Below are positions 1 through 64,000 of a stretch of DNA of 64,000 nt, piece after piece. Numbering within the stretch: the stretch's first letter is position 1; every line of letters starts with the position of its first letter. The notes under the pieces were generated by a model. That model worked only from the letters and a program-made list of their open reading frames with translations, searched no databases and was not told where the DNA came from. The position numbers were made by a program, and so were the translations under genes. The stretch comes from Streptomyces sp. HUAS MG91. Lineage in GTDB: Bacteria; Actinomycetota; Actinomycetes; Streptomycetales; Streptomycetaceae. The stretch is from the NCBI RefSeq assembly GCF_040529335.1, contig NZ_CP159534.1, positions 4,588,001 through 4,652,000 on the forward strand. Direction: 5' to 3'.

Positions 1-1581
1 ATGACCTCGCGCCCGTTCGGCCTGCTCCACGGTGATCTCCACCGGGACAACGTCATCGTGTCCGGCGGCAGCGACGTCGCCCCGACGTGCGTGGACTGGG
101 AACTCGCCACGTACGGCGACCCGTTGCACGACCTGGCCGTCCACCTGGTGCGCATGAGGTATCCCGAGGACCAGCTCGCCGAAGTGATCAGGTGCTGGGA
201 GCGGGCGATGCGGCGGGTCGGCCCCGACGCGGTCGCGGGACTGCACCAGGACCTGAAGCACTACGTGGCCTTCGAGCACGCACAGTCCGTGTATCCGGAT
301 GTCATCCGCGCTGTCGGCGCGCTGGGCGGCCGCTTCGGCCAGGAGCAGCTCGAAGCGGCCGCGCAGGAGATCCACCGGGCGCTGACCACCGCCCGCGAGC
401 CCCTCGGGCTGCGCGACGCACCGGACCGCAAGACGATCGAGCGCCTGCTCTACCGGCGACAGGTGGCCCGTGGGGCCCGGCACCGGGACGAGAGGTTCGC
501 CGTCCCCGTCGCCTGGCGGCAGGACCTCCGTGTTCCCCTGCGCGACGACTTCCCCGACCGGGCGGTCAGGGCCGCGCTGTGGGCGGAGGGCGCGGCCTCG
601 GCACGCCACGTCTTCAAAGGGATCACCCATCTGGCGACGGTCGTGCCGGTGCCGCGCTTCGGGCCCGTCATGATTCGCAGGAAACTCCGCGCGGCCCAGC
701 CGCTCGAACCCCGGTTCCTCAACGAGCACATGGTGCTGCGCGCGATCGAGGACGCCGGGCTCCCCGTCAAGGTGCCCCGCGTGCTCGCGCTCGGGGTCAG
801 CGACCTGGACGACCGGTTCACCATCCATTCGTACATGGGCCCCTCCGACATCCGGCAGGCTCCGCGCCACCCGGAGGGCGGGTTGCTCCTCGGCCAGATG
901 AGCGGCCTGGTGGACCAGCTGTGCGCACTGGCCGGCGTCGGCACGGAGTCCCTGATGCCCGCGATGCGGAGGGCGGGATTCGACGGGGAGGGCTTCTATC
1001 CGTGGCTCTGCGGCCAGCTCGTCGTCATGGTGCGGGAGTTGGCGGCGGAGACACGGGTGCTCGCGGGCCGGCTCGGCCTTCCGGACGCCGACACGCTCGG
1101 GGAGCTGCTGCGCACGCGCGAGGTGTCGCACCGGCCTCCCGTACTGCTCCACGGTGACCTCCATCCCTGGAACCTGGTGTGCAGCACCCGGGACTTCGGG
1201 CTCACGCTCCTGGACTGGGAGATGGCCATGGTCGGCGACCCGCTGTACGACATGGTGCGGCACCTGCACCTCACGCCGACGACCCGAGAGGTCAGGGGGC
1301 GGATGAGCGCCCTGTGGGCACAGCGGATGCCGGCCCGCTGCACGGTGGACTGGGAGGCCGACGCACGGGCCTATCAAGGCCTCGAAATCGTCCGCTCGGC
1401 CTATGTGGACCTGGACCGGATGATCACCAGGATCGGTCTCGGGGCGCCGAACGTGCGCCGCGCGGTCGACTCGTACACGGCGACGCTGAGCAAGGCGCGG
1501 AACTGGCTCGGGATGCCGGCCGGGCCCAGCACGGCGGACCGCCCCTATCTCGCGCTGGCCCTCTCCCGTACGGGGCGCTGA
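1..1581 (+). CDS. Phosphotransferase with two APH-type kinase domains (5' end outside the window)
   Basis: This is an aminoglycoside-phosphotransferase / choline-kinase fold protein. It shows two copies of the catalytic signature: HGDLHRDN with VDWE near residues 10-33, and HGDLHPWN with LDWEMAMVGDPLYD near residues 385-412. The first copy lies only ten residues from the visible ATG and its N-lobe is absent, so the true start is almost certainly upstream of the window and the visible part is truncated. The second domain is complete. Small-molecule kinase activity is inferred; the substrate cannot be read from sequence. The tandem-domain architecture is the unusual point. Confidence 0.8.
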   Translation: MTSRPFGLLHGDLHRDNVIVSGGSDVAPTCVDWELATYGDPLHDLAVHLVRMRYPEDQLAEVIRCWERAMRRVGPDAVAGLHQDLKHYVAFEHAQSVYPDVIRAVGALGGRFGQEQLEAAAQEIHRALTTAREPLGLRDAPDRKTIERLLYRRQVARGARHRDERFAVPVAWRQDLRVPLRDDFPDRAVRAALWAEGAASARHVFKGITHLATVVPVPRFGPVMIRRKLRAAQPLEPRFLNEHMVLRAIEDAGLPVKVPRVLALGVSDLDDRFTIHSYMGPSDIRQAPRHPEGGLLLGQMSGLVDQLCALAGVGTESLMPAMRRAGFDGEGFYPWLCGQLVVMVRELAAETRVLAGRLGLPDADTLGELLRTREVSHRPPVLLHGDLHPWNLVCSTRDFGLTLLDWEMAMVGDPLYDMVRHLHLTPTTREVRGRMSALWAQRMPARCTVDWEADARAYQGLEIVRSAYVDLDRMITRIGLGAPNVRRAVDSYTATLSKARNWLGMPAGPSTADRPYLALALSRTGR

Positions 1582-1631
1582 CGCCGCGCACACGACGGAC
1601 GCGCCCGCACGGCCCCCGTACCCTCCTTCCC

Positions 1632-2273
1632 ATGACCACCCCACCCCCCTCCCTCCGCGAACTGAAGAAGCGGCGCACCCGCGAGACGCTCTCCGAGACC
1701 GCCGTCCGGCTGTTCCTCGAGAGGGGGTACGACCAGGTGTCCGTGGCCGAGGTGGCCGCGGCGGCCGAGGTGTCCAAGCCGACCCTGTTCCGGTACTTCG
1801 CGGCCAAGGAGGATCTGGTCCTGCACCGGTTCGCCGATCACGAGGACGAGGCGGCGCGGGTCGTGGCCGGGCGGGCGGCGGGGGAGAGCGCGCTGGAGGC
1901 GCTGCGGCGGCACTTCCTGGCGGGCCTGGAGCGGCGGGATCCGGTGACGGGGCTGTGCGACCACCCGGCGGTTCTCGCCTATCAGCGGCTGCTGTACGGG
2001 ACGCCGGCCCTGGTGGCGCGGTTGTACGGGTATCAGGAGCGGTCCGAGAAGGCGCTGGCCGGGGCGCTGGGCGGGCCGGAGTTCGAGGCACGGCTGGCGG
2101 CCGGGCAGATCGTGGCCGTGCAGCGCGTGCTGGCGCAGGAGAACGGGCGGCGGATCGCGGCCGGGGAGTCGGCCGACGCCATCGCGGCGGACGCGGTGCG
2201 CGCCGCCGAGCTGGGGTTCGGGCAGCTGGCCCGGGGGCTGCGGGAGACGCTGGAGAAGAGCGCAACAGAGTAA
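1632..2273 (+). CDS. TetR/AcrR family transcriptional regulator
   Basis: The 213-residue protein has a typical TetR N-terminal helix-turn-helix (residues about 15-60, with VSVAEVAAAAEVSKPTLFRYF) followed by a helical ligand-binding domain. The ATG at 1632 begins the sequence MTTPPPSLRELKKRRTRE, which leads straight into helix 1. An upstream in-frame start would give an unlikely Arg/Pro-rich leader. It sits 39 bases upstream of helR on the same strand. An imperfect inverted repeat lies in that gap, so it may control helR or itself; this is inference. The ligand is unknown. Confidence 0.88.
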   Translation: MTTPPPSLRELKKRRTRETLSETAVRLFLERGYDQVSVAEVAAAAEVSKPTLFRYFAAKEDLVLHRFADHEDEAARVVAGRAAGESALEALRRHFLAGLERRDPVTGLCDHPAVLAYQRLLYGTPALVARLYGYQERSEKALAGALGGPEFEARLAAGQIVAVQRVLAQENGRRIAAGESADAIAADAVRAAELGFGQLARGLRETLEKSATE

Positions 2274-2278
2274 AGAAT

Positions 2279-2303
2279 GTAACCCGGTAACGTTTTGGGT
2301 TAT
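2279..2303. promoter_or_regulatory. Imperfect inverted repeat upstream of helR (candidate operator)
   Basis: GTAACCC at 2279-2285 and GGGTTAT at 2297-2303 form arms matching at 6 of 7 positions. They lie in the 39-base gap between the TetR stop and the helR start. The rifamycin-associated element known from some helR promoters is not recognisable here. Confidence 0.35.
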
Positions 2304-2312
2304 CGTGAGGGC

Positions 2313-4358
2313 ATGAGCGACGACGACTCCCTCGGCTCCGTGCTCGACGCCGAGCGCCGTTTCCACGACACCTGCCGGGCCGCCCTCACCGCCATGGTCG
2401 AGGGCGCCGACGAGCAGGTCGTCATCGGGGAGAACGCCTCCGCGTCCGGCGCCGACGCCGAGGTGCTCGGGTACCAACTGCGCAGCCGGGCCAAGGAGAT
2501 GAAGGAGCTGCCGCCGGCGCCGCTGTTCTTCGGGCGGCTCGACTTCGGGGAGTCGGGCGAGCACGCGCGGCAGAGCTATCACGTGGGGCGGCTGCGCATC
2601 ACCGAGCACCCGGCCGCGCCGCCGCTCGTCGTGGACTGGCGGGCGCCGGTGTCCCGGGCCTTCTACCAGGCGAGCGCCAAGGATCCACAGGGTGTGGACG
2701 TACGGCGCCGGTTCGGATGGGCGCCGAGGAGCGTGGGGGACACCGCGGATCTGACGAGCCTGGAGGACGAGCGGATCGGGGCCGGGGAGACGGACTCCGG
2801 GAGCCGGATCCTCGCCGGGGAGATCGAGCGGCCGCGCGTCGGCCCGATGCGGGACATCGCCGCGACCATCCAGCCGGAACAGGACGACCTGGTGCGGGAG
2901 GCGCTGACCGCGTCGGTGTGCGTGCAGGGCGCGCCGGGGACCGGCAAGACCGCCGTGGGGCTGCACCGGGCCGCGTACCTGCTCTATACGTTCCCGCAGC
3001 GCGTCCAGCGCGGCGGACTGCTGGTCGTCGGGCCCAACCGGACCTTCCTCTCCTACATCTCCGCGGTGCTGCCCGCGCTCGGCGAGAGCGGGGTGCGGCA
3101 GTCGACCGTGGAGGAACTGGTGGGCTCGGAGAAGCTGACCGTGCGGTCGTGCGACGACGAGGCCGCCGCCGTCGTCAAGCACGACGTCCGGATGGCCGAG
3201 GTGCTGCGCCGGGCGCTGTACGCGCGGGTCTCGACGGCCGGGATCACCGACGGCCTCGCCGTCCCCGACCCGCAGGTCTCCTACCGGTGGCGGGTGCCCG
3301 CCGGAGAGCTGGCCCGCATCGTCGAAGGGGTGCTCGCCGAGGCGCCGCCGTACTCGGTGGGGCGCGAGCGGGTCCGCAGCCGGGCCGTGCGGTACATCCA
3401 GGAGCGCGCCGAGCGGCGGGCCGTCAACGTCAACCGCGCCTGGACACAGCGGATCGAACGGTCCCGGCCCATGAGCGCCTACGTGGACGCCGTGTGGCCC
3501 CGGGTGCGGGCCGAGGAGGTCGTGCATCAACTCCTGTCGGATCCCGAGGTGTTGGCGCGGGCCGCGGACGGGGTGCTCGACGCGGCGGAACAGCGGGCCG
3601 TGCTGTGGGCGCGGGCGCCGCGCTCGTGGAAGTCCGCCCGGTGGTCGGCCGCCGATCTGGTGCTCGTCGACGAGGTCGCCGGGCTGCTCGCGCATCCCGA
3701 GGGCTACGGGCACATCGTGGTCGACGAGGCGCAGGATCTCTCCCCGATGCAGGCCCGGGTCATCGCGCGGCGCGCCGTCTTCGGTTCGCTGACCGTGCTC
3801 GGGGATCTGGCGCAGGGCACCACGCCGTGGGCGGCCCGGAGCTGGCAGGAGCTGCTGGGGCATCTCGGGCGGCCCGAGGCGCGGGTGGTGCCGCTGACCG
3901 TGGGGTTCCGGGTGCCCGCGGCCGTGGTGGCGCTGGCCAACCGGGTGCTGGAACGGATCGATGTGGCGGTGCCCGCGGCGCGGTCGCTGCGCGGGGACGG
4001 GGAGTTGCGGGTGCGGGAGGTCGGGGATGTGGTGGGCGGGGTCGTGGACGCGGTGCGGCGGGCGCTCGGGTTCGCGGGGTCGGTCGGGGTGATCGCCGCC
4101 GAGGGGGATGTGGGGCGGGTGCGGGGTGGGCTCGTCGCCGCCGGGGTTGTCGTCGGTGGGGCCGACGAGTTGGGGGGCCGGGTCAGTGTGCTCGGGGCCG
4201 GGGAGGCCAAGGGGCTCGAGTACGACCATGTCGTGGCTGTCGAGCCCGCGGCGATCGTGGAGGCCGAGGCGCGCGGGCTGGAGCGCTTGTATGTGGTGCT
4301 GACCCGGGCCGTGTCGCGGCTCGATGTGGTGCATACCCGCCCACTGCCGTTCGACTGA
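2313..4358 (+). CDS. helR: RNA polymerase recycling motor ATPase HelR (UvrD/HelD-like superfamily 1)
   Basis: This is a 681-residue superfamily 1 helicase-like ATPase. Walker A (GAPGTGKTAVGLHRAAY) lies near residue 206 and Walker B (IVVDEAQDLSPMQ) near 469. The long coiled N-terminal region matches the HelD/HelR type that binds RNA polymerase rather than a DNA helicase. Known HelR proteins of actinomycetes remove stalled RNA polymerase from DNA and displace rifamycins, giving tolerance. The ATG at 2313 is preferred over a TTG at 2295 because GTGAGG lies just upstream. The C-terminal SF1 motifs (GAGEAKGLEYDHVV, RLYVVLTRA) are intact. The gene ends beside a REP-like sequence. Confidence 0.88.
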   Translation: MSDDDSLGSVLDAERRFHDTCRAALTAMVEGADEQVVIGENASASGADAEVLGYQLRSRAKEMKELPPAPLFFGRLDFGESGEHARQSYHVGRLRITEHPAAPPLVVDWRAPVSRAFYQASAKDPQGVDVRRRFGWAPRSVGDTADLTSLEDERIGAGETDSGSRILAGEIERPRVGPMRDIAATIQPEQDDLVREALTASVCVQGAPGTGKTAVGLHRAAYLLYTFPQRVQRGGLLVVGPNRTFLSYISAVLPALGESGVRQSTVEELVGSEKLTVRSCDDEAAAVVKHDVRMAEVLRRALYARVSTAGITDGLAVPDPQVSYRWRVPAGELARIVEGVLAEAPPYSVGRERVRSRAVRYIQERAERRAVNVNRAWTQRIERSRPMSAYVDAVWPRVRAEEVVHQLLSDPEVLARAADGVLDAAEQRAVLWARAPRSWKSARWSAADLVLVDEVAGLLAHPEGYGHIVVDEAQDLSPMQARVIARRAVFGSLTVLGDLAQGTTPWAARSWQELLGHLGRPEARVVPLTVGFRVPAAVVALANRVLERIDVAVPAARSLRGDGELRVREVGDVVGGVVDAVRRALGFAGSVGVIAAEGDVGRVRGGLVAAGVVVGGADELGGRVSVLGAGEAKGLEYDHVVAVEPAAIVEAEARGLERLYVVLTRAVSRLDVVHTRPLPFD

Positions 4359-4376
4359 CCCCCGGTGGGGGCCGGC

Positions 4377-4399
4377 CGCGCGGTTCCCCGCGCCCCTGG
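4377..4399. repeat. REP-like GC-rich element copy
   Basis: The sequence GCGGTTCCCCGCGCCCCT in the gap between the convergent helR and marR genes is a degenerate copy of the repeat that recurs near 8.0, 49.8, 52.4 and 63.9 kb. Confidence 0.6.
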
Positions 4400-4447
4400 C
4401 CGGTTCTTCGGGCGCGCCCCACCCACCCGCGCTCGGCGACGAAACCG

Positions 4448-4942
4448 CTAGCCCCTCTGGCGTGCCCTCCGTGCCGGTGTCGCCGGGCTGGGGACCGGGG
4501 TGCTCAAGTGCCCGGCGGCCAGGTGGGTGATCAGGCGGAGGAACAGCTCCCGGTCATCCGGAGCGAACGAGGCGAGTGCCTCCTCGTGAACCCCGTCCAC
4601 GATCTCCTGACTCCGCGCGGCGACCTTGGCGCCCTTCTTCGTCACGGCGATGATCCGCGCCCGGCGATCGGTACGGGACGGCCGCCGCTCGGCCAGCCCC
4701 GCCTTCTCCAGGGCGTCGACCGTGACGACCATCGTCGTCTTGTCCATGTCGCCGATCTCGGCGAGCTGGTTCTGGGTGCGCTCCTCCTCCAGCGCGTGCA
4801 CGAGAACGCAGTGCATCCGCGCCGTCAGACCGATCTCGGCGAGCGCCGCCGCCATCCGCGTACGCAGCACATGGCTGGTGTGGTCCAGGAGGTACGAGAG
4901 GTCGGGCCTGGTCCGGGTGGGGGCGGGCGTCATGGCGGTCAT
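4448..4942 (-). CDS. MarR family transcriptional regulator
   Basis: The 164-residue protein has the MarR winged-helix core: an HTH around LAEIGDMDKTTMVVTVDALEKAGL and the wing RRPSRTDRRARIIAVTKKG, at residues about 60-115. It is divergent from the DHA2-family exporter at 5064, with a perfect 6+6 palindrome in the shared promoter region. The usual model is that it represses itself and the pump until a ligand is bound. That model is inferred from the family and the layout. ATG codons at 4934 and 4942 are both possible starts. Confidence 0.9.
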   Translation of the reverse strand: MTAMTPAPTRTRPDLSYLLDHTSHVLRTRMAAALAEIGLTARMHCVLVHALEEERTQNQLAEIGDMDKTTMVVTVDALEKAGLAERRPSRTDRRARIIAVTKKGAKVAARSQEIVDGVHEEALASFAPDDRELFLRLITHLAAGHLSTPVPSPATPARRARQRG

Positions 4943-4977
4943 GAGGCCAAGGGTAGTTCATCAATGGTTCGGAGAAA

Positions 4978-4999
4978 GATAGTCTGCAACGGAACTATC
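4978..4999. promoter_or_regulatory. Palindromic MarR-type operator between marR and the MFS gene
   Basis: GATAGT (4978-4983) and ACTATC (4994-4999) are exact inverted repeats, separated by ten bases, in the divergent promoter region. This size and position are typical of MarR dimer sites. Confidence 0.6.
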
Positions 5000-5063
5000 T
5001 GTTACGGTCGTGTTGTCGTCGCCGCCCGGTAGGGGTGGCGGCCCGACTCGGAGGGACCCTGCC

Positions 5064-6527
5064 GTGTCCGCCGTAACCACAGATGTCGAAGAGCCCCGTG
5101 TAGGGCCCCGCGCTCGCTTGCGAGGCCGCTGGCTCGCCCTGGGTGTCATCGCCGCCGGCACCCTGATGATCATCCTCGACGGCTCCATCGTCACCGTCGC
5201 CCTCCCGGCCGTCCAGCAGGACCTGGGCTTCTCCGCGACGGCCCTGAGCTGGGTGGTCAACGCCTACCTCATCGCCTTCGGCAGCCTGCTGCTGCTCGCC
5301 GGGCGGCTCGGTGACCTGATCGGGCGCAAGCGGATGTTCCTCGCGGGCACCGTCGTCTTCACCGCGGCCTCGCTCCTGGCGGGGCTGGCCACGACGCCCG
5401 CCGTGCTGCTGGCGGCGCGTTTCCTCCAGGGGGTCGGCAGCGCCATGGCCGCCGCCGTCGGGCTCGGTATCCTCGTCACGCTCTTCACCGACCCGCGCGA
5501 ACGGGCCCGCGCGATAGGCGTGTTCAGCTTCACCGGCGCCGCCGGGGCGTCGATCGGGCAGGTGCTGGGCGGCGTACTGACCGACGTGCTCGACTGGCAC
5601 TGGATCTTCTTCATCAACCTGCCCATCGGCGCCGCCGTCCTCGCCCTCGCCGTGCCCGCGCTGCCGGGCGACCGGGGAGCAGGACTGCGGGCGGGAGCGG
5701 ACGTGTGGGGCGCCGTGCTGATCACCGGCGGTCTGATGCTGGCCATCTTCGGCGTCGTCAACATCGAGGCGCACGGGCTGAGTTCGCTGCCCGCGGGCGG
5801 GGCCGTCGCCGCCGGACTCGTACTCGTCGCCGGGTTCTTCGTGCGGCAGGCCCGCGCCCGTACACCGCTCATGCCGCTGCGCATCCTGCGCTCGCGCACG
5901 GTCGTCGGTGCCAACGTCACCCAGATCCTCACCCTGGCCGCGATGTTCGCCTTCCAGGTCCTCGCCGCGCTCTACATGCAGCGCGTCCTCGGCTACGGGG
6001 CCCTGGGCACCGGCCTCGCGATGCTGCCCGCCGCCGTGCTGATCGGGGCCGTGTCGCTCGGTGTCTCGGCGCGGCTCGCGGCGCGGTTCGGGGAGCGGGC
6101 GGTGCTGCTCGCGGGCCTCGTGCTGCTGGCCGGGGCGCTCGGCTACCTGGCGCGCGTTCCCGTCCACGGGCAGTACGCGACCGATCTGCTGCCCGTGATG
6201 CTGCTGATCTCCGGCGGCGGACTGGTGCTGCCGGCGCTCGCGGGGCTCGGGATGTCGGCGGCGAGCGAGGAGGACGCGGGGCTGGCCTCCGGTCTGTTCA
6301 ACACCACGCAGCAGATCGGCATGGCGCTCGGCGTCGCCGTCCTGTCGACCCTCGCCGCGGCCCGCGCCGCCGCGCTCACCGACAGCGGCAGCGCGCAGGC
6401 CGTCGCGCTGACCGGGGGATACCGGCTCGCGTTCGGGATCGGCGGCGGGTTGATCGCGGCGGCGTTCGTGGTGGCGCTGGTCGTCCTGCGGCCGACGGGA
6501 TCCCGGGCGGCGCGGGCCGCGCACTGA
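5064..6527 (+). CDS. MFS drug exporter, DHA2 / EmrB-QacA subfamily (14 TM)
   Basis: The 487-residue integral membrane protein has about 14 hydrophobic segments. It carries the DHA signatures LDGSIVTVALPAVQQDL (TM1) and GRLGDLIGRKRMF (motif A, loop 2-3, residues about 79-91). Proton-driven efflux of drugs or a secondary metabolite is expected from the family. The GTG at 5064 has a good ribosome site (GGAGGG, 8 bases upstream); an earlier in-frame start at 5010 would overlap the operator region. It is divergent from the MarR regulator, its likely repressor. Confidence 0.9.
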   Translation: MSAVTTDVEEPRVGPRARLRGRWLALGVIAAGTLMIILDGSIVTVALPAVQQDLGFSATALSWVVNAYLIAFGSLLLLAGRLGDLIGRKRMFLAGTVVFTAASLLAGLATTPAVLLAARFLQGVGSAMAAAVGLGILVTLFTDPRERARAIGVFSFTGAAGASIGQVLGGVLTDVLDWHWIFFINLPIGAAVLALAVPALPGDRGAGLRAGADVWGAVLITGGLMLAIFGVVNIEAHGLSSLPAGGAVAAGLVLVAGFFVRQARARTPLMPLRILRSRTVVGANVTQILTLAAMFAFQVLAALYMQRVLGYGALGTGLAMLPAAVLIGAVSLGVSARLAARFGERAVLLAGLVLLAGALGYLARVPVHGQYATDLLPVMLLISGGGLVLPALAGLGMSAASEEDAGLASGLFNTTQQIGMALGVAVLSTLAAARAAALTDSGSAQAVALTGGYRLAFGIGGGLIAAAFVVALVVLRPTGSRAARAAH

Positions 6528-6598
6528 TCCACGTACGGCCGGACGGCGCCGGAAAAGGCGTGGCAGGTCGCGGGGAATGGTGTGTACCTTTCCCGCTC

Positions 6599-8053
6599 GT
6601 GACGACACCCGCCGCTCCTGGACCCGGTGACTCCGACAGCGGCTCCGAGGGGCTCTTCTCCCGTACGTATCTGCCCGCCACGGCGAGTTTCGCCGCCGTG
6701 ATGTTCCTGAGCGGGTTCGCGGCGCTCGCCGTGCTGCCGATGCTGCCGGTGGCGGCCCGGGATCTCGACGGAGTGGGCCTGTATCCGCTGGTGGCGGGGG
6801 CGTTCGTCGCCGCGAGTCTGCTGGGCGGGATGCTCGGCGGGGCCTGGGCGGACCGGGCGGGGGCGCGGCTGCCGCTGATGGTGGGCGTGGTGCTCACCGT
6901 CGCCACCCTGATCATCTCGGCGACCAGTACGAGCATCTGGCAGCTGGCCTTCGGGCGGTTCACGGACGGGATCGCGGCCGGGCTCGTGGCGGTCTCCGTG
7001 AACGCCGCCATCGGGCAGTCGTACCCCGACCACGTACGGGCCAGGGCCCTGGCCCTGATGAGCACGTGCTGGATCGTGCCGTCGCTCACCGGGCCGCCGC
7101 TGGCCGGGCTCGTGGCGGCCTGGTCGTCGTGGCGGACGGTGTTCTTCGGGCTGGCCGTGCTCACCGTGATCCCGGCGGCGGCCGCCGTCCTGCTGCTGCG
7201 CGGCCGGCCGATGCGGGCCGACGCGGTATCCGCCGAACCGCCGCCCCGGCCACCGCTGTTGGTCGCCGGTGTGGTGAGCGTGGCGGCGGCGCTGACCCAG
7301 TTCGGGGTCTCGGAGTGGGACGTCGTGCACATGCTGTGTACGGGGACGGGGCTCGCGGCGCTGGTCGTGCTCGCCCCGCGCCTGTTGCCGCCCGGCACCT
7401 GGCGGGCCGCTCCCGGGCTCCCGGCGACGGCGTTGCTGCGGGCGCTGACCTCGGGCGCGTACTTCACGCTCGAAGCCTTCGTGCCGCTGATGCTGACGAC
7501 GGCGCGGCGGGTGCCGGAGGTGGTCGTCGGGCTCGCGTTCACCGGGGCCGCGCTGGGGTGGGCCGGGGCGTCGTGGGTGCAGGGGCGGTTGCAGAACCGG
7601 GTTCCGCGGGACCTGATGGTGCGTGTGGGGGCCGGGGTGATGGCGGTGGCGGTGGTGCTCGCCGGGTTCTGCACGCTGCGTGCGGTGCCGGCCGCGGTGG
7701 CGGTGGCGTCGATGGTGCTGGCCGCCGTGGGGATGGGGTGGGCGGCGCCTTCTCTGACCCTGCTCTCCCTCGCGCACAGTCCGGCGGATCGGCAGGGGGC
7801 GGCGAGCAGTGCGATGCAGACGTCCCAGAACCTCGGCCAGACCGTCGTTCTCGCTGTGGCGTCGGGGCTGTTCAGCGCCGTCTCCGCGATGGGCTCCGGG
7901 CGGCTTTCGGGGTTCGCGGGGGCGTTCGTGCTGTTGCTGCTGCCGGTCGTCGGTGCGGGCGCCCTGACCGGCCGGACCCGGGTCCCACTCCCGTCCCCCG
8001 CTTCCCTCCGCGCCTCGCGCCGTGGCCGGTCGCGCAGTTCCCCGCGCCCCTAG
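6599..8053 (+). CDS. MFS transporter (12 TM) with REP-derived C-terminus
   Basis: The 484-residue protein has about 12 membrane segments and a loop 2-3 motif (GGAWADRAGARLPL). It resembles the YnfM/MdfA-like exporter group, and the substrate is unknown. The GTG at 6599 begins VTTPAAPG; no strong ribosome site is seen. The last ten or so residues (GRSRSSPRP) are encoded by a copy of the REP-like element that ends in the stop codon. The native C-terminus was probably extended or replaced by repeat insertion. Confidence 0.82.
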   Translation: MTTPAAPGPGDSDSGSEGLFSRTYLPATASFAAVMFLSGFAALAVLPMLPVAARDLDGVGLYPLVAGAFVAASLLGGMLGGAWADRAGARLPLMVGVVLTVATLIISATSTSIWQLAFGRFTDGIAAGLVAVSVNAAIGQSYPDHVRARALALMSTCWIVPSLTGPPLAGLVAAWSSWRTVFFGLAVLTVIPAAAAVLLLRGRPMRADAVSAEPPPRPPLLVAGVVSVAAALTQFGVSEWDVVHMLCTGTGLAALVVLAPRLLPPGTWRAAPGLPATALLRALTSGAYFTLEAFVPLMLTTARRVPEVVVGLAFTGAALGWAGASWVQGRLQNRVPRDLMVRVGAGVMAVAVVLAGFCTLRAVPAAVAVASMVLAAVGMGWAAPSLTLLSLAHSPADRQGAASSAMQTSQNLGQTVVLAVASGLFSAVSAMGSGRLSGFAGAFVLLLLPVVGAGALTGRTRVPLPSPASLRASRRGRSRSSPRP

Positions 8054-8301
8054 AACCATCCGTCACGCGCGGCTCTCGTCGTGGCTGGTCGCGCAGTTCC
8101 CCGCGCCCCTGGAAACCAGTTCTCACGCGCGGCTCTCGTCGTGGCTGGTCGCGCAGTTCCCCGCGCCCCTGAGAGGCCTGCGGCCTCCAGGGGAGGCTGC
8201 GCGTCAGCGCATGCCTCAGGGGCGCGGGGAACTGCGCGAGAAGCGGCCACCGGGCCGCGCGTGACGAACTACCCAGGGGCGCGGGGAACTGCGCGAGAAG
8301 C
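8028..8301. repeat. Cluster of five REP-like elements in both orientations
   Basis: Copies in the plus orientation (GGTCGCGCAGTTCCCCGCGC core) start near 8028, 8087 and 8147. Inverted copies begin near 8219 and 8274 (CAGGGGCGCGGGGAACTGCG). The second and third copies are part of a 60-bp tandem duplication (about 8064-8110 and 8124-8170, 47 bases identical). Opposed copies can fold into long stems and may act as a bidirectional terminator between the convergent MFS and uvrA-like genes. The 322 bases between those genes hold nothing else. Confidence 0.85.
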
Positions 8302-8375
8302 CCCACCGGGCGGCAGCCGAACGACAGCCCAGCCCGGCAGGGGCGCCCCCGCGCACCCGCCCCGGGACCCGGAAA

Positions 8376-10775
8376 TCACGCCCCCACGTACCGAGCCAGA
8401 TGCTCCCCGGTCAACGTGGATCGCTCGGCCACCAGATCCCCCGGCGTCCCCTCGAACACGACCCGCCCGCCGTCGTGCCCGGCCCCCGGCCCCAGATCGA
8501 TGATCCAGTCCGCGTGAGCCATCACCGCGGGATGGTGCTCGACCACGATCACCGTCCTGCCGGAGTCGACCAACCGGTCGAGCAGGCCGAGGAGTTGTTC
8601 CACGTCGGCCAGGTGGAGCCCGGTCGTCGGCTCGTCGATGACGTAGACGGTGCCGGCCCCGCCACCCGCGGCCCCCCTGCCGACCAGATGCGTCGCCAGC
8701 TTCAGACGCTGGCGCTCCCCGCCGGACAGCGTGGTGAGCGGCTGGCCGAGGGTGAGGTAGCCGAGGCCGACGTCGGCGAGCCGGGTGAGGATCTTGTGGG
8801 CGGCCGGGGTACGGGCAGGACCGTCGGCGAAGAAGGCCTCGGCCTCCGCGACCGGCATGGCCAGCACCTCGCTGATGTCCCGCCCGCCGAACGTGTACTC
8901 CAGGACCGAGGAGTCGAACCGGCGCCCCTCGCAGTCCTCGCACGTCGACGAGACACCGGCCATCATCGCCAGGTCGCTGAAGACGACCCCGGCGCCGTTG
9001 CACGTGGGGCACGCGCCCTCGGAGTTGGCGGAGAACAGCGCGGGCTTCACGCCGTTCTCCTTCGCGAAGGCCTTCCGGATCGGCTCCAGCAGGCCCGTGT
9101 AGGTCGCCGGGTTGCTGCGGCGCGAACCGCGGATCGGGGTCTGGTCGACGGAGACGACGCCCTCGGCGCCCTCCTGGAGCGGGATCGAGCCGTGGACGAG
9201 CGAGCTCTTGCCGGAACCCGCCACGCCCGTGACGACGGTCAGGACGCCCAGCGGGATGTCGACGTTGACCTTCTGGAGGTTGTGGGTGTCGGCGCCGCGG
9301 ATGGACAGCTTGCCCGTGGCGTCGCGCGGCGCCTCCTTGAGCGCCCTGCGGTCGTCGAGGTGCCGGCCGGTGACCGTGCCGCTGGCCCGCAGGCCGTCCA
9401 CGTCGCCCTCGAAGCAGATGGTGCCGCCCGCCGTCCCCGCGCCCGGCCCGAGATCCACCACGTGGTCGGCGATCGCGATGACCTGCGGCTTGTGCTCGAC
9501 CACGAGCACCGTGTTGCCCTTGTCGCGCAGGCGCAGCAGCAGATTGTTCATGTTGCCGATGTCGTGCGGGTGCAGCCCTGTCGTCGGCTCGTCGAAGACG
9601 TACGTGACGTCGGTGAGGGACGAGCCGAGATGACGGATCATCTTCACGCGCTGCGCCTCGCCGCCGGAGAGCGTGCCGGCCGGGCGGTCCAGGGAGAGAT
9701 AGCCGAGCCCGATCTCCACGAACGAGTCCAGGCTCTGCTGGAGCGCTTCGAGGAGCGGGGCGACCGAGGGCTCCTTGAGCGTGCGGACCCACTCCGCGAG
9801 GTCCCGGATCTCCATCCGGCAGGCGTCGGCGATCGAGATCTTCTTGATCCTGGAGGAGCGGGGGCCCTCGGCCAGCCGCGTCCCGTCGCACTCCGGGCAG
9901 ACCGAGAAGGCCGTGGCCCGCTCGACGAAGGCGCGTACGTGCGGCTGGAGCGTGTCGATGTCCTTCGACAGCATCGACTTCTGGATCTTCGGGATCAGGC
10001 CCTCGTAGGTGAGGTTGATGCCCTCGACCTTGATCTTCGTGGGCTCCTTGTGGAGCAGGTCGTTCAGCTCGCGCTTGGTGTACTCGCTGATCGGCTTGTC
10101 CGGGTCGAAGAAGCCGCAGCCCCGGTAGATCCGGCCGTACCAGCCGTCCATCGTGTAGCCGGGGATGGTGAGCGCGCCCTCGTTGAGCGACTTGGAGGCG
10201 TCGTAGAGCTGGGTCAGGTCGATGTCGGAGACCGAGCCGCGCCCCTCGCACCGCGGACACATGCCGCCGAGCCGCTCGAACGTCGCCTTGACCGCCTTCT
10301 TGTTGCCGACGCTGATCGCGCCCGCGCCCTTCGCGGACGCCGTGTTGAAGGAGAACGCGCTCGGCGGCCCGATGTGCGGCTCACCCAGCCTGCTGAACAG
10401 GATCCGCAGCATCGCGTGCGCGTCCGTCGCCGTGCCGACCGTGGACCGCGGATCCGCGCCCATCCGCTGCTGGTCCACGATGATCGCCGTCGTCAGCCCG
10501 TCCAGGACGTCCACCTCGGGGCGGGACAGCGACGGCATGAAGCCCTGCACGAACGAGCTGTACGTCTCGTTGATCAGCCGCTGCGACTCGGCGGCGACGG
10601 TGTCGAAGACGAGCGAGCTCTTGCCCGAACCCGAGACGCCCGTGAACACCGTGAGACGGCGCTTGGGGATGTCGATGCTGACGTCCTTGAGGTTGTTCTC
10701 ACGGGCGCCGTGCACACGGATCAGGTCGTGACGGTCGGCGGCGTGCGGGGTCGCCGCTCTCTTGGCGGGGCTCAT
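8376..10775 (-). CDS. UvrA-like ABC ATPase (short UvrA paralogue, DrrC type)
   Basis: The 799-residue protein has two ABC ATPase modules. The first has GVSGSGKSS near residue 46 and LSGGEAQR near 367. The second has GVAGSGKSS near 515 and LSGGERQR near 679. Zinc-type CxxC pairs are present (CPRCEGRG near 171; CPTCNGAG and CEDCEGRR near 586-610). It is clearly shorter than housekeeping UvrA (about 950 residues). That size fits the UvrA2/DrrC group, which is linked to DNA-intercalating drug resistance in producers. A DNA-damage or drug-protection role is inferred. Confidence 0.87.
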   Translation of the reverse strand: MSPAKRAATPHAADRHDLIRVHGARENNLKDVSIDIPKRRLTVFTGVSGSGKSSLVFDTVAAESQRLINETYSSFVQGFMPSLSRPEVDVLDGLTTAIIVDQQRMGADPRSTVGTATDAHAMLRILFSRLGEPHIGPPSAFSFNTASAKGAGAISVGNKKAVKATFERLGGMCPRCEGRGSVSDIDLTQLYDASKSLNEGALTIPGYTMDGWYGRIYRGCGFFDPDKPISEYTKRELNDLLHKEPTKIKVEGINLTYEGLIPKIQKSMLSKDIDTLQPHVRAFVERATAFSVCPECDGTRLAEGPRSSRIKKISIADACRMEIRDLAEWVRTLKEPSVAPLLEALQQSLDSFVEIGLGYLSLDRPAGTLSGGEAQRVKMIRHLGSSLTDVTYVFDEPTTGLHPHDIGNMNNLLLRLRDKGNTVLVVEHKPQVIAIADHVVDLGPGAGTAGGTICFEGDVDGLRASGTVTGRHLDDRRALKEAPRDATGKLSIRGADTHNLQKVNVDIPLGVLTVVTGVAGSGKSSLVHGSIPLQEGAEGVVSVDQTPIRGSRRSNPATYTGLLEPIRKAFAKENGVKPALFSANSEGACPTCNGAGVVFSDLAMMAGVSSTCEDCEGRRFDSSVLEYTFGGRDISEVLAMPVAEAEAFFADGPARTPAAHKILTRLADVGLGYLTLGQPLTTLSGGERQRLKLATHLVGRGAAGGGAGTVYVIDEPTTGLHLADVEQLLGLLDRLVDSGRTVIVVEHHPAVMAHADWIIDLGPGAGHDGGRVVFEGTPGDLVAERSTLTGEHLARYVGA

Positions 10776-10829
10776 GGATCGTGTCTCTCCCTGTGTCCGG
10801 TCGGTGTCCGGGTCCGTGCGGGCCGCGCG

Positions 10830-11177
10830 TCAGCTGTCCTGAAGCAGGCCCAGGACGTTGCCGTCGGCGTCGGTGAAGGTGGCCACCAGGCGGCCGGGAC
10901 CGACCTCGTGCGCGGCCTCCTTCACAGTGCCACCCGCGGCGGTCACCTCGGCGAGCTTTGCCTCGATGTCCGATACGTGCCAGTAGGTCACCGGGGACGC
11001 CATGGCCTGCGGACCACCGTTCGGTACGAGGCCGATGTGCTGGCCCGCGACATCGAACCCGACGTAGTACTCGGAGTCCGCCTGGGGCTCCGTACCGAGC
11101 AGAGCGGCGTACACGGCCTTGGCCTTGGCCACGTCGGAGACGGGGTGGAGGACGGTCTTGATGCCATGGTTCGTCAT
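10830..11177 (-). CDS. VOC family (glyoxalase/bleomycin-resistance fold) protein
   Basis: The 115-residue protein is a single vicinal-oxygen-chelate domain with paired beta-alpha-beta-beta-beta modules. It begins MTNHGIKTVLHPVSDVAKAK and ends TFTDADGNVLGLLQD. The ATG at 11177 follows GGAGTAATC, a clear ribosome site. It is divergent from the ECF41-like sigma factor gene and is a plausible target or partner of it, because ECF41 sigma genes are usually adjacent to small oxidoreductase-like genes. The reaction is unknown. Confidence 0.85.
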   Translation of the reverse strand: MTNHGIKTVLHPVSDVAKAKAVYAALLGTEPQADSEYYVGFDVAGQHIGLVPNGGPQAMASPVTYWHVSDIEAKLAEVTAAGGTVKEAAHEVGPGRLVATFTDADGNVLGLLQDS

Positions 11178-11291
11178 GATTACTCCTTTTTCTGTGTCTG
11201 TACGAACGACGCTAACCGTGGCCGGGTCGAGCCGCTTCTCGATTCCTGACCGCTTGCGTCGCCGCAGGTCACGGCGGTCTCGGGGCGGTCG

Positions 11292-11318
11292 TGTCACGGA
11301 CGCGCGGCCGCCGGTGTC
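11292..11318 (+). promoter_or_regulatory. Candidate ECF41-type autoregulatory promoter
   Basis: TGTCACG (11292-11298) followed after 16 bases by TGTC (11315-11318) resembles the ECF41 consensus TGTCACA / CGTC, as I recall it. The ATG at 11328 lies about ten bases after the -10 and has no convincing ribosome site, suggesting a leaderless or very short leader transcript. Confidence 0.45.
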
Positions 11319-11327
11319 CTTAGGGAC

Positions 11328-12209
11328 ATGACGAACGCACCCGGGTCGCGGGACCCGTTCCTCACGCACCGGAACCTGCTGTTCACCGTCGCCTACGAGA
11401 TGCTCGGCTCGGCGGCCGACGCGGAGGACGTGGTCCAGGAGTCCTGGCTGCGCTGGTCCGCCGTCGACCCGGCGGGAGTGAGCGACCCGCGCGCGTACCT
11501 GATACGCATCGTCACGCGGCAGTCCCTCAACCGGCTGCGCACCCTGTCCCGCCGCCGCGAGGACTACGTCGGTGAATGGCTGCCCGAACCGCTGCTGACC
11601 AGCCCGGACGTCGCCGAGGACGTCGAGCTCGCGGAGAGCGTGTCGATCGCCGTGCTCACGGTCCTCGAAACGCTCGCGCCGGCCGAGCGCGCGGTGTTCG
11701 TGCTCCGCGAGGTCTTCGGCCTGCCGTACGAGGAGATCGCCGAGGCGGTCGGCAAGTCCGCGCCGGCGGTGCGGCAGACCGCGCGGCGGGCCCGCACGCA
11801 CGTGGCGGCCCGCAGGCCCCGGATGCGGGTGGAGCGGGCGGAGCAGCGGGAGGTCGTGGCGCGGTTCCTGGCCGCGCTGCGCACCGGGCGGATCCAGGAG
11901 CTGATGGAGGTCATGGCGCCCGACGTGGTCATGATCACCGACGGGGGCGGTGTGGTGGCCGCGGCGCTCGAACAGCTGCACGGCGCCGATCTGGTCGCGC
12001 GGATCCTCGCGGGCGCGCACGGCAAGGTGACCGAACTCGACATCGCGGTCGTGCTCCTCAACGGTGAGCCCGCAGGCCGCGTCGACTTCGACGGGGAGCC
12101 GTCGACGGTCAGCCTCGCGGTGGAGGACGGTCTGATCACGCGGATCTACGTGGTCCGCAACCCGGGCAAGCTGACGCGCCTGGACACTCCGTCGGACCTC
12201 ACCCGGTGA
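11328..12209 (+). CDS. ECF sigma factor, SigJ / ECF41 type with C-terminal SnoaL-like domain
   Basis: In this 293-residue protein, region 2 (TVAYEMLGSAADAEDVVQESWLRW) and region 4 (LPYEEIAEAVGKSAPAVRQTARRAR) of a sigma-70 ECF factor are followed by a C-terminal SnoaL-like extension of about 110 residues. The linker contains the WLPEPL motif (residues about 83-88) characteristic of ECF41. In that family the fused C-terminal domain, rather than a separate anti-sigma factor, controls activity. The stimulus is unknown. It is divergent from the VOC gene. Confidence 0.88.
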   Translation: MTNAPGSRDPFLTHRNLLFTVAYEMLGSAADAEDVVQESWLRWSAVDPAGVSDPRAYLIRIVTRQSLNRLRTLSRRREDYVGEWLPEPLLTSPDVAEDVELAESVSIAVLTVLETLAPAERAVFVLREVFGLPYEEIAEAVGKSAPAVRQTARRARTHVAARRPRMRVERAEQREVVARFLAALRTGRIQELMEVMAPDVVMITDGGGVVAAALEQLHGADLVARILAGAHGKVTELDIAVVLLNGEPAGRVDFDGEPSTVSLAVEDGLITRIYVVRNPGKLTRLDTPSDLTR

Positions 12210-12309
12210 GACCGCGACAAGTTCGTTGACCACGGTGGGCGGTCTCGTCTACGTTCAGCATGAATCATGCGGTTGTGAGCATGACATAAGTGCGAACGCA
12301 GGGGGGCCT

Positions 12310-12699
12310 GTGCACTACTACACCGATGTCCTCAAGAAGTACGCGACGTTCCAGGGGAGGGCTCGGCGTGCCGAGTACTGGATGTTCGCGCTGTTCAACG
12401 CCATCATCGCGGGCGTCCTGGCGATCCTCGCCGTCGTCACGAGGAGCACGGCCCTCTATGTCGTCTACGGCCTGTACATCCTGGCGACGCTGCTGCCCTC
12501 GCTGGGCGTCCTGGTGCGCCGGCTGCACGACACGGGGCGTTCGGGGGCCTGGTTCTTCATCAGCTTCGTCCCGTTCGTCGGCGGCATCTGGCTGCTCGTC
12601 CTGACGGTCCTCGAGGGCACTCCGGGCGACAACACCTACGGCCCGAACCCGAAGGGCCTGGGCGGGCCCCAGCCCGGCCCGGGGGCGTACGCGGTCTGA
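12310..12699 (+). CDS. DUF805 small membrane protein
   Basis: The 129-residue protein matches DUF805: an aromatic N-terminus (MHYYTDVLKKYATFQGRARR), the motif R-x-E-Y-W, three hydrophobic segments and the RRLHDTGRSGAWFF motif before the last one. The function of the family is unknown. The GTG at 12310 is chosen because a G-rich ribosome site lies five bases before it and the N-terminus matches the family; an earlier in-frame start at 12226 would add a non-matching leader. A strong terminator follows. Confidence 0.85.
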   Translation: MHYYTDVLKKYATFQGRARRAEYWMFALFNAIIAGVLAILAVVTRSTALYVVYGLYILATLLPSLGVLVRRLHDTGRSGAWFFISFVPFVGGIWLLVLTVLEGTPGDNTYGPNPKGLGGPQPGPGAYAV

Positions 12700-12734
12700 T
12701 CCCGTCGCGCGCCGCACCGCCCGACCGCTCGCCA

Positions 12735-12766
12735 AGTGCCCTGATCCGCCGCCGGATCAGGGCACT
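12735..12766. terminator. Terminator hairpin after the DUF805 gene
   Basis: A perfect 13-bp stem (AGTGCCCTGATCC at 12735-12747, complement at 12754-12766) closes a six-base loop. There is no U-tract, as is usual in Streptomyces. Confidence 0.8.
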
Positions 12767-12840
12767 CGCGCGTCCTGGCCGCCTCACGGGGTACCCGTGC
12801 ACCCGGTGCGGTCCCGCGGCCGGCCGATGAGACGCGGCGC

Positions 12841-12868
12841 ACTATTGCAAGCATCTGCTTGCAATAGT
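12841..12868. promoter_or_regulatory. Perfect 13+13 palindrome upstream of the XRE regulator gene
   Basis: ACTATTGCAAGCA (12841-12853) and its exact reverse complement (12856-12868) are separated by TC. The site is AT-rich for this genome and ends 27 bases before the ATG at 12895. It is a likely binding site for the downstream XRE protein or another dimeric regulator. Confidence 0.7.
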
Positions 12869-12894
12869 TAGCGCGCGTGCGGCAGTATCGACGT

Positions 12895-13293
12895 ATGGCA
12901 TCGCTCAACGTCGGCAATCTCGGCGAGTATCTGCGCGAGCAGCGTCGCAACGCGCAGTTGTCGCTCCGTCAGCTCGCCGATGCCGCAGGGGTGTCCAACC
13001 CGTATCTCAGCCAGATCGAGCGCGGGCTGCGCAAGCCGAGCGCGGAGGTGCTGCAGCAGGTCGCCAAGGCCCTGCGGATCTCCGCCGAGACGCTGTACGT
13101 GCGCGCCGGCATCCTCGACGCCGAGCGGGACCGGGACGAGATCGAGACACGTGCGGTGATTCTCGCCGACCCCTCGCTCGACGAGCGCCAGAAGCAAGTC
13201 CTGTTGCAGATCTACGAATCCTTCAGGAAAGAGAACGGGAACCACGACGGTGGACCCGACGACGGCGACGGTGCCGAGCCCTCAAGCAAGTAG
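12895..13293 (+). CDS. XRE family transcriptional regulator (Rv0474-like)
   Basis: The 132-residue protein has an N-terminal Cro/C1 helix-turn-helix (LSLRQLADAAGVSNPYLSQIE, residues about 22-43). A helical middle and an acidic tail follow. The ATG at 12895 is preferred; a GTG at 12877 is in frame. It heads a cluster with an HbhA-like protein and a DUF2516 protein, the order known in mycobacteria as Rv0474-hbhA-Rv0476. The shared order supports a conserved actinobacterial regulator. The 28-bp palindrome just upstream is probably its own operator. Confidence 0.9.
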   Translation: MASLNVGNLGEYLREQRRNAQLSLRQLADAAGVSNPYLSQIERGLRKPSAEVLQQVAKALRISAETLYVRAGILDAERDRDEIETRAVILADPSLDERQKQVLLQIYESFRKENGNHDGGPDDGDGAEPSSK

Positions 13294-13322
13294 CAGTTGA
13301 TGTGATCCGGGAGGACCACGCC

Positions 13323-13931
13323 ATGGCCATCAAGGACGACCTGCGCAAGACCTTCTCCGACCCGACCCCGCTCTACTTCGCCGCGGGCGCCGCCGAATTG
13401 ACGTACCAGCAGGCGAAGAAGGTGCCGGGCCTCGTCGAGCAGCTGCGCGCCGAGGCGCCCGCGCGCTTCGAGGCCGTACGCAACACCGACCCCAAGGACG
13501 TGCAGGAGAAGGCGACCGGCCGCGCCAAGGAGGCGCAGGCCACGATCACCGCGAAGGTGAACGAGATCGTCGCCGTCCTCGACACCGACCTGAAGAAGCT
13601 CGGCGAGACGGCGCAGGAGTTCGCGCTGCGCGGCGTCGGCATCGCCGCCGAGGCCGCCGTCAAGGCGCGCGAGACGTACGAGAAGGTCGCCGAGCACGGC
13701 GAGGAGACCGTGCGGAGCTGGCGCGGTGAGGCGGCCGACGAGATCGTCGAGATCGCCGGGGCCGTCGAGCCGGACCCCGAGCCGGCGGCTTCGGCCACCA
13801 CGGAGGCTTCGGCCACCACGGCCGAGAAGCCCGCGGCCGCGAAGAAGGCTCCCGCCGCCAAGAAGGCGACGGCGAAGAAGGCCCCGGCCGCCAAGAAGCC
13901 GGGTCCCGGCACCGCGCCGCAGGCCAAGTAG
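13323..13931 (+). CDS. HbhA-like (heparin-binding haemagglutinin family) protein
   Basis: The 202-residue protein has an N-terminal hydrophobic start (DPTPLYFAAGAAELTYQQAKK), a long amphipathic coiled-coil (residues about 30-140) and a lysine/alanine/proline-rich tail with AKKAPAAKK repeats. This architecture is that of mycobacterial HbhA. In a saprophyte an adhesin role is doubtful; a membrane- or lipid-associated role is more likely, which is inference. The ATG at 13323 has GGGAGGA seven bases upstream. It is probably co-transcribed with the XRE gene 29 bases before it. Confidence 0.85.
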   Translation: MAIKDDLRKTFSDPTPLYFAAGAAELTYQQAKKVPGLVEQLRAEAPARFEAVRNTDPKDVQEKATGRAKEAQATITAKVNEIVAVLDTDLKKLGETAQEFALRGVGIAAEAAVKARETYEKVAEHGEETVRSWRGEAADEIVEIAGAVEPDPEPAASATTEASATTAEKPAAAKKAPAAKKATAKKAPAAKKPGPGTAPQAK

Positions 13932-13944
13932 GGCGTACGCCGAT

Positions 13945-13973
13945 GGGCCGGGCACGTATCGCGTGCCCGGCCC
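13945..13973. terminator. Terminator hairpin after the hbhA-like gene
   Basis: A twelve-bp stem (GGGCCGGGCACG and its complement) with a five-base loop separates hbhA from the DUF2516 gene, so the latter probably has its own promoter. Confidence 0.75.
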
Positions 13974-14043
13974 GTTGTACGGGTACGGTGACCGCAATGA
14001 CGGGGCGCCGTGGCGCAGGCAGGTCGATTCAGGTGGTGGCGTT

Positions 14044-14385
14044 GTGCTGATGCAGGGTTTCAACAGTTTCTTGTCGCTGCTGAACCTCGCGTTGATCGTC
14101 TTCAGCGGCTTCGCGCTGGTCGACGCGGCGATCCGGCGTGAGGACGCGTTCCGCGCGGCGGACAAGAAGACCAAGCCGTTCTGGCTGATCATTCTCGCGC
14201 TGGCCTTCGTCGTGAACTGGATCTTCGGGATCCTGTCGTTCCTGCCGATCATCGGGCTCATCGCGACGATCGTGTACATGGTCGACGTGCGGCCCGCCGT
14301 CCGGCAGGTCAGCGGCGGCGGTGGCGGCCGCAGGGGCGGCTCCAGCAGCGACGGCCCGTACGGCCCGTACAACGGCGGGCGCTGA
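14044..14385 (+). CDS. DUF2516 family membrane protein (Rv0476-like)
   Basis: The 113-residue protein has two or three membrane segments (FLSLLNLALIVFSGFALVDA; FWLIILALAFVVNWIFG; LSFLPIIGLIATIVYMVD) and a glycine/arginine-rich tail. The GTG at 14044 has AGGTGG seven bases upstream; the ATG at 14050 is an alternative. It is the third member of the conserved XRE-HbhA-DUF2516 cluster. The function is unknown. It converges on the phosphatase gene. Confidence 0.85.
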   Translation: MLMQGFNSFLSLLNLALIVFSGFALVDAAIRREDAFRAADKKTKPFWLIILALAFVVNWIFGILSFLPIIGLIATIVYMVDVRPAVRQVSGGGGGRRGGSSSDGPYGPYNGGR

Positions 14386-14408
14386 CCCCACCCGGGTACC
14401 GAGCGGGG

Positions 14409-15842
14409 TCACCGGTCCAGCAGCAGTACCGCCACGTCGTCCGTCAGCTCGCCCCCGTTGAGGTCGCGCACCTCGTTCATCGCGGCCTCCAGCAGTTCCT
14501 CGCCGCGCAGGCCCTGGGCCTGCTGGCGGCGGATCATCTCCACCATGCCCTCCTGGCCGAGGCGCTGGTTCCCCTGGCCGATCCGGCCCTCGATCAGACC
14601 GTCCGTGTAGAGCATCAGGTTCCAGGACGGGCCCAGCTCCACCTGCATCCGCGGCCAGCGGGCCTTCGGCAGCAGTCCGAGGGCCGGGCCGCTGTTCTCG
14701 TACGGGAGCAGCGTCGCCGGGCGGCCCGGGCTCGCGATCAGCGGCGACGGGTGGCCGGCCAGGCACAGTCCCGCGCGGCGGCCGTCCGGCGCGATGTCCA
14801 CCGTGCACAGCGTCGCGAAGATCTCCTCGTCCGAGCGCTCGTGCTCCAGGACCCGCTGGAGGGTCGACAGGAGCTCGTCGCCGCACAGGCCCGCGAACGT
14901 CAGGGCCCGCCACGCGATGCGCAGCTGGACGCCGAGCGCCGCCGCGTCGGGGCCGTGGCCGCAGACGTCGCCGATCATCGCGTGGACCGTGCCGTCGGGC
15001 GTGCGGACCGTGTCGTAGAAGTCGCCGCCGAGCAGCGCACGGGAGCGGCCGGGCCGGTAGCCGGACGCGAAGCGCAGGGACGATCCTTCGAGCAGCGGGG
15101 TCGGCAGCAGGCCGCGCTCCAGGCGGACGTTCTCCTGGGCGCGCAGCCGGGACTCGGTGAGCTTGCGCTGGGCCACGTCGCCGCGCTTGCGCTCGACGGC
15201 GTAGCGGATGGCGCGGCCGAGCAGCCGGCCGTCCAGCTCGTCGCGGAAGAGGTAGTCCTGGGCGCCCACCCGGACCGCCTCGGCACCGCGCTCGGCGTCG
15301 CCCGACGCGGTCAGCGCCAGGACGGCGTGCCGGGGCGCGAGGCGCAGCACGTGCCGCAGCGTCTCCAGCTCGTCGCCGCCGTCCCGGTCCGTCCTGGCGC
15401 CGGGCAGCGCGAGGTCGAGCAGGATGCAGTTGACGTCGTGCGTGAGCAGCCGCTCGGCCTCGGTGAGGTTGCGGGCGGTGCGGACGCGGATCGGCTTGCC
15501 CGCGGCGTCGGGTACCTCCGGGACGGTGAGGGACCCGGTCGGGTCGTCCTCGATGACCAGGAGCGTGAGGCCGGTGGTCTGGCCGGCGGTCGAGCTGCTG
15601 GTGTCCTCTGTGGCCATGGTGTCCGTGGTGTTCTCCGTGACATCCGTGGTGCCGAGGGCTCGGGTCGTGGTGCTGGTGCTGGTGCTGGTGCTGATGTCTG
15701 CGCTTTTCGCGGCCATGGGGCCGGTCGTGTCGCGGGCGGTCGGCCGGCGGGCCGGTCCGGCGGACGGTGTCGTGGACGCAGCTTGAGCCTGACCACCTTC
15801 CACGGCCGGGATCGCTCTCTGCCGCGGTACGGGTACGGGCAT
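14409..15842 (-). CDS. Response-regulator-linked PP2C (SpoIIE/RsbU-type) phosphatase
   Basis: In this 477-residue protein a REC domain (about residues 75-200; the phospho-acceptor Asp is in CILLDLALPG) is followed by a coiled linker. A SpoIIE-type PP2C domain then runs from about residue 245 to the end, with the metal-binding signatures GGDFYD, GDVCGHGPDAA, YTDGLIE and LTDDVAVLLL. Such proteins dephosphorylate anti-sigma-factor antagonists in partner-switching stress networks; the partner is not in view. The start at 15842 (MPVPVPRQ) is supported by a GGGAAGGAA ribosome site. The first 70 residues are low complexity (Ser/Thr/Ala-rich). Confidence 0.88.
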   Translation of the reverse strand: MPVPVPRQRAIPAVEGGQAQAASTTPSAGPARRPTARDTTGPMAAKSADISTSTSTSTTTRALGTTDVTENTTDTMATEDTSSSTAGQTTGLTLLVIEDDPTGSLTVPEVPDAAGKPIRVRTARNLTEAERLLTHDVNCILLDLALPGARTDRDGGDELETLRHVLRLAPRHAVLALTASGDAERGAEAVRVGAQDYLFRDELDGRLLGRAIRYAVERKRGDVAQRKLTESRLRAQENVRLERGLLPTPLLEGSSLRFASGYRPGRSRALLGGDFYDTVRTPDGTVHAMIGDVCGHGPDAAALGVQLRIAWRALTFAGLCGDELLSTLQRVLEHERSDEEIFATLCTVDIAPDGRRAGLCLAGHPSPLIASPGRPATLLPYENSGPALGLLPKARWPRMQVELGPSWNLMLYTDGLIEGRIGQGNQRLGQEGMVEMIRRQQAQGLRGEELLEAAMNEVRDLNGGELTDDVAVLLLDR

Positions 15843-16200
15843 CGCTAGGTTTCCTTCCCTCCCCCCGAGGGCGCGGTGGGACGAAGGTCCTCGAACCACC
15901 GACGGGGACCTTAGCGTCAGCCGCCGCCCGAACGGAATGGTGAACGGAGATCGGCCACCGTCATATGCCGCGCCCGGGAGCGGAATTGGGCAGGTTCCGG
16001 CCCTTGGGGGCCGGATGCGGGATGACGAAGATCACGTCGGAACGGTGGAACTGGAGTGAAGGAAGTGTGATGCGTCACGTGGGCCGCGCCACGTGGTCCC
16101 GGCACCCCGCGGGCGCGCGTTCCGGCACCGCTCCGGCACCGCTCCGGCACCGGCTCCGGAACAGCTTCGGCACCGGCCCCCGGGGCGGCCCCGGCGCCCC
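15843..16200. other. Intergenic stretch with short degenerate repeats
   Basis: No convincing gene is seen. The left part holds the promoter and leader of the phosphatase gene. Near 16120-16170 a CGGCACCGCTC-type unit is repeated three or four times just after the NlpC gene stop on the other strand; it may contribute to termination. Confidence 0.5.
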
Positions 16201-17262
16201 TCACGCGTCGGGCCGCACGACTCCCAGGATCGCCATCGAGCCGGCGCCCGCCACGGTCACGGTCCGTCCGGGCCGCGGGGCGTGGATGATCGCGCCGTCG
16301 CCTATGTACATCCCGACGTGGCTGGCGTCGTCGTGGTAGATGATCAGGTCGCCGGGGCGCATGTCCTGGATGTCGATGTGCTTGAGCTGCTTCCACTGCT
16401 CCTGGGACGTGCGCGGGATGCCGTGGCCGGCCGCGGCCCAGGCCTGCGAGGTGAGGCCCGAGCAGTCGTACGACTTCGGGCCCTCGGCGCCCCACACGTA
16501 CGGCTTGCCGAGCTGGGCGGTGGCGAACTGGACCGCCTTCTTGCCCGCGGGCGTCGCCCGGCCGTCGATCTCCTTCAGGACGCCCGAGGAGAGCCAGGCC
16601 GTCTGCGCCTGCTGCTCGGCCTGCTCCTCCAGCTTGCGCAGCCGCTCGCGCTCCTTCTTCTCCAGCCTGTTCTCCAGCTCCTGCGCTTCCTTGATCTGCC
16701 GCTCGATCTTCTTCTTGGCCGCGGCCTTCTCCTTGGCGCCCGCGTCCAGCTCTTTCCACTTGGCGGAGGCGTCGTCGGCGTAGCGCGCGAGATCGTCCTG
16801 GGTGTCGGCCAGTTGGGACAGCAGGTTCTTCGTGGCCTGCTGGCCCTGGTACATCCGGCCGGCGCTGTCGAGGAAGTGCTGCGGGTCGCCGGAGAGCAGG
16901 AACTGCGTCTCGCGCGGGATGCCGCCGTTGCGGTACTGCTCGCGGGCGACCGCGCCCGCGCTGCTCTTGAGGCGGTCGAGCCGGCGCTGCCCGTCGGCGA
17001 TCTTCTGGGCCAGCTTCACGATCGCGTCGGACTGCTTCTCGGCCTTCTCCTCCGCGGCGTTGTACTCGTCCGTCGCCACCGCCGCGTCGTGGTACAGCTT
17101 GTCGATCTTCGCGCGGACCGCTTCCAGGTCCTTGCTCTTCGGTGTCGCCGACGGCGAGGGAGTGGGCGCCGGTGCCGCATGGGCCAGGCCGGGCGCCGCC
17201 AGGACGGTCACGGCGCAGACCAGTGCCACGGCCGCCATCGTCGTCGTACTCCGCTTGCTCAT
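16201..17262 (-). CDS. Secreted NlpC/P60 (C40) peptidoglycan endopeptidase
   Basis: The 353-residue protein begins with a signal peptide (KRSTTTMAAVALVCAVTVLA, cleavage near AHAAP). A long coiled-coil (about residues 45-225, EKEAKKK-rich) follows, then an NlpC/P60 domain (about 235-353). The catalytic Cys is in YDCSGLTSQAW and the His in SHVGMYIGDG. It resembles RipA-type cell-wall hydrolases that cleave stem peptides. The ATG at 17262 is preferred over an upstream in-frame start at 17358 because it opens directly into a positively charged signal peptide. Confidence 0.92.
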   Translation of the reverse strand: MSKRSTTTMAAVALVCAVTVLAAPGLAHAAPAPTPSPSATPKSKDLEAVRAKIDKLYHDAAVATDEYNAAEEKAEKQSDAIVKLAQKIADGQRRLDRLKSSAGAVAREQYRNGGIPRETQFLLSGDPQHFLDSAGRMYQGQQATKNLLSQLADTQDDLARYADDASAKWKELDAGAKEKAAAKKKIERQIKEAQELENRLEKKERERLRKLEEQAEQQAQTAWLSSGVLKEIDGRATPAGKKAVQFATAQLGKPYVWGAEGPKSYDCSGLTSQAWAAAGHGIPRTSQEQWKQLKHIDIQDMRPGDLIIYHDDASHVGMYIGDGAIIHAPRPGRTVTVAGAGSMAILGVVRPDA

Positions 17263-17430
17263 CCGCTCCGCCCCCACAGCCGAGACCGTCTCAGGCCACC
17301 CCACGGTGAAACCTGATTTACCGTCAGTAACTTGTGCGCGTTCGGTGGATGGTGCCACGTGTTCGCCGAATCCGACAGACCCCGCACGGTGTGACGAACG
17401 GCGCGCCGAGTTCGTTCCCGCCGCGCCCCG

Positions 17431-18237
17431 TCAGTCCCGCGAGCCCCCGACCGGCGCCAACGCCCCCCACGCCACGGTGACTTCGCCCTGTCGCCAGCGT
17501 GCCGGGGTGTCCACCACCGGCCAGTCGGCCGTCAGGGCGCGGACGGTGCTGATCCAGCGCTGCCGGGCCCCGTACGAGGCGTAGGGGGCCGCCGCCGCCC
17601 AGGCCCGGTCGAAGTCGCGCAGGAAGGCGTGCACCGGCTCGCCGGGGACGTTGCGGTGGATCAGCGCCTTGGGCAGCCGCTCGGCGAGGTCGGAGGGGGT
17701 GTGCAGGGAGCCGAGCCGGGTCGCGAAGGTCACCGTGCGCGGTCCTTCCGGGCCGAGCGCCACCCACACGTGCCGCCGCCCGATCTCGTCGCAGGTGCCC
17801 TCCACGAGCAGCCCGCCCGGCGCGAGCTTCCCGCACAGCCGCTCCCAGACCCCGGCGACCTGGTCCTCGTCGTACTGGCGCAGCACGTTCGCGGCGCGGA
17901 TCAGCGAGGGCGCCTGGGCGAGCGGCAGCTCGAAGCCGCCGTGCCGGAACGTGAGCCCCTCGCGCTCGTACGGCTTCGCGGCTGCGACCCGCGCCGGTTC
18001 GATCTCGATGCCGACCACGCGCGCGCGGGGCGCGGCCTCGCGCAGCCGGGCCAGCAGCTCCACGGCGGTCCAGGGCGCGGCGCCGTAGCCGAGGTCGACG
18101 GCGACCGGGTCGGCGGCCCGGCGCAGCGCGGCGCCGTGCACGGCCGCGATCCAGCGGTCCATCCGGCGCAGCCGGTTGGGGTTGGTGGTGCCTCGCGTCA
18201 CCGTTCCTACGGGGCGGGACGGGGTACGCGGGCTCAC
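17431..18237 (-). CDS. Class I SAM-dependent methyltransferase-like protein
   Basis: The 268-residue protein carries a Rossmann methyltransferase motif I (AVDLGYGAAPWTAVELL) and the post-I acidic residue (VVGIEIEPARV). The motif is slightly unusual (DLGYG instead of DxGxG), and the substrate cannot be assigned. GTG at 18237 (VSPRTPSRPVG) and GTG at 18264 are both possible starts, and neither has a clear ribosome site. It is divergent from mshA. Confidence 0.75.
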   Translation of the reverse strand: MSPRTPSRPVGTVTRGTTNPNRLRRMDRWIAAVHGAALRRAADPVAVDLGYGAAPWTAVELLARLREAAPRARVVGIEIEPARVAAAKPYEREGLTFRHGGFELPLAQAPSLIRAANVLRQYDEDQVAGVWERLCGKLAPGGLLVEGTCDEIGRRHVWVALGPEGPRTVTFATRLGSLHTPSDLAERLPKALIHRNVPGEPVHAFLRDFDRAWAAAAPYASYGARQRWISTVRALTADWPVVDTPARWRQGEVTVAWGALAPVGGSRD

Positions 18238-18473
18238 AGGTACGAGAGTACGCGGCGCCGCCACGCCGAGCCGCCGCGCGGTCTCGTACGGTAATGATTC
18301 GGCAAAGTGGAAATGGAGGGCCTCGGTCCGATGTTGCCGCTCTTGGACGAGGGCTTGTGCCCTCCGTCAGCCGTGCCCGCAGCAGGGGCCCGGCGCAGCC
18401 GCCGCCGCGCGGTGGCAGAGCCGCAGCAGAGCCGTAGAAGAGCCCACCAGGGCCGCCAGCAGGAGGACCGCAC

Positions 18474-19823
18474 GTGAGTCAGTACGTGTCCAGGTTCCGC
18501 CGTACCGGAGCGGGTGCGGGCCCCGCCCGTCTGCGCTTCCCGTGCGCGCAGCGCCGTCCCCGCCGCATCGCCATGCTCAGCGTCCACACCTCGCCCCTGC
18601 ACCAGCCGGGCACGGGTGACGCGGGCGGGATGAACGTGTACATCGTGGAGCTGGCCAAGCGCCTGGCCGCGATCAACATAGAGGTCGAGATCTTCACCCG
18701 GGCCACCACCGGCGGCCTGCCGCCGGAGGTCGAGCTGGCCCCCGGCGTGCTGGTCCGGCACGTCGACGCGGGCCCCTACGAGGGCCTGGCCAAGGAGGAC
18801 CTGCCCGCCCAGCTGTGCGCCTTCACGCACGGGGTCATGCAGGCCTGGGCGGGCCACCGGCCCGGCTACTACGACCTGGTCCACTCGCACTACTGGCTCT
18901 CCGGGCACGTCGGCTGGCTGGCCGCCGAGCGCTGGGGCGCCCCCCTCGTGCACGCCATGCACACCATGGCCAAGGTCAAGAACGCCGCGCTCGCCGAGGG
19001 CGACACCCCCGAGCCGGCCGCCCGCGTGATCGGCGAGACCCAGGTCGTGCGCGCCGCCGACCGGCTGATCGCCAACACCGCGGGCGAGGCCGACGAGCTG
19101 ATCCACCACTACGAGGCCGACCCCGGCAAGGTCGCGATCGTCCACCCCGGGGTGAACCTGGAGCGGTTCCGCGTCGCCGACGGCCGCGCCGCCGCCCGCG
19201 CCCGCCTCGGCCTGCCCCAGGACGCCCTGATCCCGCTCTTCGCGGGCCGCATCCAGCCGCTGAAGGCGCCCGACATCCTGCTCAAGGCCGTCGCGGTGCT
19301 GCTCGACGAGCGCCCCGAGCTGCGCACGCGCATGGTCGTGCCGGTCGTCGGCGGCCCGAGCGGCTCCGGCCTCGCCAAGCCCGCCGCGCTCCAGAAGCTC
19401 GCCGCACAGCTGGGCATCTCGGACGTCGTGCGGTTCCACCCGCCGGTCGGCCAGGACCAGCTCGCGGACTGGTTCCGGGCCGCCTCCCTGCTCGTCATGC
19501 CCTCCTACAGCGAGTCCTTCGGGCTCGTCGCCATAGAGGCGCAGGCGACCGGCACGCCGGTGCTCGCCGCGTCGGTGGGCGGGCTGCCGGTGGCGGTGCG
19601 GGACGGGACGACCGGCTTCCTGGTCGACGGCCACGAACCGGCCGCGTACGCGCGCGTGCTGCGCGAGTTCGCCGACCATCCCCACCTCGTGGACGGCATG
19701 GGCGCCGCGGCGGCCCGGCACGCGCAGCTCTTCGGCTGGGACACGGCCGCCGCCACCACGGCCGACGTCTACACCGCCGCGATGCAGGAACACCGCCGTC
19801 ACGTACTCTCGCACCATGGCTGA
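18474..19823 (+). CDS. mshA: D-inositol-3-phosphate glycosyltransferase, mycothiol biosynthesis
   Basis: This is a 449-residue GT4-family glycosyltransferase. It joins UDP-GlcNAc to 1L-myo-inositol-1-phosphate in the first committed step of mycothiol synthesis in the cytoplasm. Family hallmarks are the N-terminal [18 protein letters not shown] loop and the C-terminal donor-site motif [18 protein letters not shown] with paired glutamates. The GTG at 18474 gives a 30-residue basic leader before the conserved core, as in other Streptomyces MshA. The stop overlaps the start of the YbjN gene by eight bases, indicating translational coupling. Confidence 0.95.
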
Positions 19824-20316
19824 CCAGCACCCGGCACACGAGGTCATCGCGGCGTTCCTCAAGGACGCCGAGCTGGAGTGGGAGAGCCCGGAGCCGGGTG
19901 CGTACGTCGTCACACTGCCCGGCACCCGCAAGCTGTCCACGACGCTCTCGCTGCGGGCCGGCCGGCACAGCCTGTCCCTGAACGCCTTCGTGATCCGCCA
20001 CCCGGACGAGAACGAGGCGGGGGTGCACCGCTGGCTCCTGGAGCGCAATCTGCGCCTGTACGGGGTCGGCTACGCCGTCGACCGGCTCGGCGACATCTAC
20101 CTCACCGGCAAGCTGCCGCTGGCCGCCGTCACCCCCGACGAGCTGGACCGGCTCCTCGGCTCGGTCCTCGAAGCCTCCGACGGCGCCTTCAACACCCTCC
20201 TGGAGCTCGGCTTCGCGAGCGCGATCCGCCGCGAGTACGAGTGGCGGGTGGCGCGCGGCGAGCCGACCCGCAATCTGGACGCGTTCACACATCTGATTCA
20301 GAGCCCGCCCAAGTAG
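19816..20316 (+). CDS. YbjN domain-containing protein
   Basis: This 166-residue soluble protein has the YbjN/secretion-chaperone-like fold: [13 protein letters not shown] at the N-terminus and [23 protein letters not shown] in the middle. Its ATG lies inside the last codons of mshA, so the two are translationally coupled. This pairing is conserved in Streptomyces as I recall. The function is unknown; a chaperone-like role is only a family-level guess. Confidence 0.88.
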
Positions 20317-20406
20317 CGGCAGTATCCCGCCATCCCGTCACGCCCTTGCTGCACGCCTCTGGTCGGCGTCGCGGTCGTCGTGGCATGCTCGCGCTCGGCA
20401 CTGACA

Positions 20407-20419
20407 TGAACAACGTTCA
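20407..20419. promoter_or_regulatory. Short palindrome upstream of the Tat-exported protein gene
   Basis: TGAAC and GTTCA flank AAC at 20407-20419. It lies 47 bases before the start codon in an AT-rich promoter stretch and is a possible regulator site for a secreted-protein gene. Confidence 0.35.
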
Positions 20420-20465
20420 CATATCTGTACTTCGTTGATCGGTACGTCGATGAAGGGTGGCAGGG

Positions 20466-22139
20466 ATGCGGGACCTCAGTAGGCGCGGTGTTCTGGGTGG
20501 CGTTCTGGGCGGGGCGGTCGCCGTGGCGGCCGGCGCGGTGACCGAAGCCGGGGCGGGCGTCGCCCAGGCCGCACCCTTCGGCGAAGTCCCGGACATCTGG
20601 CACGAGTTCACCAGGACTCCGTACACCCACCCGCAGATCCCGTACATCGGCCGCGCCGGATACCGGGCCGGGCGCGGACACCGCTTCGACCGCCCCGGAC
20701 GCGTGCTGCGGGCCGAGTCCTACGGCGCGGTCGCCGACGGTGTCACCGACTGCGCCCCCGCGATCAACCGTGCCCTCGCCGCCGCCGGAAGGGCCGGCGG
20801 GGGCACGGTGCTGCTCGGCAAGGGCACGTACCGGATCGACGACCTCCTCCACATCGGGCACGACCGGGTCGTCCTCAAGGGCGCGGGCAGCGCCGCCACC
20901 AGGCTCTACGCCACCAAGAACCTCACCGAGCTGATCGGCGTCTACGGTTCCCGCTACGGCGGCGACAAGTCGTCCTGGTCCTGGGCGGGCGGCCTGATCT
21001 GGCTCTGCCCTGCCGACCGGTTCCGTACGCTCACGGACGCGATCAGGGCGAAGGCCTGGCCGTTCGAGGGCTGGACCGGCAACCGGCGCGACGAGTGGCG
21101 GACCCTGACGGCCGTCGCACCGGCGAGGCGGGGCGCGTGGTCGGTGACCGTCGCGGACCCCGCCCGCCTGCGCAAGGGCGATCTGGTCCTGCTCCGCCTC
21201 GCGGACGACCCCGGCCACACCCTCCTGGAGCACATGGCGGGCGGCGGCCCGGGTCCGGAGGCGTACGTCTGGGACGACAAGACCAAGCTGACGTCCTACG
21301 TGCCCTACGAGTGGCCCGTGCGCATCGCCTCGGTCCGCGGCGACCGGGTCACCTTCGAGCGGCCCCTGCCGCTGGACGTGCGCCCCGAGTGGGACCCTCG
21401 GCTGACCACGCACGTGAAGGCGCTGACCGGCGCCGGGGTCGAGGGCCTGACCCTGGAGGCGGTGGAGACCGCGCAGTCCCCGCATCTGCTCGACAAGGGC
21501 CACAACGGCGTCGCGCTGCAATGCACGTACGACTGCTGGGTCGACGACGTCACCGTGTGGAACGTCGACAACGGCTTCGGGCTCGTCGCGGCCTCGGCCT
21601 CCACCCTGCGCCGCACCACGGTCGGCGGCCGCGGCGAGCACCACCCGTACTTCTGCCGCGAGGGCTCCCACGACAACCTGATCGAGGACTTCACCCTCAC
21701 CGCGCGCACGGTCCCGGCGCCCTCCGGCACCCAACTGCACGGCATCAACGTCGAGGGGCTGTCCTCGTACAACGTCTGGTCGCGCGGCCGCATGGAGATG
21801 GGCACCTTCGACTCGCACCGCGGGATGCCGTTCGCGAACGTACGCACCGACATCACGGTGGACAACGACGGGCAGCACGGCGGCGACGCCTCGGCCGGGC
21901 CGCTGTTCGGTGCGCGCTTCACGCACTGGAACATCAGGGTCACCAATGAGCGCGCGGGACTCATGAAGATCGACGGCCTCGCGCCGTGGAGCGCGACGGT
22001 CGGCCTCAACACGGTCCGTGAGTTCGGGCAGACCGACGTCCCCGACTTCACGGGGGAGCTGCACACGCGCCTGGAGCTGTACGGGACCACGGACACGGTC
22101 CGGCCGCGCAACCTGTACGACGCGCAACGACAGCTGTAA
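20466..22139 (+). CDS. Tat-exported right-handed beta-helix (pectate-lyase superfamily-like) protein
   Basis: The 557-residue protein has a twin-arginine signal (LSRRGVLGGVLGGAVAVAAG, cleavage near AQAAP). The motif AESYGAVADGVTDCAPAINRAL is typical of the N-terminal rung of pectate-lyase-3/glycosyl-hydrolase-28-like beta-helices, and later repeats (NGVALQCTYDCWVDDVTVWN, DNLIEDFTL) are typical parallel-helix turns. It is therefore probably a secreted polysaccharide-active or surface-binding protein; the substrate is unknown. The ATG at 20466 has GAAGGG nine bases upstream; a GTG at 20457 lies too close to it. Confidence 0.82.
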   Translation: MRDLSRRGVLGGVLGGAVAVAAGAVTEAGAGVAQAAPFGEVPDIWHEFTRTPYTHPQIPYIGRAGYRAGRGHRFDRPGRVLRAESYGAVADGVTDCAPAINRALAAAGRAGGGTVLLGKGTYRIDDLLHIGHDRVVLKGAGSAATRLYATKNLTELIGVYGSRYGGDKSSWSWAGGLIWLCPADRFRTLTDAIRAKAWPFEGWTGNRRDEWRTLTAVAPARRGAWSVTVADPARLRKGDLVLLRLADDPGHTLLEHMAGGGPGPEAYVWDDKTKLTSYVPYEWPVRIASVRGDRVTFERPLPLDVRPEWDPRLTTHVKALTGAGVEGLTLEAVETAQSPHLLDKGHNGVALQCTYDCWVDDVTVWNVDNGFGLVAASASTLRRTTVGGRGEHHPYFCREGSHDNLIEDFTLTARTVPAPSGTQLHGINVEGLSSYNVWSRGRMEMGTFDSHRGMPFANVRTDITVDNDGQHGGDASAGPLFGARFTHWNIRVTNERAGLMKIDGLAPWSATVGLNTVREFGQTDVPDFTGELHTRLELYGTTDTVRPRNLYDAQRQL

Positions 22140-22148
22140 GGGCCGCGG

Positions 22149-22412
22149 TCAGCCGAGCGCGACCATGCGGACGACGGTGACCGTGAGGACGGACCCGGAG
22201 ACGTAGTAGAGGACTATCGCCCCGCCGACCGTCGCCTCGCGGCGGTCGCGCTCGCCCGCCACCGAGCAGGAGCCGTGCCCGTACGGGTCGTGGGCGAGGG
22301 TGCGGGTCATCTCGGCGCGGAAGGCGTCGGGGTTCGCCATCTTGACGAGGGTGTCGTCGGCGGGCGGTGCGTACGCGATGCGGCAGGGGCTGCGCCTGCG
22401 ACGGCGGCTCAA
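22149..22412 (-). CDS. Small RelE/ParE-like protein, candidate toxin
   Basis: The 87-residue protein (from TTG at 22412) begins MSRRRRRSPCRIAYAPPADD, with an amphipathic helix, then DPYGHGS, GERDRREATVGGAI and a beta-rich end VLYYVSGSVLTVTVVRMV. The strand-helix-helix-strands pattern with conserved Arg/Tyr near the end resembles RelE/ParE mRNA-interferase or gyrase-toxin folds; this is inference from pattern. The TTG overlaps the TGA of the DUF6247 gene (TTGA), the coupling usual in antitoxin-toxin operons. An AGAGGCGGGG stretch upstream could be the ribosome site. Confidence 0.6.
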   Translation of the reverse strand: MSRRRRRSPCRIAYAPPADDTLVKMANPDAFRAEMTRTLAHDPYGHGSCSVAGERDRREATVGGAIVLYYVSGSVLTVTVVRMVALG

Positions 22413-22687
22413 GCCGGGCCCCGCCTCTCCGCCTCGTCGCGGGCGAGCCGGGCCAGGATCGCGTCGGCCTCCGGGTCGGGCACCGCCTCCAGCATCCAGT
22501 GCCGCATGACCGCGTGGATCTCGTGGACCCCCGCCGCGTTGATGTCCTGGTCGAACTCCGTGCGGCGCTCGGGCGTGAGCGCCGCACGGATCGCCGGAAT
22601 GCTGTTCGGGACGTCGACCTCGATCCCGCCCACGAGGGTTCTGGGCGGTTCGTCCGTTCCCGCGGAGGTCCTTGGTGCTTCGGGCAT
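22409..22687 (-). CDS. DUF6247-like small protein, candidate antitoxin
   Basis: The 92-residue protein has a core that fits the DUF6247 pattern as I recall it: SIPAIRAALTPERRTEFDQD, then IHAVMRHWMLEA, then a helical tail DPEADAILARLARDEAERRG. It is fully alpha-helical after a flexible N-terminus, like many antitoxins. It is coupled to the RelE-like gene downstream and follows a perfect 22-bp palindrome that touches its ATG. No Shine-Dalgarno is visible for the ATG at 22687, which suggests a leaderless transcript or a later start. Confidence 0.6.
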   Translation of the reverse strand: MPEAPRTSAGTDEPPRTLVGGIEVDVPNSIPAIRAALTPERRTEFDQDINAAGVHEIHAVMRHWMLEAVPDPEADAILARLARDEAERRGPA

Positions 22688-22708
22688 GTTCGGGTACGTA
22701 CCCGAACA
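22687..22708. promoter_or_regulatory. Perfect 22-bp palindrome at the DUF6247 start
   Basis: TGTTCGGGTAC followed directly by its reverse complement GTACCCGAACA. There is no loop, so it suits a dimeric repressor better than a terminator. It lies in the 30-base gap between the MFS stop and the DUF6247 start and includes the first base of the ATG. Confidence 0.65.
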
Positions 22709-22717
22709 AGTGCCGCT

Positions 22718-24001
22718 TCACGCCGGGGCGTTCTCCGGGGTTCCGGCCGACTCCCGGGCCGGGGCGACCTGTTGGACCTCCTGGACCTCGTGGACGGTCT
22801 CCTCCGCGTGCAGGCCGCGCATCAGCGCCCAGTACCCGCCCGCGGTGACCGTGCCGAGCGCGGCGCACCCCGCCCACAGCCAGCCCGCACCGGCCGAGTC
22901 GAGCACCCAGCCGCCGGCCAGCGGCGCGACGAGAGCCGCCGCTGACCACGACATCGTGTAGACGCCCTGGTAGCGGCCGCGCCCCTCGGCGGGGGCCAGC
23001 CTGGCCACGAGGCCCGACTGGGTCGGCGCGTTCACCATCTCGCCCAGCGTCCACACCACGACGGTCAGCGCGTACGCGGCCAGCGACCCGGCGAAGGCGG
23101 TGAGCGCGAAGCCGTAGCCGATGAGGAGCGAGGAGACCGCGAGGAGCCGGCCCGGGTCGCGGTGCTGGATGAACCGGGTCAGCGGGATCTGCAGGGCGAC
23201 GATGACGACACCGTTCACGGCGGCGACGAGCCCCACGTCCGAACTGCTCAACCCGTTCTCGCCCATCACGATCGGCAGGCCGACCGAGCTCTGCGTGAAG
23301 ACGACCGCGACCAGGAACGACAGCCCCACCATGACCATGAACCGGCCGTCGCGCAGCACCGTGCCCATGGTGACGGCGGGCGCCGCCGAGATCCGCGGGC
23401 CCGGTTCCGGACGCGACTCCTTCACCTTCACGAAGACGACGCAGGCGCAGGCCAGCGTCATGCCGGCCTCGACGAGGAAGCCGAAGGTGTAGCTCTGGGC
23501 GACCAGGAAACCGGCGTACACCGACGAGATCGCGAAGCCCAGGTTGATCGCCCAGTAGTTGAGCGAGAAGGCGCGGACGCGGTCGTGCGGCGGCACGATG
23601 TCGGCCATCATCGCCTGGATCGCGGGCCGCGAGGCGTTCGAGGCGAGGCCGAGCGCGAAGCCGGTGACGGCGATGGAGACCGGGTCGCGCACGAAGGCCA
23701 GGACGGCCACGGTCGCGGCGGTCGCGAGCTGCGCGCCGAGCAGGGTGGGCCGCCGCCCGAGCCGGTCGGCGAGCACGCCGCCTAGCATCGACGCGATGAC
23801 ACCGCCGGCCCCGATGAGCGAGGCGACCAGACCGGCGTACGCGGCCGAGAAGCCGCGCGCGGCGGTCAGGTACAGGGCGAGGAAGGTGAGGACGAAGCCG
23901 CCGAGCCGGTTCACGAGGGTGCTGGTCCACAGCCACCAGAACTCGCGCGGGAGCCCGGCGACCGCCTCCTTGGAGGCACGTCTGAGCGCGGCGACTGACA
24001 T
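22718..24001 (-). CDS. MFS transporter (12 TM, MdtH-like)
   Basis: This 427-residue transporter has about 12 membrane segments. It carries the loop 2-3 signature GGVLADRLGRRPTLLGAQLA and the TM5 region NYWAINLGFAISSVYAGFL typical of the MdtH/multidrug-resistance group. The ATG at 24001 is preceded by a GGGGGG run on the minus strand; an earlier in-frame start at 24082 would add a short poorly matching leader. It lies directly upstream of the DUF6247/RelE-like pair and may be co-transcribed with it. The substrate is unknown. Confidence 0.87.
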   Translation of the reverse strand: MSVAALRRASKEAVAGLPREFWWLWTSTLVNRLGGFVLTFLALYLTAARGFSAAYAGLVASLIGAGGVIASMLGGVLADRLGRRPTLLGAQLATAATVAVLAFVRDPVSIAVTGFALGLASNASRPAIQAMMADIVPPHDRVRAFSLNYWAINLGFAISSVYAGFLVAQSYTFGFLVEAGMTLACACVVFVKVKESRPEPGPRISAAPAVTMGTVLRDGRFMVMVGLSFLVAVVFTQSSVGLPIVMGENGLSSSDVGLVAAVNGVVIVALQIPLTRFIQHRDPGRLLAVSSLLIGYGFALTAFAGSLAAYALTVVVWTLGEMVNAPTQSGLVARLAPAEGRGRYQGVYTMSWSAAALVAPLAGGWVLDSAGAGWLWAGCAALGTVTAGGYWALMRGLHAEETVHEVQEVQQVAPARESAGTPENAPA

Positions 24002-24081
24002 GGGTGCATCCCCCCGGGCAGAAGTAAGCGGTAAGGCAGGTTTGCACAACTTACGTGCCGGGTAGCGGTAGGGGCCACTCA

Positions 24082-24100
24082 ATTGACGGGGACCGTCAAT
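24082..24100. promoter_or_regulatory. Palindrome between the MFS gene and gpmA
   Basis: ATTGACGG and CCGTCAAT (8+8, three-base centre) lie between the divergent MFS and gpm genes. A TAGGCT -10 hexamer for gpmA is at 24124-24129, eight bases before its ATG, so gpmA may have a near-leaderless transcript. Confidence 0.45.
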
Positions 24101-24136
24101 CGGCGCGTGTCACGGGTGTCGATTAGGCTCGGCCCC

Positions 24137-24898
24137 ATGGCCGACGCACCGTACAAGCTGATCCTCCTCCGCCACGGCGAGAGCGAGTGGAACGCGAAGA
24201 ACCTGTTCACCGGATGGGTGGACGTCAATCTGAACGAGAAGGGCGAGAAGGAGGCGGTCCGCGGCGGTGAGCTGCTCAAGGACGCCGGCCTGCTCCCCGA
24301 CGTGGTGCACACCTCGCTCCAGAAGCGCGCCATCCGCACGGCCCAGCTGGCGCTGGAGTCCGCGGACCGCCACTGGATCCCCGTCCACCGCTCGTGGCGC
24401 CTGAACGAGCGCCACTACGGCGCCCTCCAGGGCAAGGACAAGGCGCAGACGCTCGCCGAGTTCGGCGAGGAGCAGTTCATGCTGTGGCGCCGCTCGTACG
24501 ACACCCCGCCGCCGCCGCTCGACAACGACGCCGAGTACTCCCAGTTCTCCGACCCGCGCTACGCGACGCTCCCGCCCGAGCTGCGCCCGCAGACGGAGTG
24601 CCTCAAGGACGTCGTCGTCCGCATGCTCCCGTACTGGTTCGACGGCATCGTCCCCGACCTGCTGACCGGCAAGACGGTCCTGGTCGCGGCCCACGGCAAC
24701 TCGCTGCGCGCCCTGGTCAAGCACCTGGACGGCATCTCGGACGCGGACATCGCGGGCCTGAACATCCCGACGGGCATCCCGCTGGCCTACGAACTGGACG
24801 CCGACTTCAAGCCGCTGAAGCCGGGCGGCACGTACCTGGACCCGGACGCGGCCGCGGCGGCGATCGAGGCTGTGAAGAACCAGGGCAAGAAGAAGTAA
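24137..24898 (+). CDS. gpmA: 2,3-bisphosphoglycerate-dependent phosphoglycerate mutase
   Basis: This 253-residue cytoplasmic glycolytic enzyme interconverts 3- and 2-phosphoglycerate. Signatures are [20 protein letters not shown] with the phospho-acceptor His, the [15 protein letters not shown] region, and the second catalytic His in [17 protein letters not shown]. The length is normal. The last six codons (encoding QGKKK and stop) are repeated at 31959-31976, after 7.1 kb of mobile-element DNA. The visible 3' end was probably supplied by that element and regenerates the gene exactly. Confidence 0.97.
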
Positions 24899-24902
24899 GC
24901 CC
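24880..24902 (+). repeat. Left attachment-type direct repeat (att core) in the gpmA 3' end
   Basis: CCAGGGCAAGAAGAAGTA at 24880-24897 plus AGCCC is repeated at 31959-31981 with one mismatch in 23 bases. The two copies bracket integrase, excisionase and replication genes. They are read as attL and attR of an element that inserts into the 3' end of gpmA (inference). Confidence 0.7.
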
Positions 24903-24906
24903 AATG

Positions 24907-24953
24907 CATCAGGCCTCCTACCAGCGCTTTCTTCGCCGGTAGGAGGCCTGATG
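24907..24953. terminator. Strong hairpin after gpmA
   Basis: A perfect 16-bp stem (CATCAGGCCTCCTACC and its complement) encloses a 15-base loop. By the integration model this hairpin belongs to the element; the original gpm terminator would be the one at 31990-32028. Confidence 0.85.
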
Positions 24954-24983
24954 TCGTGTCTGGGCCGTGCTTGGGCCGTGACG

Positions 24984-25178
24984 CTAGATGGCCTGCCTCT
25001 TCCAGAGGCGGGCGGTCACCCGGAACGTGATGAGGAAGATCCCGACGCCGACGGCATAAACGGGAGCCTCCACCCAGAGCGCGAGGGCGCCGCCTGCGCC
25101 CCCGACCACTGCGAACGAAAGTCCGCGAGGGGCGATGACGATCGTTACGCCGAAGCGTGGCACCATGGTGTTCTCCAT
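24984..25178 (-). CDS. Small membrane protein, unknown function
   Basis: The 64-residue protein has two hydrophobic segments (LSFAVVGGAGGALALWVEAPVY and VYAVGVGIFLITFRVTARL) and a basic end (RLWKRQAI). A textbook ribosome site (AGGAGG, five bases before the ATG) supports expression. It resembles the small membrane proteins carried by actinomycete integrative plasmids, but no family is recognised. It lies between two hairpins. Confidence 0.7.
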   Translation of the reverse strand: MENTMVPRFGVTIVIAPRGLSFAVVGGAGGALALWVEAPVYAVGVGIFLITFRVTARLWKRQAI

Positions 25179-25223
25179 GGGTTCCTCCTAGTTGACTCAA
25201 TGACAAGGCGCCTAATGGAGATC

Positions 25224-25253
25224 GAAGGCCACCCATTGCACTGGGTGGCCTTC
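25224..25253. terminator. Hairpin upstream of the small membrane protein gene
   Basis: A twelve-bp perfect stem (GAAGGCCACCCA / TGGGTGGCCTTC) with a six-base loop. Confidence 0.75.
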
Positions 25254-25585
25254 TCGCTTCCCCGCTAGTGGACGGGACGATATTGCACAGGCGTCACTTC
25301 ACGCAAATCCCTACCTGATTGCGGAATTTGCACTTACGCATAGATGTTGTGTCGGTCGACATGCTTCGGCTGTGGCCACTCCTTTTGTGTCCCATTTCCA
25401 GCAAGCCTTCGTTCCCTCGACCCTGTGGGCCTTCTTCCGTGCTGAGGGCCGCCTTTGTAGTGTCTGGCGGGATGGCCCTCCAGACAGACGGCCGCCCGGC
25501 CGACCGGGAGGGCGGCCGGGCGGCCGGGCGGATGGACGTTCAGGTGGCTGCTAACAGAGCTCCTCCTTGCCCCGCTCATCTGCGG
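25254..25585. other. Gene-poor stretch of the element
   Basis: No supported gene is seen. It holds a lower-GC segment (25270-25440) and a GC-only hairpin (GGCCGCCCGGCC at 25490-25501, complement at 25514-25525) just before the 68-bp array. Confidence 0.5.
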
Positions 25586-25925
25586 TTTCGTGGGAGATTG
25601 TGGTTCCGGTAGAACTTTCACGGATGGTGTTTCCACTTCGGGATGTCTGTTGGTTTCGTGGGAGATTGTGGTTCCGGTAGAACTTTCACGGATGGTGTTT
25701 CCACTTCGGGATGTCTGTTGGTTTCGTGGGAGATTGTGGTTCCGGTAGAACTTTCACGGATGGTGTTTCCACTTCGGGATGTCTGTTGGTTTCGTGGGAG
25801 ATTGTGGTTCCGGTAGAACTTTCACGGATGGTGTTTCCACTTCGGGATGTCTGTTGGTTTCGTGGGAGATTGTGGTTCCGATAGAACCTTCACAGACGGT
25901 GTTTCCACTTCTGGGAGTCCGCAGT
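25586..25925 (+). repeat. 68-bp tandem repeat array (four identical units plus one diverged)
   Basis: Units start at 25586, 25654, 25722 and 25790 (identical, 68 bp) and at 25858 (diverged, about 60 bp recognisable). Each begins TTTCGTGGGAGATTGTGGTT and contains the small inverted motif GTTCCGGTAGAAC. Because 68 is not a multiple of three, it does not encode a repeat protein. It ends a few bases before the integrase stop, so it may hold integrase or Rep binding sites. There are no spacers, so it is not a CRISPR array. Confidence 0.95.
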
Positions 25926-25936
25926 CTCATCGAGCT

Positions 25937-27169
25937 TCAGCCCTCAGAGGGAGCAAAGTCAGAGGCCACAGCGCTACGCGTACGCTCCTGGCTGGACGGC
26001 ATCAGGTGCGCGTACACGCGCAGCGTCAGTCCCGGATCTGAGTGGCCTAGGTACTCAGCGAGAGCCTTGATGTTTTCCCCGGCATCCAGGAGCACCGACG
26101 CGTAGAAGTGCCGCAGCGCGTGCATACCGTTCTCTCGTGACTCGGCGTACGGCTCCCCGCGCTCAGGAACCGGGATCACCCCGGCGCCGGCCAGCGCCCG
26201 CTTCCACGCCTCCTCGTTCAGCGACGTACGCCAGACGTGACCGCCCCGAGGCCCGGTGAAGATCAGCCGCTTGGTCACTGGTGGCCCGTCCGCGACCTTC
26301 CACGGCAAGGTGATCTCGACCGGCGGGAACCGCTTCATGTGGGCGCGGAGCGCGTCAGCGACCGAACCAGGAAGCGGTACGTCCCGCAGCTTGCCGCCTT
26401 TGGGCGGGGCGAACACGGCCTTGCTGCGGCTCAGCTTGAGTTGCTGGACCACGTGGAGCGCGTCCATCTCGAAGTCGATCGCGTCGACGGCGACGCCGAG
26501 GATCTCGCCTTGGCGGAGCCCGCAACCGGCGCCCAGGTCGACCATGGCTTGGAAGCGCTCGGGCATGGCGGCCCGGACGGCGAAGACCCGCTCTGGCGTC
26601 CACGGGAGCACGCGCTTGGTGTCGATGACCGGCGGTCGGACGGAACGAGCGGCACAGGGGTTCCGGGGAAGGTGTCCGTCGTCCACGGCGGCGCTCAAAG
26701 CAGCCCGTACGTTGGAGTAGATCGTCCGCGCGTACGACCCCCTGACACCGTTCTCCTGGAGTTGCCGCACCCAGTCGCGGACGTGCGCTGGCTGGAAGGA
26801 GCCGAGCGGGCGCGTACCCAGGTACGGGAAGGCGTGCAGCCGGAGCTGTGACTCCATCGAGGCTTGGGTGTTCGGGTCGGCCCCCTGAGTAACCACCCAG
26901 CGTTCTGCATACTGCTGGAACGTGATCCGTGCGGCGCGTGGATCGATGTACTGACCGCGGGCCATGTCCGCCTCGATGTGCGCCAACCACTGGTCTGCGA
27001 GGCGCTTTTGCCGGTCGGGGAAGCTCTTGGACTTCTCCGTACCGTCCGGGCCAATGTAGCGAGCGCGGTAACGCTGTCCTGTCCCGTATCGGTCGGTCTT
27101 GACCTTGCGCGACTTCCCATCCGGGCCGGTCTCGGTTCTGTACCAGCGGTCTTGGACGTGCCCGGCCAT
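25937..27169 (-). CDS. int: Tyrosine site-specific integrase
   Basis: In this 410-residue protein the N-terminal arm-binding region (GQRYRARYIGPDGTEKSKSF) and SAM-like core-binding domain (about residues 70-170) precede the catalytic domain. The tyrosine recombinase residues visible are Arg in GCGLRQGEILG (near 215), the HxxR box MHALRHFYASVLLDAG (near 349), the His in LGHSDPGLTLR and the nucleophile Tyr in RVYAHLM. The ATG at 27169 overlaps the stop of the excisionase gene (TGATG). It inserts and excises the element. Confidence 0.95.
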   Translation of the reverse strand: MAGHVQDRWYRTETGPDGKSRKVKTDRYGTGQRYRARYIGPDGTEKSKSFPDRQKRLADQWLAHIEADMARGQYIDPRAARITFQQYAERWVVTQGADPNTQASMESQLRLHAFPYLGTRPLGSFQPAHVRDWVRQLQENGVRGSYARTIYSNVRAALSAAVDDGHLPRNPCAARSVRPPVIDTKRVLPWTPERVFAVRAAMPERFQAMVDLGAGCGLRQGEILGVAVDAIDFEMDALHVVQQLKLSRSKAVFAPPKGGKLRDVPLPGSVADALRAHMKRFPPVEITLPWKVADGPPVTKRLIFTGPRGGHVWRTSLNEEAWKRALAGAGVIPVPERGEPYAESRENGMHALRHFYASVLLDAGENIKALAEYLGHSDPGLTLRVYAHLMPSSQERTRSAVASDFAPSEG

Positions 27170-27408
27170 CAGGCGGCAGCCCCTTCCCGTAGCGACTCGA
27201 CCCAGGCTCGGACGTCCACGGGGTCGTAGCGCAGATGCCGGCCGACCCGGAAGCCGCGCGGGCCCGTGCGCTTGCGACGCCACTGATAGACCGTCTCGAC
27301 GCTGGGTAGGTCGAACATCGCCACCAGGTCATCAGGAGTCAGAAAGCGCGATGGCAAGGCCCGCGACTCGGCAGCCACGTCGGCGACGGCGAGGTGTCGG
27401 CTAGCCAT
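27169..27408 (-). CDS. xis: Excisionase-type helix-turn-helix protein (MerR-like fold)
   Basis: The 79-residue protein carries LTPDDLVAMFDLPSVETVYQ followed by RRKRTGPRGFRVGRHLRYDP, the pattern of the winged-helix excisionase family carried beside actinomycete integrases. Its stop overlaps the integrase start by one base and its start lies inside the 3' end of the rep gene (8-base overlap), so rep-xis-int form one operon. Confidence 0.9.
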   Translation of the reverse strand: MASRHLAVADVAAESRALPSRFLTPDDLVAMFDLPSVETVYQWRRKRTGPRGFRVGRHLRYDPVDVRAWVESLREGAAA

Positions 27409-28720
27409 GGGTGGGCTCTCCTTCTGTTCCTGGGGCGGGTTCGAGGGTTTCGGCGAGCCAGGTTTCGGTGTCGGTGAGGCCGGTTCCGGCGTAGACCCAG
27501 TGGGCGAGGACGAGGGTCGTGTCCGGGGCATACGGATTTTCGGAGGTGGCCAGGCCGTTGCTCGCTGCTGCGGCTTGGGCTCGGCGCCATCCGGCGCGGG
27601 CCGTGCGGAGAGCGCCGAGGGTGGTGGAGTAGCGGCGGGACTTGGTGGAGAAGTGGCCGCGGAAGCCGAGCATGTGGGCCCAGGCCCGGAGCCGGAGTTC
27701 TTCAAGTTCCTTGCGGGAGCCGAGGGCCCAGGCGGTGCGGACCATGCGGCGGGCGTGGTCGCTGATGTCGAACTGGGCGAGTTCGGCGAGAAACTTGAGC
27801 GGGCGGTCGAGTGCTCCCGTCGCTGTCTCGGCGCCCTTGGTCGCGTACTTGGCGATGTACGCGGCGACGGCTCGTTCGGTGAGTTCTTGGCCGCCGTCGA
27901 AGTCGGCGGATCGGATGGTGCGCACGTCGAGTTGGCGGCCGAAGGCGAAAGCGTGGGCGCGGTGGTCGATGACCGGGCCGTCCACCTGGGCGGCGGTGGT
28001 CGCGGTGCGGATGGCGTCGGTGAGGAGTTCGGCGGTGGCCCAGGCGGGCGGTGGGGTGTCGCCGCCCTCGGGGCCGTCGATGCGGATGACGGCGTGGAAG
28101 TGGACGGCGCCGCGCTTCTGGTACTCGGCGACCTTGGCGAAGGAGACGCGGGCGTAGTCGCGGAGGGTGCGTTGGGAGAGGCCGGCGCGCTTGGCGACCT
28201 CGCGGCGGAGGTAGATCGAGAAGCGTCGCCAGAGCAGGCCCGCGTGAGCGTTCCAGAGCACGGCTGCGTCGTAGTCGTAGGTGCCCGGGTCGAGCGGGGT
28301 GCCGAGGGCGGCGTCTTCCTGGTCGTGGAGCACGCCGCAGCGGCAGGGGCGGATCGTTCGGGCCGGGCCGGTGGGGCGGTTGTGGACCGGGCCGAAGCCG
28401 GGGGCGGTGAAGGTGGCGAATACGCGGGGGTGAGCGGCGACGCGTTCGGGGACACCCTTGCCGCCGCGCAGGCCGGAGGTGATCAGGTGGAAGGTGTCGC
28501 GGCGGTAGACCTCGGCGCAGGCCGGACAGCGGGTCGAGCGGCGGTTGTTGCAGCGGACCAGGAGGTGACCGGCCGGGAGGGCGGTGGAGTCGAGGTGGTG
28601 GAGGACGTTGCCGATCTCGCCCGTACCGGTGTTCAGTGCGTGTTCGGTGCGGTGGCCGTCAAGGCGGATCGGGTGCGTGCAGCCGCCGAGGCCGGAGAGC
28701 TGGCGCAGGAGCGCGGGCAT
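27401..28720 (-). CDS. repSA: RepSA-type replication initiator
   Basis: The protein has 439 residues from the ATG at 28720. The cysteine-rich N-terminal part (RCNNRRSTRCPACAEVYRRD) and the motifs VHFHAVIRIDG (HUH-like, near residue 206) and AAYIAKYATKGAE (catalytic Tyr region, near 285) identify a rolling-circle initiator of the pSAM2 RepSA group. The reading frame continues upstream with family-like residues (ITRATPPPLSELGELAALGT) and an AAGGAG site at 28790-28795 that would serve an ATC codon at 28783, so the true start may be a rare non-ATG codon. Confidence 0.9.
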   Translation of the reverse strand: MPALLRQLSGLGGCTHPIRLDGHRTEHALNTGTGEIGNVLHHLDSTALPAGHLLVRCNNRRSTRCPACAEVYRRDTFHLITSGLRGGKGVPERVAAHPRVFATFTAPGFGPVHNRPTGPARTIRPCRCGVLHDQEDAALGTPLDPGTYDYDAAVLWNAHAGLLWRRFSIYLRREVAKRAGLSQRTLRDYARVSFAKVAEYQKRGAVHFHAVIRIDGPEGGDTPPPAWATAELLTDAIRTATTAAQVDGPVIDHRAHAFAFGRQLDVRTIRSADFDGGQELTERAVAAYIAKYATKGAETATGALDRPLKFLAELAQFDISDHARRMVRTAWALGSRKELEELRLRAWAHMLGFRGHFSTKSRRYSTTLGALRTARAGWRRAQAAAASNGLATSENPYAPDTTLVLAHWVYAGTGLTDTETWLAETLEPAPGTEGEPTHG

Positions 28721-28883
28721 GGTGCCGAGTGCGGCCAGTTCGCCGAGTTCGGACAGCGGCGGCGGGGTGGCGCGGGTGATGATGGTCTTCTCCTTCTGGC
28801 TGAGGTCAGGAGGGGTAGGGCCCCGGGGCGGCGGATGCTTGGCGGTATCAAGGCCGCCCCGGGGGTCTGTTGTGCTGGTGGTG

Positions 28884-29129
28884 TCAGCGGCGGTGGGAGT
28901 CGCGGAGTATCGAGCGCAGGACCACGGCCGCGATGGCCACGGAGATGGCCGTGACGGCGACGGCGGCCAGGAGCGCGGTCAGGACGACGCCGCCGACGAG
29001 GACAGTCACGACCGCGCCGGTGCTGACGGAGATCTGCGGGATCGGCCGATGAACAGGAGCCGGATCGGTCGGCGCGTGCGTGTGCGCGGGCGGCGGGGTC
29101 GGGCTGTCGGGGTACTTGGGCAGGAACAC
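28884..29129 (-). CDS. spdD: Mobile element transfer/spread protein SpdD
   Basis: The 81-residue protein has a proline/histidine-rich N-terminus (MFLPKYPDSPTPPPAHTHAP) and a long hydrophobic C-terminal half, ending VVLRSILRDSHRR. This matches SpdD proteins of Streptomyces conjugative plasmids, which help intramycelial plasmid spread at the membrane. The GTG at 29129 follows AAGGAGAG. Its presence without a TraB gene suggests the transfer region was reduced. Confidence 0.85.
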   Translation of the reverse strand: MFLPKYPDSPTPPPAHTHAPTDPAPVHRPIPQISVSTGAVVTVLVGGVVLTALLAAVAVTAISVAIAAVVLRSILRDSHRR

Positions 29130-29408
29130 GGCAGAACTCTCCTTGCCTACTCGTCAAGCACCCGGCTGCGCTCCGCTCCGCCGGGCGGGCTTCCCGGCTC
29201 CGCTCGGGGCTGCGCTCATGCCTTCGGCCCGCGCCGCCCCGGCTGCGCCGACGCCCGCCCACAGTGGATAGGCCCGGAGGCATGAGTCGAGCCCCCGACA
29301 CGTATCCGGCCACCGGTCACAGACGATGCCTCCGGCGGGGGGTCGGCCGGCACCGGGTGGGAGGGGGCGCCGTTCCCGGCCGCGGGCACATCGTGGCGAG
29401 CGTTGGGG

Positions 29409-29559
29409 GCTCCCATCCCGTCCACCATCGACCCAGGCAGAGCCGAGCAGACGCGGCCCATGGCGTCCAGGTCGTTCGTACAGTGGCGCGCTCCACCTGG
29501 ACGCCATGAACCACGCCCGCGCCACAGACGTGTGGGTCGACGGCGGACGGGATGGGAGC
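29409..29559. repeat. Nested inverted repeat, candidate replication or processing site
   Basis: The outer arms 29409-29435 and 29533-29559 match at 25 of 27 bases (GCTCCCATCCCGTCC end). The inner arms 29459-29472 and 29495-29508 are a perfect 14-bp match (CATGGCGTCCAGGT) around a 22-base loop. The whole could fold into a cruciform of about 150 bases. In a rolling-circle element this could be a single-strand or double-strand origin; an RNA structure is the alternative. Confidence 0.75.
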
Positions 29560-29866
29560 TGAGGTGAGTGGTGGGCTGAGGAGGATGCGAAGGTCCCGGA
29601 CCTTCACTTCCAAGGATCAAGAGCCTCAACTCAGGTCCTGATTTAATTAAACCAGGCAGGGAGGGGGTTTTACCTACGAATCCCTTGCCAGTCGGGGGCT
29701 GTTCGGGCACACTCGACCTCAAGGGCGGCGCTGGGTCTTTGGCGTTGGTTCCACATGTGCGGCCTGACCTGCGGAAATGGCCAACGCCCCGCGGCTCCAG
29801 GGCAGTTGCACCTCGGGAATGCTAGAGTCGCCCCGCCCGCAACAGAAAAACGACATGCCAATAGGA

Positions 29867-29900
29867 CGCTTGCGTCACCTTCCACAGATAACAAGCGTCC
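29867..29900 (+). promoter_or_regulatory. Leader hairpin upstream of the small CDS at 29923
   Basis: GGACGCTTG (29867-29875) and CAAGCGTCC (29892-29900) form a perfect nine-bp stem, ten bases before the AGGAGG ribosome site. It is possibly a regulatory or stabilising leader structure. Confidence 0.5.
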
Positions 29901-29922
29901 AACGGCTTTAGGAGGTACTTGA

Positions 29923-30123
29923 GTGCCCGAAGAGCACCAGCCCACCGTAATCCATAACTCATTATGGAGCAACGGTTCCGCACAACGTAGCGGCGAGTGC
30001 GCAGCTTGCGCAAGCTCACCGCCGCCAGAGCCCCCCAGGTGGCAACGCGTGGTGCAGGTCGTAACCCCGCTGGTTGCCGCCCTGTCCCCGATCGTCTCTG
30101 CTGTCATAACCAAGAGCGGGTAG
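29923..30123 (+). CDS. Small protein with C-terminal hydrophobic helix
   Basis: The 66-residue protein begins at GTG 29923 with AGGAGG seven bases upstream, the best ribosome site in this stretch. The N-terminus is polar with two cysteines (GECAACASS) and the C-terminus is one hydrophobic helix (VVQVVTPLVAALSPIVSAVI). Unlike the rest of the element core it is on the plus strand. No family is recognised; a small membrane peptide or type-I-like toxin is conceivable but unproven. Confidence 0.55.
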   Translation: MPEEHQPTVIHNSLWSNGSAQRSGECAACASSPPPEPPRWQRVVQVVTPLVAALSPIVSAVITKSG

Positions 30124-30265
30124 CCGCAAGAACCATGCTCCTGCGGTCGTGCCCCTGGCGTGCCCGATAGACCGGGGACTCACGGGGAATCACGGTCACC
30201 AGCGGGCAGCGAGTGCGACGAAGGCCCCCGACCGTCAATGCTGGTCAGGGGCCTTCAACTCAAGC

Positions 30266-30322
30266 GGTGGGTGTGGGATTTGAACCCACGGTGACTCTCG
30301 CCACGACGGTTTTCAAGATCGT
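30266..30322 (-). pseudogene. tRNA-Ser(UGA) 3'-half fragment (att-type remnant)
   Basis: Read on the minus strand, CTTGAAA (anticodon loop, UGA) is followed by the anticodon 3' stem, a long variable arm (CGTGGCGAGAGTCACCG), the T-arm GGGTTCAAATCCC and the acceptor end ACCCACCG. The 5' half is missing. Such 3' fragments are typical of element ends that integrate into tRNA genes. No matching tRNA is in the window, so it looks like a relic of an earlier integration or donor site. Confidence 0.8.
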
Positions 30323-30350
30323 ATGCCGCAGTTCGAGGCTTGTGGGTCGT

Positions 30351-30728
30351 TCAGTCACCAGTGAAGACGGGGACGATCACTGCTGCGATCGCAGAGAGTA
30401 GGCCCGCTACAGCCAAGAAGGCATTGAACTTCTCTTTCGCGGTCGGGAAGACGGCGCGGCTCACGTCCCCGACCTTGCTCCGCAGCACGATCATCTTGAG
30501 CTTCTGCCAACGATGTTGGCGGTTTCGGCACCCCATCAGAACGCCGTAGGCATTGTTCCGGCAGTACGTCCTGCCGTCGCGGTTGACCGCTCCACACCAG
30601 ACTGGCACCTGGAAGGAGGCATAGGCGAAGACCGCGATGGACAAGGCGGCAACGATCGGGAGGGCCCATTGCTGGGTCCAGGCGACTATGAGTGCTGCAA
30701 CGGCGATGTATCCCCAGTACAGGCGCAT
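30351..30728 (-). CDS. Small membrane protein with Cys-rich loop (AICE/phage-associated)
   Basis: The 125-residue protein has hydrophobic segments at the N-terminus (WGYIAVAALIVAWTQQWALP, ALSIAVFAYASFQV) and the C-terminus (AFLAVAGLLSAIAAVIVPVF). Between them is a conserved-looking loop WCGAVNRDGRTYCRNNAYG followed by LMGCRNRQHRWQKLK, with three cysteines that could bind zinc. I recall similar proteins on actinomycete mobile elements, without a known function. ATG codons at 30728 (GGGGAAA upstream), 30740 and 30761 are possible. Confidence 0.65.
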   Translation of the reverse strand: MRLYWGYIAVAALIVAWTQQWALPIVAALSIAVFAYASFQVPVWCGAVNRDGRTYCRNNAYGVLMGCRNRQHRWQKLKMIVLRSKVGDVSRAVFPTAKEKFNAFLAVAGLLSAIAAVIVPVFTGD

Positions 30729-31268
30729 GGCTTTCCCCATGAGAGCGCAGCGTAATGGCATATGCGCAGGTCAAGCAGCGGCGAGAACCGGACAGAGTTC
30801 CCACCATGGCGCGTACGTCTCTCTTGACTGCCGGTGCCACTAGCGACGCAGCCTGGACAAGACCGGGACCGCTGCGGCGATACTGAGAGCCGCTGAATTG
30901 AGCCCAGCGCTGCTGGGTGCCGGACTGTGTGTGCTCGTGGCACTTGTATGCCGTCGCGTCGCTCGCTCCAACCGTGACGAAACGTCTCAGACTGTGTGCG
31001 AGAGGGTGATGGCTATGGTGACTTCCTTGATGGTTGCTGGTCGCCAAATGGTTGCCGGCGTCTGTGAAGGCGTCGTTGGCGGGGCCTGCTTCGCCTTGAT
31101 GACGGGCGCAGCAGTGCCGGGCTGAGTTCAGCGCTTGGGTGGCTCCTGACATCCACCGCTGACATCAACGGCGGTGGAAGTCAGCGAACTCCCAGGGTTC
31201 GCGGAGGACGAGGCGACGGCTGACTCTCCTAGGCAGACAGCCTCCGGATCGAACTCCTAATGCGGTGC
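30729..31268. other. Gene-poor stretch between the Cys-loop membrane protein and the HAD gene
   Basis: Several frames are open (for example 30898-31125 on the plus strand, with a hydrophobic translation), but none has a ribosome site, family features or GC3 bias. No RNA gene is recognised. Confidence 0.45.
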
Positions 31269-31787
31269 TCACCTCGGTATGACGAGACGGAGCCAGTCGT
31301 CGAACGCGGAGAAGTCGGCATCCGTGATGCCCTTGCCGGGATCGACGCGATGAAGCAATGACGGCCCGGGGTGGCTGGCATCGACCCACAGGCGGTCTAT
31401 GGCGCTGATTTCGTCGTCGACCCAGATGAACGGCCGGTCGTCGGCCCACTCGACGATGGCGCGGGTCTTCCAGTGCAGACCGCGCGGGCCTTCGGCGGTG
31501 CTGGAAGCCGGCCACTCCACCACGGGCAGCCTCGGCAGTCCAATGCGTGGGGAGACGACCTCGTTCGCCTCCTCCATCCAGGTCGTTGCCCACACGAGCT
31601 GACATCCCAGGGCTATGAGGCGCGGCCCGAGCTCAGGGTCGAGCCGCGTCAGCAGTGGGTTTCCCTGATCAGCAGACGTCCAGGTATCGGAGGCGGAGTC
31701 TTGTGGATGACCGGACGACGACCCGAACGGGATCAGTGGACCGTCGACGTCAAGAAAGAGGAGGGGACACTCCGGGCCGCTTGTCAC
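31269..31787 (-). CDS. HAD-like hydrolase domain protein
   Basis: The 172-residue protein has HAD motif I CPLLFLDVDGPLIPFG near the N-terminus. LVWATTWMEEAN follows (motif II-like Thr), then a Lys in HWKTRAIVEWA and the motif III/IV acidic pair in FIWVDDEISAIDR. This is the Streptomyces HAD group annotated near RNA-repair Swiss-army-knife proteins; the substrate is unknown. The start is uncertain; GTG 31787 lies close to motif I and lacks a clear ribosome site. It is the last gene before the right repeat and probably cargo of the element. Confidence 0.75.
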   Translation of the reverse strand: MTSGPECPLLFLDVDGPLIPFGSSSGHPQDSASDTWTSADQGNPLLTRLDPELGPRLIALGCQLVWATTWMEEANEVVSPRIGLPRLPVVEWPASSTAEGPRGLHWKTRAIVEWADDRPFIWVDDEISAIDRLWVDASHPGPSLLHRVDPGKGITDADFSAFDDWLRLVIPR

Positions 31788-31958
31788 GGCGGCACGATAG
31801 CTCGGTGTAGCAACGGAGCCTCCCTCATCCCTGGGCCGTCCCTCGGCCGTCCGAAGCCGCTCAACACCGGCAGACGACGACCAATGACGACCAGTCAGGC
31901 AGCCTGGGCCAGGCCCCGGAGCTGCAAAAACGCAGGTCGCCAAGATCCCCGGCAATAC

Positions 31959-31981
31959 CCAGGGCAAGAAGAAGTAGGCCC
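31959..31981 (+). repeat. Right attachment-type direct repeat (att core)
   Basis: This is the second copy of CCAGGGCAAGAAGAAGTA followed by GGCCC. The bases before it do not resemble gpm, whereas a terminator-like hairpin follows, as expected for the displaced original 3' end of gpmA. Confidence 0.7.
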
Positions 31982-31989
31982 GACGCTTC

Positions 31990-32028
31990 AAGCCCCCTGT
32001 CCGCGGGTTCTCCGCGAGTAGAGGGCTT
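31990..32028. terminator. Branched hairpin after the right repeat (probable original gpmA terminator)
   Basis: The outer arms AAGCCCCCT and AGAGGGCTT and the inner CGCGG / CCGCG form a branched stem directly after the gpm-like end. Confidence 0.6.
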
Positions 32029-32184
32029 CTTGCTGCCCTCGTGCCGGAGATCAAGCACTTCGACCGCTCCGTACGCGAGGGTGTGACCGCGATGATCATC
32101 GTGTGGCTGGTGCGATCACGGCGTCGAGCCGTTCCGGACAGGCCGTGTCTGGTCAGTCGAGCCGTGAGCGGGGAGTCTGGGGAC

Positions 32185-32562
32185 ATGCTGTTGCCGCCAG
32201 TCCACGGGAAGACGGAACTCATCGAGGTCGTCCGCATCACCGATCCCGCCCGGCACCTCGGTTCGGAGGATCTGGCGGGCGACACAGCCGCGATCTGGGA
32301 GGGCGGCCGAGCCCGGCAGGTCCTGTCTCTGATCGCCGAACTACCGGGCAGTGAGCTGTACCGCTGCTTCTTCCCGGGCTGGGGCATCCGGGCGCACAGC
32401 TCCACCGATCAGCTCTTCGAGATCGCCTTCTGCTTCCGTTGTCACGGTGCCCGCGTCTGGGGACCGGATCTTCCTGCCGGACAACAACGTCAGACCTTCG
32501 ACGCGGACAGCCCTGCCGCACTCGAACTGCTCCGCCGATTTCGCTCGTGCCTGCCGGACTGA
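32185..32562 (+). CDS. Hypothetical protein, actinomycete-specific
   Basis: The 125-residue soluble protein contains AAIWEGGRARQVLSLIAEL, ELYRCFFPGWGIRAHSS and LFEIAFCFRCHGARVWG, and ends SPAALELLRRFRSCLP. I recall similar small Streptomyces proteins of unknown function; a CxxC pair (CFRCH) could bind a metal. The ATG at 32185 has GGGGAG about nine bases upstream. A GTG at 32041 is in frame, but its extra N-terminus looks non-native. Confidence 0.6.
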   Translation: MLLPPVHGKTELIEVVRITDPARHLGSEDLAGDTAAIWEGGRARQVLSLIAELPGSELYRCFFPGWGIRAHSSTDQLFEIAFCFRCHGARVWGPDLPAGQQRQTFDADSPAALELLRRFRSCLPD

Positions 32563-32674
32563 AGTGCAGGTCTCCCAGACCGTTGGCCGTCCAGCCCATC
32601 GCCCGTCCCACCAAGGCGACGTCGTCTTACTGGCCGCCCCGTCGACAGTCGGATCACCGTGCTAGAACACCGGC

Positions 32675-33088
32675 ATGGCATACAGGTTCACGGCACTCAT
32701 TGCGTGGGGACTCGATGATCCGGAGAGGGACGACTGCCTGATGGCAGGTGTGGCGGAGTCCGACGACGAGGAGGGGTTCGCGTTGATGTTCATGTGCGAC
32801 TTCGACGAGCCCGAGGCACAGGAAGTGTCCCTGGGCATGGACACTCACTGCCTCGTCACACCTGACCAGGGCACTGCCTACGGCTGCGTAACCGAAGTGC
32901 ATCTGGACGACGACGTGCTGCGGGTGACCTTGGATCCTGAGTCGCTGGACGACCTCGGGCTGACCGACCCTGTCGTCGAGGCGCTGCTTCGTGCACCGGC
33001 GGAGGACTTGGCGCGTATGCGTGAAGTCCTACCGCGCATCCTGCGATACGGCCGCCCGGAAGCCCATCCCAGACTGATCGGGGCGTAA
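32675..33088 (+). CDS. Imm10-type immunity protein (orphan)
   Basis: The 137-residue acidic protein contains MAYRFTALIAWGLDDPE, FALMFMCDFDEPEAQEVSLG and MDTHCLVTPDQGTAYG, the pattern I associate with the Imm10 immunity family that neutralises polymorphic toxins. No toxin gene with a polymorphic C-terminus is present next to it, so it looks like an orphan immunity gene. It may protect against toxins of neighbouring strains. The assignment rests on recalled family pattern. Confidence 0.65.
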   Translation: MAYRFTALIAWGLDDPERDDCLMAGVAESDDEEGFALMFMCDFDEPEAQEVSLGMDTHCLVTPDQGTAYGCVTEVHLDDDVLRVTLDPESLDDLGLTDPVVEALLRAPAEDLARMREVLPRILRYGRPEAHPRLIGA

Positions 33089-33139
33089 GGGGAGCTTCGC
33101 GCCCTTTGCTTGTGCCACTGGGCGCCTCCGGCTGGAGGA

Positions 33140-33916
33140 TCAGTGACCAGGCCGGATCACCGCCACCCCGGTCCGGCCGCCGTCCACGTCCACCACGGTG
33201 CCGTGCACGAAGGACGCCTCGTCGCTCGCCAGCCAGAGGGCCGCGTGGGCGATGGCGGCCGGGGTGCCGACGGTGCCGGCCGGGGTGCCGTGCATCATCG
33301 CCTCGCCGGGGTGGGGGTCGCTGCCCTCGGGGGACGGCGGGAGGACGACCCCGGGGGAGATCGCGTTGACGCGGACGCCCTGCGGGCCGAACTCGGCGGA
33401 CCAGGCGCGGGTCAGCGTCTCCATCGCGCCCTTCGTCGAGCTGTAGAGGGCGCCGAGCGGGACGGCGAGGCGCGTGATCCACGAGCCGAGGTTGATGATC
33501 GTGCCGCCGCCCGCGGCCGCCATCGCCGGGGCCACGGTGGCGGTCAGGAAGAAGGGGGCCTTCACGTTCACCCCGTAGACCCGGTCGAAGGTCTCCTCGG
33601 TGGTGTCGGCGGTGCCGGGCGCCGGGTAGACGCCCGCGTTGTTGACCAGGACGTCGATGCGGCCGCCCAGGGCCGCGGTGGCCCGCTCGGCCAGGTCGCC
33701 GGAGGCCCGCGGGGAGCCGTCGAGCTCCGCCGCCACGAAGTCGGCCCGGCCGCCCGCCGCCCGGATGCCGTCGACGACGGCGGCACCCCGCTCGGTGTTC
33801 CGCCCGGATACGACGACGTGGGCGCCCTCGGCCGCGAACACCTCGGCGATGGCCTGGCCGATGTTGCTCGTCGAGCCCGTGACCAGCGCCGTCTTTCCGT
33901 GCAGTCGTCCACTCAT
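33140..33916 (-). CDS. SDR family oxidoreductase
   Basis: This 258-residue classical short-chain dehydrogenase has the cofactor motif TGSTSNIGQ (TGxxxxIGx, residues about 13-21), NNAG near 92, the catalytic Ser in NLGSW and YSSTK near 158-162. The C-terminal WLASDEASFVHGTVVDVDGG is the usual FabG-like ending. NAD(P)H-dependent reduction of a carbonyl substrate is expected; the substrate is unknown. It is divergent from a TetR regulator with a small palindrome between them, which suggests direct control. Confidence 0.9.
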   Translation of the reverse strand: MSGRLHGKTALVTGSTSNIGQAIAEVFAAEGAHVVVSGRNTERGAAVVDGIRAAGGRADFVAAELDGSPRASGDLAERATAALGGRIDVLVNNAGVYPAPGTADTTEETFDRVYGVNVKAPFFLTATVAPAMAAAGGGTIINLGSWITRLAVPLGALYSSTKGAMETLTRAWSAEFGPQGVRVNAISPGVVLPPSPEGSDPHPGEAMMHGTPAGTVGTPAAIAHAALWLASDEASFVHGTVVDVDGGRTGVAVIRPGH

Positions 33917-33984
33917 GACGTGCTTCCCCTCGTGCTTGTACGTGATCGGGTGTGCTGACGGCGACCACGGTGCTCCGCATAAAA

Positions 33985-34000
33985 TGGACCGGCAAGTCCA
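33985..34000. promoter_or_regulatory. Palindrome between the SDR and TetR genes
   Basis: TGGAC and GTCCA flank six bases, next to an AT-rich CATAAAA. The position in the divergent promoter region suits a TetR operator. Confidence 0.45.
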
Positions 34001-34026
34001 GAGTGCGGGGAGAGAGGAGACCGGCC

Positions 34027-34617
34027 GTGGCCGAGACGCTGACCGCCAAGGGGCGTGCCACCCGGGCCCGGATCGTCGAGGGCGCGGCGGAGGTCCTGCG
34101 CGAGCAGGGTGTCTCCGTCACGACGCTCGACGACATCCGCGCCCGTACCGGCACCAGCAAGAGCCAGCTCTTCCACTACTTCGCCGGCGGCAAGGACGAA
34201 CTGCTGCTCGCCGTCGCCCGGTTCGAGGCCGACCGGGTGATCGAGGACCAGCAGCCGCATCTGGGCCGCCTCGACTCGTGGGAGTCCTGGCAGCGCTGGC
34301 GGGACGTGGTCGTGGAGCGCTATGAACTCCAGGGCGACCACTGCCCGCTGGGCGCGCTGTTCCTCCAGGTCGGGCGGTCGAGTCCGGGCGCGCGGGCGAT
34401 CGTCACGGAGCTGATGCGGCAGTGGCAGGCGGAGCTGGCGCGCGGCATCCGCGCCGTGCAGGAGGGCGGCCTGGTGCGGGCCTCCCTCGACGCCGACCGC
34501 ACGGCGGGGGCGCTGCTCGCCGGGATCCAGGGCGGCGTCACGATCATGATGTCGACCGGTGACTCCACCCACCTCAGGGCCGCGCTCGACACCGGCATCG
34601 CGTATCTGCGCGGCTAG
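34027..34617 (+). CDS. TetR/AcrR family regulator (LmrA/YxaF-like)
   Basis: The 196-residue protein has an HTH at residues about 14-55 (VSVTTLDDIRARTGTSKSQLFHYF). The C-terminal domain contains CPLGALFLQVG, a hallmark of the YxaF/LmrA-type TetR group. The GTG at 34027 has a GGAG site upstream. It is divergent from the SDR gene and is its probable repressor. Its TAG stop lies in the CTAG end of the 180-bp palindromic element. Confidence 0.88.
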   Translation: MAETLTAKGRATRARIVEGAAEVLREQGVSVTTLDDIRARTGTSKSQLFHYFAGGKDELLLAVARFEADRVIEDQQPHLGRLDSWESWQRWRDVVVERYELQGDHCPLGALFLQVGRSSPGARAIVTELMRQWQAELARGIRAVQEGGLVRASLDADRTAGALLAGIQGGVTIMMSTGDSTHLRAALDTGIAYLRG

Positions 34618-34793
34618 GGCGTGTGTCGAAAGTCCCGTCTGCCTCGCGGGGTCTGGCACGCACGCTCGCGGCGTTGCCGAAACGTCCTCATAGCTCCGCT
34701 ATGAGGACGCCCCGGCGCCTTGCGATCGCACGCACCAGACCCCGCGAGGCCCGCCCTTCGGGCGAACGACGGGACTTTCGACACACGCCCTAG
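34614..34793. mobile_element. 180-bp palindromic MITE-like element
   Basis: Both ends are perfect 26-bp inverted repeats (CTAGGGCGTGTGTCGAAAGT at 34614 and onward to 34639; complement 34768-34793). Further nested arms follow: CCTCGCGGGGTCTGG with its complement, and ACGTCCTCATAGC around a three-base loop. There is no reading frame of its own. It sits exactly between convergent genes, and both of their stop codons lie in its CTAG ends. It is a non-autonomous, foldback-type repeat. Confidence 0.85.
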
Positions 34794-35212
34794 GGCCGAG
34801 GCATCGCTCCGGTGGCGCCGAGCCGGACGAGCACGCGCTCGCGCAGCAGCTCGTACTCCTCCCGGAGTCTGCGCAGCCCGGAGTCGGGCGGGCGGGGGAT
34901 CACCGTCCCCGGCGTGACGATCTCGTGCGGGGCGAACTGCTCACGGGTGAGGTCGACTTCGAGACCGTCGCCCAGTCTGTTCCACCAGTGGTAGTCGACC
35001 CGCACGCCGTCCACGTGCACCTCGCCGCGCAGCAGATCACCGCCGAGCAGATCGTTGAGCACCAGCGCGGTCACCCCGCACTGGTCCCGCGCGGGATTGT
35101 CCCCCGTCCAGCGCGCGCGGTACTCGGGCGTACAGGTCTCGGCATCCCAACTGGCGCGCACAGCAAGCTCGATGTCGGTCAGCAGCAGCGGTTTCTCGGC
35201 GGTGTCCGTCAT
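34790..35212 (-). CDS. YunG-like protein
   Basis: This 140-residue protein has W-x-x-x-TC near the start, then RDQCGVTALVLNDLLGGDLL, HWWNRLGDGLEVDLTREQF and a helical end. That is the pattern of the YunG family (unknown function; the QCG...D...H arrangement recalls a papain-like or transglutaminase-like core, which is inference). The ATG at 35212 gives the family-like N-terminus. The stop codon is within the palindromic element. Confidence 0.7.
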   Translation of the reverse strand: MTDTAEKPLLLTDIELAVRASWDAETCTPEYRARWTGDNPARDQCGVTALVLNDLLGGDLLRGEVHVDGVRVDYHWWNRLGDGLEVDLTREQFAPHEIVTPGTVIPRPPDSGLRRLREEYELLRERVLVRLGATGAMPRP

Positions 35213-35423
35213 GCCCGCCACTGTGACACCCGGCACTGACAACGGCCCCGGCCCGCCCGCCGTCAGCCGACAACCCGCGCCGCGATCTCCCGCGCGCACG
35301 CGGCCTCCGCCGAACGGACCCGGGGCCGACGGTCACTGTCCCGTCGGCCCCGAAATCGATCCTCGCGAGCCGCCGTTGAGGACGATCACGTCGGTCATGG
35401 ACCGAACGTGACGGCGGGACGCG

Positions 35424-37373
35424 TCACTTGGTGAAGTACAGGTACTTCCAGGAGCTGTGCGTCGTCGAGTTCACGTTGTCCCCGGACGAGTTGTTGACGT
35501 ACGAGCTGCGCGCGCGTGCCTTGATGCCCGCCTCGCCGGGAGCGCCCAGGCTGACGGCCACCTTCCCGTTCGTGCCGAGCTTGAAGTACTGCGAACCGGA
35601 GTCGTACCACTTGCCGTTGTAGTAGACCTCCAGCTCCAGACGCTCCTTGCGGCCCTTGTAGTACGACATGGTCGTGGTCACCACGGGGCTCGTGTTCTTG
35701 TGGAACCAGTAGTACGAGTGCGAGCCGACCTTGCCCGTCTTGTAGTGCTTGGAGATCGAGTTCGACACCTTCACGCGCGCGTAGGCCGTCACCTTCACGG
35801 TCTTCGACGCGTAGCGCGCGTCCCCGGCGAACACCGCGGTGACCGTGGTGTCGCGCTTCATGTCCACGGTCGCGGAGACGTTCCCGCTGGAGTTGACCTT
35901 CGCGGTCCTGATCAGCTTGTTCGGCTTGTCGCCGCCGTACGGGTTCGCCCAGATCTCCACCGTGCGGTTCTTGTACGTCGACCCGAGGTGCGCGGTGAAG
36001 GAGACGTCGGCTCCGTACGAGTAGACGTTGCCGTTCTTGTTCAGCGTCAGGGTCGGCGTGCTGCGCGAGACGGCGACCTTGTCGGACGTGGAGACCGCCG
36101 AGTGCGTGGCATCCCCCGCGTACGACACCTTGTAGGTGACCGTTCCGCCGACCGTCGGGGTGTCGCTGAACGCGTAGGTGCCGTCGCTCTTCACGGTGAC
36201 GCCGGCGAGCGCCTTGCCGTTCGGTGACTCCAGGTCGGTGCGGGAGACGGTGAGCTTCGCGCCGGCCGGCAGGGCGACGGACGCGGAGAGCTTCCCCTTG
36301 ACGGTGAGCTTCTTGGCGCGGGTCGCCTTCGACGGGGCGTCGACCGTCAGGGTCGGGTTGCTGAGCGTCGGGTCGGCGAGGACCTTGAGCGCGTAGCCGC
36401 TGCCGCTCGGCACGAGCGTGAACACCCGGGACAGGTCGGGGGCCCACTCCAGAGCCACCACCTCGGTGCTCTGGGCGTAACTGTGCACGACCTTGGTGGA
36501 GTTCGGCGCGTACGTCACCACCTTGCTGCCGGTGTACTGGGCGACCATGCCGTTCGGCGCGACGTCGGCGCGCAGCCCGCTGGGGTAGGAGCCCGCCTCG
36601 CGGAACGACCCGTCCGCGTACGCGTCCCGCACCGCGCCGTTGACCAGCACCTCGCGGCCGCCGGGGATCAGGTCGATGTCCCCGATGCCGCTGTTGAGCC
36701 GGTAGTCGCCGTCGTACCAGGCGACCACCGAGGGAGCCGTCCCCGAGACGTCGAGCACCGCCATGGAGTCGGTGGAGCTGCCGGTCTCGCCGACCGCGAG
36801 GACGCCCGGCTGCGACGGGTCGGTGTCGAGCAGGCCCTGGCCGTGGATCCCGCTGGAGGTGCCCTCCGTCGGGAACCGCTGAAGCGCCACCGGGTCGGTC
36901 CCGCTCGCCGGGTCCACGCCCGGGTCGACCGAGCCGAGATCGCCGTCCCACTGGTCGCCGTACGTGAACCACGCCTTGCCGGCGCTGAACGCGACGTAGG
37001 TCGGCCCCGTGTCGGTGGCGACCGGATAGCGCCGCACCACGTCGAGCGTGGCCGCGTCGAGCGCCACGATCTCGTGGCTGTCGCGCACGGCCGCGTACAC
37101 CGTGGCGCCGTCGTCGGAGACCGTGAGATCGCTGAGCGCGCCGAGGTCGCTCACGGAGTCGACGAGCCGGCCCGTGTAGTCGAGGGCCAGGATCTTGCCG
37201 CCCGAGGCGTCCCCGACGAAGACGCGCTTCAGCGCGCCGTCGGCGACGACACCGGCGGGTTGGGCGACGGTGGCCGTGGCCGCCGAGGCGGTGCCGGCCG
37301 CGACGGCGCTCAGCGCCGCCGACGAGAAAAGGACCGCGAGCGCCGTCGCGGTAGAGATGCTGCGCGTCCGCAC
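35424..37373 (-). CDS. Large secreted protein: beta-propeller plus Ig-like repeats
   Basis: The 649-residue protein has a signal peptide (STATALAVLFSSAALSAVAA, cleavage near ASAAT). Residues about 35-310 look like beta-propeller blades (ALKRVFVGDASGGKILALDY, VYAAVRDSHEIVALDAATL). Two or three bacterial Ig-like repeats (about 310-510; GTVTYKVSYAGDATHSAV) and a C-terminal aromatic beta domain follow. It is probably a cell-surface or extracellular binding protein; no catalytic motif is seen. The GTG at 37373 is preferred, with GGGGG upstream; the frame continues far upstream but is non-coding in character. Confidence 0.82.
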   Translation of the reverse strand: MRTRSISTATALAVLFSSAALSAVAAGTASAATATVAQPAGVVADGALKRVFVGDASGGKILALDYTGRLVDSVSDLGALSDLTVSDDGATVYAAVRDSHEIVALDAATLDVVRRYPVATDTGPTYVAFSAGKAWFTYGDQWDGDLGSVDPGVDPASGTDPVALQRFPTEGTSSGIHGQGLLDTDPSQPGVLAVGETGSSTDSMAVLDVSGTAPSVVAWYDGDYRLNSGIGDIDLIPGGREVLVNGAVRDAYADGSFREAGSYPSGLRADVAPNGMVAQYTGSKVVTYAPNSTKVVHSYAQSTEVVALEWAPDLSRVFTLVPSGSGYALKVLADPTLSNPTLTVDAPSKATRAKKLTVKGKLSASVALPAGAKLTVSRTDLESPNGKALAGVTVKSDGTYAFSDTPTVGGTVTYKVSYAGDATHSAVSTSDKVAVSRSTPTLTLNKNGNVYSYGADVSFTAHLGSTYKNRTVEIWANPYGGDKPNKLIRTAKVNSSGNVSATVDMKRDTTVTAVFAGDARYASKTVKVTAYARVKVSNSISKHYKTGKVGSHSYYWFHKNTSPVVTTTMSYYKGRKERLELEVYYNGKWYDSGSQYFKLGTNGKVAVSLGAPGEAGIKARARSSYVNNSSGDNVNSTTHSSWKYLYFTK

Positions 37374-37620
37374 AGTCGTGTACCCCCACAAAGGATCCCG
37401 GTGGATGACCGGGAGATGAGAGCGCCGCGCGACGCCCGTGTCCGTCCGGCGGAGGGACCGGGGCGCGGCTGCTGATGCGCAGCGTATGACATGGCAGTGA
37501 CAGTTGAGGAGGGGGTTTCCGCAGAGGCGTGCGGTGCGGCGCGCGGGACGGCCCTGCTCATGTGCGCCGTTGATGCGCCCGCCGGGATGGGCATGCAATG
37601 GGTGAGGCTCTCCGCCCGGA

Positions 37621-37660
37621 GGTCCACACCGGTCCACCCAGGTCCATGCAGGTCCATCGA
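37621..37660 (+). promoter_or_regulatory. Four in-phase GGTCCA repeats upstream of the Cys-rich peptide gene
   Basis: GGTCCA occurs at 37621, 37631, 37641 and 37651, exactly one per ten bases, ending just before the GGAGGG ribosome site. Phased repeats on one helix face suggest cooperative regulator binding. The period is 10, not the 11 of a PHO box. Confidence 0.55.
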
Positions 37661-37670
37661 GGAGGGAACC

Positions 37671-37835
37671 ATGGCCGCCGAGTCCCCCAGGCCCGACCAG
37701 ACACCCGAGACCCACGTCGAAGTGAGCCGGCCCGTGACGGAGCTGGTGCTCCTCGGCGCCTGCGGCTGCGGCTCCGGCTGCGGCTGCGGCTGCCAGTCCG
37801 GCGCTCCGTGCCAGTGCGGCGGCTGCTCCGGCTGA
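37671..37835 (+). CDS. Small cysteine-rich peptide (metallothionein-like)
   Basis: The 54-residue peptide has eight cysteines in its last 26 residues, in C-G-C and C-x-C pairs (ACGCGSGCGCGCQSG, then PCQCGGCSG). GGAGGGAACC precedes the ATG at 37671. The spacing of cysteines suggests metal binding, like a metallothionein; it could alternatively be a structural or RiPP-like peptide. No maturation enzyme is adjacent. It lies between a secreted-protein gene and phoU, with a strong terminator after it. Confidence 0.7.
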   Translation: MAAESPRPDQTPETHVEVSRPVTELVLLGACGCGSGCGCGCQSGAPCQCGGCSG

Positions 37836-37847
37836 CCGCTGACGCAC

Positions 37848-37882
37848 GAGGGCCCCGCACCCGTGCCGGGTGCGGGGCCCTC
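37848..37882. terminator. Bidirectional terminator between the Cys-rich peptide gene and phoU
   Basis: A 15-bp perfect stem (GAGGGCCCCGCACCC and its complement) with a five-base loop between convergent genes. Confidence 0.85.
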
Positions 37883-37908
37883 GTCCGCGTACCGGACGCG
37901 GAATCCGG

Positions 37909-38601
37909 TCAGGCGCCCTCGCCCGCCGGCGACGGCGTGGCGCTCGCCGCCTGCACGTCGTCCGCGTGCTCACCCGTCACCAGGTAGACGACGCGCTTGG
38001 CGACGGCCACGGCGTGGTCGGCGTACCGCTCGTAGTACCGGCCGAGCAGCGTCACGTCGACCGCGGTCTCGATGCCGTGCTTCCACTTCTCGTCCATCAG
38101 GTGCTGGAAGAGCGTGCGGTGCAGCAGGTCCATCTCGTCGTCGTCCTGCTCCAGCTGCATCGCCAGATCGACGTCCTTGGTGATGATCACCTCGGCCGCC
38201 TTCGCCATCAGGCGCTGCGCGAGCTGGCCCATCTCCAGGATGGTCGCGTGCAGGTCGTGCGGGACGGCCCGCTCGGGGAAGCGCAGCCGGGCCAGCTTGG
38301 CGACGTGCTGGGCCAGGTCGCCGCTGCGCTCCAGGTCGGCGCTCATCCGCAGGGAGGTGACCACGATCCGCAGGTCGGTGGCGACCGGCTGCTGCCGCGC
38401 CAGCAGGGCTATGGCCCGCGCCTCCAGCTCGTGCTGAAGATCGTCCACCTTCTGGTCGGCGGCGATCACGGTCTCGGCCAGCTTCAGATCGGCGTCGAGC
38501 ATGGCCGTGGTGGCGCGCCCGATCGCCGACCCGACAAGGCGGGCCATCTCGACCAGGCCCTCGCCGATCGAGTCAAGTTCCTCGTGGTACGCGTCACGCA
38601 T
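37909..38601 (-). CDS. phoU: Phosphate transport system regulator PhoU
   Basis: The 230-residue protein has two PhoU three-helix repeats, with the metal/kinase-contact motifs in MSADLERSGDLAQHVAKLAR and LLGRYYERYADHAVAVAKRV. It begins MRDAYHEELDSIGEGL, the standard N-terminus. PhoU links phosphate uptake with the PhoR sensor kinase. It is divergent from phoR-phoP, with PHO-box repeats between them, so it belongs to the Pho regulon. Confidence 0.95.
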   Translation of the reverse strand: MRDAYHEELDSIGEGLVEMARLVGSAIGRATTAMLDADLKLAETVIAADQKVDDLQHELEARAIALLARQQPVATDLRIVVTSLRMSADLERSGDLAQHVAKLARLRFPERAVPHDLHATILEMGQLAQRLMAKAAEVIITKDVDLAMQLEQDDDEMDLLHRTLFQHLMDEKWKHGIETAVDVTLLGRYYERYADHAVAVAKRVVYLVTGEHADDVQAASATPSPAGEGA

Positions 38602-38700
38602 ACGACGTGCCCTCTCTCAAGGATGCTCAGGATGGTGTCCGTGGGACCCGGTCGGCCCCACGCTCCCACGTTCCGTGCCGTACGCGTCCGGATCCGGCAC

Positions 38701-38733
38701 CTGAAATGAATCACCTCCGTACTGAAGGTGAAC
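38701..38733 (-). promoter_or_regulatory. PHO box (three 11-bp PhoP direct-repeat units)
   Basis: On the minus strand the units GTTCACCTTCA, GTACGGAGGTG and ATTCATTTCAG follow each other without gaps. GTTCACC is the conserved heptamer of Streptomyces PHO boxes. The position between phoU and phoRP matches the autoregulated site known in S. coelicolor and S. lividans. Confidence 0.85.
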
Positions 38734-38806
38734 TCTGGGCGACGAGTGTTCGAGCGTCCACTCGGACGGCTGTGGAGGACCGGCTCGGCCCGCATAACCT
38801 GGAGAC

Positions 38807-40081
38807 ATGGACGTGAACGCGGCGATCGCCGCAGCCTCAGCGATCGCCGGAGTGTGCACCGGGGCGATCGCGACGCTGGCGTTCCGCTGGAGCGAACGCG
38901 ACCAGAAGCGCCCCACCCGCACTTCTCTGCACACGGACCCCGCCCTGCCGCCCGGCGTGGACACGGTTCTCTCCGTGCTGCGCTCGTCCGCCGTCGTCCT
39001 CGACGAGGCGGACAGCGTGGTCAAGGCCAGCTCGGCGGCGTACGCGCTCGGTCTCGTACGCGGCGGAAAGCTCGCCGTCGAGCCGATGCTCCAGATGGCC
39101 AGGGACACCCGGCGCGACGGCGAGATACGGCAGGTCGAGCTGGACCTGCCGCGCCGGGGCACCGGCCGCGGCGAGGCCCTCGCCGTCTCCGCGCGGGTGG
39201 CGCCGCTCGGCTCCCGCCTGGTGCTCCTCCTCGTCGAGGACCTGACCGAGGCCCGCCGCATCGAGGCGGTCCGCCGCGACTTCGTGGCGAACGTCAGCCA
39301 TGAACTGAAGACCCCCGTGGGCGCCCTCTCCCTGCTCTCCGAGGCGGTCATGGACGCCTCCGACGACCCCGAGGCCGTCGAGCGCTTCGCCGGCCGGATG
39401 CAGATCGAGGCGACCCGCCTGACCAGCCTCGTCCAGGAACTCATCGACCTCTCCCGGGTGCAGAACGACGACCCCCTGGAGGACGCCGAGCCGGTCCGCG
39501 TCGACGAGCTCGTCGCCGAGGCTATCGACCGCTGCCGCCAGCCGGCCGCCACCAAGCAGATCACCATGGCCGCCGGCGGCACCGCCGACGTCCGCGTCTG
39601 GGGCAACCGGGGGCAGCTCGCCGCCGCCCTGGGCAACCTGGTGGAGAACGCGGTCAACTACTCGCCCGCTCGCACCCGCGTCGGCATAGCCGCCCGCCGG
39701 GTGACCGCGCCCGGCGGCGACCTGATCGAGATAGCCGTCACCGACCAGGGCATCGGCATCTCCGACAAGGACAAGGAGCGCATCTTCGAGCGCTTCTACC
39801 GGGTCGACCCGGCCCGCTCCCGCGCGACGGGCGGTACGGGCCTCGGCCTCGCCATCGTCAAGCACGTGGCCGCCTCCCACGGCGGAGAGGTCACCGTGTG
39901 GAGCTCGGAGGGACAGGGCTCCACCTTCACGCTGCGGCTGCCCGAAGCGGCCGCGCCCCGCGGTCCCCACCAGACTTCAGCCGCCCCAGGCCCCGGAGAC
40001 GTACGCGACGAAGACGACGCACACGGGCCCGACCACACCACCGCATACGAATCCATCCCTGCCCCGGAGGTCCTTCCGTGA
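38807..40081 (+). CDS. phoR: Phosphate sensor histidine kinase PhoR (SenX3-like)
   Basis: In this 424-residue protein an N-terminal membrane segment (AAIAAASAIAGVCTGAIATL) is followed by a short PAS-like region. The HisKA domain has its phospho-acceptor His in NVSHELKTP (near residue 165). The HATPase domain shows NAVNYSP (N box), GIGISDKDKERIF and GTGLGLAIVKHV. It phosphorylates PhoP under phosphate limitation. The stop overlaps the phoP GTG by four bases (GTGA), so translation is coupled. Confidence 0.95.
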   Translation: MDVNAAIAAASAIAGVCTGAIATLAFRWSERDQKRPTRTSLHTDPALPPGVDTVLSVLRSSAVVLDEADSVVKASSAAYALGLVRGGKLAVEPMLQMARDTRRDGEIRQVELDLPRRGTGRGEALAVSARVAPLGSRLVLLLVEDLTEARRIEAVRRDFVANVSHELKTPVGALSLLSEAVMDASDDPEAVERFAGRMQIEATRLTSLVQELIDLSRVQNDDPLEDAEPVRVDELVAEAIDRCRQPAATKQITMAAGGTADVRVWGNRGQLAAALGNLVENAVNYSPARTRVGIAARRVTAPGGDLIEIAVTDQGIGISDKDKERIFERFYRVDPARSRATGGTGLGLAIVKHVAASHGGEVTVWSSEGQGSTFTLRLPEAAAPRGPHQTSAAPGPGDVRDEDDAHGPDHTTAYESIPAPEVLP

Positions 40082-40758
40082 CCCGAGTGCTCGTCGTAGA
40101 GGACGAGGAGTCCTTCTCCGACGCCCTGTCCTACATGCTCCGCAAGGAGGGCTTCGAGGTCGCCATCGCGGCCACCGGGCCCGACGGACTCGACGAGTTC
40201 GAGCGCAACGGCGCCGACCTCGTCCTGCTCGACCTGATGCTGCCGGGCCTGCCCGGCACGGAGGTCTGCCGTCAGCTGCGCGGCCGCTCCAACGTCCCGG
40301 TGATCATGGTGACCGCCAAGGACAGCGAGATCGACAAGGTCGTCGGGCTCGAAATAGGAGCGGACGACTACGTCACCAAGCCCTTCTCCTCGCGCGAGCT
40401 GGTCGCCCGCATCCGGGCCGTCCTGCGCCGCCGCGGCGAGCCCGAGGAGGTCACTCCGCAGGCCCTGGAGGCGGGTCCGGTCCGGATGGACGTCGACCGG
40501 CACGTGGTGACCGTCGCCGGTTCCAAGGTCGACCTTCCGCTCAAGGAGTTCGACCTGCTGGAGATGCTGCTGCGCAACGCGGGCCGGGTGCTCACCCGCA
40601 TGCAGCTCATCGACCGGGTCTGGGGCGCGGACTACGTGGGCGACACCAAGACCCTCGACGTCCACGTGAAGCGCCTGCGCGCCAAGATCGAGCCGGACCC
40701 GGGCGCGCCGCGCTACCTGGTCACGGTCCGCGGCCTCGGCTACAAGTTCGAGCCGTAG
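40078..40758 (+). CDS. phoP: Response regulator PhoP (OmpR family)
   Basis: The 226-residue protein has a REC domain with the acidic pocket VEDEES, the phospho-acceptor Asp near residue 50 (LVLLDLMLPG), MVTAKDSE and YVTKPF. A winged-helix DNA-binding domain follows (EFDLLEMLLRNAGRVLTR, RVWGADYVGDTKTLDVHVKR). It is the master activator/repressor of the phosphate regulon and also influences antibiotic production. It is translated from GTG 40078, overlapping phoR. Confidence 0.96.
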   Translation: MTRVLVVEDEESFSDALSYMLRKEGFEVAIAATGPDGLDEFERNGADLVLLDLMLPGLPGTEVCRQLRGRSNVPVIMVTAKDSEIDKVVGLEIGADDYVTKPFSSRELVARIRAVLRRRGEPEEVTPQALEAGPVRMDVDRHVVTVAGSKVDLPLKEFDLLEMLLRNAGRVLTRMQLIDRVWGADYVGDTKTLDVHVKRLRAKIEPDPGAPRYLVTVRGLGYKFEP

Positions 40759-40771
40759 ACCGGCCCGGTCG

Positions 40772-40842
40772 CACCGTACGGACAACGCCCCGGGGGGCGG
40801 ATCCCAGCTGGGATCCGCCCCCGGGGCGTTGTCCGTACGGTG
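40772..40842. terminator. Very long bidirectional terminator after phoP
   Basis: Each arm is about 35 bases (CACCGTACGGACAACGCCCC outward end), with one extra G as the only mismatch and the centre at CAGCTG. It separates convergent phoP and the lipoprotein gene. Confidence 0.9.
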
Positions 40843-40849
40843 TCGCGGC

Positions 40850-41485
40850 TCAGCGGCCCGAGGGGGACTCGGTGGCCGTCGCGGACGCGGACGACGACGA
40901 GGACGCCGAGGACGACGGCGACGCGCCGGAGGACTGCGAGGCCGACGCCGAGGCGTCCGGCGTCTGCGGCGCCTCGGTCGGGCCCCACTTCTCGAAGTAG
41001 CTCTCGGCCGGCACCACGAACGCCTTCAGCTTCACGTCACCGGCCTCGCTGAAGGAGAAGGTGATCGGCTGGGCGTTCCCGTCGAGGACCGCGGTGCGGC
41101 TGTTGGGCAGCTCGGCGGCGGCGTTGCCCTTGCCGCCGAGGACGACCGAGCCGCCGGCCGGGACCGTGATGGTCGAGCCGCCCTTGGCGCCGGTCAGGGT
41201 CGCGGTCTTGCCGACGCCGTCGACGGTGATGCCGTCGAGCGTCTGGTCGGCCTTGCCGTTGTTGAAGAGGGTGGCGGTGACGACGGCCGGGCCCTTGGAG
41301 GTGCGGTCGGGCTGGGTGATCACGGTGGCGTTCTGCACCTTGATGTCACCGACCGAGGTCGCGGCGTTGTCGGGCTTCACCTCGAGCGTCTGCGCGTTGT
41401 GGCCGGCACCGCACGCGGCGAGCGAGGCGATCGAGAACGCGATGGCGGCGGCGGCGAGGGCGCCGCGTCGAAGGCTGCTGCTCAC
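40850..41485 (-). CDS. Secreted lipoprotein, DUF461 / PCuAC-like fold
   Basis: The 211-residue protein has a signal peptide with lipobox LAAC (Cys25). A beta-rich domain (SVGDIKVQNATVITQPDRTS, VTATLFNNGKADQTLDGITV) resembles the DUF461/copper-chaperone sandwich, but its usual H-M-x copper ligands are not obvious. A serine/alanine-rich tail (about 35 residues) follows. It is likely an extracytoplasmic membrane-anchored protein. GTG 41485 is used, with AAGGAG upstream. The location between phoP and carD is conserved in Streptomyces as I recall. Confidence 0.8.
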   Translation of the reverse strand: MSSSLRRGALAAAAIAFSIASLAACGAGHNAQTLEVKPDNAATSVGDIKVQNATVITQPDRTSKGPAVVTATLFNNGKADQTLDGITVDGVGKTATLTGAKGGSTITVPAGGSVVLGGKGNAAAELPNSRTAVLDGNAQPITFSFSEAGDVKLKAFVVPAESYFEKWGPTEAPQTPDASASASQSSGASPSSSASSSSSASATATESPSGR

Positions 41486-42123
41486 GGCGGCGGCTACTCC
41501 TTGAACGTGGGCGGGGCAGACGGCTCCACGGGGGTGTAAAGCCGTCCTAAGGGTCTGTCAGCGGCCTTAGATTACCGAGCCGTTCTCACGCCATCGCACC
41601 CGACCCGCCCCTAGAGGGTGTGTCCTGGCGGCCGACGGCTCCTCGCGGGCGTCGGGTACGCATCCGGCATCCCGTGTTCCTCACTGTCACCAATGGCCCC
41701 TTGTTCATCTTTCGCATAGGCCCTGTCCAGCGGCGCGTGCGGATTTCCGGTAAGGAATGCATGGCGGTCCGGAAAAACGATCACCCGGGTGCCGGAAACG
41801 CAGTGATCAATTCCGGATTCGGCCCGAACGGGGGTCGGTGCGCCCGAACGGAGTAGCGGAAGTCGCACGCTCCGAACCTCACAAAACGGGACGTTCGACC
41901 CTTTGGACGCCTGTTCAGATGCCTGTAACGTTCGCGTTTCTCCCTCGGCGGAGAGCTGCTCCGACCTGCGAATACCCCGCTCCTCTTCCGTCCGCGGACC
42001 CCTTCGCAGCACGTTCCTGTTGTTGTTGTCAAGCCCCGAGATATGCCCTGACCTGCGAAAACGCCATTCAGAACCCGCAGTTTCCGTGTTACCCTGGATA
42101 GCCACGGAAGGGGTACCTGTCAC
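41486..42123. other. 638-base intergenic region upstream of carD
   Basis: No gene is supported; GC is lower than in the neighbours. At 41612 CTAGAGGGTGTGTCC resembles one end of the palindromic element at 34614, but no second end is found. GACCTGCGAA occurs twice (near 41962 and 42049). The carD promoter and leader must lie at the right end (GGAAGGGG at 42105-42112). Confidence 0.5.
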
Positions 42124-42606
42124 ATGACGTTCAAGGTTGGCGACACCGTGGTCTATCCCCATCACGGGGCCGCGCTGATCGAGGCTATCGAAACTCGCCA
42201 GATCAAAGGCGTGGACAAGACCTACTTGGTGCTGAAGGTCGCCCAGGGCGACTTGACGGTACGTGTGCCAGCGGACAATGCGGAGTTCGTCGGCGTGCGG
42301 GACGTGGTCGGTCAGGACGGGCTCGACCGGGTCTTCGAGGTACTGCGCGCGCCGTACGCCGAGGAGCCCACGAACTGGTCGCGCCGCTACAAGGCAAACC
42401 TGGAGAAGCTCGCCTCCGGCGATGTCATCAAGGTCGCGGAGGTTGTGCGTGACCTGTGGCGTCGTGAGCGTGAGCGCGGACTGTCCGCGGGTGAGAAGCG
42501 CATGCTCGCCAAGGCTCGCCAGATCCTGGTGAGCGAGCTCGCTCTCGCGGAGAACACGAACGAGGACAAGGCCGAGGCCCTGCTCGACGAGGTTCTCGCG
42601 TCCTGA
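42124..42606 (+). CDS. carD: CarD family RNA-polymerase-binding transcription factor
   Basis: The 160-residue protein has an N-terminal Tudor-like RNA-polymerase interaction domain ([20 protein letters not shown]) and a helical DNA-contacting C-terminal domain with the conserved tryptophan ([22 protein letters not shown]). CarD stabilises open complexes at rRNA and many other promoters and is essential in mycobacteria. The length is as in M. tuberculosis CarD. It lies upstream of ispD. Confidence 0.95.
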
Positions 42607-42870
42607 CGCGCTGCTGCGCGGGATAAGCGCGTAGGAAACAATGCCGTGGTGCCCGCTGACCCTGATGGTGTCGCCGGGCGCTGCGGCATGCGCGTATCCG
42701 CCCGCCCCGCCCGAGATGTTCCTCGGTGCCTGTCGAAGTGCCGTCCCCTGACGTGCCGGGCCCGGGCAGCTGGCTCGACCGGTGTCACGGAAGGGTCCGG
42801 TCAAGGCGTCGCGCCCGGCACGATGTGGCCATACCCACCACCCCCGAGCGTACAAACCTGAACGGAACCG

Positions 42871-43620
42871 ATGTCTGACGAAACGCGTCCCGTTGTCGCC
42901 CGCGCACGCACCGCGGCCGTGATTCCGGCCGCCGGCCGGGGTGTACGCCTCGGCCCGGGCACCCCCAAGGCGCTCCGCACGCTGAACGGCACCCCGATGC
43001 TGATCCACGCCGTGCGCGCCATGGCGGCCTCCCGGTCGGTCTCCCTCGTCGTGGTCGTCGCCCCGCCGGACGGCGCGGCCGAGGTGAAGAGCCTGCTCGC
43101 CGACCACGCCCTTCCCGAGCGCACCGACTTCGTCGTCGTGCCCGGCGGTGAGTCCCGCCAGGAGTCCGTGAAGCTCGGCCTCGACGCCCTGCCGGACGGC
43201 ATCGACATCGTCCTCGTGCACGACGCGGCCCGGCCGCTGGTGCCGGTGGACACCGTCGACGCGGTCATCGAGGCCGTACGGGACGGGCAGCCGGCCGTCG
43301 TGCCCGCGCTGCCGCTCGCGGACACCGTCAAGGAGGTCGTGCCGACCACCGACGGCAGCCCCGAGCCGGTCGTCGCCACGCCGTCGCGGGCCAGGCTGCG
43401 CGCGGTGCAGACCCCGCAGGGCTTCGACCACGACACGCTCCGCCGGGCGCACGAGACCGTCACCGAGGACGTGACCGACGACGCGAGCATGGTGGAGCAG
43501 CTGGGGCTCCAGGTCGTGCTCGTGCCCGGGCACGAGGAGGCGTTCAAGGTGACCCGGCCGCTGGACCTCGTGCTCGCCGAGGCCGTGCTCGCCCGCAGGA
43601 GGGCCAACGATGGGTTCTGA
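42871..43620 (+). CDS. ispD: 2-C-methyl-D-erythritol 4-phosphate cytidylyltransferase
   Basis: The 249-residue protein has the IspD signature [20 protein letters not shown] with the CTP-binding Gly/Arg/Lys residues, then [18 protein letters not shown] and [11 protein letters not shown]. It catalyses the third step of the non-mevalonate isoprenoid pathway. It overlaps ispF by eleven bases, so the two are coupled. Confidence 0.95.
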
Positions 43621-44143
43621 GCAGCAGCCGCTCCAGCAGCCGTTCCCGTACGTCCTGCCGCAGGTCGGCATCGGGACCGACATCCACGCCTTCGAGGAGG
43701 GGCGGGAGATGTGGTGCGGCGGGCTGAAGTGGGAGGCCCCCGACTACACCGGCCCCGGGCTCGCCGGGCACTCCGACGCCGACGTGGTCGCCCACGCGGC
43801 CTGCAACGCGCTGTTCTCGGCCGCCGGACTCGGTGACCTTGGCCGGCACTTCGGGACCGGGCGGCCCGAGTGGGCGGGCGCGAGCGGGCTCACGCTGCTC
43901 GCGGAGGCGGCGCGGATCGTGCGGGACGCCGGTTTCGTCATCGGCAATGTCGCCGTGCAGGTCGTCGGCCCCCGGCCGAAGATCGGCAAGCGGCGCGACG
44001 AGGCCCAGAAGGTGCTGTCCGAGGCCGCCGGTGCGCCGGTCTCCGTCTCGGGCGCGACCACCGACGGGCTCGGCTTCCCCGGGCGCGACGAGGGGCTGAT
44101 GGCGGTGGCGACGGCGCTGGTGGTGCGGTCCGGGCGTGCCTGA
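43610..44143 (+). CDS. ispF: 2-C-methyl-D-erythritol 2,4-cyclodiphosphate synthase
   Basis: The 177-residue protein has the metal ligands in GIGTDIHAF (Asp-x-His) and the third His in [11 protein letters not shown]. The C-terminal [21 protein letters not shown] is the standard IspF ending. It forms the cyclic diphosphate in the MEP pathway as a trimer. The ATG at 43610 lies within the ispD 3' end. Confidence 0.95.
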
Positions 44144-44206
44144 CCTGCACGGAAGCCGCCCCGCCCCCTTATTGCGCATCACTTGCAGTTAGCATGTCAG
44201 GGCAGG

Positions 44207-44237
44207 TTGATCGGCTCGCGTGACGCGAGCTGATCAA
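44207..44237. promoter_or_regulatory. Palindrome upstream of the acetyltransferase/transport operon
   Basis: TTGATCGGCTCGCG and CGCGAGCTGATCAA (one mismatch) flank TGA, 26 bases before the first start codon. It could be an operator or a leader hairpin. Confidence 0.5.
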
Positions 44238-44262
44238 GGCTCGGACAAGGCGAAGGCAGGCA

Positions 44263-44826
44263 ATGGGCGACTATGTGATCCGCGTGGCCGGTGACGGCGA
44301 TGTGGACGGAGCCCGCGCCGTCATGCTGGACACCGTGTACCGCGACCTGAAGTCCGGTTACGTGCCGCGCTGGCACGCCGACATCATCGACCCGGCCGGC
44401 CACTACCTGCGCCCCGGGCGCCGCACCCTGCTGGTCGCCGAGCACGTGCCCAGCGGCGAGATCGTCGCCACGGGCGGGGTGCGGGACCGCGGCCCGGCCG
44501 CCCCGCCCAATCCGCAGTGGGTCGCCGACCGCTTCCCGTCCGGCTCCACCGCCCAGCTGTGCCGCATCTACGTACGCCCCGAGCACCGTCGGCACGGCCT
44601 CGCCCGCGCCCTCGTACGGGAGCTGACCGCCTTCGTCGCGGGCGCCGGCGGCTACGACGCGATCTACCTGCACACCGACCCGGCCGTGACCGGCGCCGAA
44701 CCGTTCTGGCGGGCGCTCGCGAACGAGGTCTGCGACGAGCGCGAGCTGCCCGGCGGCGGACAGGGCATCGTCCACTTCGAACTGCCGCTGCCCGCCGCCG
44801 TGCCCGCACCCGTCCCCGTCGGCTGA
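44263..44826 (+). CDS. GNAT family N-acetyltransferase
   Basis: The 187-residue protein has an N-terminal GNAT strand (YVIRVAGDGDVDGARAVMLD) and the acetyl-CoA loop motif A in QLCRIYVRPEHRRHGLARAL. The substrate is unknown. Its TGA overlaps the ATG of the solute-binding protein gene (TGATG), making it the first gene of a tightly coupled transport operon. That suggests it may modify the transported compound (inference). Confidence 0.85.
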   Translation: MGDYVIRVAGDGDVDGARAVMLDTVYRDLKSGYVPRWHADIIDPAGHYLRPGRRTLLVAEHVPSGEIVATGGVRDRGPAAPPNPQWVADRFPSGSTAQLCRIYVRPEHRRHGLARALVRELTAFVAGAGGYDAIYLHTDPAVTGAEPFWRALANEVCDERELPGGGQGIVHFELPLPAAVPAPVPVG

Positions 44827-46289
44827 TGCGCCGCCGTGGCTTTCTGCTCGCGGCGGCCGGGCTCGGGTTCACCAGCGCCTGCGGGTCGTTCACCGGCACC
44901 GCGCGCGGCGGCCGGCTCGGCGTCGACCTCGCCTTCGCGCCCACCCAGCGGCTGTCCCCGTACGGCGACGACGGGCTGCTCCTGAGCCGGCTCGCGGTCG
45001 TCGACGGGCTCACCAGGATGGACGCCGACGGCGTGATCCACCCGGCGCTGGCCGCGCGGTGGACCCGTACCACCGCCACCACCTGGGAGTTCACCCTGCG
45101 CGCCGCGCGCTTCCAGGACGGCCGGGACGTCACCGCCGACGCCGTCGTGCGGTCCCTGACCCGGGCCGGACGGGCGAAGGTGACACCGCGCGTGCTGAGC
45201 GACGTGAAGCTGACCGCCGAGGCGGCGGGGGAGCGGACCGTGCGGATCACGACCGGGGACGCCGATCCGCTGCTGCCCGCGCGCCTCGCCAACCCCTCCC
45301 TCGCCGTCTTCTCGCCCGCCGCGTACGGCACGGACGGGAGCGTGGACCCGGTCGGGACCGCCACCGGCCCGTTCGCGCTGACGAAGGTGAACGGGGCGGT
45401 GTCCGCGACGCTCGACCGGTTCGACGGGCACTGGCGCGGCCGGGCCGCCGCGCGCGGCCTCGACGTCACGTTCGTCGCCGACAACAACGCCCGCGCCAAC
45501 GCGCTGCGTTCGGGCCAGATCGAGGTCGCCGAGTTCGTGCCCGCCGCACAGGCCCTGGTGCTCGGCGACCGGGCCCGGCGCGTCGCCACCGTGCGCACCA
45601 CGACCCTCTACCTCAACACCCGCAAGGGCCCGCTCGCCGACCCCGGGCTGCGCGCCGCCGTCCGCGCGGGCGTCGACGCCGGCGCGCTGGCGAGCAGCGT
45701 CTACGAGGGATACGCCCGGCGCGCCGACGGGCTCCTCGGCCCCGGGTTCGCCTGGGCCGACGGCAAGCGGCTGCCGGTCACCGGGCGGGCCGCCGCCACC
45801 GCGCCGCGCGGGCGCACGCTCACCCTCGCCACGTACACCAACCGGGCCGAGCTGCCCGAGGCCGCCGCCGCGCTCGCCCAGCAGCTGAAGCGGGCCGGGT
45901 TCGGGGTGCGGCTCGTCGTCAAGGACTACGCGCGTCTGGAGGCCGGGGCGCTGAGCGGCGACTACGACGCGTTCCTGATGTCCCGCTCCACCGCGCTCGA
46001 CACCGGCGACCCGGTCTCGTACCTCGCCTCCGACTTCAGCAGCGGCGGCAGCTTCAACATCTCGCAGCTGCGCGACGCCCGTGTGGACGCCGCCGTGCGC
46101 GACGCGGCGGGCCGCGAGGGCGCGGCGCGGCGGCGTGCCGTGCTCGTCGCCGAGGCCGCCGTGCTGCGCACCGACGCCGTCGTGCCGATCGTCCACGAGG
46201 AGCACCTCCAGGGCGTCGGCGCCGGGGTGCGCGGAGTCGTCCTCGACCCCTACGAGCGGCAGTTCATCGGCCTGGAGACACGCGCGTGA
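44826..46289 (+). CDS. ABC transporter substrate-binding protein, peptide/nickel type (SBP_bac_5)
   Basis: The 487-residue lipoprotein-like protein has a signal peptide with a Cys (GLGFTSACGSF). The family-5 core is clear: TRMDADGVIHPALAARWT, FQDGRDVTADAVVRSL and DPVGTATGPFALTKV. It should bind an oligopeptide, metal chelate or similar ligand outside the cell. The ATG at 44826 overlaps the acetyltransferase stop, and its own TGA overlaps the GTG of the permease (GTGA). Confidence 0.9.
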   Translation: MRRRGFLLAAAGLGFTSACGSFTGTARGGRLGVDLAFAPTQRLSPYGDDGLLLSRLAVVDGLTRMDADGVIHPALAARWTRTTATTWEFTLRAARFQDGRDVTADAVVRSLTRAGRAKVTPRVLSDVKLTAEAAGERTVRITTGDADPLLPARLANPSLAVFSPAAYGTDGSVDPVGTATGPFALTKVNGAVSATLDRFDGHWRGRAAARGLDVTFVADNNARANALRSGQIEVAEFVPAAQALVLGDRARRVATVRTTTLYLNTRKGPLADPGLRAAVRAGVDAGALASSVYEGYARRADGLLGPGFAWADGKRLPVTGRAAATAPRGRTLTLATYTNRAELPEAAAALAQQLKRAGFGVRLVVKDYARLEAGALSGDYDAFLMSRSTALDTGDPVSYLASDFSSGGSFNISQLRDARVDAAVRDAAGREGAARRRAVLVAEAAVLRTDAVVPIVHEEHLQGVGAGVRGVVLDPYERQFIGLETRA

Positions 46290-48088
46290 ACCTGACGAGT
46301 CTCAAGGTGGGCGCGGGCCGGGTGGCCGCCGCGGGCGGGCTGCTCGCGCTCACCGCGCTGCTGCCCTGGCTCACCCGTACCGACCCGGCGCTGACCGTGC
46401 TGCACGCGCGGTACGGGGACGCGCCCACGACACCGAAGCAGCTCGCCGAGGTGCGCGACCAGCTGGGCCTCGGCGACGGCCCGTTCACCTTCCTCGGGCA
46501 GTGGCTGCGCGGCCTCGCGCACGGCGACCTCGGCACGTCCTGGGTGACGGGCGCCGACGTCGGCGCGGACGTCGCCGCCGGGTTCTGGGTGTCCGTGTCG
46601 CTGATGGCGTACGCGATGGTGGTCGCCGTCCTCGTCGCGGCGGCGGTCTGTCTGCCCGCCCTGCGCCGCGGCCGGGCCGAGGCGCCGAACGGGGTGGTCG
46701 CCGGGGTGCTCGCGGCCCTCCCTGAGTTCCTGCTCGCCTCCGTCCTCGCGACGCTGTTCGCCGTCCGGCTCGGCTGGTTCCCGGCGCAGGGCTGGGCCTC
46801 GCCCGCCTCCGCCGTGCTGCCCGCCCTCGCCCTCGGCCTGCCCGCGGGCGCCGTCCTCGGGCGGCTCGGGCAGGACGCGCTGCCCACCGCGTTCGCCGAA
46901 CCCTGGGTGCGCACGGCCCGCGCGAACGGCATGCCGCGCTCGCGCATCGCCGGGCACGCCGTGCGCCGCGCGCTGCCCGCCGTGCTGCCGCAGGCGGGGC
47001 TCACCGTGGTCGGCCTGACCGGGGCGGCGGCCGCCGTCGAGGCCGTGTTCGCCATTCCCGGGCTCGGCGGCACCGCCGTCGCCGCCGCGCTCGACCTCGA
47101 TCTGCCGCTGCTCCAGGGCTGTCTGCTGGTGCTGCTCGCGCTCGGCGTGGTCGCTGCCGTCGCCGTCGAACTGCTGCGCCGACGGCTGCTCGGCCCCGCC
47201 CTCCGCGCGGGCGCGCTGCCCAGTGCCGCCCCGCCGCGCGCGGGACGCCGCTCCGCCGGGTACGCGGCGCTCGTCCTCGGCGCCGCCCTGCTCGCCGTGA
47301 TCGCCTGGGGCCTGACCCGCGACCCGCTCCAGGTCGAGCTGACCGCCCGGCTCGCCCCGCCGTCGGGTGCCCACCCCTTCGGTACCGACGCGCTCGGCCG
47401 CGACGTCCTCGCCCGGCTCGGGCACGGCGCGCTGCGCACCCTGGCCACGGCCGCCGCCGTGTGCGCCGCCGCCTACGTCGTCGGCGTCGCGCTCGGCCTC
47501 ACCCGCTGGGCCAAGGGCCCGGCCGAGGTCGCCAACGCGCTGCCCGCGATCCTCGCCGGGCTCCTGGTCACCGGCCTGTTCGGGGCGGGCCAGGCGGGCG
47601 CGGCCGTCGCCGTCGCCGCCGTCGGCTGGGCGCCGCTGGCCGCGCACACCACGGCCCTGGCCGAGACGGAACGGGCCTCCGGGCACGTCGAGGCCGCCCT
47701 CGCCCAGGGCGCCGGACGCGGGCACGTCCTGCGCCGCCACGTGCTGCCCGGCGTCCTCGGCCCCGTCACCCGCCACGCGGCCCTGCGCCTGGCCCCCACC
47801 ACCCTCGCCCTGGCCTCCCTCAGCTTCCTCGGCCTCGGCACCCAGCCCCCCACCCCCGAGTGGGGCCGCCTCCTGATGGAGAACCTCCCGTACGCGGAGC
47901 GGGCCCCCTGGGCGGTCCTGGCCCCGGCGGCGGCACTGGCGTGCGTAGGCGCTGTCGTGGCGCTGACCTCGGGCGCCCCGAAGGGGCGCGGGGCTGTGTC
48001 CACGAGCGGCTCCGCCGCGGGGCGCGACCAGCCACGACGCGAGGGCACCCGCCGACGTGCGGAACCCCCCACGACGCACAGGCCATGA
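46286..48088 (+). CDS. Fused ABC permease (DppB-DppC-like domains in one chain)
   Basis: The 600-residue protein joins a DppB-like half and a DppC-like half. The first half (residues about 1-310) has the EAA loop AFAEPWVRTARANGMPRSRI and VEAVFAIPGLGG. The second (about 325-575) has GAHPFGTDALGRDVLARLGHG and an EAA-like loop HVEAALAQGAGRGHV. Such permeases are normally two proteins. The C-terminal tail (GAPKGRGAVSTSG and beyond) is low complexity and reads through REP-like sequence. No cognate ATPase gene lies nearby. Confidence 0.87.
   Translation: MNLTSLKVGAGRVAAAGGLLALTALLPWLTRTDPALTVLHARYGDAPTTPKQLAEVRDQLGLGDGPFTFLGQWLRGLAHGDLGTSWVTGADVGADVAAGFWVSVSLMAYAMVVAVLVAAAVCLPALRRGRAEAPNGVVAGVLAALPEFLLASVLATLFAVRLGWFPAQGWASPASAVLPALALGLPAGAVLGRLGQDALPTAFAEPWVRTARANGMPRSRIAGHAVRRALPAVLPQAGLTVVGLTGAAAAVEAVFAIPGLGGTAVAAALDLDLPLLQGCLLVLLALGVVAAVAVELLRRRLLGPALRAGALPSAAPPRAGRRSAGYAALVLGAALLAVIAWGLTRDPLQVELTARLAPPSGAHPFGTDALGRDVLARLGHGALRTLATAAAVCAAAYVVGVALGLTRWAKGPAEVANALPAILAGLLVTGLFGAGQAGAAVAVAAVGWAPLAAHTTALAETERASGHVEAALAQGAGRGHVLRRHVLPGVLGPVTRHAALRLAPTTLALASLSFLGLGTQPPTPEWGRLLMENLPYAERAPWAVLAPAAALACVGAVVALTSGAPKGRGAVSTSGSAAGRDQPRREGTRRRAEPPTTHRP
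47975..48040. repeat. REP-like sequence inside the permease 3' end
   Basis: GAAGGGGCGCGGGGCTGTGT and, further on, GGGCGCGACCAGCCACGACG resemble inverted REP copies found elsewhere in the window. They encode the non-conserved tail of the permease. Confidence 0.55.
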
Positions 48089-49365
48089 AGCCGGCCCGCA
48101 CGACAAAGCTCCGCATCCGACAGCTCCCGCCCTACCTGCGGATGCTCACCGTCACCCAGCTCGCCTTCAACATCGGCTTCTACGCGGTCCTGCCCTACCT
48201 GGCCACCCACCTCACCGGCACGCTCGGCCTCGCCGGCTGGGCGGCCGGCCTGATCCTCGGCCTGCGCACCTTCAGCCAGCAGGGCCTCTTCGTCGTCGGC
48301 GGCGCCCTCACCGACCGCTACGGTCCGCGCCCGGTGGTCCTGACCGGCTGCGCCCTGCGTATCGCCGGATTCCTCTGGCTCGGGTTCGCCGACGGCACGG
48401 CCACCGTCGTCGCGGCCGTGCTCCTCGTCGGATTCGCCGCCGCGCTGTTCTCCCCGGCCGTCGAGTCGGAGACGGCCCGCGAGGCCGTCCGCCACGAGAG
48501 CGCCACCGGCATCCCGCGCACCCAGGTCCTCGGCGTCTTCTCGGCGGCCGGGCAGGCGGGCGCCTTCCTCGGGCCGCTGCTCGGCACGGCCCTGCTGTTC
48601 GCCGGGTTCCGGGCGGCCTGCCTCGCGGGCGCGCTGGTCTTCGTCGGCGTGTTCGCCGGGCACGCCCGCTTCATGCCGCGCCGCGAACGCGTGGCGGCCC
48701 GGAGCCTCACGGGCGGCGCCGCCGTCCTCGCCCGGCCGCGCTTCCTCGCCCTGTGCCTCGCGTACAGCGGCTACCTCATCGCGTACAACCAGCTCTACCT
48801 CGCGCTGCCCGCGGAGGCCGTCCGCACGACCGGCTCGCAGGACGCCGTCGGCCCGCTGTTCGCGCTGTCGTCGCTGCTCGTCGTGTTCGTCCAGCTGCCG
48901 GTGACCCGCTGGTCGGCGGGGCGGCTCGCGCCGCGCACCGCGCTCACGGCGGGCCTGCTCCTGGTGGCCGCCGGGTTCGCGACGGTGGCCGTCACCGCCG
49001 GGCGGCTGCCGGGCCCGGGGTACGCGCTGCTGCCACTCGGCGCCCTCGTCGTGCTGCTCACCTGCGGGCAGATGCTGCTGGTGCCGGCCGCGCGCGGGCT
49101 CGTCCCCGACCTCGTCGACGCCCGGCACCTGGGCCTGGCCACCGGCGCGCTGTCCTCCGTCGCCGGGCTCGCCGTGCTCGGCGGGAGCGCCGCGACGGGC
49201 GCCCTGCTCGACCTGCCCGCGCCCGCCCTGTGGTCCGTCCTCGCGGCCGTGCCGCTGGCCGCGGCGGGGCTCGCCCGATGGGTGACACCCGGCCGAAATA
49301 CCGGACCGGCACGGTGTGTTGCCGCAGGATCGGGTACGCGTTCGCAGTCATACGAGAAGGAGTGA
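48085..49365 (+). CDS. MFS transporter (12 TM)
   Basis: The 426-residue protein has a typical MFS layout: loop 2-3 motif GGALTDRYGPRPVVLTG, GLILGLRTFSQQGLF in TM2 and about 12 hydrophobic segments. The ATG at 48085 overlaps the permease stop (ATGA). The combination of an ABC importer and an MFS exporter in one coupled operon suggests handling of one compound in both directions, for example a metallophore; this is inference. Confidence 0.88.
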   Translation: MKPARTTKLRIRQLPPYLRMLTVTQLAFNIGFYAVLPYLATHLTGTLGLAGWAAGLILGLRTFSQQGLFVVGGALTDRYGPRPVVLTGCALRIAGFLWLGFADGTATVVAAVLLVGFAAALFSPAVESETAREAVRHESATGIPRTQVLGVFSAAGQAGAFLGPLLGTALLFAGFRAACLAGALVFVGVFAGHARFMPRRERVAARSLTGGAAVLARPRFLALCLAYSGYLIAYNQLYLALPAEAVRTTGSQDAVGPLFALSSLLVVFVQLPVTRWSAGRLAPRTALTAGLLLVAAGFATVAVTAGRLPGPGYALLPLGALVVLLTCGQMLLVPAARGLVPDLVDARHLGLATGALSSVAGLAVLGGSAATGALLDLPAPALWSVLAAVPLAAAGLARWVTPGRNTGPARCVAAGSGTRSQSYEKE

Positions 49366-49369
49366 AGCC

Positions 49370-49774
49370 ATGTCCGCCCAGCTCTCCGACGAGCTCAAGG
49401 CACTGCTCGACAGCAAGGTCTTCATCGGCGTCGCCACCATCCAGCCCGACGGGAGCCCGCAGGTCTCCCCGGTGTGGGTCAAGCGCGACGGCGACGACGT
49501 GCTGTTCTCCACGACCGTCGGCCGCCGCAAGGAGAAGAACCTGCGGCGCGACCCGCGCGTGACGGTCCTCGTGCAGCCCGCCGACAACCCGTACGCCTAC
49601 GCCGAGATCCGCGGCACCGCCGACATCACCACCGAGGGCGGCCAGGAACTCATCGACGAGCTGTCGCTGAAGTACACCGGGAAGAAGTACGCGGAGTTCA
49701 ACCCGTCGTCCGCGGACGACGCGGAGCGGGTCGTGGTGCGGGTCCGGGCCCGGAAGGTCGTCGGGCGGGTCTGA
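49370..49774 (+). CDS. PPOX class F420-dependent oxidoreductase
   Basis: The 134-residue protein has a flavin/F420-binding split-barrel core: [20 protein letters not shown], a basic [18 protein letters not shown] stretch and [12 protein letters not shown]. It is of the pyridoxamine-oxidase-like family whose small actinobacterial members use cofactor F420. The ATG at 49370 has GAAGGAG upstream. It follows the MFS gene by four bases, so it is probably in the same operon. Confidence 0.88.
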
Positions 49775-49814
49775 GGCCGGTGGGGGTTCGCCTCTTTTGG
49801 GGGACTGCGTCCCA

Positions 49815-49845
49815 GCACGCGGTTCCCCGCGCCCCTTACGGGGCA
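49815..49845. repeat. REP-like element copy upstream of cysS
   Basis: CACGCGGTTCCCCGCGCCCC followed by TTACGGGGC forms a degenerate copy in the gap between the PPOX gene and cysS. Confidence 0.6.
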
Positions 49846-49865
49846 CGGCACCCTCCGCGGCCTAC

Positions 49866-49877
49866 TACCCTGGAGGC

Positions 49878-49880
<3 letters not shown>
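49866..49880 (+). promoter_or_regulatory. Candidate leaderless promoter of cysS
   Basis: TACCCT lies six bases before the GTG at 49878. The GGAGG is too close to the GTG to act as a Shine-Dalgarno site, so a leaderless transcript is likely. Confidence 0.45.
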
Positions 49881-51278
<1,398 letters not shown>

Positions 51279-51290
51279 CCGCATGCTGAA

Positions 51291-51318
51291 TGTGCCGCCC
51301 GGAGCGTCGGGCGGCACA
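51291..51318. terminator. Hairpin between cysS and rlmB
   Basis: Ten-bp arms (TGTGCCGCCC / GGGCGGCACA) with an eight-base loop lie in the 87-base gap. Confidence 0.75.
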
Positions 51319-51365
51319 CTGCATATACGTACAGACATTCGTTGACGTAAGAGAACAGGTAGGTC

Positions 51366-52316
51366 ATGGCCGCCAACAACAACCGCCGCATGTCCGGCAA
51401 GAAGGGCGCGCAGGTCGGCAGTGGCGGCCAGCGACGCAAGGGTCTCGAGGGCAAGGGCCCGACCCCGCCCGCCGAGATGCGCAAGAAGCACAAGAAGAAC
51501 CGCATCGCGACGGCCCAGGCCAAGCGTGCCCAGGGCCGCCCGCAGAGCCGCACCGGCGGTCCGCGCGGCAAGGCGACCTCCGAGATGGTCGTCGGCCGCA
51601 ACCCGGTCGTCGAGGCGCTGCGCGAGGGCGTGCCCGCGAGCACGCTCTACGTCCAGCAGTTCATCGACAACGACGAGCGGGTCCGCGAGGCGCTCCAGCT
51701 CGCCGGTGAGCGCGGCGGCATCCACCTCATGGAGGCCCCGCGCCCCGAGCTGGACCGGATGACCAACGGGCTGAACCACCAGGGGCTCGTGCTCCAGGTG
51801 CCGCCCTACGAGTACGCGCACCCGGAGGACCTCGTCGCCGCCGCGTTCGACGACGGCGAGGACCCGCTGATCGTCGCCCTCGACGGGGTGACGGACCCGC
51901 GCAACCTGGGCGCCGTCGTGCGCTCCACCTCCGCGTTCGGCGGGCACGGGGTCGTCGTTCCCGAGCGGCGGGCCGCCGGGATGACCGCCGGGGCCTGGAA
52001 GACGTCCGCCGGTGCCGCCGCGCGCACGCCCGTGGCTCGCGCCACCAATCTGACCCGCACCCTCGAGCAGTACAAGAAGGCGGGCCTCGCCATCGTCGGG
52101 CTCGCCGCCGACGGGGACCACACCGTGGGTGACCTGGCCGCGCTCGAGGGGCCCGTCGTCATCGTCGTCGGCAGCGAGGGCAAGGGGCTCTCGCGGCTGG
52201 TCGGGGAGACCTGTGACTTCCGCGTGCGGATTCCCATGCCGGGTGGTGCGGAGTCGTTGAACGCCGGTGTCGCCGCCGGCGTCGTCCTGTACGAGGCGGC
52301 TCGGCGCCGGGGCTGA
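51366..52316 (+). CDS. rlmB: 23S rRNA (guanosine-2251-2'-O)-methyltransferase RlmB
   Basis: The 316-residue protein has a basic, disordered N-terminal extension (about 70 residues, lysine/arginine/glycine-rich, usual in actinobacteria). A SpoU substrate-binding domain ([18 protein letters not shown]) and the SPOUT methyltransferase knot follow, with the motifs [27 protein letters not shown] and [17 protein letters not shown]. It methylates the ribosomal P-loop. Its 3' side opens into a REP cluster. Confidence 0.95.
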
Positions 52317-52339
52317 TCCGGTCTCTTCGTCGGCTGACG

Positions 52340-52510
52340 GCCGGTGGGGGCTGGTCGCGCAGTTCCCCGCGCCCCTGAACGATCCGCGTCTGCCCCACGG
52401 GGGTTCGTCGCGGTCCGCGGGCCGGTGGCCGCTTCTCGCGCAGTTCCCCGCGCCCCTGAAGCGAGCTTCGCTCGCCCAGGGGCGCGGGGAACTGCGCGAC
52501 CAGCCACCCA
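52340..52510. repeat. Cluster of three REP-like elements
   Basis: Plus-orientation copies lie at about 52352-52377 and 52436-52460, and an inverted copy at about 52478-52504. Together they fill most of the 292 bases between rlmB and the DoxX gene. Opposed copies can form a long stem that may terminate rlmB. Confidence 0.85.
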
Positions 52511-52608
52511 CTCACTCGCAGTCGGCGACCGGGCCGGAATGACCTTGACGGGGCCCGGACATTTTGGCGCAGTCAAGGCAGTGTCCTAAACACACATCAC
52601 TCGGTTAG

Positions 52609-54213
52609 ATGAGTGTGGACACCAGAACGCCCCGCACACCCTCGGGGGACCGCTCGTCGGGATTCGACGACGCTCCCGCGCTGAGCATGGTGAAGGTTCC
52701 GTGCGACCCGGCGCAGGTCATCGTCAACCACGCAAGTTTCCGCGTGCAGCTCCCCACGGCGCAGAAGACTCAACTCCCGCGCATCGCCCGCCACTTGTCC
52801 GCCGTCGACGCGGCGACCGCGCGCATTCCCGTGATCACCGCCGCCGGTACGCCCGCGGCCCGGCGACGCCCGGTCGTCATGAGCGGCGGCGCCTTCGCCG
52901 CCGACGGCCTGCTCACCGGCGCGCGACGCCCCGGCGAGCCGGACGCGGGCGGTGCCACGCAGGTCATCCCGCGCATCGATGCCGACGACCTCTACGAGGG
53001 CGACCCGACCCAGGAAACACCCGTCGTCGAGCCCGGCACCCGGATCCTGCCCCAGATGCGGCAGTCCGGCAGCGCCTTCGAGGACTCCGGCGAGCTCGAT
53101 CAAGTCCGTTACCGGGGCAGCGAGTTCGACGCCGGTGACGAAAGCGACAACGAGACCACCGCCGCCCGCCGCTACGGGCCCGTCCGGCACGCCTACTACC
53201 CCGGGCGCCGGATGAACCTCGGCGTGGTGCTGCTCCCGCTCCGCGTCTTCCTCGGCTTCATCTCCATCTACGCGGGCATGGGCAAGCTCTGCGACCCCGT
53301 CTACTTCGACGGCGGCGAACGCGGCTCCATGGTCAAGTGGCTCAACTCGCTGCACCCGTGGGAGCTCGCCGAGCCGCTGCGCGACTGGGCGCTCCAGCAC
53401 CCCGTCGGCGCGGGACTCGCCATCGCCTTCTTCCAGGTCATCGTCGGCGTGCTGACGGTGCTCGGACTCTGGCAGCGGCTCGCCGCCGCCATCGGCGTGC
53501 TGCTCTCCGCCGCGATCCTGGTCACCGTCAGCTGGAAGACCGTCCCCGCCTACGACGCGCCGGACATCATCTATCTGGCCGCATGGTCGCCGCTGATCAT
53601 CGCCGGCGCCCCGGTCTACTCCATCGACGGCCGCCTCGCCTCGCGCGCCTGGCGACGCCTCGGCCCGCGCTCCACGCTCGGCGAGCTGCGCCGCTACGTC
53701 CTGCGCCGCGGCGCCGTCGTCGCGACCGTCGTCATCGGCCTGACCCTGCTCATCGGTTCGCTGCTCGGCGGCGCCGTGCGCGACGCCGACCGGGTCACCG
53801 CCCCGGGCCCCGGCGACGCCCCGCACAACCAGCTGCCCGGCTCCCCGCTCCCCTCGGAGCCCGGCAGCACGAAGCGGCAGGAGCAGCGCTCGTCGAGCCC
53901 GTCGGCGTCCAACGCGCCGACGCAGGGCACCACGTCGAGCCCGTCCGGTGCGCCCGGCGCCGCCCGCGAGAGCGGCAGCGCCAGCGGGACGACCAGCACC
54001 CCGACGCAGGGCGCCACGGCGGGCCAGGCCCCGCCGCAGCAGACGACCCCGCAGCAGCCGCCGAGCAGCACCGGCGGCGCCCCCACCAGCGGAGGCGGGA
54101 CGTCCAGCGGCGGCACGTCGGACGGCGGCTCGTCCTCCAGCGGCGGCGACGGCGGCGGTGGCGGTTCCGACTCCTCGGGCGGCAGCAAGCTCGTGGGCGG
54201 TCTGCTCGGCTGA
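52609..54213 (+). CDS. DoxX family membrane protein with disordered ends
   Basis: In this 534-residue protein the first 200 residues are acidic and mostly disordered. The DoxX/DoxD membrane domain (about 203-385; LLPLRVFLGFISIYAGMGKL, then GAGLAIAFFQVIVGVLTVLG) has four to five helices. The last 130 residues are a Gly/Ser/Thr/Pro-rich tail that probably lies outside the cell. DoxX proteins are linked to thiol stress and redox complexes in mycobacteria; the role here is inferred. No ribosome site is clear at ATG 52609. Confidence 0.85.
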   Translation: MSVDTRTPRTPSGDRSSGFDDAPALSMVKVPCDPAQVIVNHASFRVQLPTAQKTQLPRIARHLSAVDAATARIPVITAAGTPAARRRPVVMSGGAFAADGLLTGARRPGEPDAGGATQVIPRIDADDLYEGDPTQETPVVEPGTRILPQMRQSGSAFEDSGELDQVRYRGSEFDAGDESDNETTAARRYGPVRHAYYPGRRMNLGVVLLPLRVFLGFISIYAGMGKLCDPVYFDGGERGSMVKWLNSLHPWELAEPLRDWALQHPVGAGLAIAFFQVIVGVLTVLGLWQRLAAAIGVLLSAAILVTVSWKTVPAYDAPDIIYLAAWSPLIIAGAPVYSIDGRLASRAWRRLGPRSTLGELRRYVLRRGAVVATVVIGLTLLIGSLLGGAVRDADRVTAPGPGDAPHNQLPGSPLPSEPGSTKRQEQRSSSPSASNAPTQGTTSSPSGAPGAARESGSASGTTSTPTQGATAGQAPPQQTTPQQPPSSTGGAPTSGGGTSSGGTSDGGSSSSGGDGGGGGSDSSGGSKLVGGLLG

Positions 54214-54234
54214 CCGTCTCTCCCGCCCGCTGTG

Positions 54235-54275
54235 CCGATGGGGCCCCGCACGACGATCGTGCGGGGCCCCATCGG
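54235..54275. terminator. Bidirectional terminator between the DoxX and nucleotidyltransferase genes
   Basis: A perfect 19-bp stem (CCGATGGGGCCCCGCACGA and its complement) with a three-base loop between convergent genes. Confidence 0.9.
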
Positions 54276-54289
54276 CGTAGGGAAGGCGC

Positions 54290-55045
54290 TCAACGGCCCT
54301 GCGCGGCCAGCTCCTTCGCGGCCTCGGTGAGGTCCTTCGCCGTGTCGATCGCCCGCCAGTACGCGCCCTGCGGGATCGGGAAGCCCGCGAGCCGCTTGGC
54401 GCGGGCCAGGCGCGGGAACGTGGTGCGCTCGTGGTCGCCGGTGGCGGGCAGCAGCGAGGCGAACTCGGGGGAGAAGACGTAGACGCCCGCGTTGATCAGG
54501 TACGGGGACGGCGGGGCCTCGATGAAGTCGGTGATGTGACCGAACGCGTTGGTCTCGACGGCGCCCCACGGGATGCGCGGCCGGGCCAGCGCGAGGGTCG
54601 CCGTGGCCTCCCGCTCGTGGTGGAAGTCGGCCATCTCGCGCAGCGAGAATCGGGTCCAGATGTCGCCGTTCGTCGCGTACCAGGGGCGGTCGGGGTGGGG
54701 CAGGTGCGCGGCCGCGTACTTCAGGCCGCCGCCCCGGCCGAGCGGCTCCGTCTCGACGACCGTCGTGACCCGCAGCGGAAGGTCGGCCTGGTCCAGCCAC
54801 TCCTGGAGGACCTCGGCGAGATGGCCGCACGAGACGACGGCGTCCGTGACGCCCTCCTCGGCGAGCCAGGACAGCTGGTGCCCGATGATCGGCGTGCCCG
54901 TGCCCGGGATCTCCACCATCGGCTTGGGGCGGTCGTCGGTGTACGGGCGCAGCCGCGAGCCCTGGCCGCCCGCCAGGACGACGGCCTGCGTGGGCCGGTG
55001 CGGATACGAGTGCGGGCCGTGCGCGGCGGGTTCAGCGGTCGTCAT
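54290..55045 (-). CDS. NDP-sugar nucleotidyltransferase
   Basis: The 251-residue protein has the nucleotidyltransferase signature AVVLAGGQGSRLRPYTDDRP followed by a conserved KP. Further motifs are PIIGHQLSWLAEEGV, the GRGGGLKYA loop and NGDIW with the metal-binding Asp. It belongs to the mannose-1-phosphate guanylyltransferase / GlmU-N / RfbA-like group; the exact sugar cannot be told. It may supply an activated sugar for wall glycan or glycoconjugates. The ATG at 55045 is chosen for the family-like start. Confidence 0.88.
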   Translation of the reverse strand: MTTAEPAAHGPHSYPHRPTQAVVLAGGQGSRLRPYTDDRPKPMVEIPGTGTPIIGHQLSWLAEEGVTDAVVSCGHLAEVLQEWLDQADLPLRVTTVVETEPLGRGGGLKYAAAHLPHPDRPWYATNGDIWTRFSLREMADFHHEREATATLALARPRIPWGAVETNAFGHITDFIEAPPSPYLINAGVYVFSPEFASLLPATGDHERTTFPRLARAKRLAGFPIPQGAYWRAIDTAKDLTEAAKELAAQGR

Positions 55046-55110
55046 GACCGGAACCCTACGTGCGCACGGCCCGTGGAGGGGCGGGGGACGTGACGGCGGG
55101 CGGCCGTCCG

Positions 55111-55569
55111 TCAGGCCCGGAAGCCGGCCACCCCGGAGGCGAAGGAGGTGTCGCAGACCGGACGGGCGTACGACTGGGCGCGCGCCGGGCCGTAGGCCTG
55201 CACGGCGGCACGGCCCAGCGACTTCGCGATCGACATGCAGTACTTCGCCAGCGAGGGCCGCTGGTCGATCTCCTGCTGGAGGTGGGTGAGCGCCGTGCCC
55301 GGGTCCTTCTCCTGCAGCTCGACCAGAAGACGGTCGCGCAGGACGTCCTGGGGGGCGCGCGACTTGGCGCGCGCTGACACGTCCTGTGAGGAAGCTGTGA
55401 GGACGGAGTCCGAAGAGCCTCCCGACCAGTTGACTCGGGTGACCGCGAGGGTTCCGGAGAGCACCAGCATCACCGGCAGGACGAACGCGAGCGTGCGGGC
55501 GGCGCGGCGGGCGGGGCCCCGGCCCCGGGCGCGGCGCGGCTTCTGGGTGTAGGTAGCAGAGTGCGTCAC
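55111..55569 (-). CDS. Secreted or membrane-anchored protein of unknown function
   Basis: The 152-residue protein has a basic N-terminus (about 25 residues) and one hydrophobic segment (TLAFVLPVMLVLSGTLAV), then an extracytoplasmic helical domain with two cysteines (KYCMSIAKSLG; PVCDTSF) that may form a disulfide. GTG 55569 is used. I recall conserved Streptomyces homologues next to msiK without a function. Confidence 0.7.
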   Translation of the reverse strand: MTHSATYTQKPRRARGRGPARRAARTLAFVLPVMLVLSGTLAVTRVNWSGGSSDSVLTASSQDVSARAKSRAPQDVLRDRLLVELQEKDPGTALTHLQQEIDQRPSLAKYCMSIAKSLGRAAVQAYGPARAQSYARPVCDTSFASGVAGFRA

Positions 55570-55719
55570 GCGAGTGAGCGTAGCGGTAGGTGATGATTTG
55601 GCGACATTTAGTCACTCGACCGAGCGACACGCAACTTGGTTTTGGTGATGAGGTGTTGACGCGCAGTGGTGAAATGTCCGAGTTGCCGGGGTATTTGTCG
55701 ACAACGTGACCGAACGCGC

Positions 55720-55795
55720 GGAAGGGCCCCGCACCGAAGTGCGGGGCCCTTCCGTGGACTTCTGCGGCTTCTGCGGCTTCCGCGGCTTCTGCCGG
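55720..55795. terminator. Terminator after msiK, with adjacent 9-bp repeats
   Basis: A perfect 15-bp stem (GGAAGGGCCCCGCAC / complement, 55720-55734 and 55739-55753) with loop CGAA. It is followed on the left of msiK by four near-identical nine-base units (CTTCTGCGG, about 55757-55795) just outside the coding region. Confidence 0.85.
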
Positions 55796-55805
55796 AAGAA
55801 CCGGG

Positions 55806-56942
<1,137 letters not shown>

Positions 56943-57105
56943 GGCTGTGAAGCCCCCTTCACCGGCAGGAACGTGCCGGACGATCCGTTGTAAAGAAGGT
57001 GATCCCCGCCGGGCGATCCCGGAGAGGTGTAGTCCACACGGGTGAACTGATCGGACCGTACCTGGCGCATGCCGGATCTGTCAGTAGTCCGGCGGCTGTG
57101 AGATT

Positions 57106-57122
57106 CGTCGAAATTTTCGACG
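57106..57122. promoter_or_regulatory. Palindrome in the msiK / tRNA-Thr divergent region
   Basis: CGTCGAAA and TTTCGACG flank a single T. The site is AT-rich for the region and would overlap the -35 position of the tRNA gene, whose likely -10 is TACACT at 57143-57148. Confidence 0.4.
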
Positions 57123-57157
57123 GAGAGGGCTCCGGCTTTGGTTACACTGCTCGGGCT

Positions 57158-57231
57158 GCCTCCTTAGCTCAGCTGGTCAGAGCGCCGCTCTTGTAAAGCG
57201 AAGGTCGTCGGTTCGAATCCGACAGGGGGCT
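57158..57231 (+). tRNA. tRNA-Thr (anticodon UGU)
   Basis: The 74-base cloverleaf has acceptor arms GCCTCCT / AGGGGGC, D-loop AGCTCAGCTGGTCAGAGC, anticodon loop CTTGTAA (UGU) and T-arm GTCGGTTCGAATCCGAC. The CCA end is not encoded. It is a common insertion target, but no element is attached here. Confidence 0.96.
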
Positions 57232-57308
57232 CGGTACTGACCGGTGGAGACGGGTCACGGCTGTCGGCCGTGGCCCGTCTTCCCGTTCCGGAGGACGGCT
57301 CTCCCGGG

Positions 57309-58727
57309 TCAGTGGCGGCCCGCGACCCGGTCCGCGATCTTCGCCAGGCGCGAGGAGTCCCCGGTGTTCGTGGTCAGCTCCCGGCGGTCGGCCGCGTAGT
57401 ACGTGGCGTACATGCCGTGCACGCCCAGCCAGCGGAAGGGCTCCGGCTCCCACTTGCGGACCTTGTGGTTGACCCAGGGCAGCGTGGTCAGCTCGGTCGG
57501 GCCCGCCTGGCCGGAGTCCTGCTGGACCAGGTCGCGCAGGGTGCGGGCCGCCAGGTTCGCGGTGGCGACGCCCGAGCCGACGTAGCCGCCGGCCCAGCCC
57601 AGGCCCGTGGAGCGGTCCAGGGTGACCGTGGCGCACCAGTCGCGCGGGACGCCGAGGACGCCGGACCAGGCGTGGTCGACGCGGACCCCGGCGAGCTGCG
57701 GGAAGAAGCGGTGCAGGATCGCGGTCAGGGCCTCGATCGTCTGCGGCTGGGTACGGCCGTCGTTGTCCGTCTTCGAGCCGTAGCGGTACGGGTAGCCGCG
57801 GCCGCCGAGCGCGATCCGGTCGTCGGCGGTGCGCTGCGCGTACATGTACGCGTGCGCCATGTCGCCGAGCGTCTCGCGGCCCGCCCAGCCGATCGACTCC
57901 CACTGCTCCGCGGAGAGCGGTTCGGTGGCGATCATCGAGGAGTTCATGGGGAGCCAGGTGCGGCGCTGGCCCTTGAGCGAGGCCGTGAAGCCCTCCGTGC
58001 AGCGCAGGACGTACGGGGCGCGGACCGTGCCGTAGGGCGTGATGGCGTGCTTCGGCTTGATCTCGGTGACCGGCGTCGACTCGTGGATGGTGACGCCGAG
58101 CGCCTCGACGGCCCGCGCCAGGCCCTTGACCAGCTTCACCGGGTGCAGCCGCGCGCCGTGCGGGGTCCAGGTGGAGCCGACCGCGCCCGCGACCCGGATC
58201 CGCTCCGCCGTCTCGCGGGCGCCGTGCAGCGTGCGGTCCTTCTCGCCGTACGTCAGTTCGGCCTCGTGGAACGCCTTCAGGCGGGCCAACTGCGCCGGGG
58301 TGTAGGCGACTTCGAGGACGCCGCCGTGGTGGATGTCCGCGTCGATCGACTCGGCGCGGGCCGTGTCGACGACCTCGGTGACCGTCTCGTTCATCGCCTG
58401 CTGGAGCCGGACCGCCGCCTCGTGGCCGTGCAGCCTGGCGTACCGGTCGCGGCCCGCGATGCCGTTGTAGAGCCAGCCGCCGTTGCGCCCGGAGGCGCCG
58501 TAGCCGCAGAACTTCTGCTCCAGGACCGTGATGCGCAGGAAGGGCGCGGCCTTCTTCAGGTAGTACGCCGTCCACAGGCCCGTGTAGCCGCCGCCGACGA
58601 TCACGACATCGGCGCTCGCGTCGCCGGCCAGGGGCTCGCGGCCGTCGGGGATGCCGTCGTCCGCGTACCAGAACGATATGCCGCCGTTGGCTGTGTGCCC
58701 GCCGTTCCCGCTGTTCACGCTGCTCAT
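57309..58727 (-). CDS. FAD-dependent oxidoreductase (DAO / PuuB-like)
   Basis: The 472-residue protein has an N-terminal dinucleotide-binding motif VVIVGGGYTGLWTAYYL with EQKFCGYGASGRNGGW, typical of the gamma-glutamylputrescine oxidase / D-amino-acid oxidase family. The C-terminal FAD contact TGLGWAGGYVGSGVATANL is intact. Oxidation of an amine or amino acid is inferred. The ATG at 58727 gives the usual spacing to the FAD motif. Confidence 0.88.
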   Translation of the reverse strand: MSSVNSGNGGHTANGGISFWYADDGIPDGREPLAGDASADVVIVGGGYTGLWTAYYLKKAAPFLRITVLEQKFCGYGASGRNGGWLYNGIAGRDRYARLHGHEAAVRLQQAMNETVTEVVDTARAESIDADIHHGGVLEVAYTPAQLARLKAFHEAELTYGEKDRTLHGARETAERIRVAGAVGSTWTPHGARLHPVKLVKGLARAVEALGVTIHESTPVTEIKPKHAITPYGTVRAPYVLRCTEGFTASLKGQRRTWLPMNSSMIATEPLSAEQWESIGWAGRETLGDMAHAYMYAQRTADDRIALGGRGYPYRYGSKTDNDGRTQPQTIEALTAILHRFFPQLAGVRVDHAWSGVLGVPRDWCATVTLDRSTGLGWAGGYVGSGVATANLAARTLRDLVQQDSGQAGPTELTTLPWVNHKVRKWEPEPFRWLGVHGMYATYYAADRRELTTNTGDSSRLAKIADRVAGRH

Positions 58728-58738
58728 GCGGCGGGACG

Positions 58739-59419
58739 CTATCGCACGCGGGTGACGGCTGCCCAGGTCCGGCGCACCGCGGCCGGCGGGCTCCACTCGG
58801 CGCCGGGGCGGCCGCGGGTGAGCGGGAAGCAGGCCAGGCCGATCAGGACCGAGGCGAAGTGGCCCAGGTCGGTGAAGGTGCGGCCGGTGACCAGCGGGGC
58901 GCCGTAGACGACGAGGACCCCGGCCGCGTACCCGTACCGCCACGGTCGCGCGAAGCGGTACGTGAGGACGGCGACGACGCCCGCGAGCGCGTAACTCACG
59001 CCCACGTCAAGGGTGTCGACCATCGATACGGGGGCGTGGCCGTGCCGGATCGCCCACAGCAGGGCGCCCTCGCTGAGGTAGGTGGCGCCGATGTGCGCGG
59101 CGCCGAGGACGAGCAGCCAGCGGCCGGTGCCCAGCCAGCGCTCGGCGGGCGCGTGGAAGAGCGTGTAGAGCACCGCGTACGGGAGCCAGCTGCCGCCGTC
59201 GATCCACAGCGCGCTCTGCACGAGGACACGGAAGGGGTGGGTGGACAGGGCGTGGATGTTGGTGGAGCGGTCGCCGAGGAACGCGTCGAGGGTGTCCGGG
59301 GCCATGTGGCGCATGACGATCGTGGTGACCAGCAGGATCGTCAGCCAGACATAGGTGCCGGGGGCGCTGCGGAGCCAACTCCGCACGGCGTCCCGGGCGG
59401 TGCCGAGAAAACGGTGCAT
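58739..59419 (-). CDS. Rhomboid-like membrane protein
   Basis: The 226-residue protein has about six membrane segments. DVGVSYALAG supplies a GxSx motif and TDLGHFASVLIGL a His in a later helix, the Ser-His dyad arrangement of rhomboid proteases, although LVLGAAHIGATYLSEG also shows rhomboid-type residues. Whether it is an active protease is unclear. Its start is only 34 bases from the divergent phosphotransferase gene. Confidence 0.7.
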   Translation of the reverse strand: MHRFLGTARDAVRSWLRSAPGTYVWLTILLVTTIVMRHMAPDTLDAFLGDRSTNIHALSTHPFRVLVQSALWIDGGSWLPYAVLYTLFHAPAERWLGTGRWLLVLGAAHIGATYLSEGALLWAIRHGHAPVSMVDTLDVGVSYALAGVVAVLTYRFARPWRYGYAAGVLVVYGAPLVTGRTFTDLGHFASVLIGLACFPLTRGRPGAEWSPPAAVRRTWAAVTRVR

Positions 59420-59452
59420 GGTCGATTCAGGCACGTCGGTAAGGTCGGGCGG

Positions 59453-60346
59453 GTGATCGACATTCCGGACGGGCTGGTGCAGTCGCAGTTTACCTACGCG
59501 GGGGAGGCCGGGCGGGCGTTCATCGCGGCGCTGCCCGGGCGGGTGGAGGAGATCGTCGAACGGTGGGGACTGCGGGTGGACGGGCCCGCGATGCACGGCA
59601 TGGCGGCGCTGGTGCTGCCGGTGGTGCGGCGCGCCGACGGGCTGCCCGCCGCGGTGAAGTTCCAGGTCCTCGACGAGGAGACGGAGGGCGAGCCGGTCGC
59701 GCTGCGCGTCTGGGGCGGGGACGGCGCCGTCCGGCTGCTCGACCACGACCCGGGCACCGGCACGATGCTGCTCGAACGGCTCGACGCCGGGCGGATGCTG
59801 AGCGTCGTGGAGGACTCGCGGGAGGCGGTCGCCGTCATCGCCGGGCTGCTGGCGCGGCTCACGGCCGGGCCCGCGCCGGACGGGATGCGGCGGCTGGCGG
59901 ACATCGCGGCGCAGATGCTCGCCGAGGTGCCGGGGGCGCTGTCGCGGATCGGGGACCCTTGGCAGCGGGGGATCGTGGCGGACTGCGCCGCGGCGCTGCG
60001 GGAGGTCGCGGCCGACGGTGCCGGGGACCGGCTGCTCCACTGGGACCTGCACTTCGAGAACGTGCTGGCGACCGTCGACGGGCGTGCGCCCTGGGTCGCC
60101 ATCGACCCGAAGCCGCTCGCCGGTGATCCCGGGTTCGATCTGTGGCCCGCGCTGAACAACCGGTTCGACAGCGATGAGGTCGTGTGGCGGTTCGAGGCGA
60201 TGACGGGGGTGCTGGGGCTGGACCGGGAGCGGGCTCGGGGGTGGACGTTGGGGCGGGTGGTGCAGAACGCGTTGTGGGATGTCGAGGACCAGCGGGCGCT
60301 TGCCGCTGATGACCTGGAGATCGCGCGGAGGCTGCTGGGGAGGTGA
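59453..60346 (+). CDS. APH(6)/hydroxyurea-type phosphotransferase
   Basis: The 297-residue protein has the kinase signature LLHWDLHFENVLA followed by WVAIDPKPLAGDPGFDLWPA, characteristic of the streptomycin-6-kinase / hydroxyurea phosphotransferase group. It may inactivate an antibiotic or phosphorylate a metabolite. The GTG at 59453 is close to the divergent gene and has no ribosome site, so it may be leaderless. Confidence 0.85.
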   Translation: MIDIPDGLVQSQFTYAGEAGRAFIAALPGRVEEIVERWGLRVDGPAMHGMAALVLPVVRRADGLPAAVKFQVLDEETEGEPVALRVWGGDGAVRLLDHDPGTGTMLLERLDAGRMLSVVEDSREAVAVIAGLLARLTAGPAPDGMRRLADIAAQMLAEVPGALSRIGDPWQRGIVADCAAALREVAADGAGDRLLHWDLHFENVLATVDGRAPWVAIDPKPLAGDPGFDLWPALNNRFDSDEVVWRFEAMTGVLGLDRERARGWTLGRVVQNALWDVEDQRALAADDLEIARRLLGR

Positions 60347-60435
60347 CCCGGGGGCGTGTACCGGTTCTCCGGCTGACGGCCGGTGGCCTCTTCTCGCGCC
60401 ACCGGAGCCGCGGACGAGCGGCGTAATCTGCGCGG

Positions 60436-60906
60436 ATGATTCGTACAGCCACGCCCCACGACATCCCTGTCATTCACGCGATGATCCGCGAACTCGCCGA
60501 GTACGAGAAGGTGCCCGGCGAGGCGCGGGCCAGTGAGGAGCAGTTGCGGGAAGCCCTGTTCGGGGAGCGGCCCGCGGCCTTCGCGCACATCGCCGAGAAC
60601 ACCGAGGGCGCGCCCGTCGGATTCGCGCTGTGGTTCCTGAACTTCTCCACCTGGCGCGGCGTCCACGGCATCTACCTGGAGGACCTGTACGTCCGCCCGG
60701 AGGCCCGCGGCGGCGGCCACGGAAAGGCGCTGCTCACCGAACTCGCGCGGATCTGCGTCCAGCGGGGCTACGAGCGTCTGGAGTGGTCGGTGCTGAACTG
60801 GAACCAGCCCTCGATCGACTTCTACCGGGCACTCGGGGCCCGGCCGCAGGACGAGTGGACGGTCTACCGGCTGACCGACGGGGCGCTGGCCGCGCTCGGC
60901 GGCTGA
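60436..60906 (+). CDS. GNAT acetyltransferase, spermidine/spermine N-acetyltransferase-like
   Basis: The 156-residue protein closely follows the SSAT pattern: FNFSTWRG-like core (WFLNFSTWRGVHGIYLEDLY), acetyl-CoA loop VRPEARGGGHGKAL and WSVLNWNQPSIDFYRALGA. Diamine or polyamine acetylation is the family activity; other small amines are possible. Confidence 0.85.
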   Translation: MIRTATPHDIPVIHAMIRELAEYEKVPGEARASEEQLREALFGERPAAFAHIAENTEGAPVGFALWFLNFSTWRGVHGIYLEDLYVRPEARGGGHGKALLTELARICVQRGYERLEWSVLNWNQPSIDFYRALGARPQDEWTVYRLTDGALAALGG

Positions 60907-60909
60907 GCC

Positions 60910-61917
60910 TCACGGTTCCAGGACCACCTTGCCCGTCGTACCCCTGGATTCGAGAGCCCGGTGGGCCGCGGCGGCCTCGGCCAGCGGGAAGCGGCTGACG
61001 GCCGGGTCCAGGACGCCGCGGGACGCCAGGTCGAGGGCGGCGAGTTCCAGGGCGCGCATCGGGTTCGCGCCGCCGGCCCGCCGCAGCATCTCGGGGCCGA
61101 GCGTCGGCACCTGGGTGATGCCGCGCCGGGCCGCCTCCGCCTCGTCGAGCAGGAGCGGGCCCGCTCCGTCGCCCATGCCCTGGGCGGACCAGCCGAAGAT
61201 CAGGTGCTGCCCGCCGGGGCCGAGCAGGCCGAGCGCGGCGGCCGTGGCGGCGCCGCCGACCCCGTCGAAGAGGACCGTGACCCGCCGCTCGCCCAGGAAC
61301 TCCCGTACGCGGGCGGGCCAGTCGGGGTCGGTGTAGTCGAGGGCGAGGTCGGCGCCGTTGGCCTCGACCCGGCCCGTCTTGGCGGGGCCGCCGGCCAGCC
61401 CGACGACGGTGCCGCCCGCGTGCTTCACGTACTGCACGAGCAGCGTGCCGACGCCGCCCGCCGCCGCGGGGATCAGGGCGACGGTGTCCGGGGTGACGGT
61501 GGTGAAACCGAGGATGCCCAGGGCGGTGCGGCCGGTGCCGATCAGGGCCACCGCCCGCGCCGCGTCGAGCGCGGCCGGGATCTCGTGCAGGCGGGCCGCG
61601 TCGGTGACGGCGAGTTCGGCGTAGCCGCCGGGGACGAGCCCCAGGTGGGCGACGACCCGCTTGCCGAGCCAGGCGGGGTCGGTGTCCGCGCCGAGCGACT
61701 CGACGGTGCCGGCGACCTCGCGGCCCGGGATCGTGGGCAGTGCCGGAAGCTCGGGGGCCGGGCCCCGGACGCCCTGTCGGAGGGCGGCGTCGAGCAGGTG
61801 CACGCCGGCCGCCTCGACCGCGATGCGGACCTGGCCGGGGCCCGGCTCGGGGTCCTCGGTCTTCTCGTACGTGAGGTGCTCGGCGGGGCCGAAGGCGTGC
61901 AGACGTATGGCGTGCAT
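60910..61917 (-). CDS. Zinc-binding-dehydrogenase family quinone oxidoreductase
   Basis: This 335-residue MDR superfamily protein has the GroES-like N-terminal domain (AGVHLLDAALRQGV, LPTIPGREVAGTV) and the cofactor motif AAAGGVGTLLVQYVKHAGG. It lacks the structural-zinc cysteines, as in NADPH:quinone reductases. The substrate is unknown. It converges on the acetyltransferase gene with a 3-base gap. Confidence 0.87.
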   Translation of the reverse strand: MHAIRLHAFGPAEHLTYEKTEDPEPGPGQVRIAVEAAGVHLLDAALRQGVRGPAPELPALPTIPGREVAGTVESLGADTDPAWLGKRVVAHLGLVPGGYAELAVTDAARLHEIPAALDAARAVALIGTGRTALGILGFTTVTPDTVALIPAAAGGVGTLLVQYVKHAGGTVVGLAGGPAKTGRVEANGADLALDYTDPDWPARVREFLGERRVTVLFDGVGGAATAAALGLLGPGGQHLIFGWSAQGMGDGAGPLLLDEAEAARRGITQVPTLGPEMLRRAGGANPMRALELAALDLASRGVLDPAVSRFPLAEAAAAHRALESRGTTGKVVLEP

Positions 61918-62028
61918 GGGCGCTCCCGTGGATCGACGGCCGAGTTCTGCGGTGCCGGGTGGCCAGTCTTCGACCTCAAGTTCTGTTGAGGTCAAGGCGA
62001 TGTCAGTGGGGGAGTGCAGCATGGGGGC

Positions 62029-62706
62029 ATGGCGACGGAACGGCGTGGTGCGGCGGCGAAGGTGAAGAGGGCGCGGCGGCCGGAGGTGCGGCTGCCTCCG
62101 CTCGTGCCCTGGCAGGGCGCGGGCCTGGAGCCGGACGGGGACTACGACGGGGTGGAGTTCCGGGACATGGACTTCACCGGGCAGGAGGGGATCGGGGCGC
62201 GGTTCATGGACTGCGCGGTGGAGGGGTGCGCGTTCGACGAGGCGGGGCTCGCGCGGGCCCGGATCATCGACTCGACGCTGACCGGGATCAGAGGCGTCGG
62301 CACCGATCTGGCGGGGGCGACGCTGCGGGACGTCGAGGTGGTCGACGCGCGGCTCGGCGGTGTGCAGCTGCACGGGTCGGTGCTTGAGCGGGTGGTGATC
62401 CGCGGCGGCAAGATCGACTGTCTGAACCTGCGCACGGCGCGGCTGAAGGACGTCGTCTTCGACGGATGCGTGCTGGTCGAGCCGGACTTCGGGGGAGCGC
62501 GCCTGGAGCGGGTGGAGTTCACCGGGTGCGTGCTGAAGGAGGCGGACCTGACGGGCGTGACGCTGGTCGACGTCGACCTGCGGGAGGCCGCCGAGCTGGG
62601 CATCGCGCGCGGGGTCGACCGGCTGGGCGGGGCCGTGATCTCGCACGGGCAGCTGTTCGACCTGGCGGGGGCGTTCGCGGCGCAGGTGGGGGTGCGCGTG
62701 ATCTGA
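62029..62706 (+). CDS. Pentapeptide repeat protein
   Basis: The 225-residue protein is made of degenerate A(D/N)LxX pentapeptide units from residue about 50 to 190 (DMDFTGQEGIGARFMDCAV, LKEADLTGVTLVDVDLREA). It probably folds as a right-handed quadrilateral helix. Some members mimic DNA and protect gyrase from drugs; no specific evidence for that is seen here. ATG 62029 and GTG 62014 are alternative starts. Confidence 0.82.
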   Translation: MATERRGAAAKVKRARRPEVRLPPLVPWQGAGLEPDGDYDGVEFRDMDFTGQEGIGARFMDCAVEGCAFDEAGLARARIIDSTLTGIRGVGTDLAGATLRDVEVVDARLGGVQLHGSVLERVVIRGGKIDCLNLRTARLKDVVFDGCVLVEPDFGGARLERVEFTGCVLKEADLTGVTLVDVDLREAAELGIARGVDRLGGAVISHGQLFDLAGAFAAQVGVRVI

Positions 62707-62711
62707 GGCCG

Positions 62712-63212
62712 CTACGGCAGGCGCGGGAAGCGGGCCTGGAGGTCCCAGATCGCCGGGTTGTCGGCCAGGTCCTCGTGCATGTCGGTGAGGTCGGCGATCA
62801 GGTCGTGCAGGAAGTCCCGGGCCTCGCGGCGCAGCGCGGAGTGGGAGAAGGTCAGCGGGGGCTCGTGGCCCGGCATCCAGTCGGCCTCGATGTCGACCCA
62901 GCCGAAGCGGCGCTCGAAGAGCATGCGGTCGGTGGACTCGGTGAAGTCCAGCTCCGCGTACTGCGGGGTCGCCGAGCGGCTGCCGCGCGGGTCCTTGTCG
63001 AGCTGCTCGACGATGTCGCACAGCGCCCAGGCGAAGTCCAGGACCGGCACCCATCCCCAGGCTGTGGACAGTTCCCGGTCGGCCTTGGTGTCGGCCAGGT
63101 ACACGTCGCCGCAGAACAGGTCGTGGCGCAGCGCGTGGACGTCCGCGCGGCGGTAGTCCGTCTGCGGGGGGTCCGGGAAGCGGCGGGAGAGGGCGTAGCC
63201 GATGTCGAGCAC
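62712..63212 (-). CDS. Hypothetical protein, actinomycete-specific
   Basis: The 166-residue acidic soluble protein contains LDIGYALSRRFPDPPQTDYR, AWGWVPVLDFAWALCDIVEQ and EREARDFLHDLIAD-like helices near the end. No domain is recognised. GTG 63212 is used. It converges on the pentapeptide gene, six bases apart. Confidence 0.65.
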   Translation of the reverse strand: MLDIGYALSRRFPDPPQTDYRRADVHALRHDLFCGDVYLADTKADRELSTAWGWVPVLDFAWALCDIVEQLDKDPRGSRSATPQYAELDFTESTDRMLFERRFGWVDIEADWMPGHEPPLTFSHSALRREARDFLHDLIADLTDMHEDLADNPAIWDLQARFPRLP

Positions 63213-63234
63213 GGGTCGATGGTGTCATGCCCGG

Positions 63235-63867
63235 TCACGGCAGCAGGCGCTGCTCCTTCGCGACCGCCACGGCGCCCGCCCGGGTGTCCACGCCGAGCTT
63301 GTCGTAGATCCGGCCCAGGTGGGTCTTGACGGTGGCCTCGCTGATGAACAGGGCCTTGGCGATCTCGCGATTGCCCAGGCCGTGGGCGAGCTGGGCGAGG
63401 ATGTCGCGTTCGCGGTCGGTGAGGGTGGGGCGGGGCTTGCGCATGTTCGCCATCACGCGGGAGGCCACCGGTGCCGAGAGGGCCGTCCGGCCTTGTGCCG
63501 CCGCGTGGATCGCCGCGAAGAGTTCTTCCGGGCGCTCGGCCTTGAGGAGGTAGCCCGTGGCGCCGGCCTCGATGGCGCGGGTGATGTCGGCGTCGGTGTC
63601 GTAGGTGGTCAGGACCAGGACGTGGGGGGTGGGTTCCGGGCCCGTGGTGAGGCGGCGGGTGGTTTCGACTCCGTCGATGCCCGGGCCCAGCTGGAGGTCC
63701 ATCAGGACGACGTCGGGGTGGAGTTTCGCCGTCAGCGCGATGGCTTCTTCGCCGGTGCCTGCCTCGCCGATCACTTCGATGTTCTCGGCGCTGTCGAGGA
63801 GGGCGAGGAGGCCCGCTCTGACGACCACGTGGTCGTCGCAGAGCAGGAGGCGGACCGGGGGTGTCAT
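63235..63867 (-). CDS. NarL/LuxR-type response regulator
   Basis: The 210-residue protein has a REC domain with CDDHVVVRAGLLALL, phospho-acceptor Asp in DVVLMDLQLGPG, then TTYDTDADI and GYLLKAE. A LuxR HTH follows (LTDRERDILAQLAHGLGNRE, SEATVKTHLGRIYDKLG). The partner kinase gene is probably just outside the right edge of the window, since the regulator is transcribed away from it and a REP copy lies between. Confidence 0.93.
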   Translation of the reverse strand: MTPPVRLLLCDDHVVVRAGLLALLDSAENIEVIGEAGTGEEAIALTAKLHPDVVLMDLQLGPGIDGVETTRRLTTGPEPTPHVLVLTTYDTDADITRAIEAGATGYLLKAERPEELFAAIHAAAQGRTALSAPVASRVMANMRKPRPTLTDRERDILAQLAHGLGNREIAKALFISEATVKTHLGRIYDKLGVDTRAGAVAVAKEQRLLP

Positions 63868-63924
63868 GTGTTGGCTCCTCGGGGTGGGCGGGTGGGTTTG
63901 TCGGGTGCGGGTGCGGGTGCGTGG

Positions 63925-64000
63925 GGGCTGGTCGCGCAGTTCCCCGCGCCCCTGTTGGGTTGTCGTTCGTCCGCGGGCCGGTGGCCGCTTCTCGCGCAGT
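63925..64000. repeat. Two REP-like element copies at the right edge
   Basis: One complete plus copy lies at about 63929-63953 and a second begins near 63984 and is cut by the end of the window. Both show CGCAGTTCCCCGCG or its CTTCTCGCGCAGT start. Confidence 0.8.

Follow-up and report, generated by a model that had tools for sequence, protein, structure and literature searches.

A probable RepSA-type integrative element without TraB at the 3' end of gpmA in Streptomyces sp. HUAS MG91

Borders and gene content of the segment downstream of gpmA

The window analysed is a 64-kb stretch of the Streptomyces sp. HUAS MG91 chromosome. It contains gpmA, encoding 2,3-bisphosphoglycerate-dependent phosphoglycerate mutase (24137..24898, plus strand; NCBIfam NF010718, 1.2e-139), whose 3' end carries the 18-bp core CCAGGGCAAGAAGAAGTA. 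This copy, the putative attL core (24880..24897, plus strand), codes for QGKKK plus the TA of the stop codon, and the putative attR core lies at 31959..31976 on the same strand, giving a spacing of 7,079 bp. With up to three mismatches allowed, these are the only two copies in the window (shuffle mean 0.01; two copies in 0 of 100 shuffles), and with up to one mismatch the core occurs in the whole 8.6-Mb genome at the two element ends only. Sequence and genome search thus agree with the preliminary description of an identical 18-base repeat at the gpmA stop codon and 7,079 bases further on, and its count of 22 identical bases out of 23 including the flank is also correct.

The 7-kb element between the cores contains genes for a tyrosine integrase, an Xis-like HTH protein, RepSA and a HAD-domain protein, all on the minus strand. 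The 410-aa integrase has an intact open frame (25937..27169; PF00589, 1.1e-13; PF22022; PF14659; PHROG integrase, 1.1e-56), the 3' end of which faces gpmA. It is adjoined by a 79-aa excisionase-like protein (27169..27408; PF12728 (HTH_17), 7.1e-9; PHROG excisionase, 4.8e-7) and a pSAM2-type RepSA replication initiator (27401..28720; PF20199, 1e-148; NF041486, 2.6e-158, below the curated cut-off). The integrase, excisionase and RepSA named earlier are therefore retained on profile matches, the excisionase by a weak family match, while the name SpdD for the 81-aa minus-strand ORF at 28884..29129 finds no support, as this ORF matches nothing in Pfam, NCBIfam or PHROGs. The HAD-domain gene (31269..31814; PF18143, 4.9e-8) is taken as cargo, and similar DNA (82%) is found at the right end of the element in genome G096.

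Several non-coding features accompany these genes. A repeat scan found a 68-bp tandem repeat (25584..25916, 4.9 copies) on the gpmA side of the integrase gene, and the large imperfect inverted repeat at 29409..29559 (DNA fold z -5.4), with similar stretches in other loci, is a candidate replication origin or transfer locus. The minus strand at 30264..30322 carries 59 bp of sequence copied from the 3' portion of tRNA-Ser(TGA), 98% identical to the gene at G000:C1:4339449-4339507; it may be a fossil att site left by another element or by an earlier integration module. A related tRNA-Ser piece also occurs inside the G023 element. The Rfam search gave five matches at E up to 1 and none at the gathering score, with a tRNA-Sec match covering the tRNA-Ser fragment.

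Among the hallmarks of actinomycete integrative and conjugative elements (AICEs), the segment has flanking direct repeats (18 bp), an integrase near one end with an excisionase (by weak family match), and a replication initiator, here RepSA rather than RepAM or Prim-Pol. No match to the TraB (FtsK/SpoIIIE) profile PF01580 was found within the element, so it is classed as an AICE derivative and not as a complete AICE; it also falls outside the DAICE definition of PMC9513070, which requires traB together with a missing int or rep, since traB is absent. Of 12 gpmA elements, 10 have RepSA and 7 have a TraB match above cut-off. Another element with both RepSA and TraB is located on the same chromosome near 2.05 Mb.

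Alignment of elements and motif search revealed paired arm-type repeats on the plus strand between the two cores, with the L-arm pair TGGGCCGTGCTTGGGCCGT (24961..24979) starting 63 bp after the left core and the R-arm pair TGGGCCGTCCCTCGGCCGT (31832..31850) starting 127 bp before the right one. In 25 elements with both cores, from 24 genomes (L039 and L083 being from one; for L045, a three-mismatch copy was chosen manually as the right core), a pattern-matched pair starts exactly at -127 in 21, and 24 have one starting between +61 and +66, so the present element has the arm positions of the gpmA group. The arm motif, with two mismatches at most, is present no further than 1.5 kb from the integrase 3' end in 75 of 80 related loci among the matches listed, and in 0 of 80 reversed flanks. 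Five copies with up to one mismatch occur in this genome (backward control, 1), located at both element ends, 22 bp from the second integrase of the family in this genome (2.05 Mb) and at two other places.

Related integrases and their landing sites

Loci of 80 of the 132 integrase relatives were compared. Among the matches listed, 48 of the 80 have gpmA 94-1855 bp away from the 3' end of the integrase gene, and the 32 most distant relatives have no gpmA near the integrase; four of these 32 (L098, L111, L112 and L119) have flanks shorter than 2 kb, and a tRNA scan covered 28. In a sample of 101 genomes, 12 carry a complete or almost complete integrase gene next to gpmA, including one with a single in-frame stop (G016) and two with the gene in two pieces (G046 and G070). 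At least a piece of integrase is present in 26 of the 99 gpmA flanks, G050 and G073 being left out with gpmA matches at contig ends. In the integrase tree, built without 5 of 96 loci (alignments below 330 aa), a 59-row branch with an SH-aLRT of 99 includes all 56 gpmA rows together with three others, and the present integrase falls inside it. Identity alone separates targets imperfectly, as relatives at 77, 72 and 70% (G011, G023 and G069) sit elsewhere and others at 69 and 67% sit at gpmA. Sister integrases that share the arm repeats are found at the 3' ends of glutamine synthetase genes and at the start of rlmN. On these sequence comparisons, this element family has landed repeatedly at the gpmA 3' end, and the exact 18-mer is present in 297 of 392 sampled genomes of the genus.

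Phage records searched for an excised element gave no match to the integrase at 1e-30. Another candidate, the 18.4-kb circular record NZ_CP107792.1, was considered for an excised circle showing an orderly attP and set aside, its arm matches not being at the family spacing.

Crossover, hairpins and the state of the gpmA flank

The position of the crossover is indicated by genome G069, which carries two element copies, at gpmA and at a second site, with 99.96% identity across 11,073 bp. On one side the copies differ at core position 4, and on the other at position 8, a comparison supporting strand exchange around the GGC codon, between these two positions. Such a crossover would keep the joined gene in frame and have the element supply the last three Lys codons, the stop codon and the terminator of gpmA; by extension from G069, the last three Lys codons and stop of the present gpmA copy are probably element-derived. 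Left and right cores also differ as expected in L041, L045 and L091. The earlier proposal that the element restores the last gpmA codons is thus borne out by the relatives' integrase loci, the aligned ends and the G069 crossover.

In the place of the gpmA terminator, an element-borne hairpin lies at 24907..24953 on the plus strand (RNA fold of 24896-24960, -39.3 kcal/mol, z -8.4), and hairpin-like sequence, judged by eye, occupies this place in the other aligned elements. The only match of a terminator-pattern scan of the left end is on the minus strand, indicating that the hairpin lacks the T-run asked for by the scan. After the right core, a second plus-strand hairpin (31988..32034) resembles gpmA 3' flanks with and without elements, in line with the gpm-type terminator described there previously, but its fold is weak (z -1.1). 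It may be the displaced original gpmA 3' flank; as proof of a native flank it was rejected, as it matches the element-borne flank of G016 just as it does plain flanks (G033, G058 and G099). Downstream genes were likewise discarded as right-flank markers: at 1e-6, tblastn matched neither the 173-aa nor the 137-aa ORF in any of the 99 gpmA flanks. The downstream SDR gene is found near gpmA in G059 (94%), with weak matches (about 32%) in three others, and DNA beyond the right hairpin matches scattered places in other genomes. Given this scatter and the ambiguity of the hairpin, the right boundary is set by the core and the R-arm.

The check proposed in the preliminary description, a clean empty gpmA site in a close relative, found none among the 99 gpmA flanks. 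In G059, the nearest genome by gpmA (98%), the left hairpin of the element and half an arm repeat are kept before the sequence departs, so that this flank looks like an element remnant; it has no integrase match and no second exact core. In the more distant, integrase-free G033, G058, G027 and G099, the gpmA stop runs into a hairpin like that at 31988, which is weak evidence of an empty site because the element-borne G016 hairpin matches equally well. Both repeats without an integrase match beside gpmA, which together with the intervening DNA were named beforehand as counting against an insertion, literally occur in G003; however, the repeats there are 2.2 kb apart, so the intervening DNA differs from the present element, and we read the locus as a decayed element. 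Some second cores are far from the first, by megabases in G350 and G388.

An alternative is that the two ends of the 7-kb segment stem from different events, the whole being a composite of accreted, decayed elements at gpmA. This account would fit G093, where three consecutive cores are accompanied by two kinds of right arm, and the tRNA-Ser pieces inside the present and G023 elements. Against it, both arm repeats lie at family distances, the integrase, HTH and RepSA genes have open frames, the HAD-containing right end is similar to that of the G096 element, and this genome has only two cores; we consider a composite improbable. That the repeat is a scrap of gpmA, duplicated by homologous or illegitimate events unrelated to integration, would explain why it codes for the GpmA C terminus, but is hardly credible, since the sequence upstream of the right core is an arm-bearing element end similar across elements and not gpmA, the arrangement recurs in many genomes, and G069 has its pair of copies at two sites. 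A tRNA-Ser target, as for most actinomycete elements, with the gpmA repeat incidental, is equally remote despite the 59-bp fragment, which is internal and about 280 kb from the tRNA-Ser(TGA) gene, while the integrase's kin sit at gpmA in the loci counted above.

Proposed history, significance and comparison with known systems

The segment is very probably a RepSA-type actinomycete integrative element, now without TraB, that integrated at the gpmA 3' end by site-specific recombination of a tyrosine recombinase, and the earlier view of an integrative element at this site is supported by the 48 of 80 listed loci at gpmA, the arm spacing and the G069 crossover. Comparison supports an attP that carries a copy of the last gpmA codons and a hairpin, with arm-type repeats in pairs flanking the core to the left and right. 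The integrase would bind the TGGGCCGT repeats, the HTH protein would act as excisionase, RepSA would replicate the excised circle, and gpmA transcripts would be terminated by the left hairpin. Transfer would presumably need TraB from another element, such as the one near 2.05 Mb.

A broader reading, for which we see about even chances, is that one integrase family has kept arm-site recognition fixed while core recognition was re-aimed among conserved protein-gene ends (gpmA 3', glutamine synthetase 3', rlmN 5'), each gpmA insertion rewriting the last codons, stop and terminator, and sometimes the protein (KK vs KKK tails). If so, the tail and termination of a central-metabolism gene would have been repeatedly edited. 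The gpmA, glutamine synthetase and rlmN groups form a natural series for studying how a tyrosine integrase changes target with its arm sites kept, and whether swapping the terminator and last codons matters for glycolysis. With attB, attP and crossover precisely placed, the site could serve a site-specific integration vector expected to leave gpmA intact.

The element resembles pSAM2-like RepSA AICEs in having a tyrosine integrase, an excisionase-like gene and RepSA in a row between flanking repeats, and differs from them in targeting the end of a protein-coding gene and in lacking TraB. Replacement of the 3' end of a central-metabolism gene by insertion is known from prophage e14 and phage 21 at Escherichia coli icd, although host and element type are unrelated. 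Protein-coding targets are not rare in print, with 14 of 51 elements of one Streptomyces population reported in such genes (PMC9513070); with gpmA a repeated target here, the earlier remark that a protein-coding attB would be unusual was overstated. In the literature met, gpmA is not mentioned as an integration site, and the supplementary tables of PMC9513070 may name it. PMC3516476 was set aside as a precedent for a phosphoglycerate mutase attB, for it describes such genes beside integrases on a plasmid, but with a tRNA-Ser gene as attB. The pSLS integrase subfamily is described as the tyrosine-integrase AICE group that departs from tRNA targets (PMC3218068, Ghinet et al. 2011). AICE03 of strain RLB3-6 shares a protein-coding target, rlmN, at the start of which one sister group sits here; its repeats are 11 nt long (PMC9513070). 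PAISt of Streptomyces turgidiscabies, at the bacA 3' end (PMC4057263), likewise pairs a tyrosine recombinase with a protein-coding 3' end, but is a large island with virulence genes and an 8-bp palindromic core.

Ends and contents of the gpmA element

The 18-mer CCAGGGCAAGAAGAAGTA is present at both ends of the element, at 24880-24897, where its final two bases are the first two of the gpmA stop codon, and at 31959-31976. Searches of the window for this core with up to 3 mismatches recovered 2 matches against a mean of 0.01 in shuffled sequences, and no third copy with at most 1 mismatch was found in the whole 8.6-Mb genome (G000). Genes encoding a 410-aa tyrosine integrase (25937-27169, minus strand), an Xis-like HTH protein, the pSAM2-type initiator RepSA and a HAD-domain protein lie between the two cores, together with several small ORFs without library matches, in agreement with the preliminary description of a repeat bracketing integrase, excisionase and RepSA genes. 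The only tRNA gene detected in the window by ARAGORN is at 57158, and neither end of the element therefore carries one. A 136-aa protein encoded at 30351-30761 (minus strand), hydrophobic by eye, has no match in Pfam, NCBIfam or PHROGs.

A 68-bp tandem repeat with 4.9 near-identical copies (25584-25916) lies between the left arm repeats and the integrase gene, and was unmatched in 29 other gpmA loci (~1.5 kb of flank each). The large inverted repeat at 29409-29559 is a candidate origin or transfer locus; several related loci, among them one not at gpmA (L104), contain comparable stretches. Moreover, the element contains a 59-bp piece of a tRNA-Ser(TGA) 3' end (30264-30322, minus strand), 98% identical to the gene at G000:C1:4339449, and a related stretch lies inside the element of sampled genome G023 (L038); the piece may be a fossil left by a previous integration module.

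Recurrence at gpmA and anatomy of attP

A genus sample of 101 genomes was searched with the 3' part of gpmA and with the integrase. As a result, an integrase was found directly 3' of gpmA in 12 genomes (G000, G092, G096, G016, G023, G084, G065, G029, G069, G075, G046 and G070), with one in-frame stop in G016 and in two pieces in G046 and G070; G025 carries an integrase fragment there. At least one piece of the window integrase (E ≤1e-3) is present in 26 of 99 gpmA 3' flanks. In a second collection, the best 80 of 132 integrase relatives taken with their flanks, 48 loci have gpmA at 94-1855 bp from the 3' end of the integrase, and it was not found there in 32, four of which have flanks below 2 kb. 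Identity to the window integrase is 70.9-93.4% at the former and at most 67.2% at the latter, a cut that is imperfect among the 101 genomes, where relatives of 77, 72 and 70% are located elsewhere and some of 69 and 67% at gpmA.

RepSA was detected in the gpmA elements of 10 of the 12 genomes and an FtsK/TraB domain above the cut-off in 7, the G069 element having an FtsK/TraB match below it only. The window element has RepSA and no TraB, and is thus not a complete AICE. Another family integrase of the same chromosome lies with an arm site, RepSA and TraB at G000:C1:2045105-2050831 (2.045-2.051 Mb), and that element might act as a helper.

Of 392 genomes, 297 contain the exact core, whereas a backward control pattern has no copies in this set; by hand count, 61 genomes carry at least two exact cores. 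Among the places listed, multiple cores are megabases apart in G350 and G388 and form pairs 2.2-3.8 kb apart in G003, G133, G301 and G315. These close pairs are perhaps decayed or non-autonomous elements; no integrase match was found beside gpmA in G003. In G093 (L232), three gpmA cores follow one another and the right arms are of two types, representing accretion at gpmA.

The attP layout was compared across 25 elements with both cores from 24 genomes, one element being included as both L039 and L083. The left core is followed by a hairpin-like sequence and a pair of TGGGCCGT-like repeats spaced 11 bp, starting at +63 in 20 of 25 and between +61 and +66 in 24. The right pair starts exactly at -127 from the core in 21 elements and at -116, -131 and -155 in three; in L035 the right arm did not match the pattern. 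Both pairs are present in the window element (24961-24979 and 31832-31850), the right one with one mismatch. With at most 1 mismatch, the motif occurs 5 times in G000 (backward control, 1): two of these copies mark the element ends, one is 22 bp away from the other family integrase and two are elsewhere. With up to 2 mismatches, 75 of 80 loci have it no more than 1.5 kb from the 3' end of the integrase, versus 0 of 80 reversed flanks. The arm repeats are best read as putative arm-type sites, to which the integrase would bind.

Crossover position and gpmA flanks

Genome G069 carries two 11-kb copies of one element on the same chromosome (L042 and L218), which share 99.96% identity across 11,073 bp; one copy is at gpmA, the other elsewhere. 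At the second site, core position 4 is T, not G, at the left junction, and position 8 is G, not A, at the right junction, which places strand exchange between these positions, around the GGC codon. Differences between the left and right cores of other elements agree with this: L045 (G070) has KKK at the gpmA end and KK in the displaced copy, L091 has KK and KKK, respectively, and the displaced copy of L041 differs at core position 16. These differences indicate that the element supplies the last Lys codons and the stop to the joined gpmA, supporting the earlier proposal that it restores the gene's last codons. The two cores in the window encode the same protein tail, with a TAA stop at gpmA and TAG in the displaced copy.

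The preliminary description also predicted that gpmA of close relatives lacking the element would run directly into the hairpin beyond the right core. Integrase-free genomes with such an arrangement were found, in that gpmA of G033, G058, G099 and G027 leads into a hairpin like that at 31988 (79-84% over 69-77 bp for the first three, 17 bp of them core, with the G027 flank ranking alongside), but no empty gpmA site was found in a close strain. The closest genome by gpmA, G059, matches the left hairpin as far as halfway through an arm repeat (24970), beyond which it diverges, and its flank is read as an element remnant. Moreover, the element-borne flank of G016 matches the 31988 hairpin at 81%, so that plain-flank likeness alone cannot tell the original hairpin. 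The right boundary is therefore supported mainly by the core and the right arm. The fold is strong for the hairpin after the left core (z -8.4) and weak for the one following the right core (z -1.1); a scan of the left end found no hairpin with a T-run on the plus strand, and termination there is thus putative.

Integrase family and relation to known elements

More distant relatives of the integrase are not sited at tRNA genes: a tRNA gene was found in 1 of 28 scanned distant loci (L131), not at the integrase 3' end. A glutamine synthetase gene (GlnA TIGR00653, from partial proteins) ends ~115-140 bp away from the integrase in ten loci. Ten loci have the first rlmN codons, recognised by the start motif, beside it, with cdsA or frr as neighbour at several; rlmN of G000 itself (NCBIfam RlmN) starts with the same 20 bases. 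A quick tree was built from 92 integrases (16 rows without an assigned target; L037/L068, L039/L083 and L041/L085 are each the same genome under two ids). One branch (SH-aLRT 99) unites the 56 gpmA rows with 3 others, all 10 rows at glutamine synthetase fall within a branch of 15 rows (99), and a branch of 13 rows (100) includes 9 of 10 rlmN rows. The target labels require 14 changes versus 33.6 in shuffles. Within this family, sequence and target site largely correlate.

PMC9513070 describes integrase sequence and site as uncorrelated, and counts 36 tRNA, 14 protein-coding and 1 intergenic site, naming rlmN. Ghinet et al. (PMC3218068) place most tyrosine-integrase AICEs at tRNA 3' ends, with the pSLS subfamily as the exception. 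None of PMC9513070, PMC12884075 and PMC3218068 contains 'phosphoglycer' in its main text, and literature searches aimed at gpmA found no apparent report of it as an attachment site. The gpmA site may therefore be unreported in the main texts examined, while the kind of element is known.

In summary, the element in the window is well supported as an integrative element at a recurrent protein-coding attB, and its kind is known; this analysis adds the attP anatomy, the crossover position and an integrase family aimed at different gene ends.
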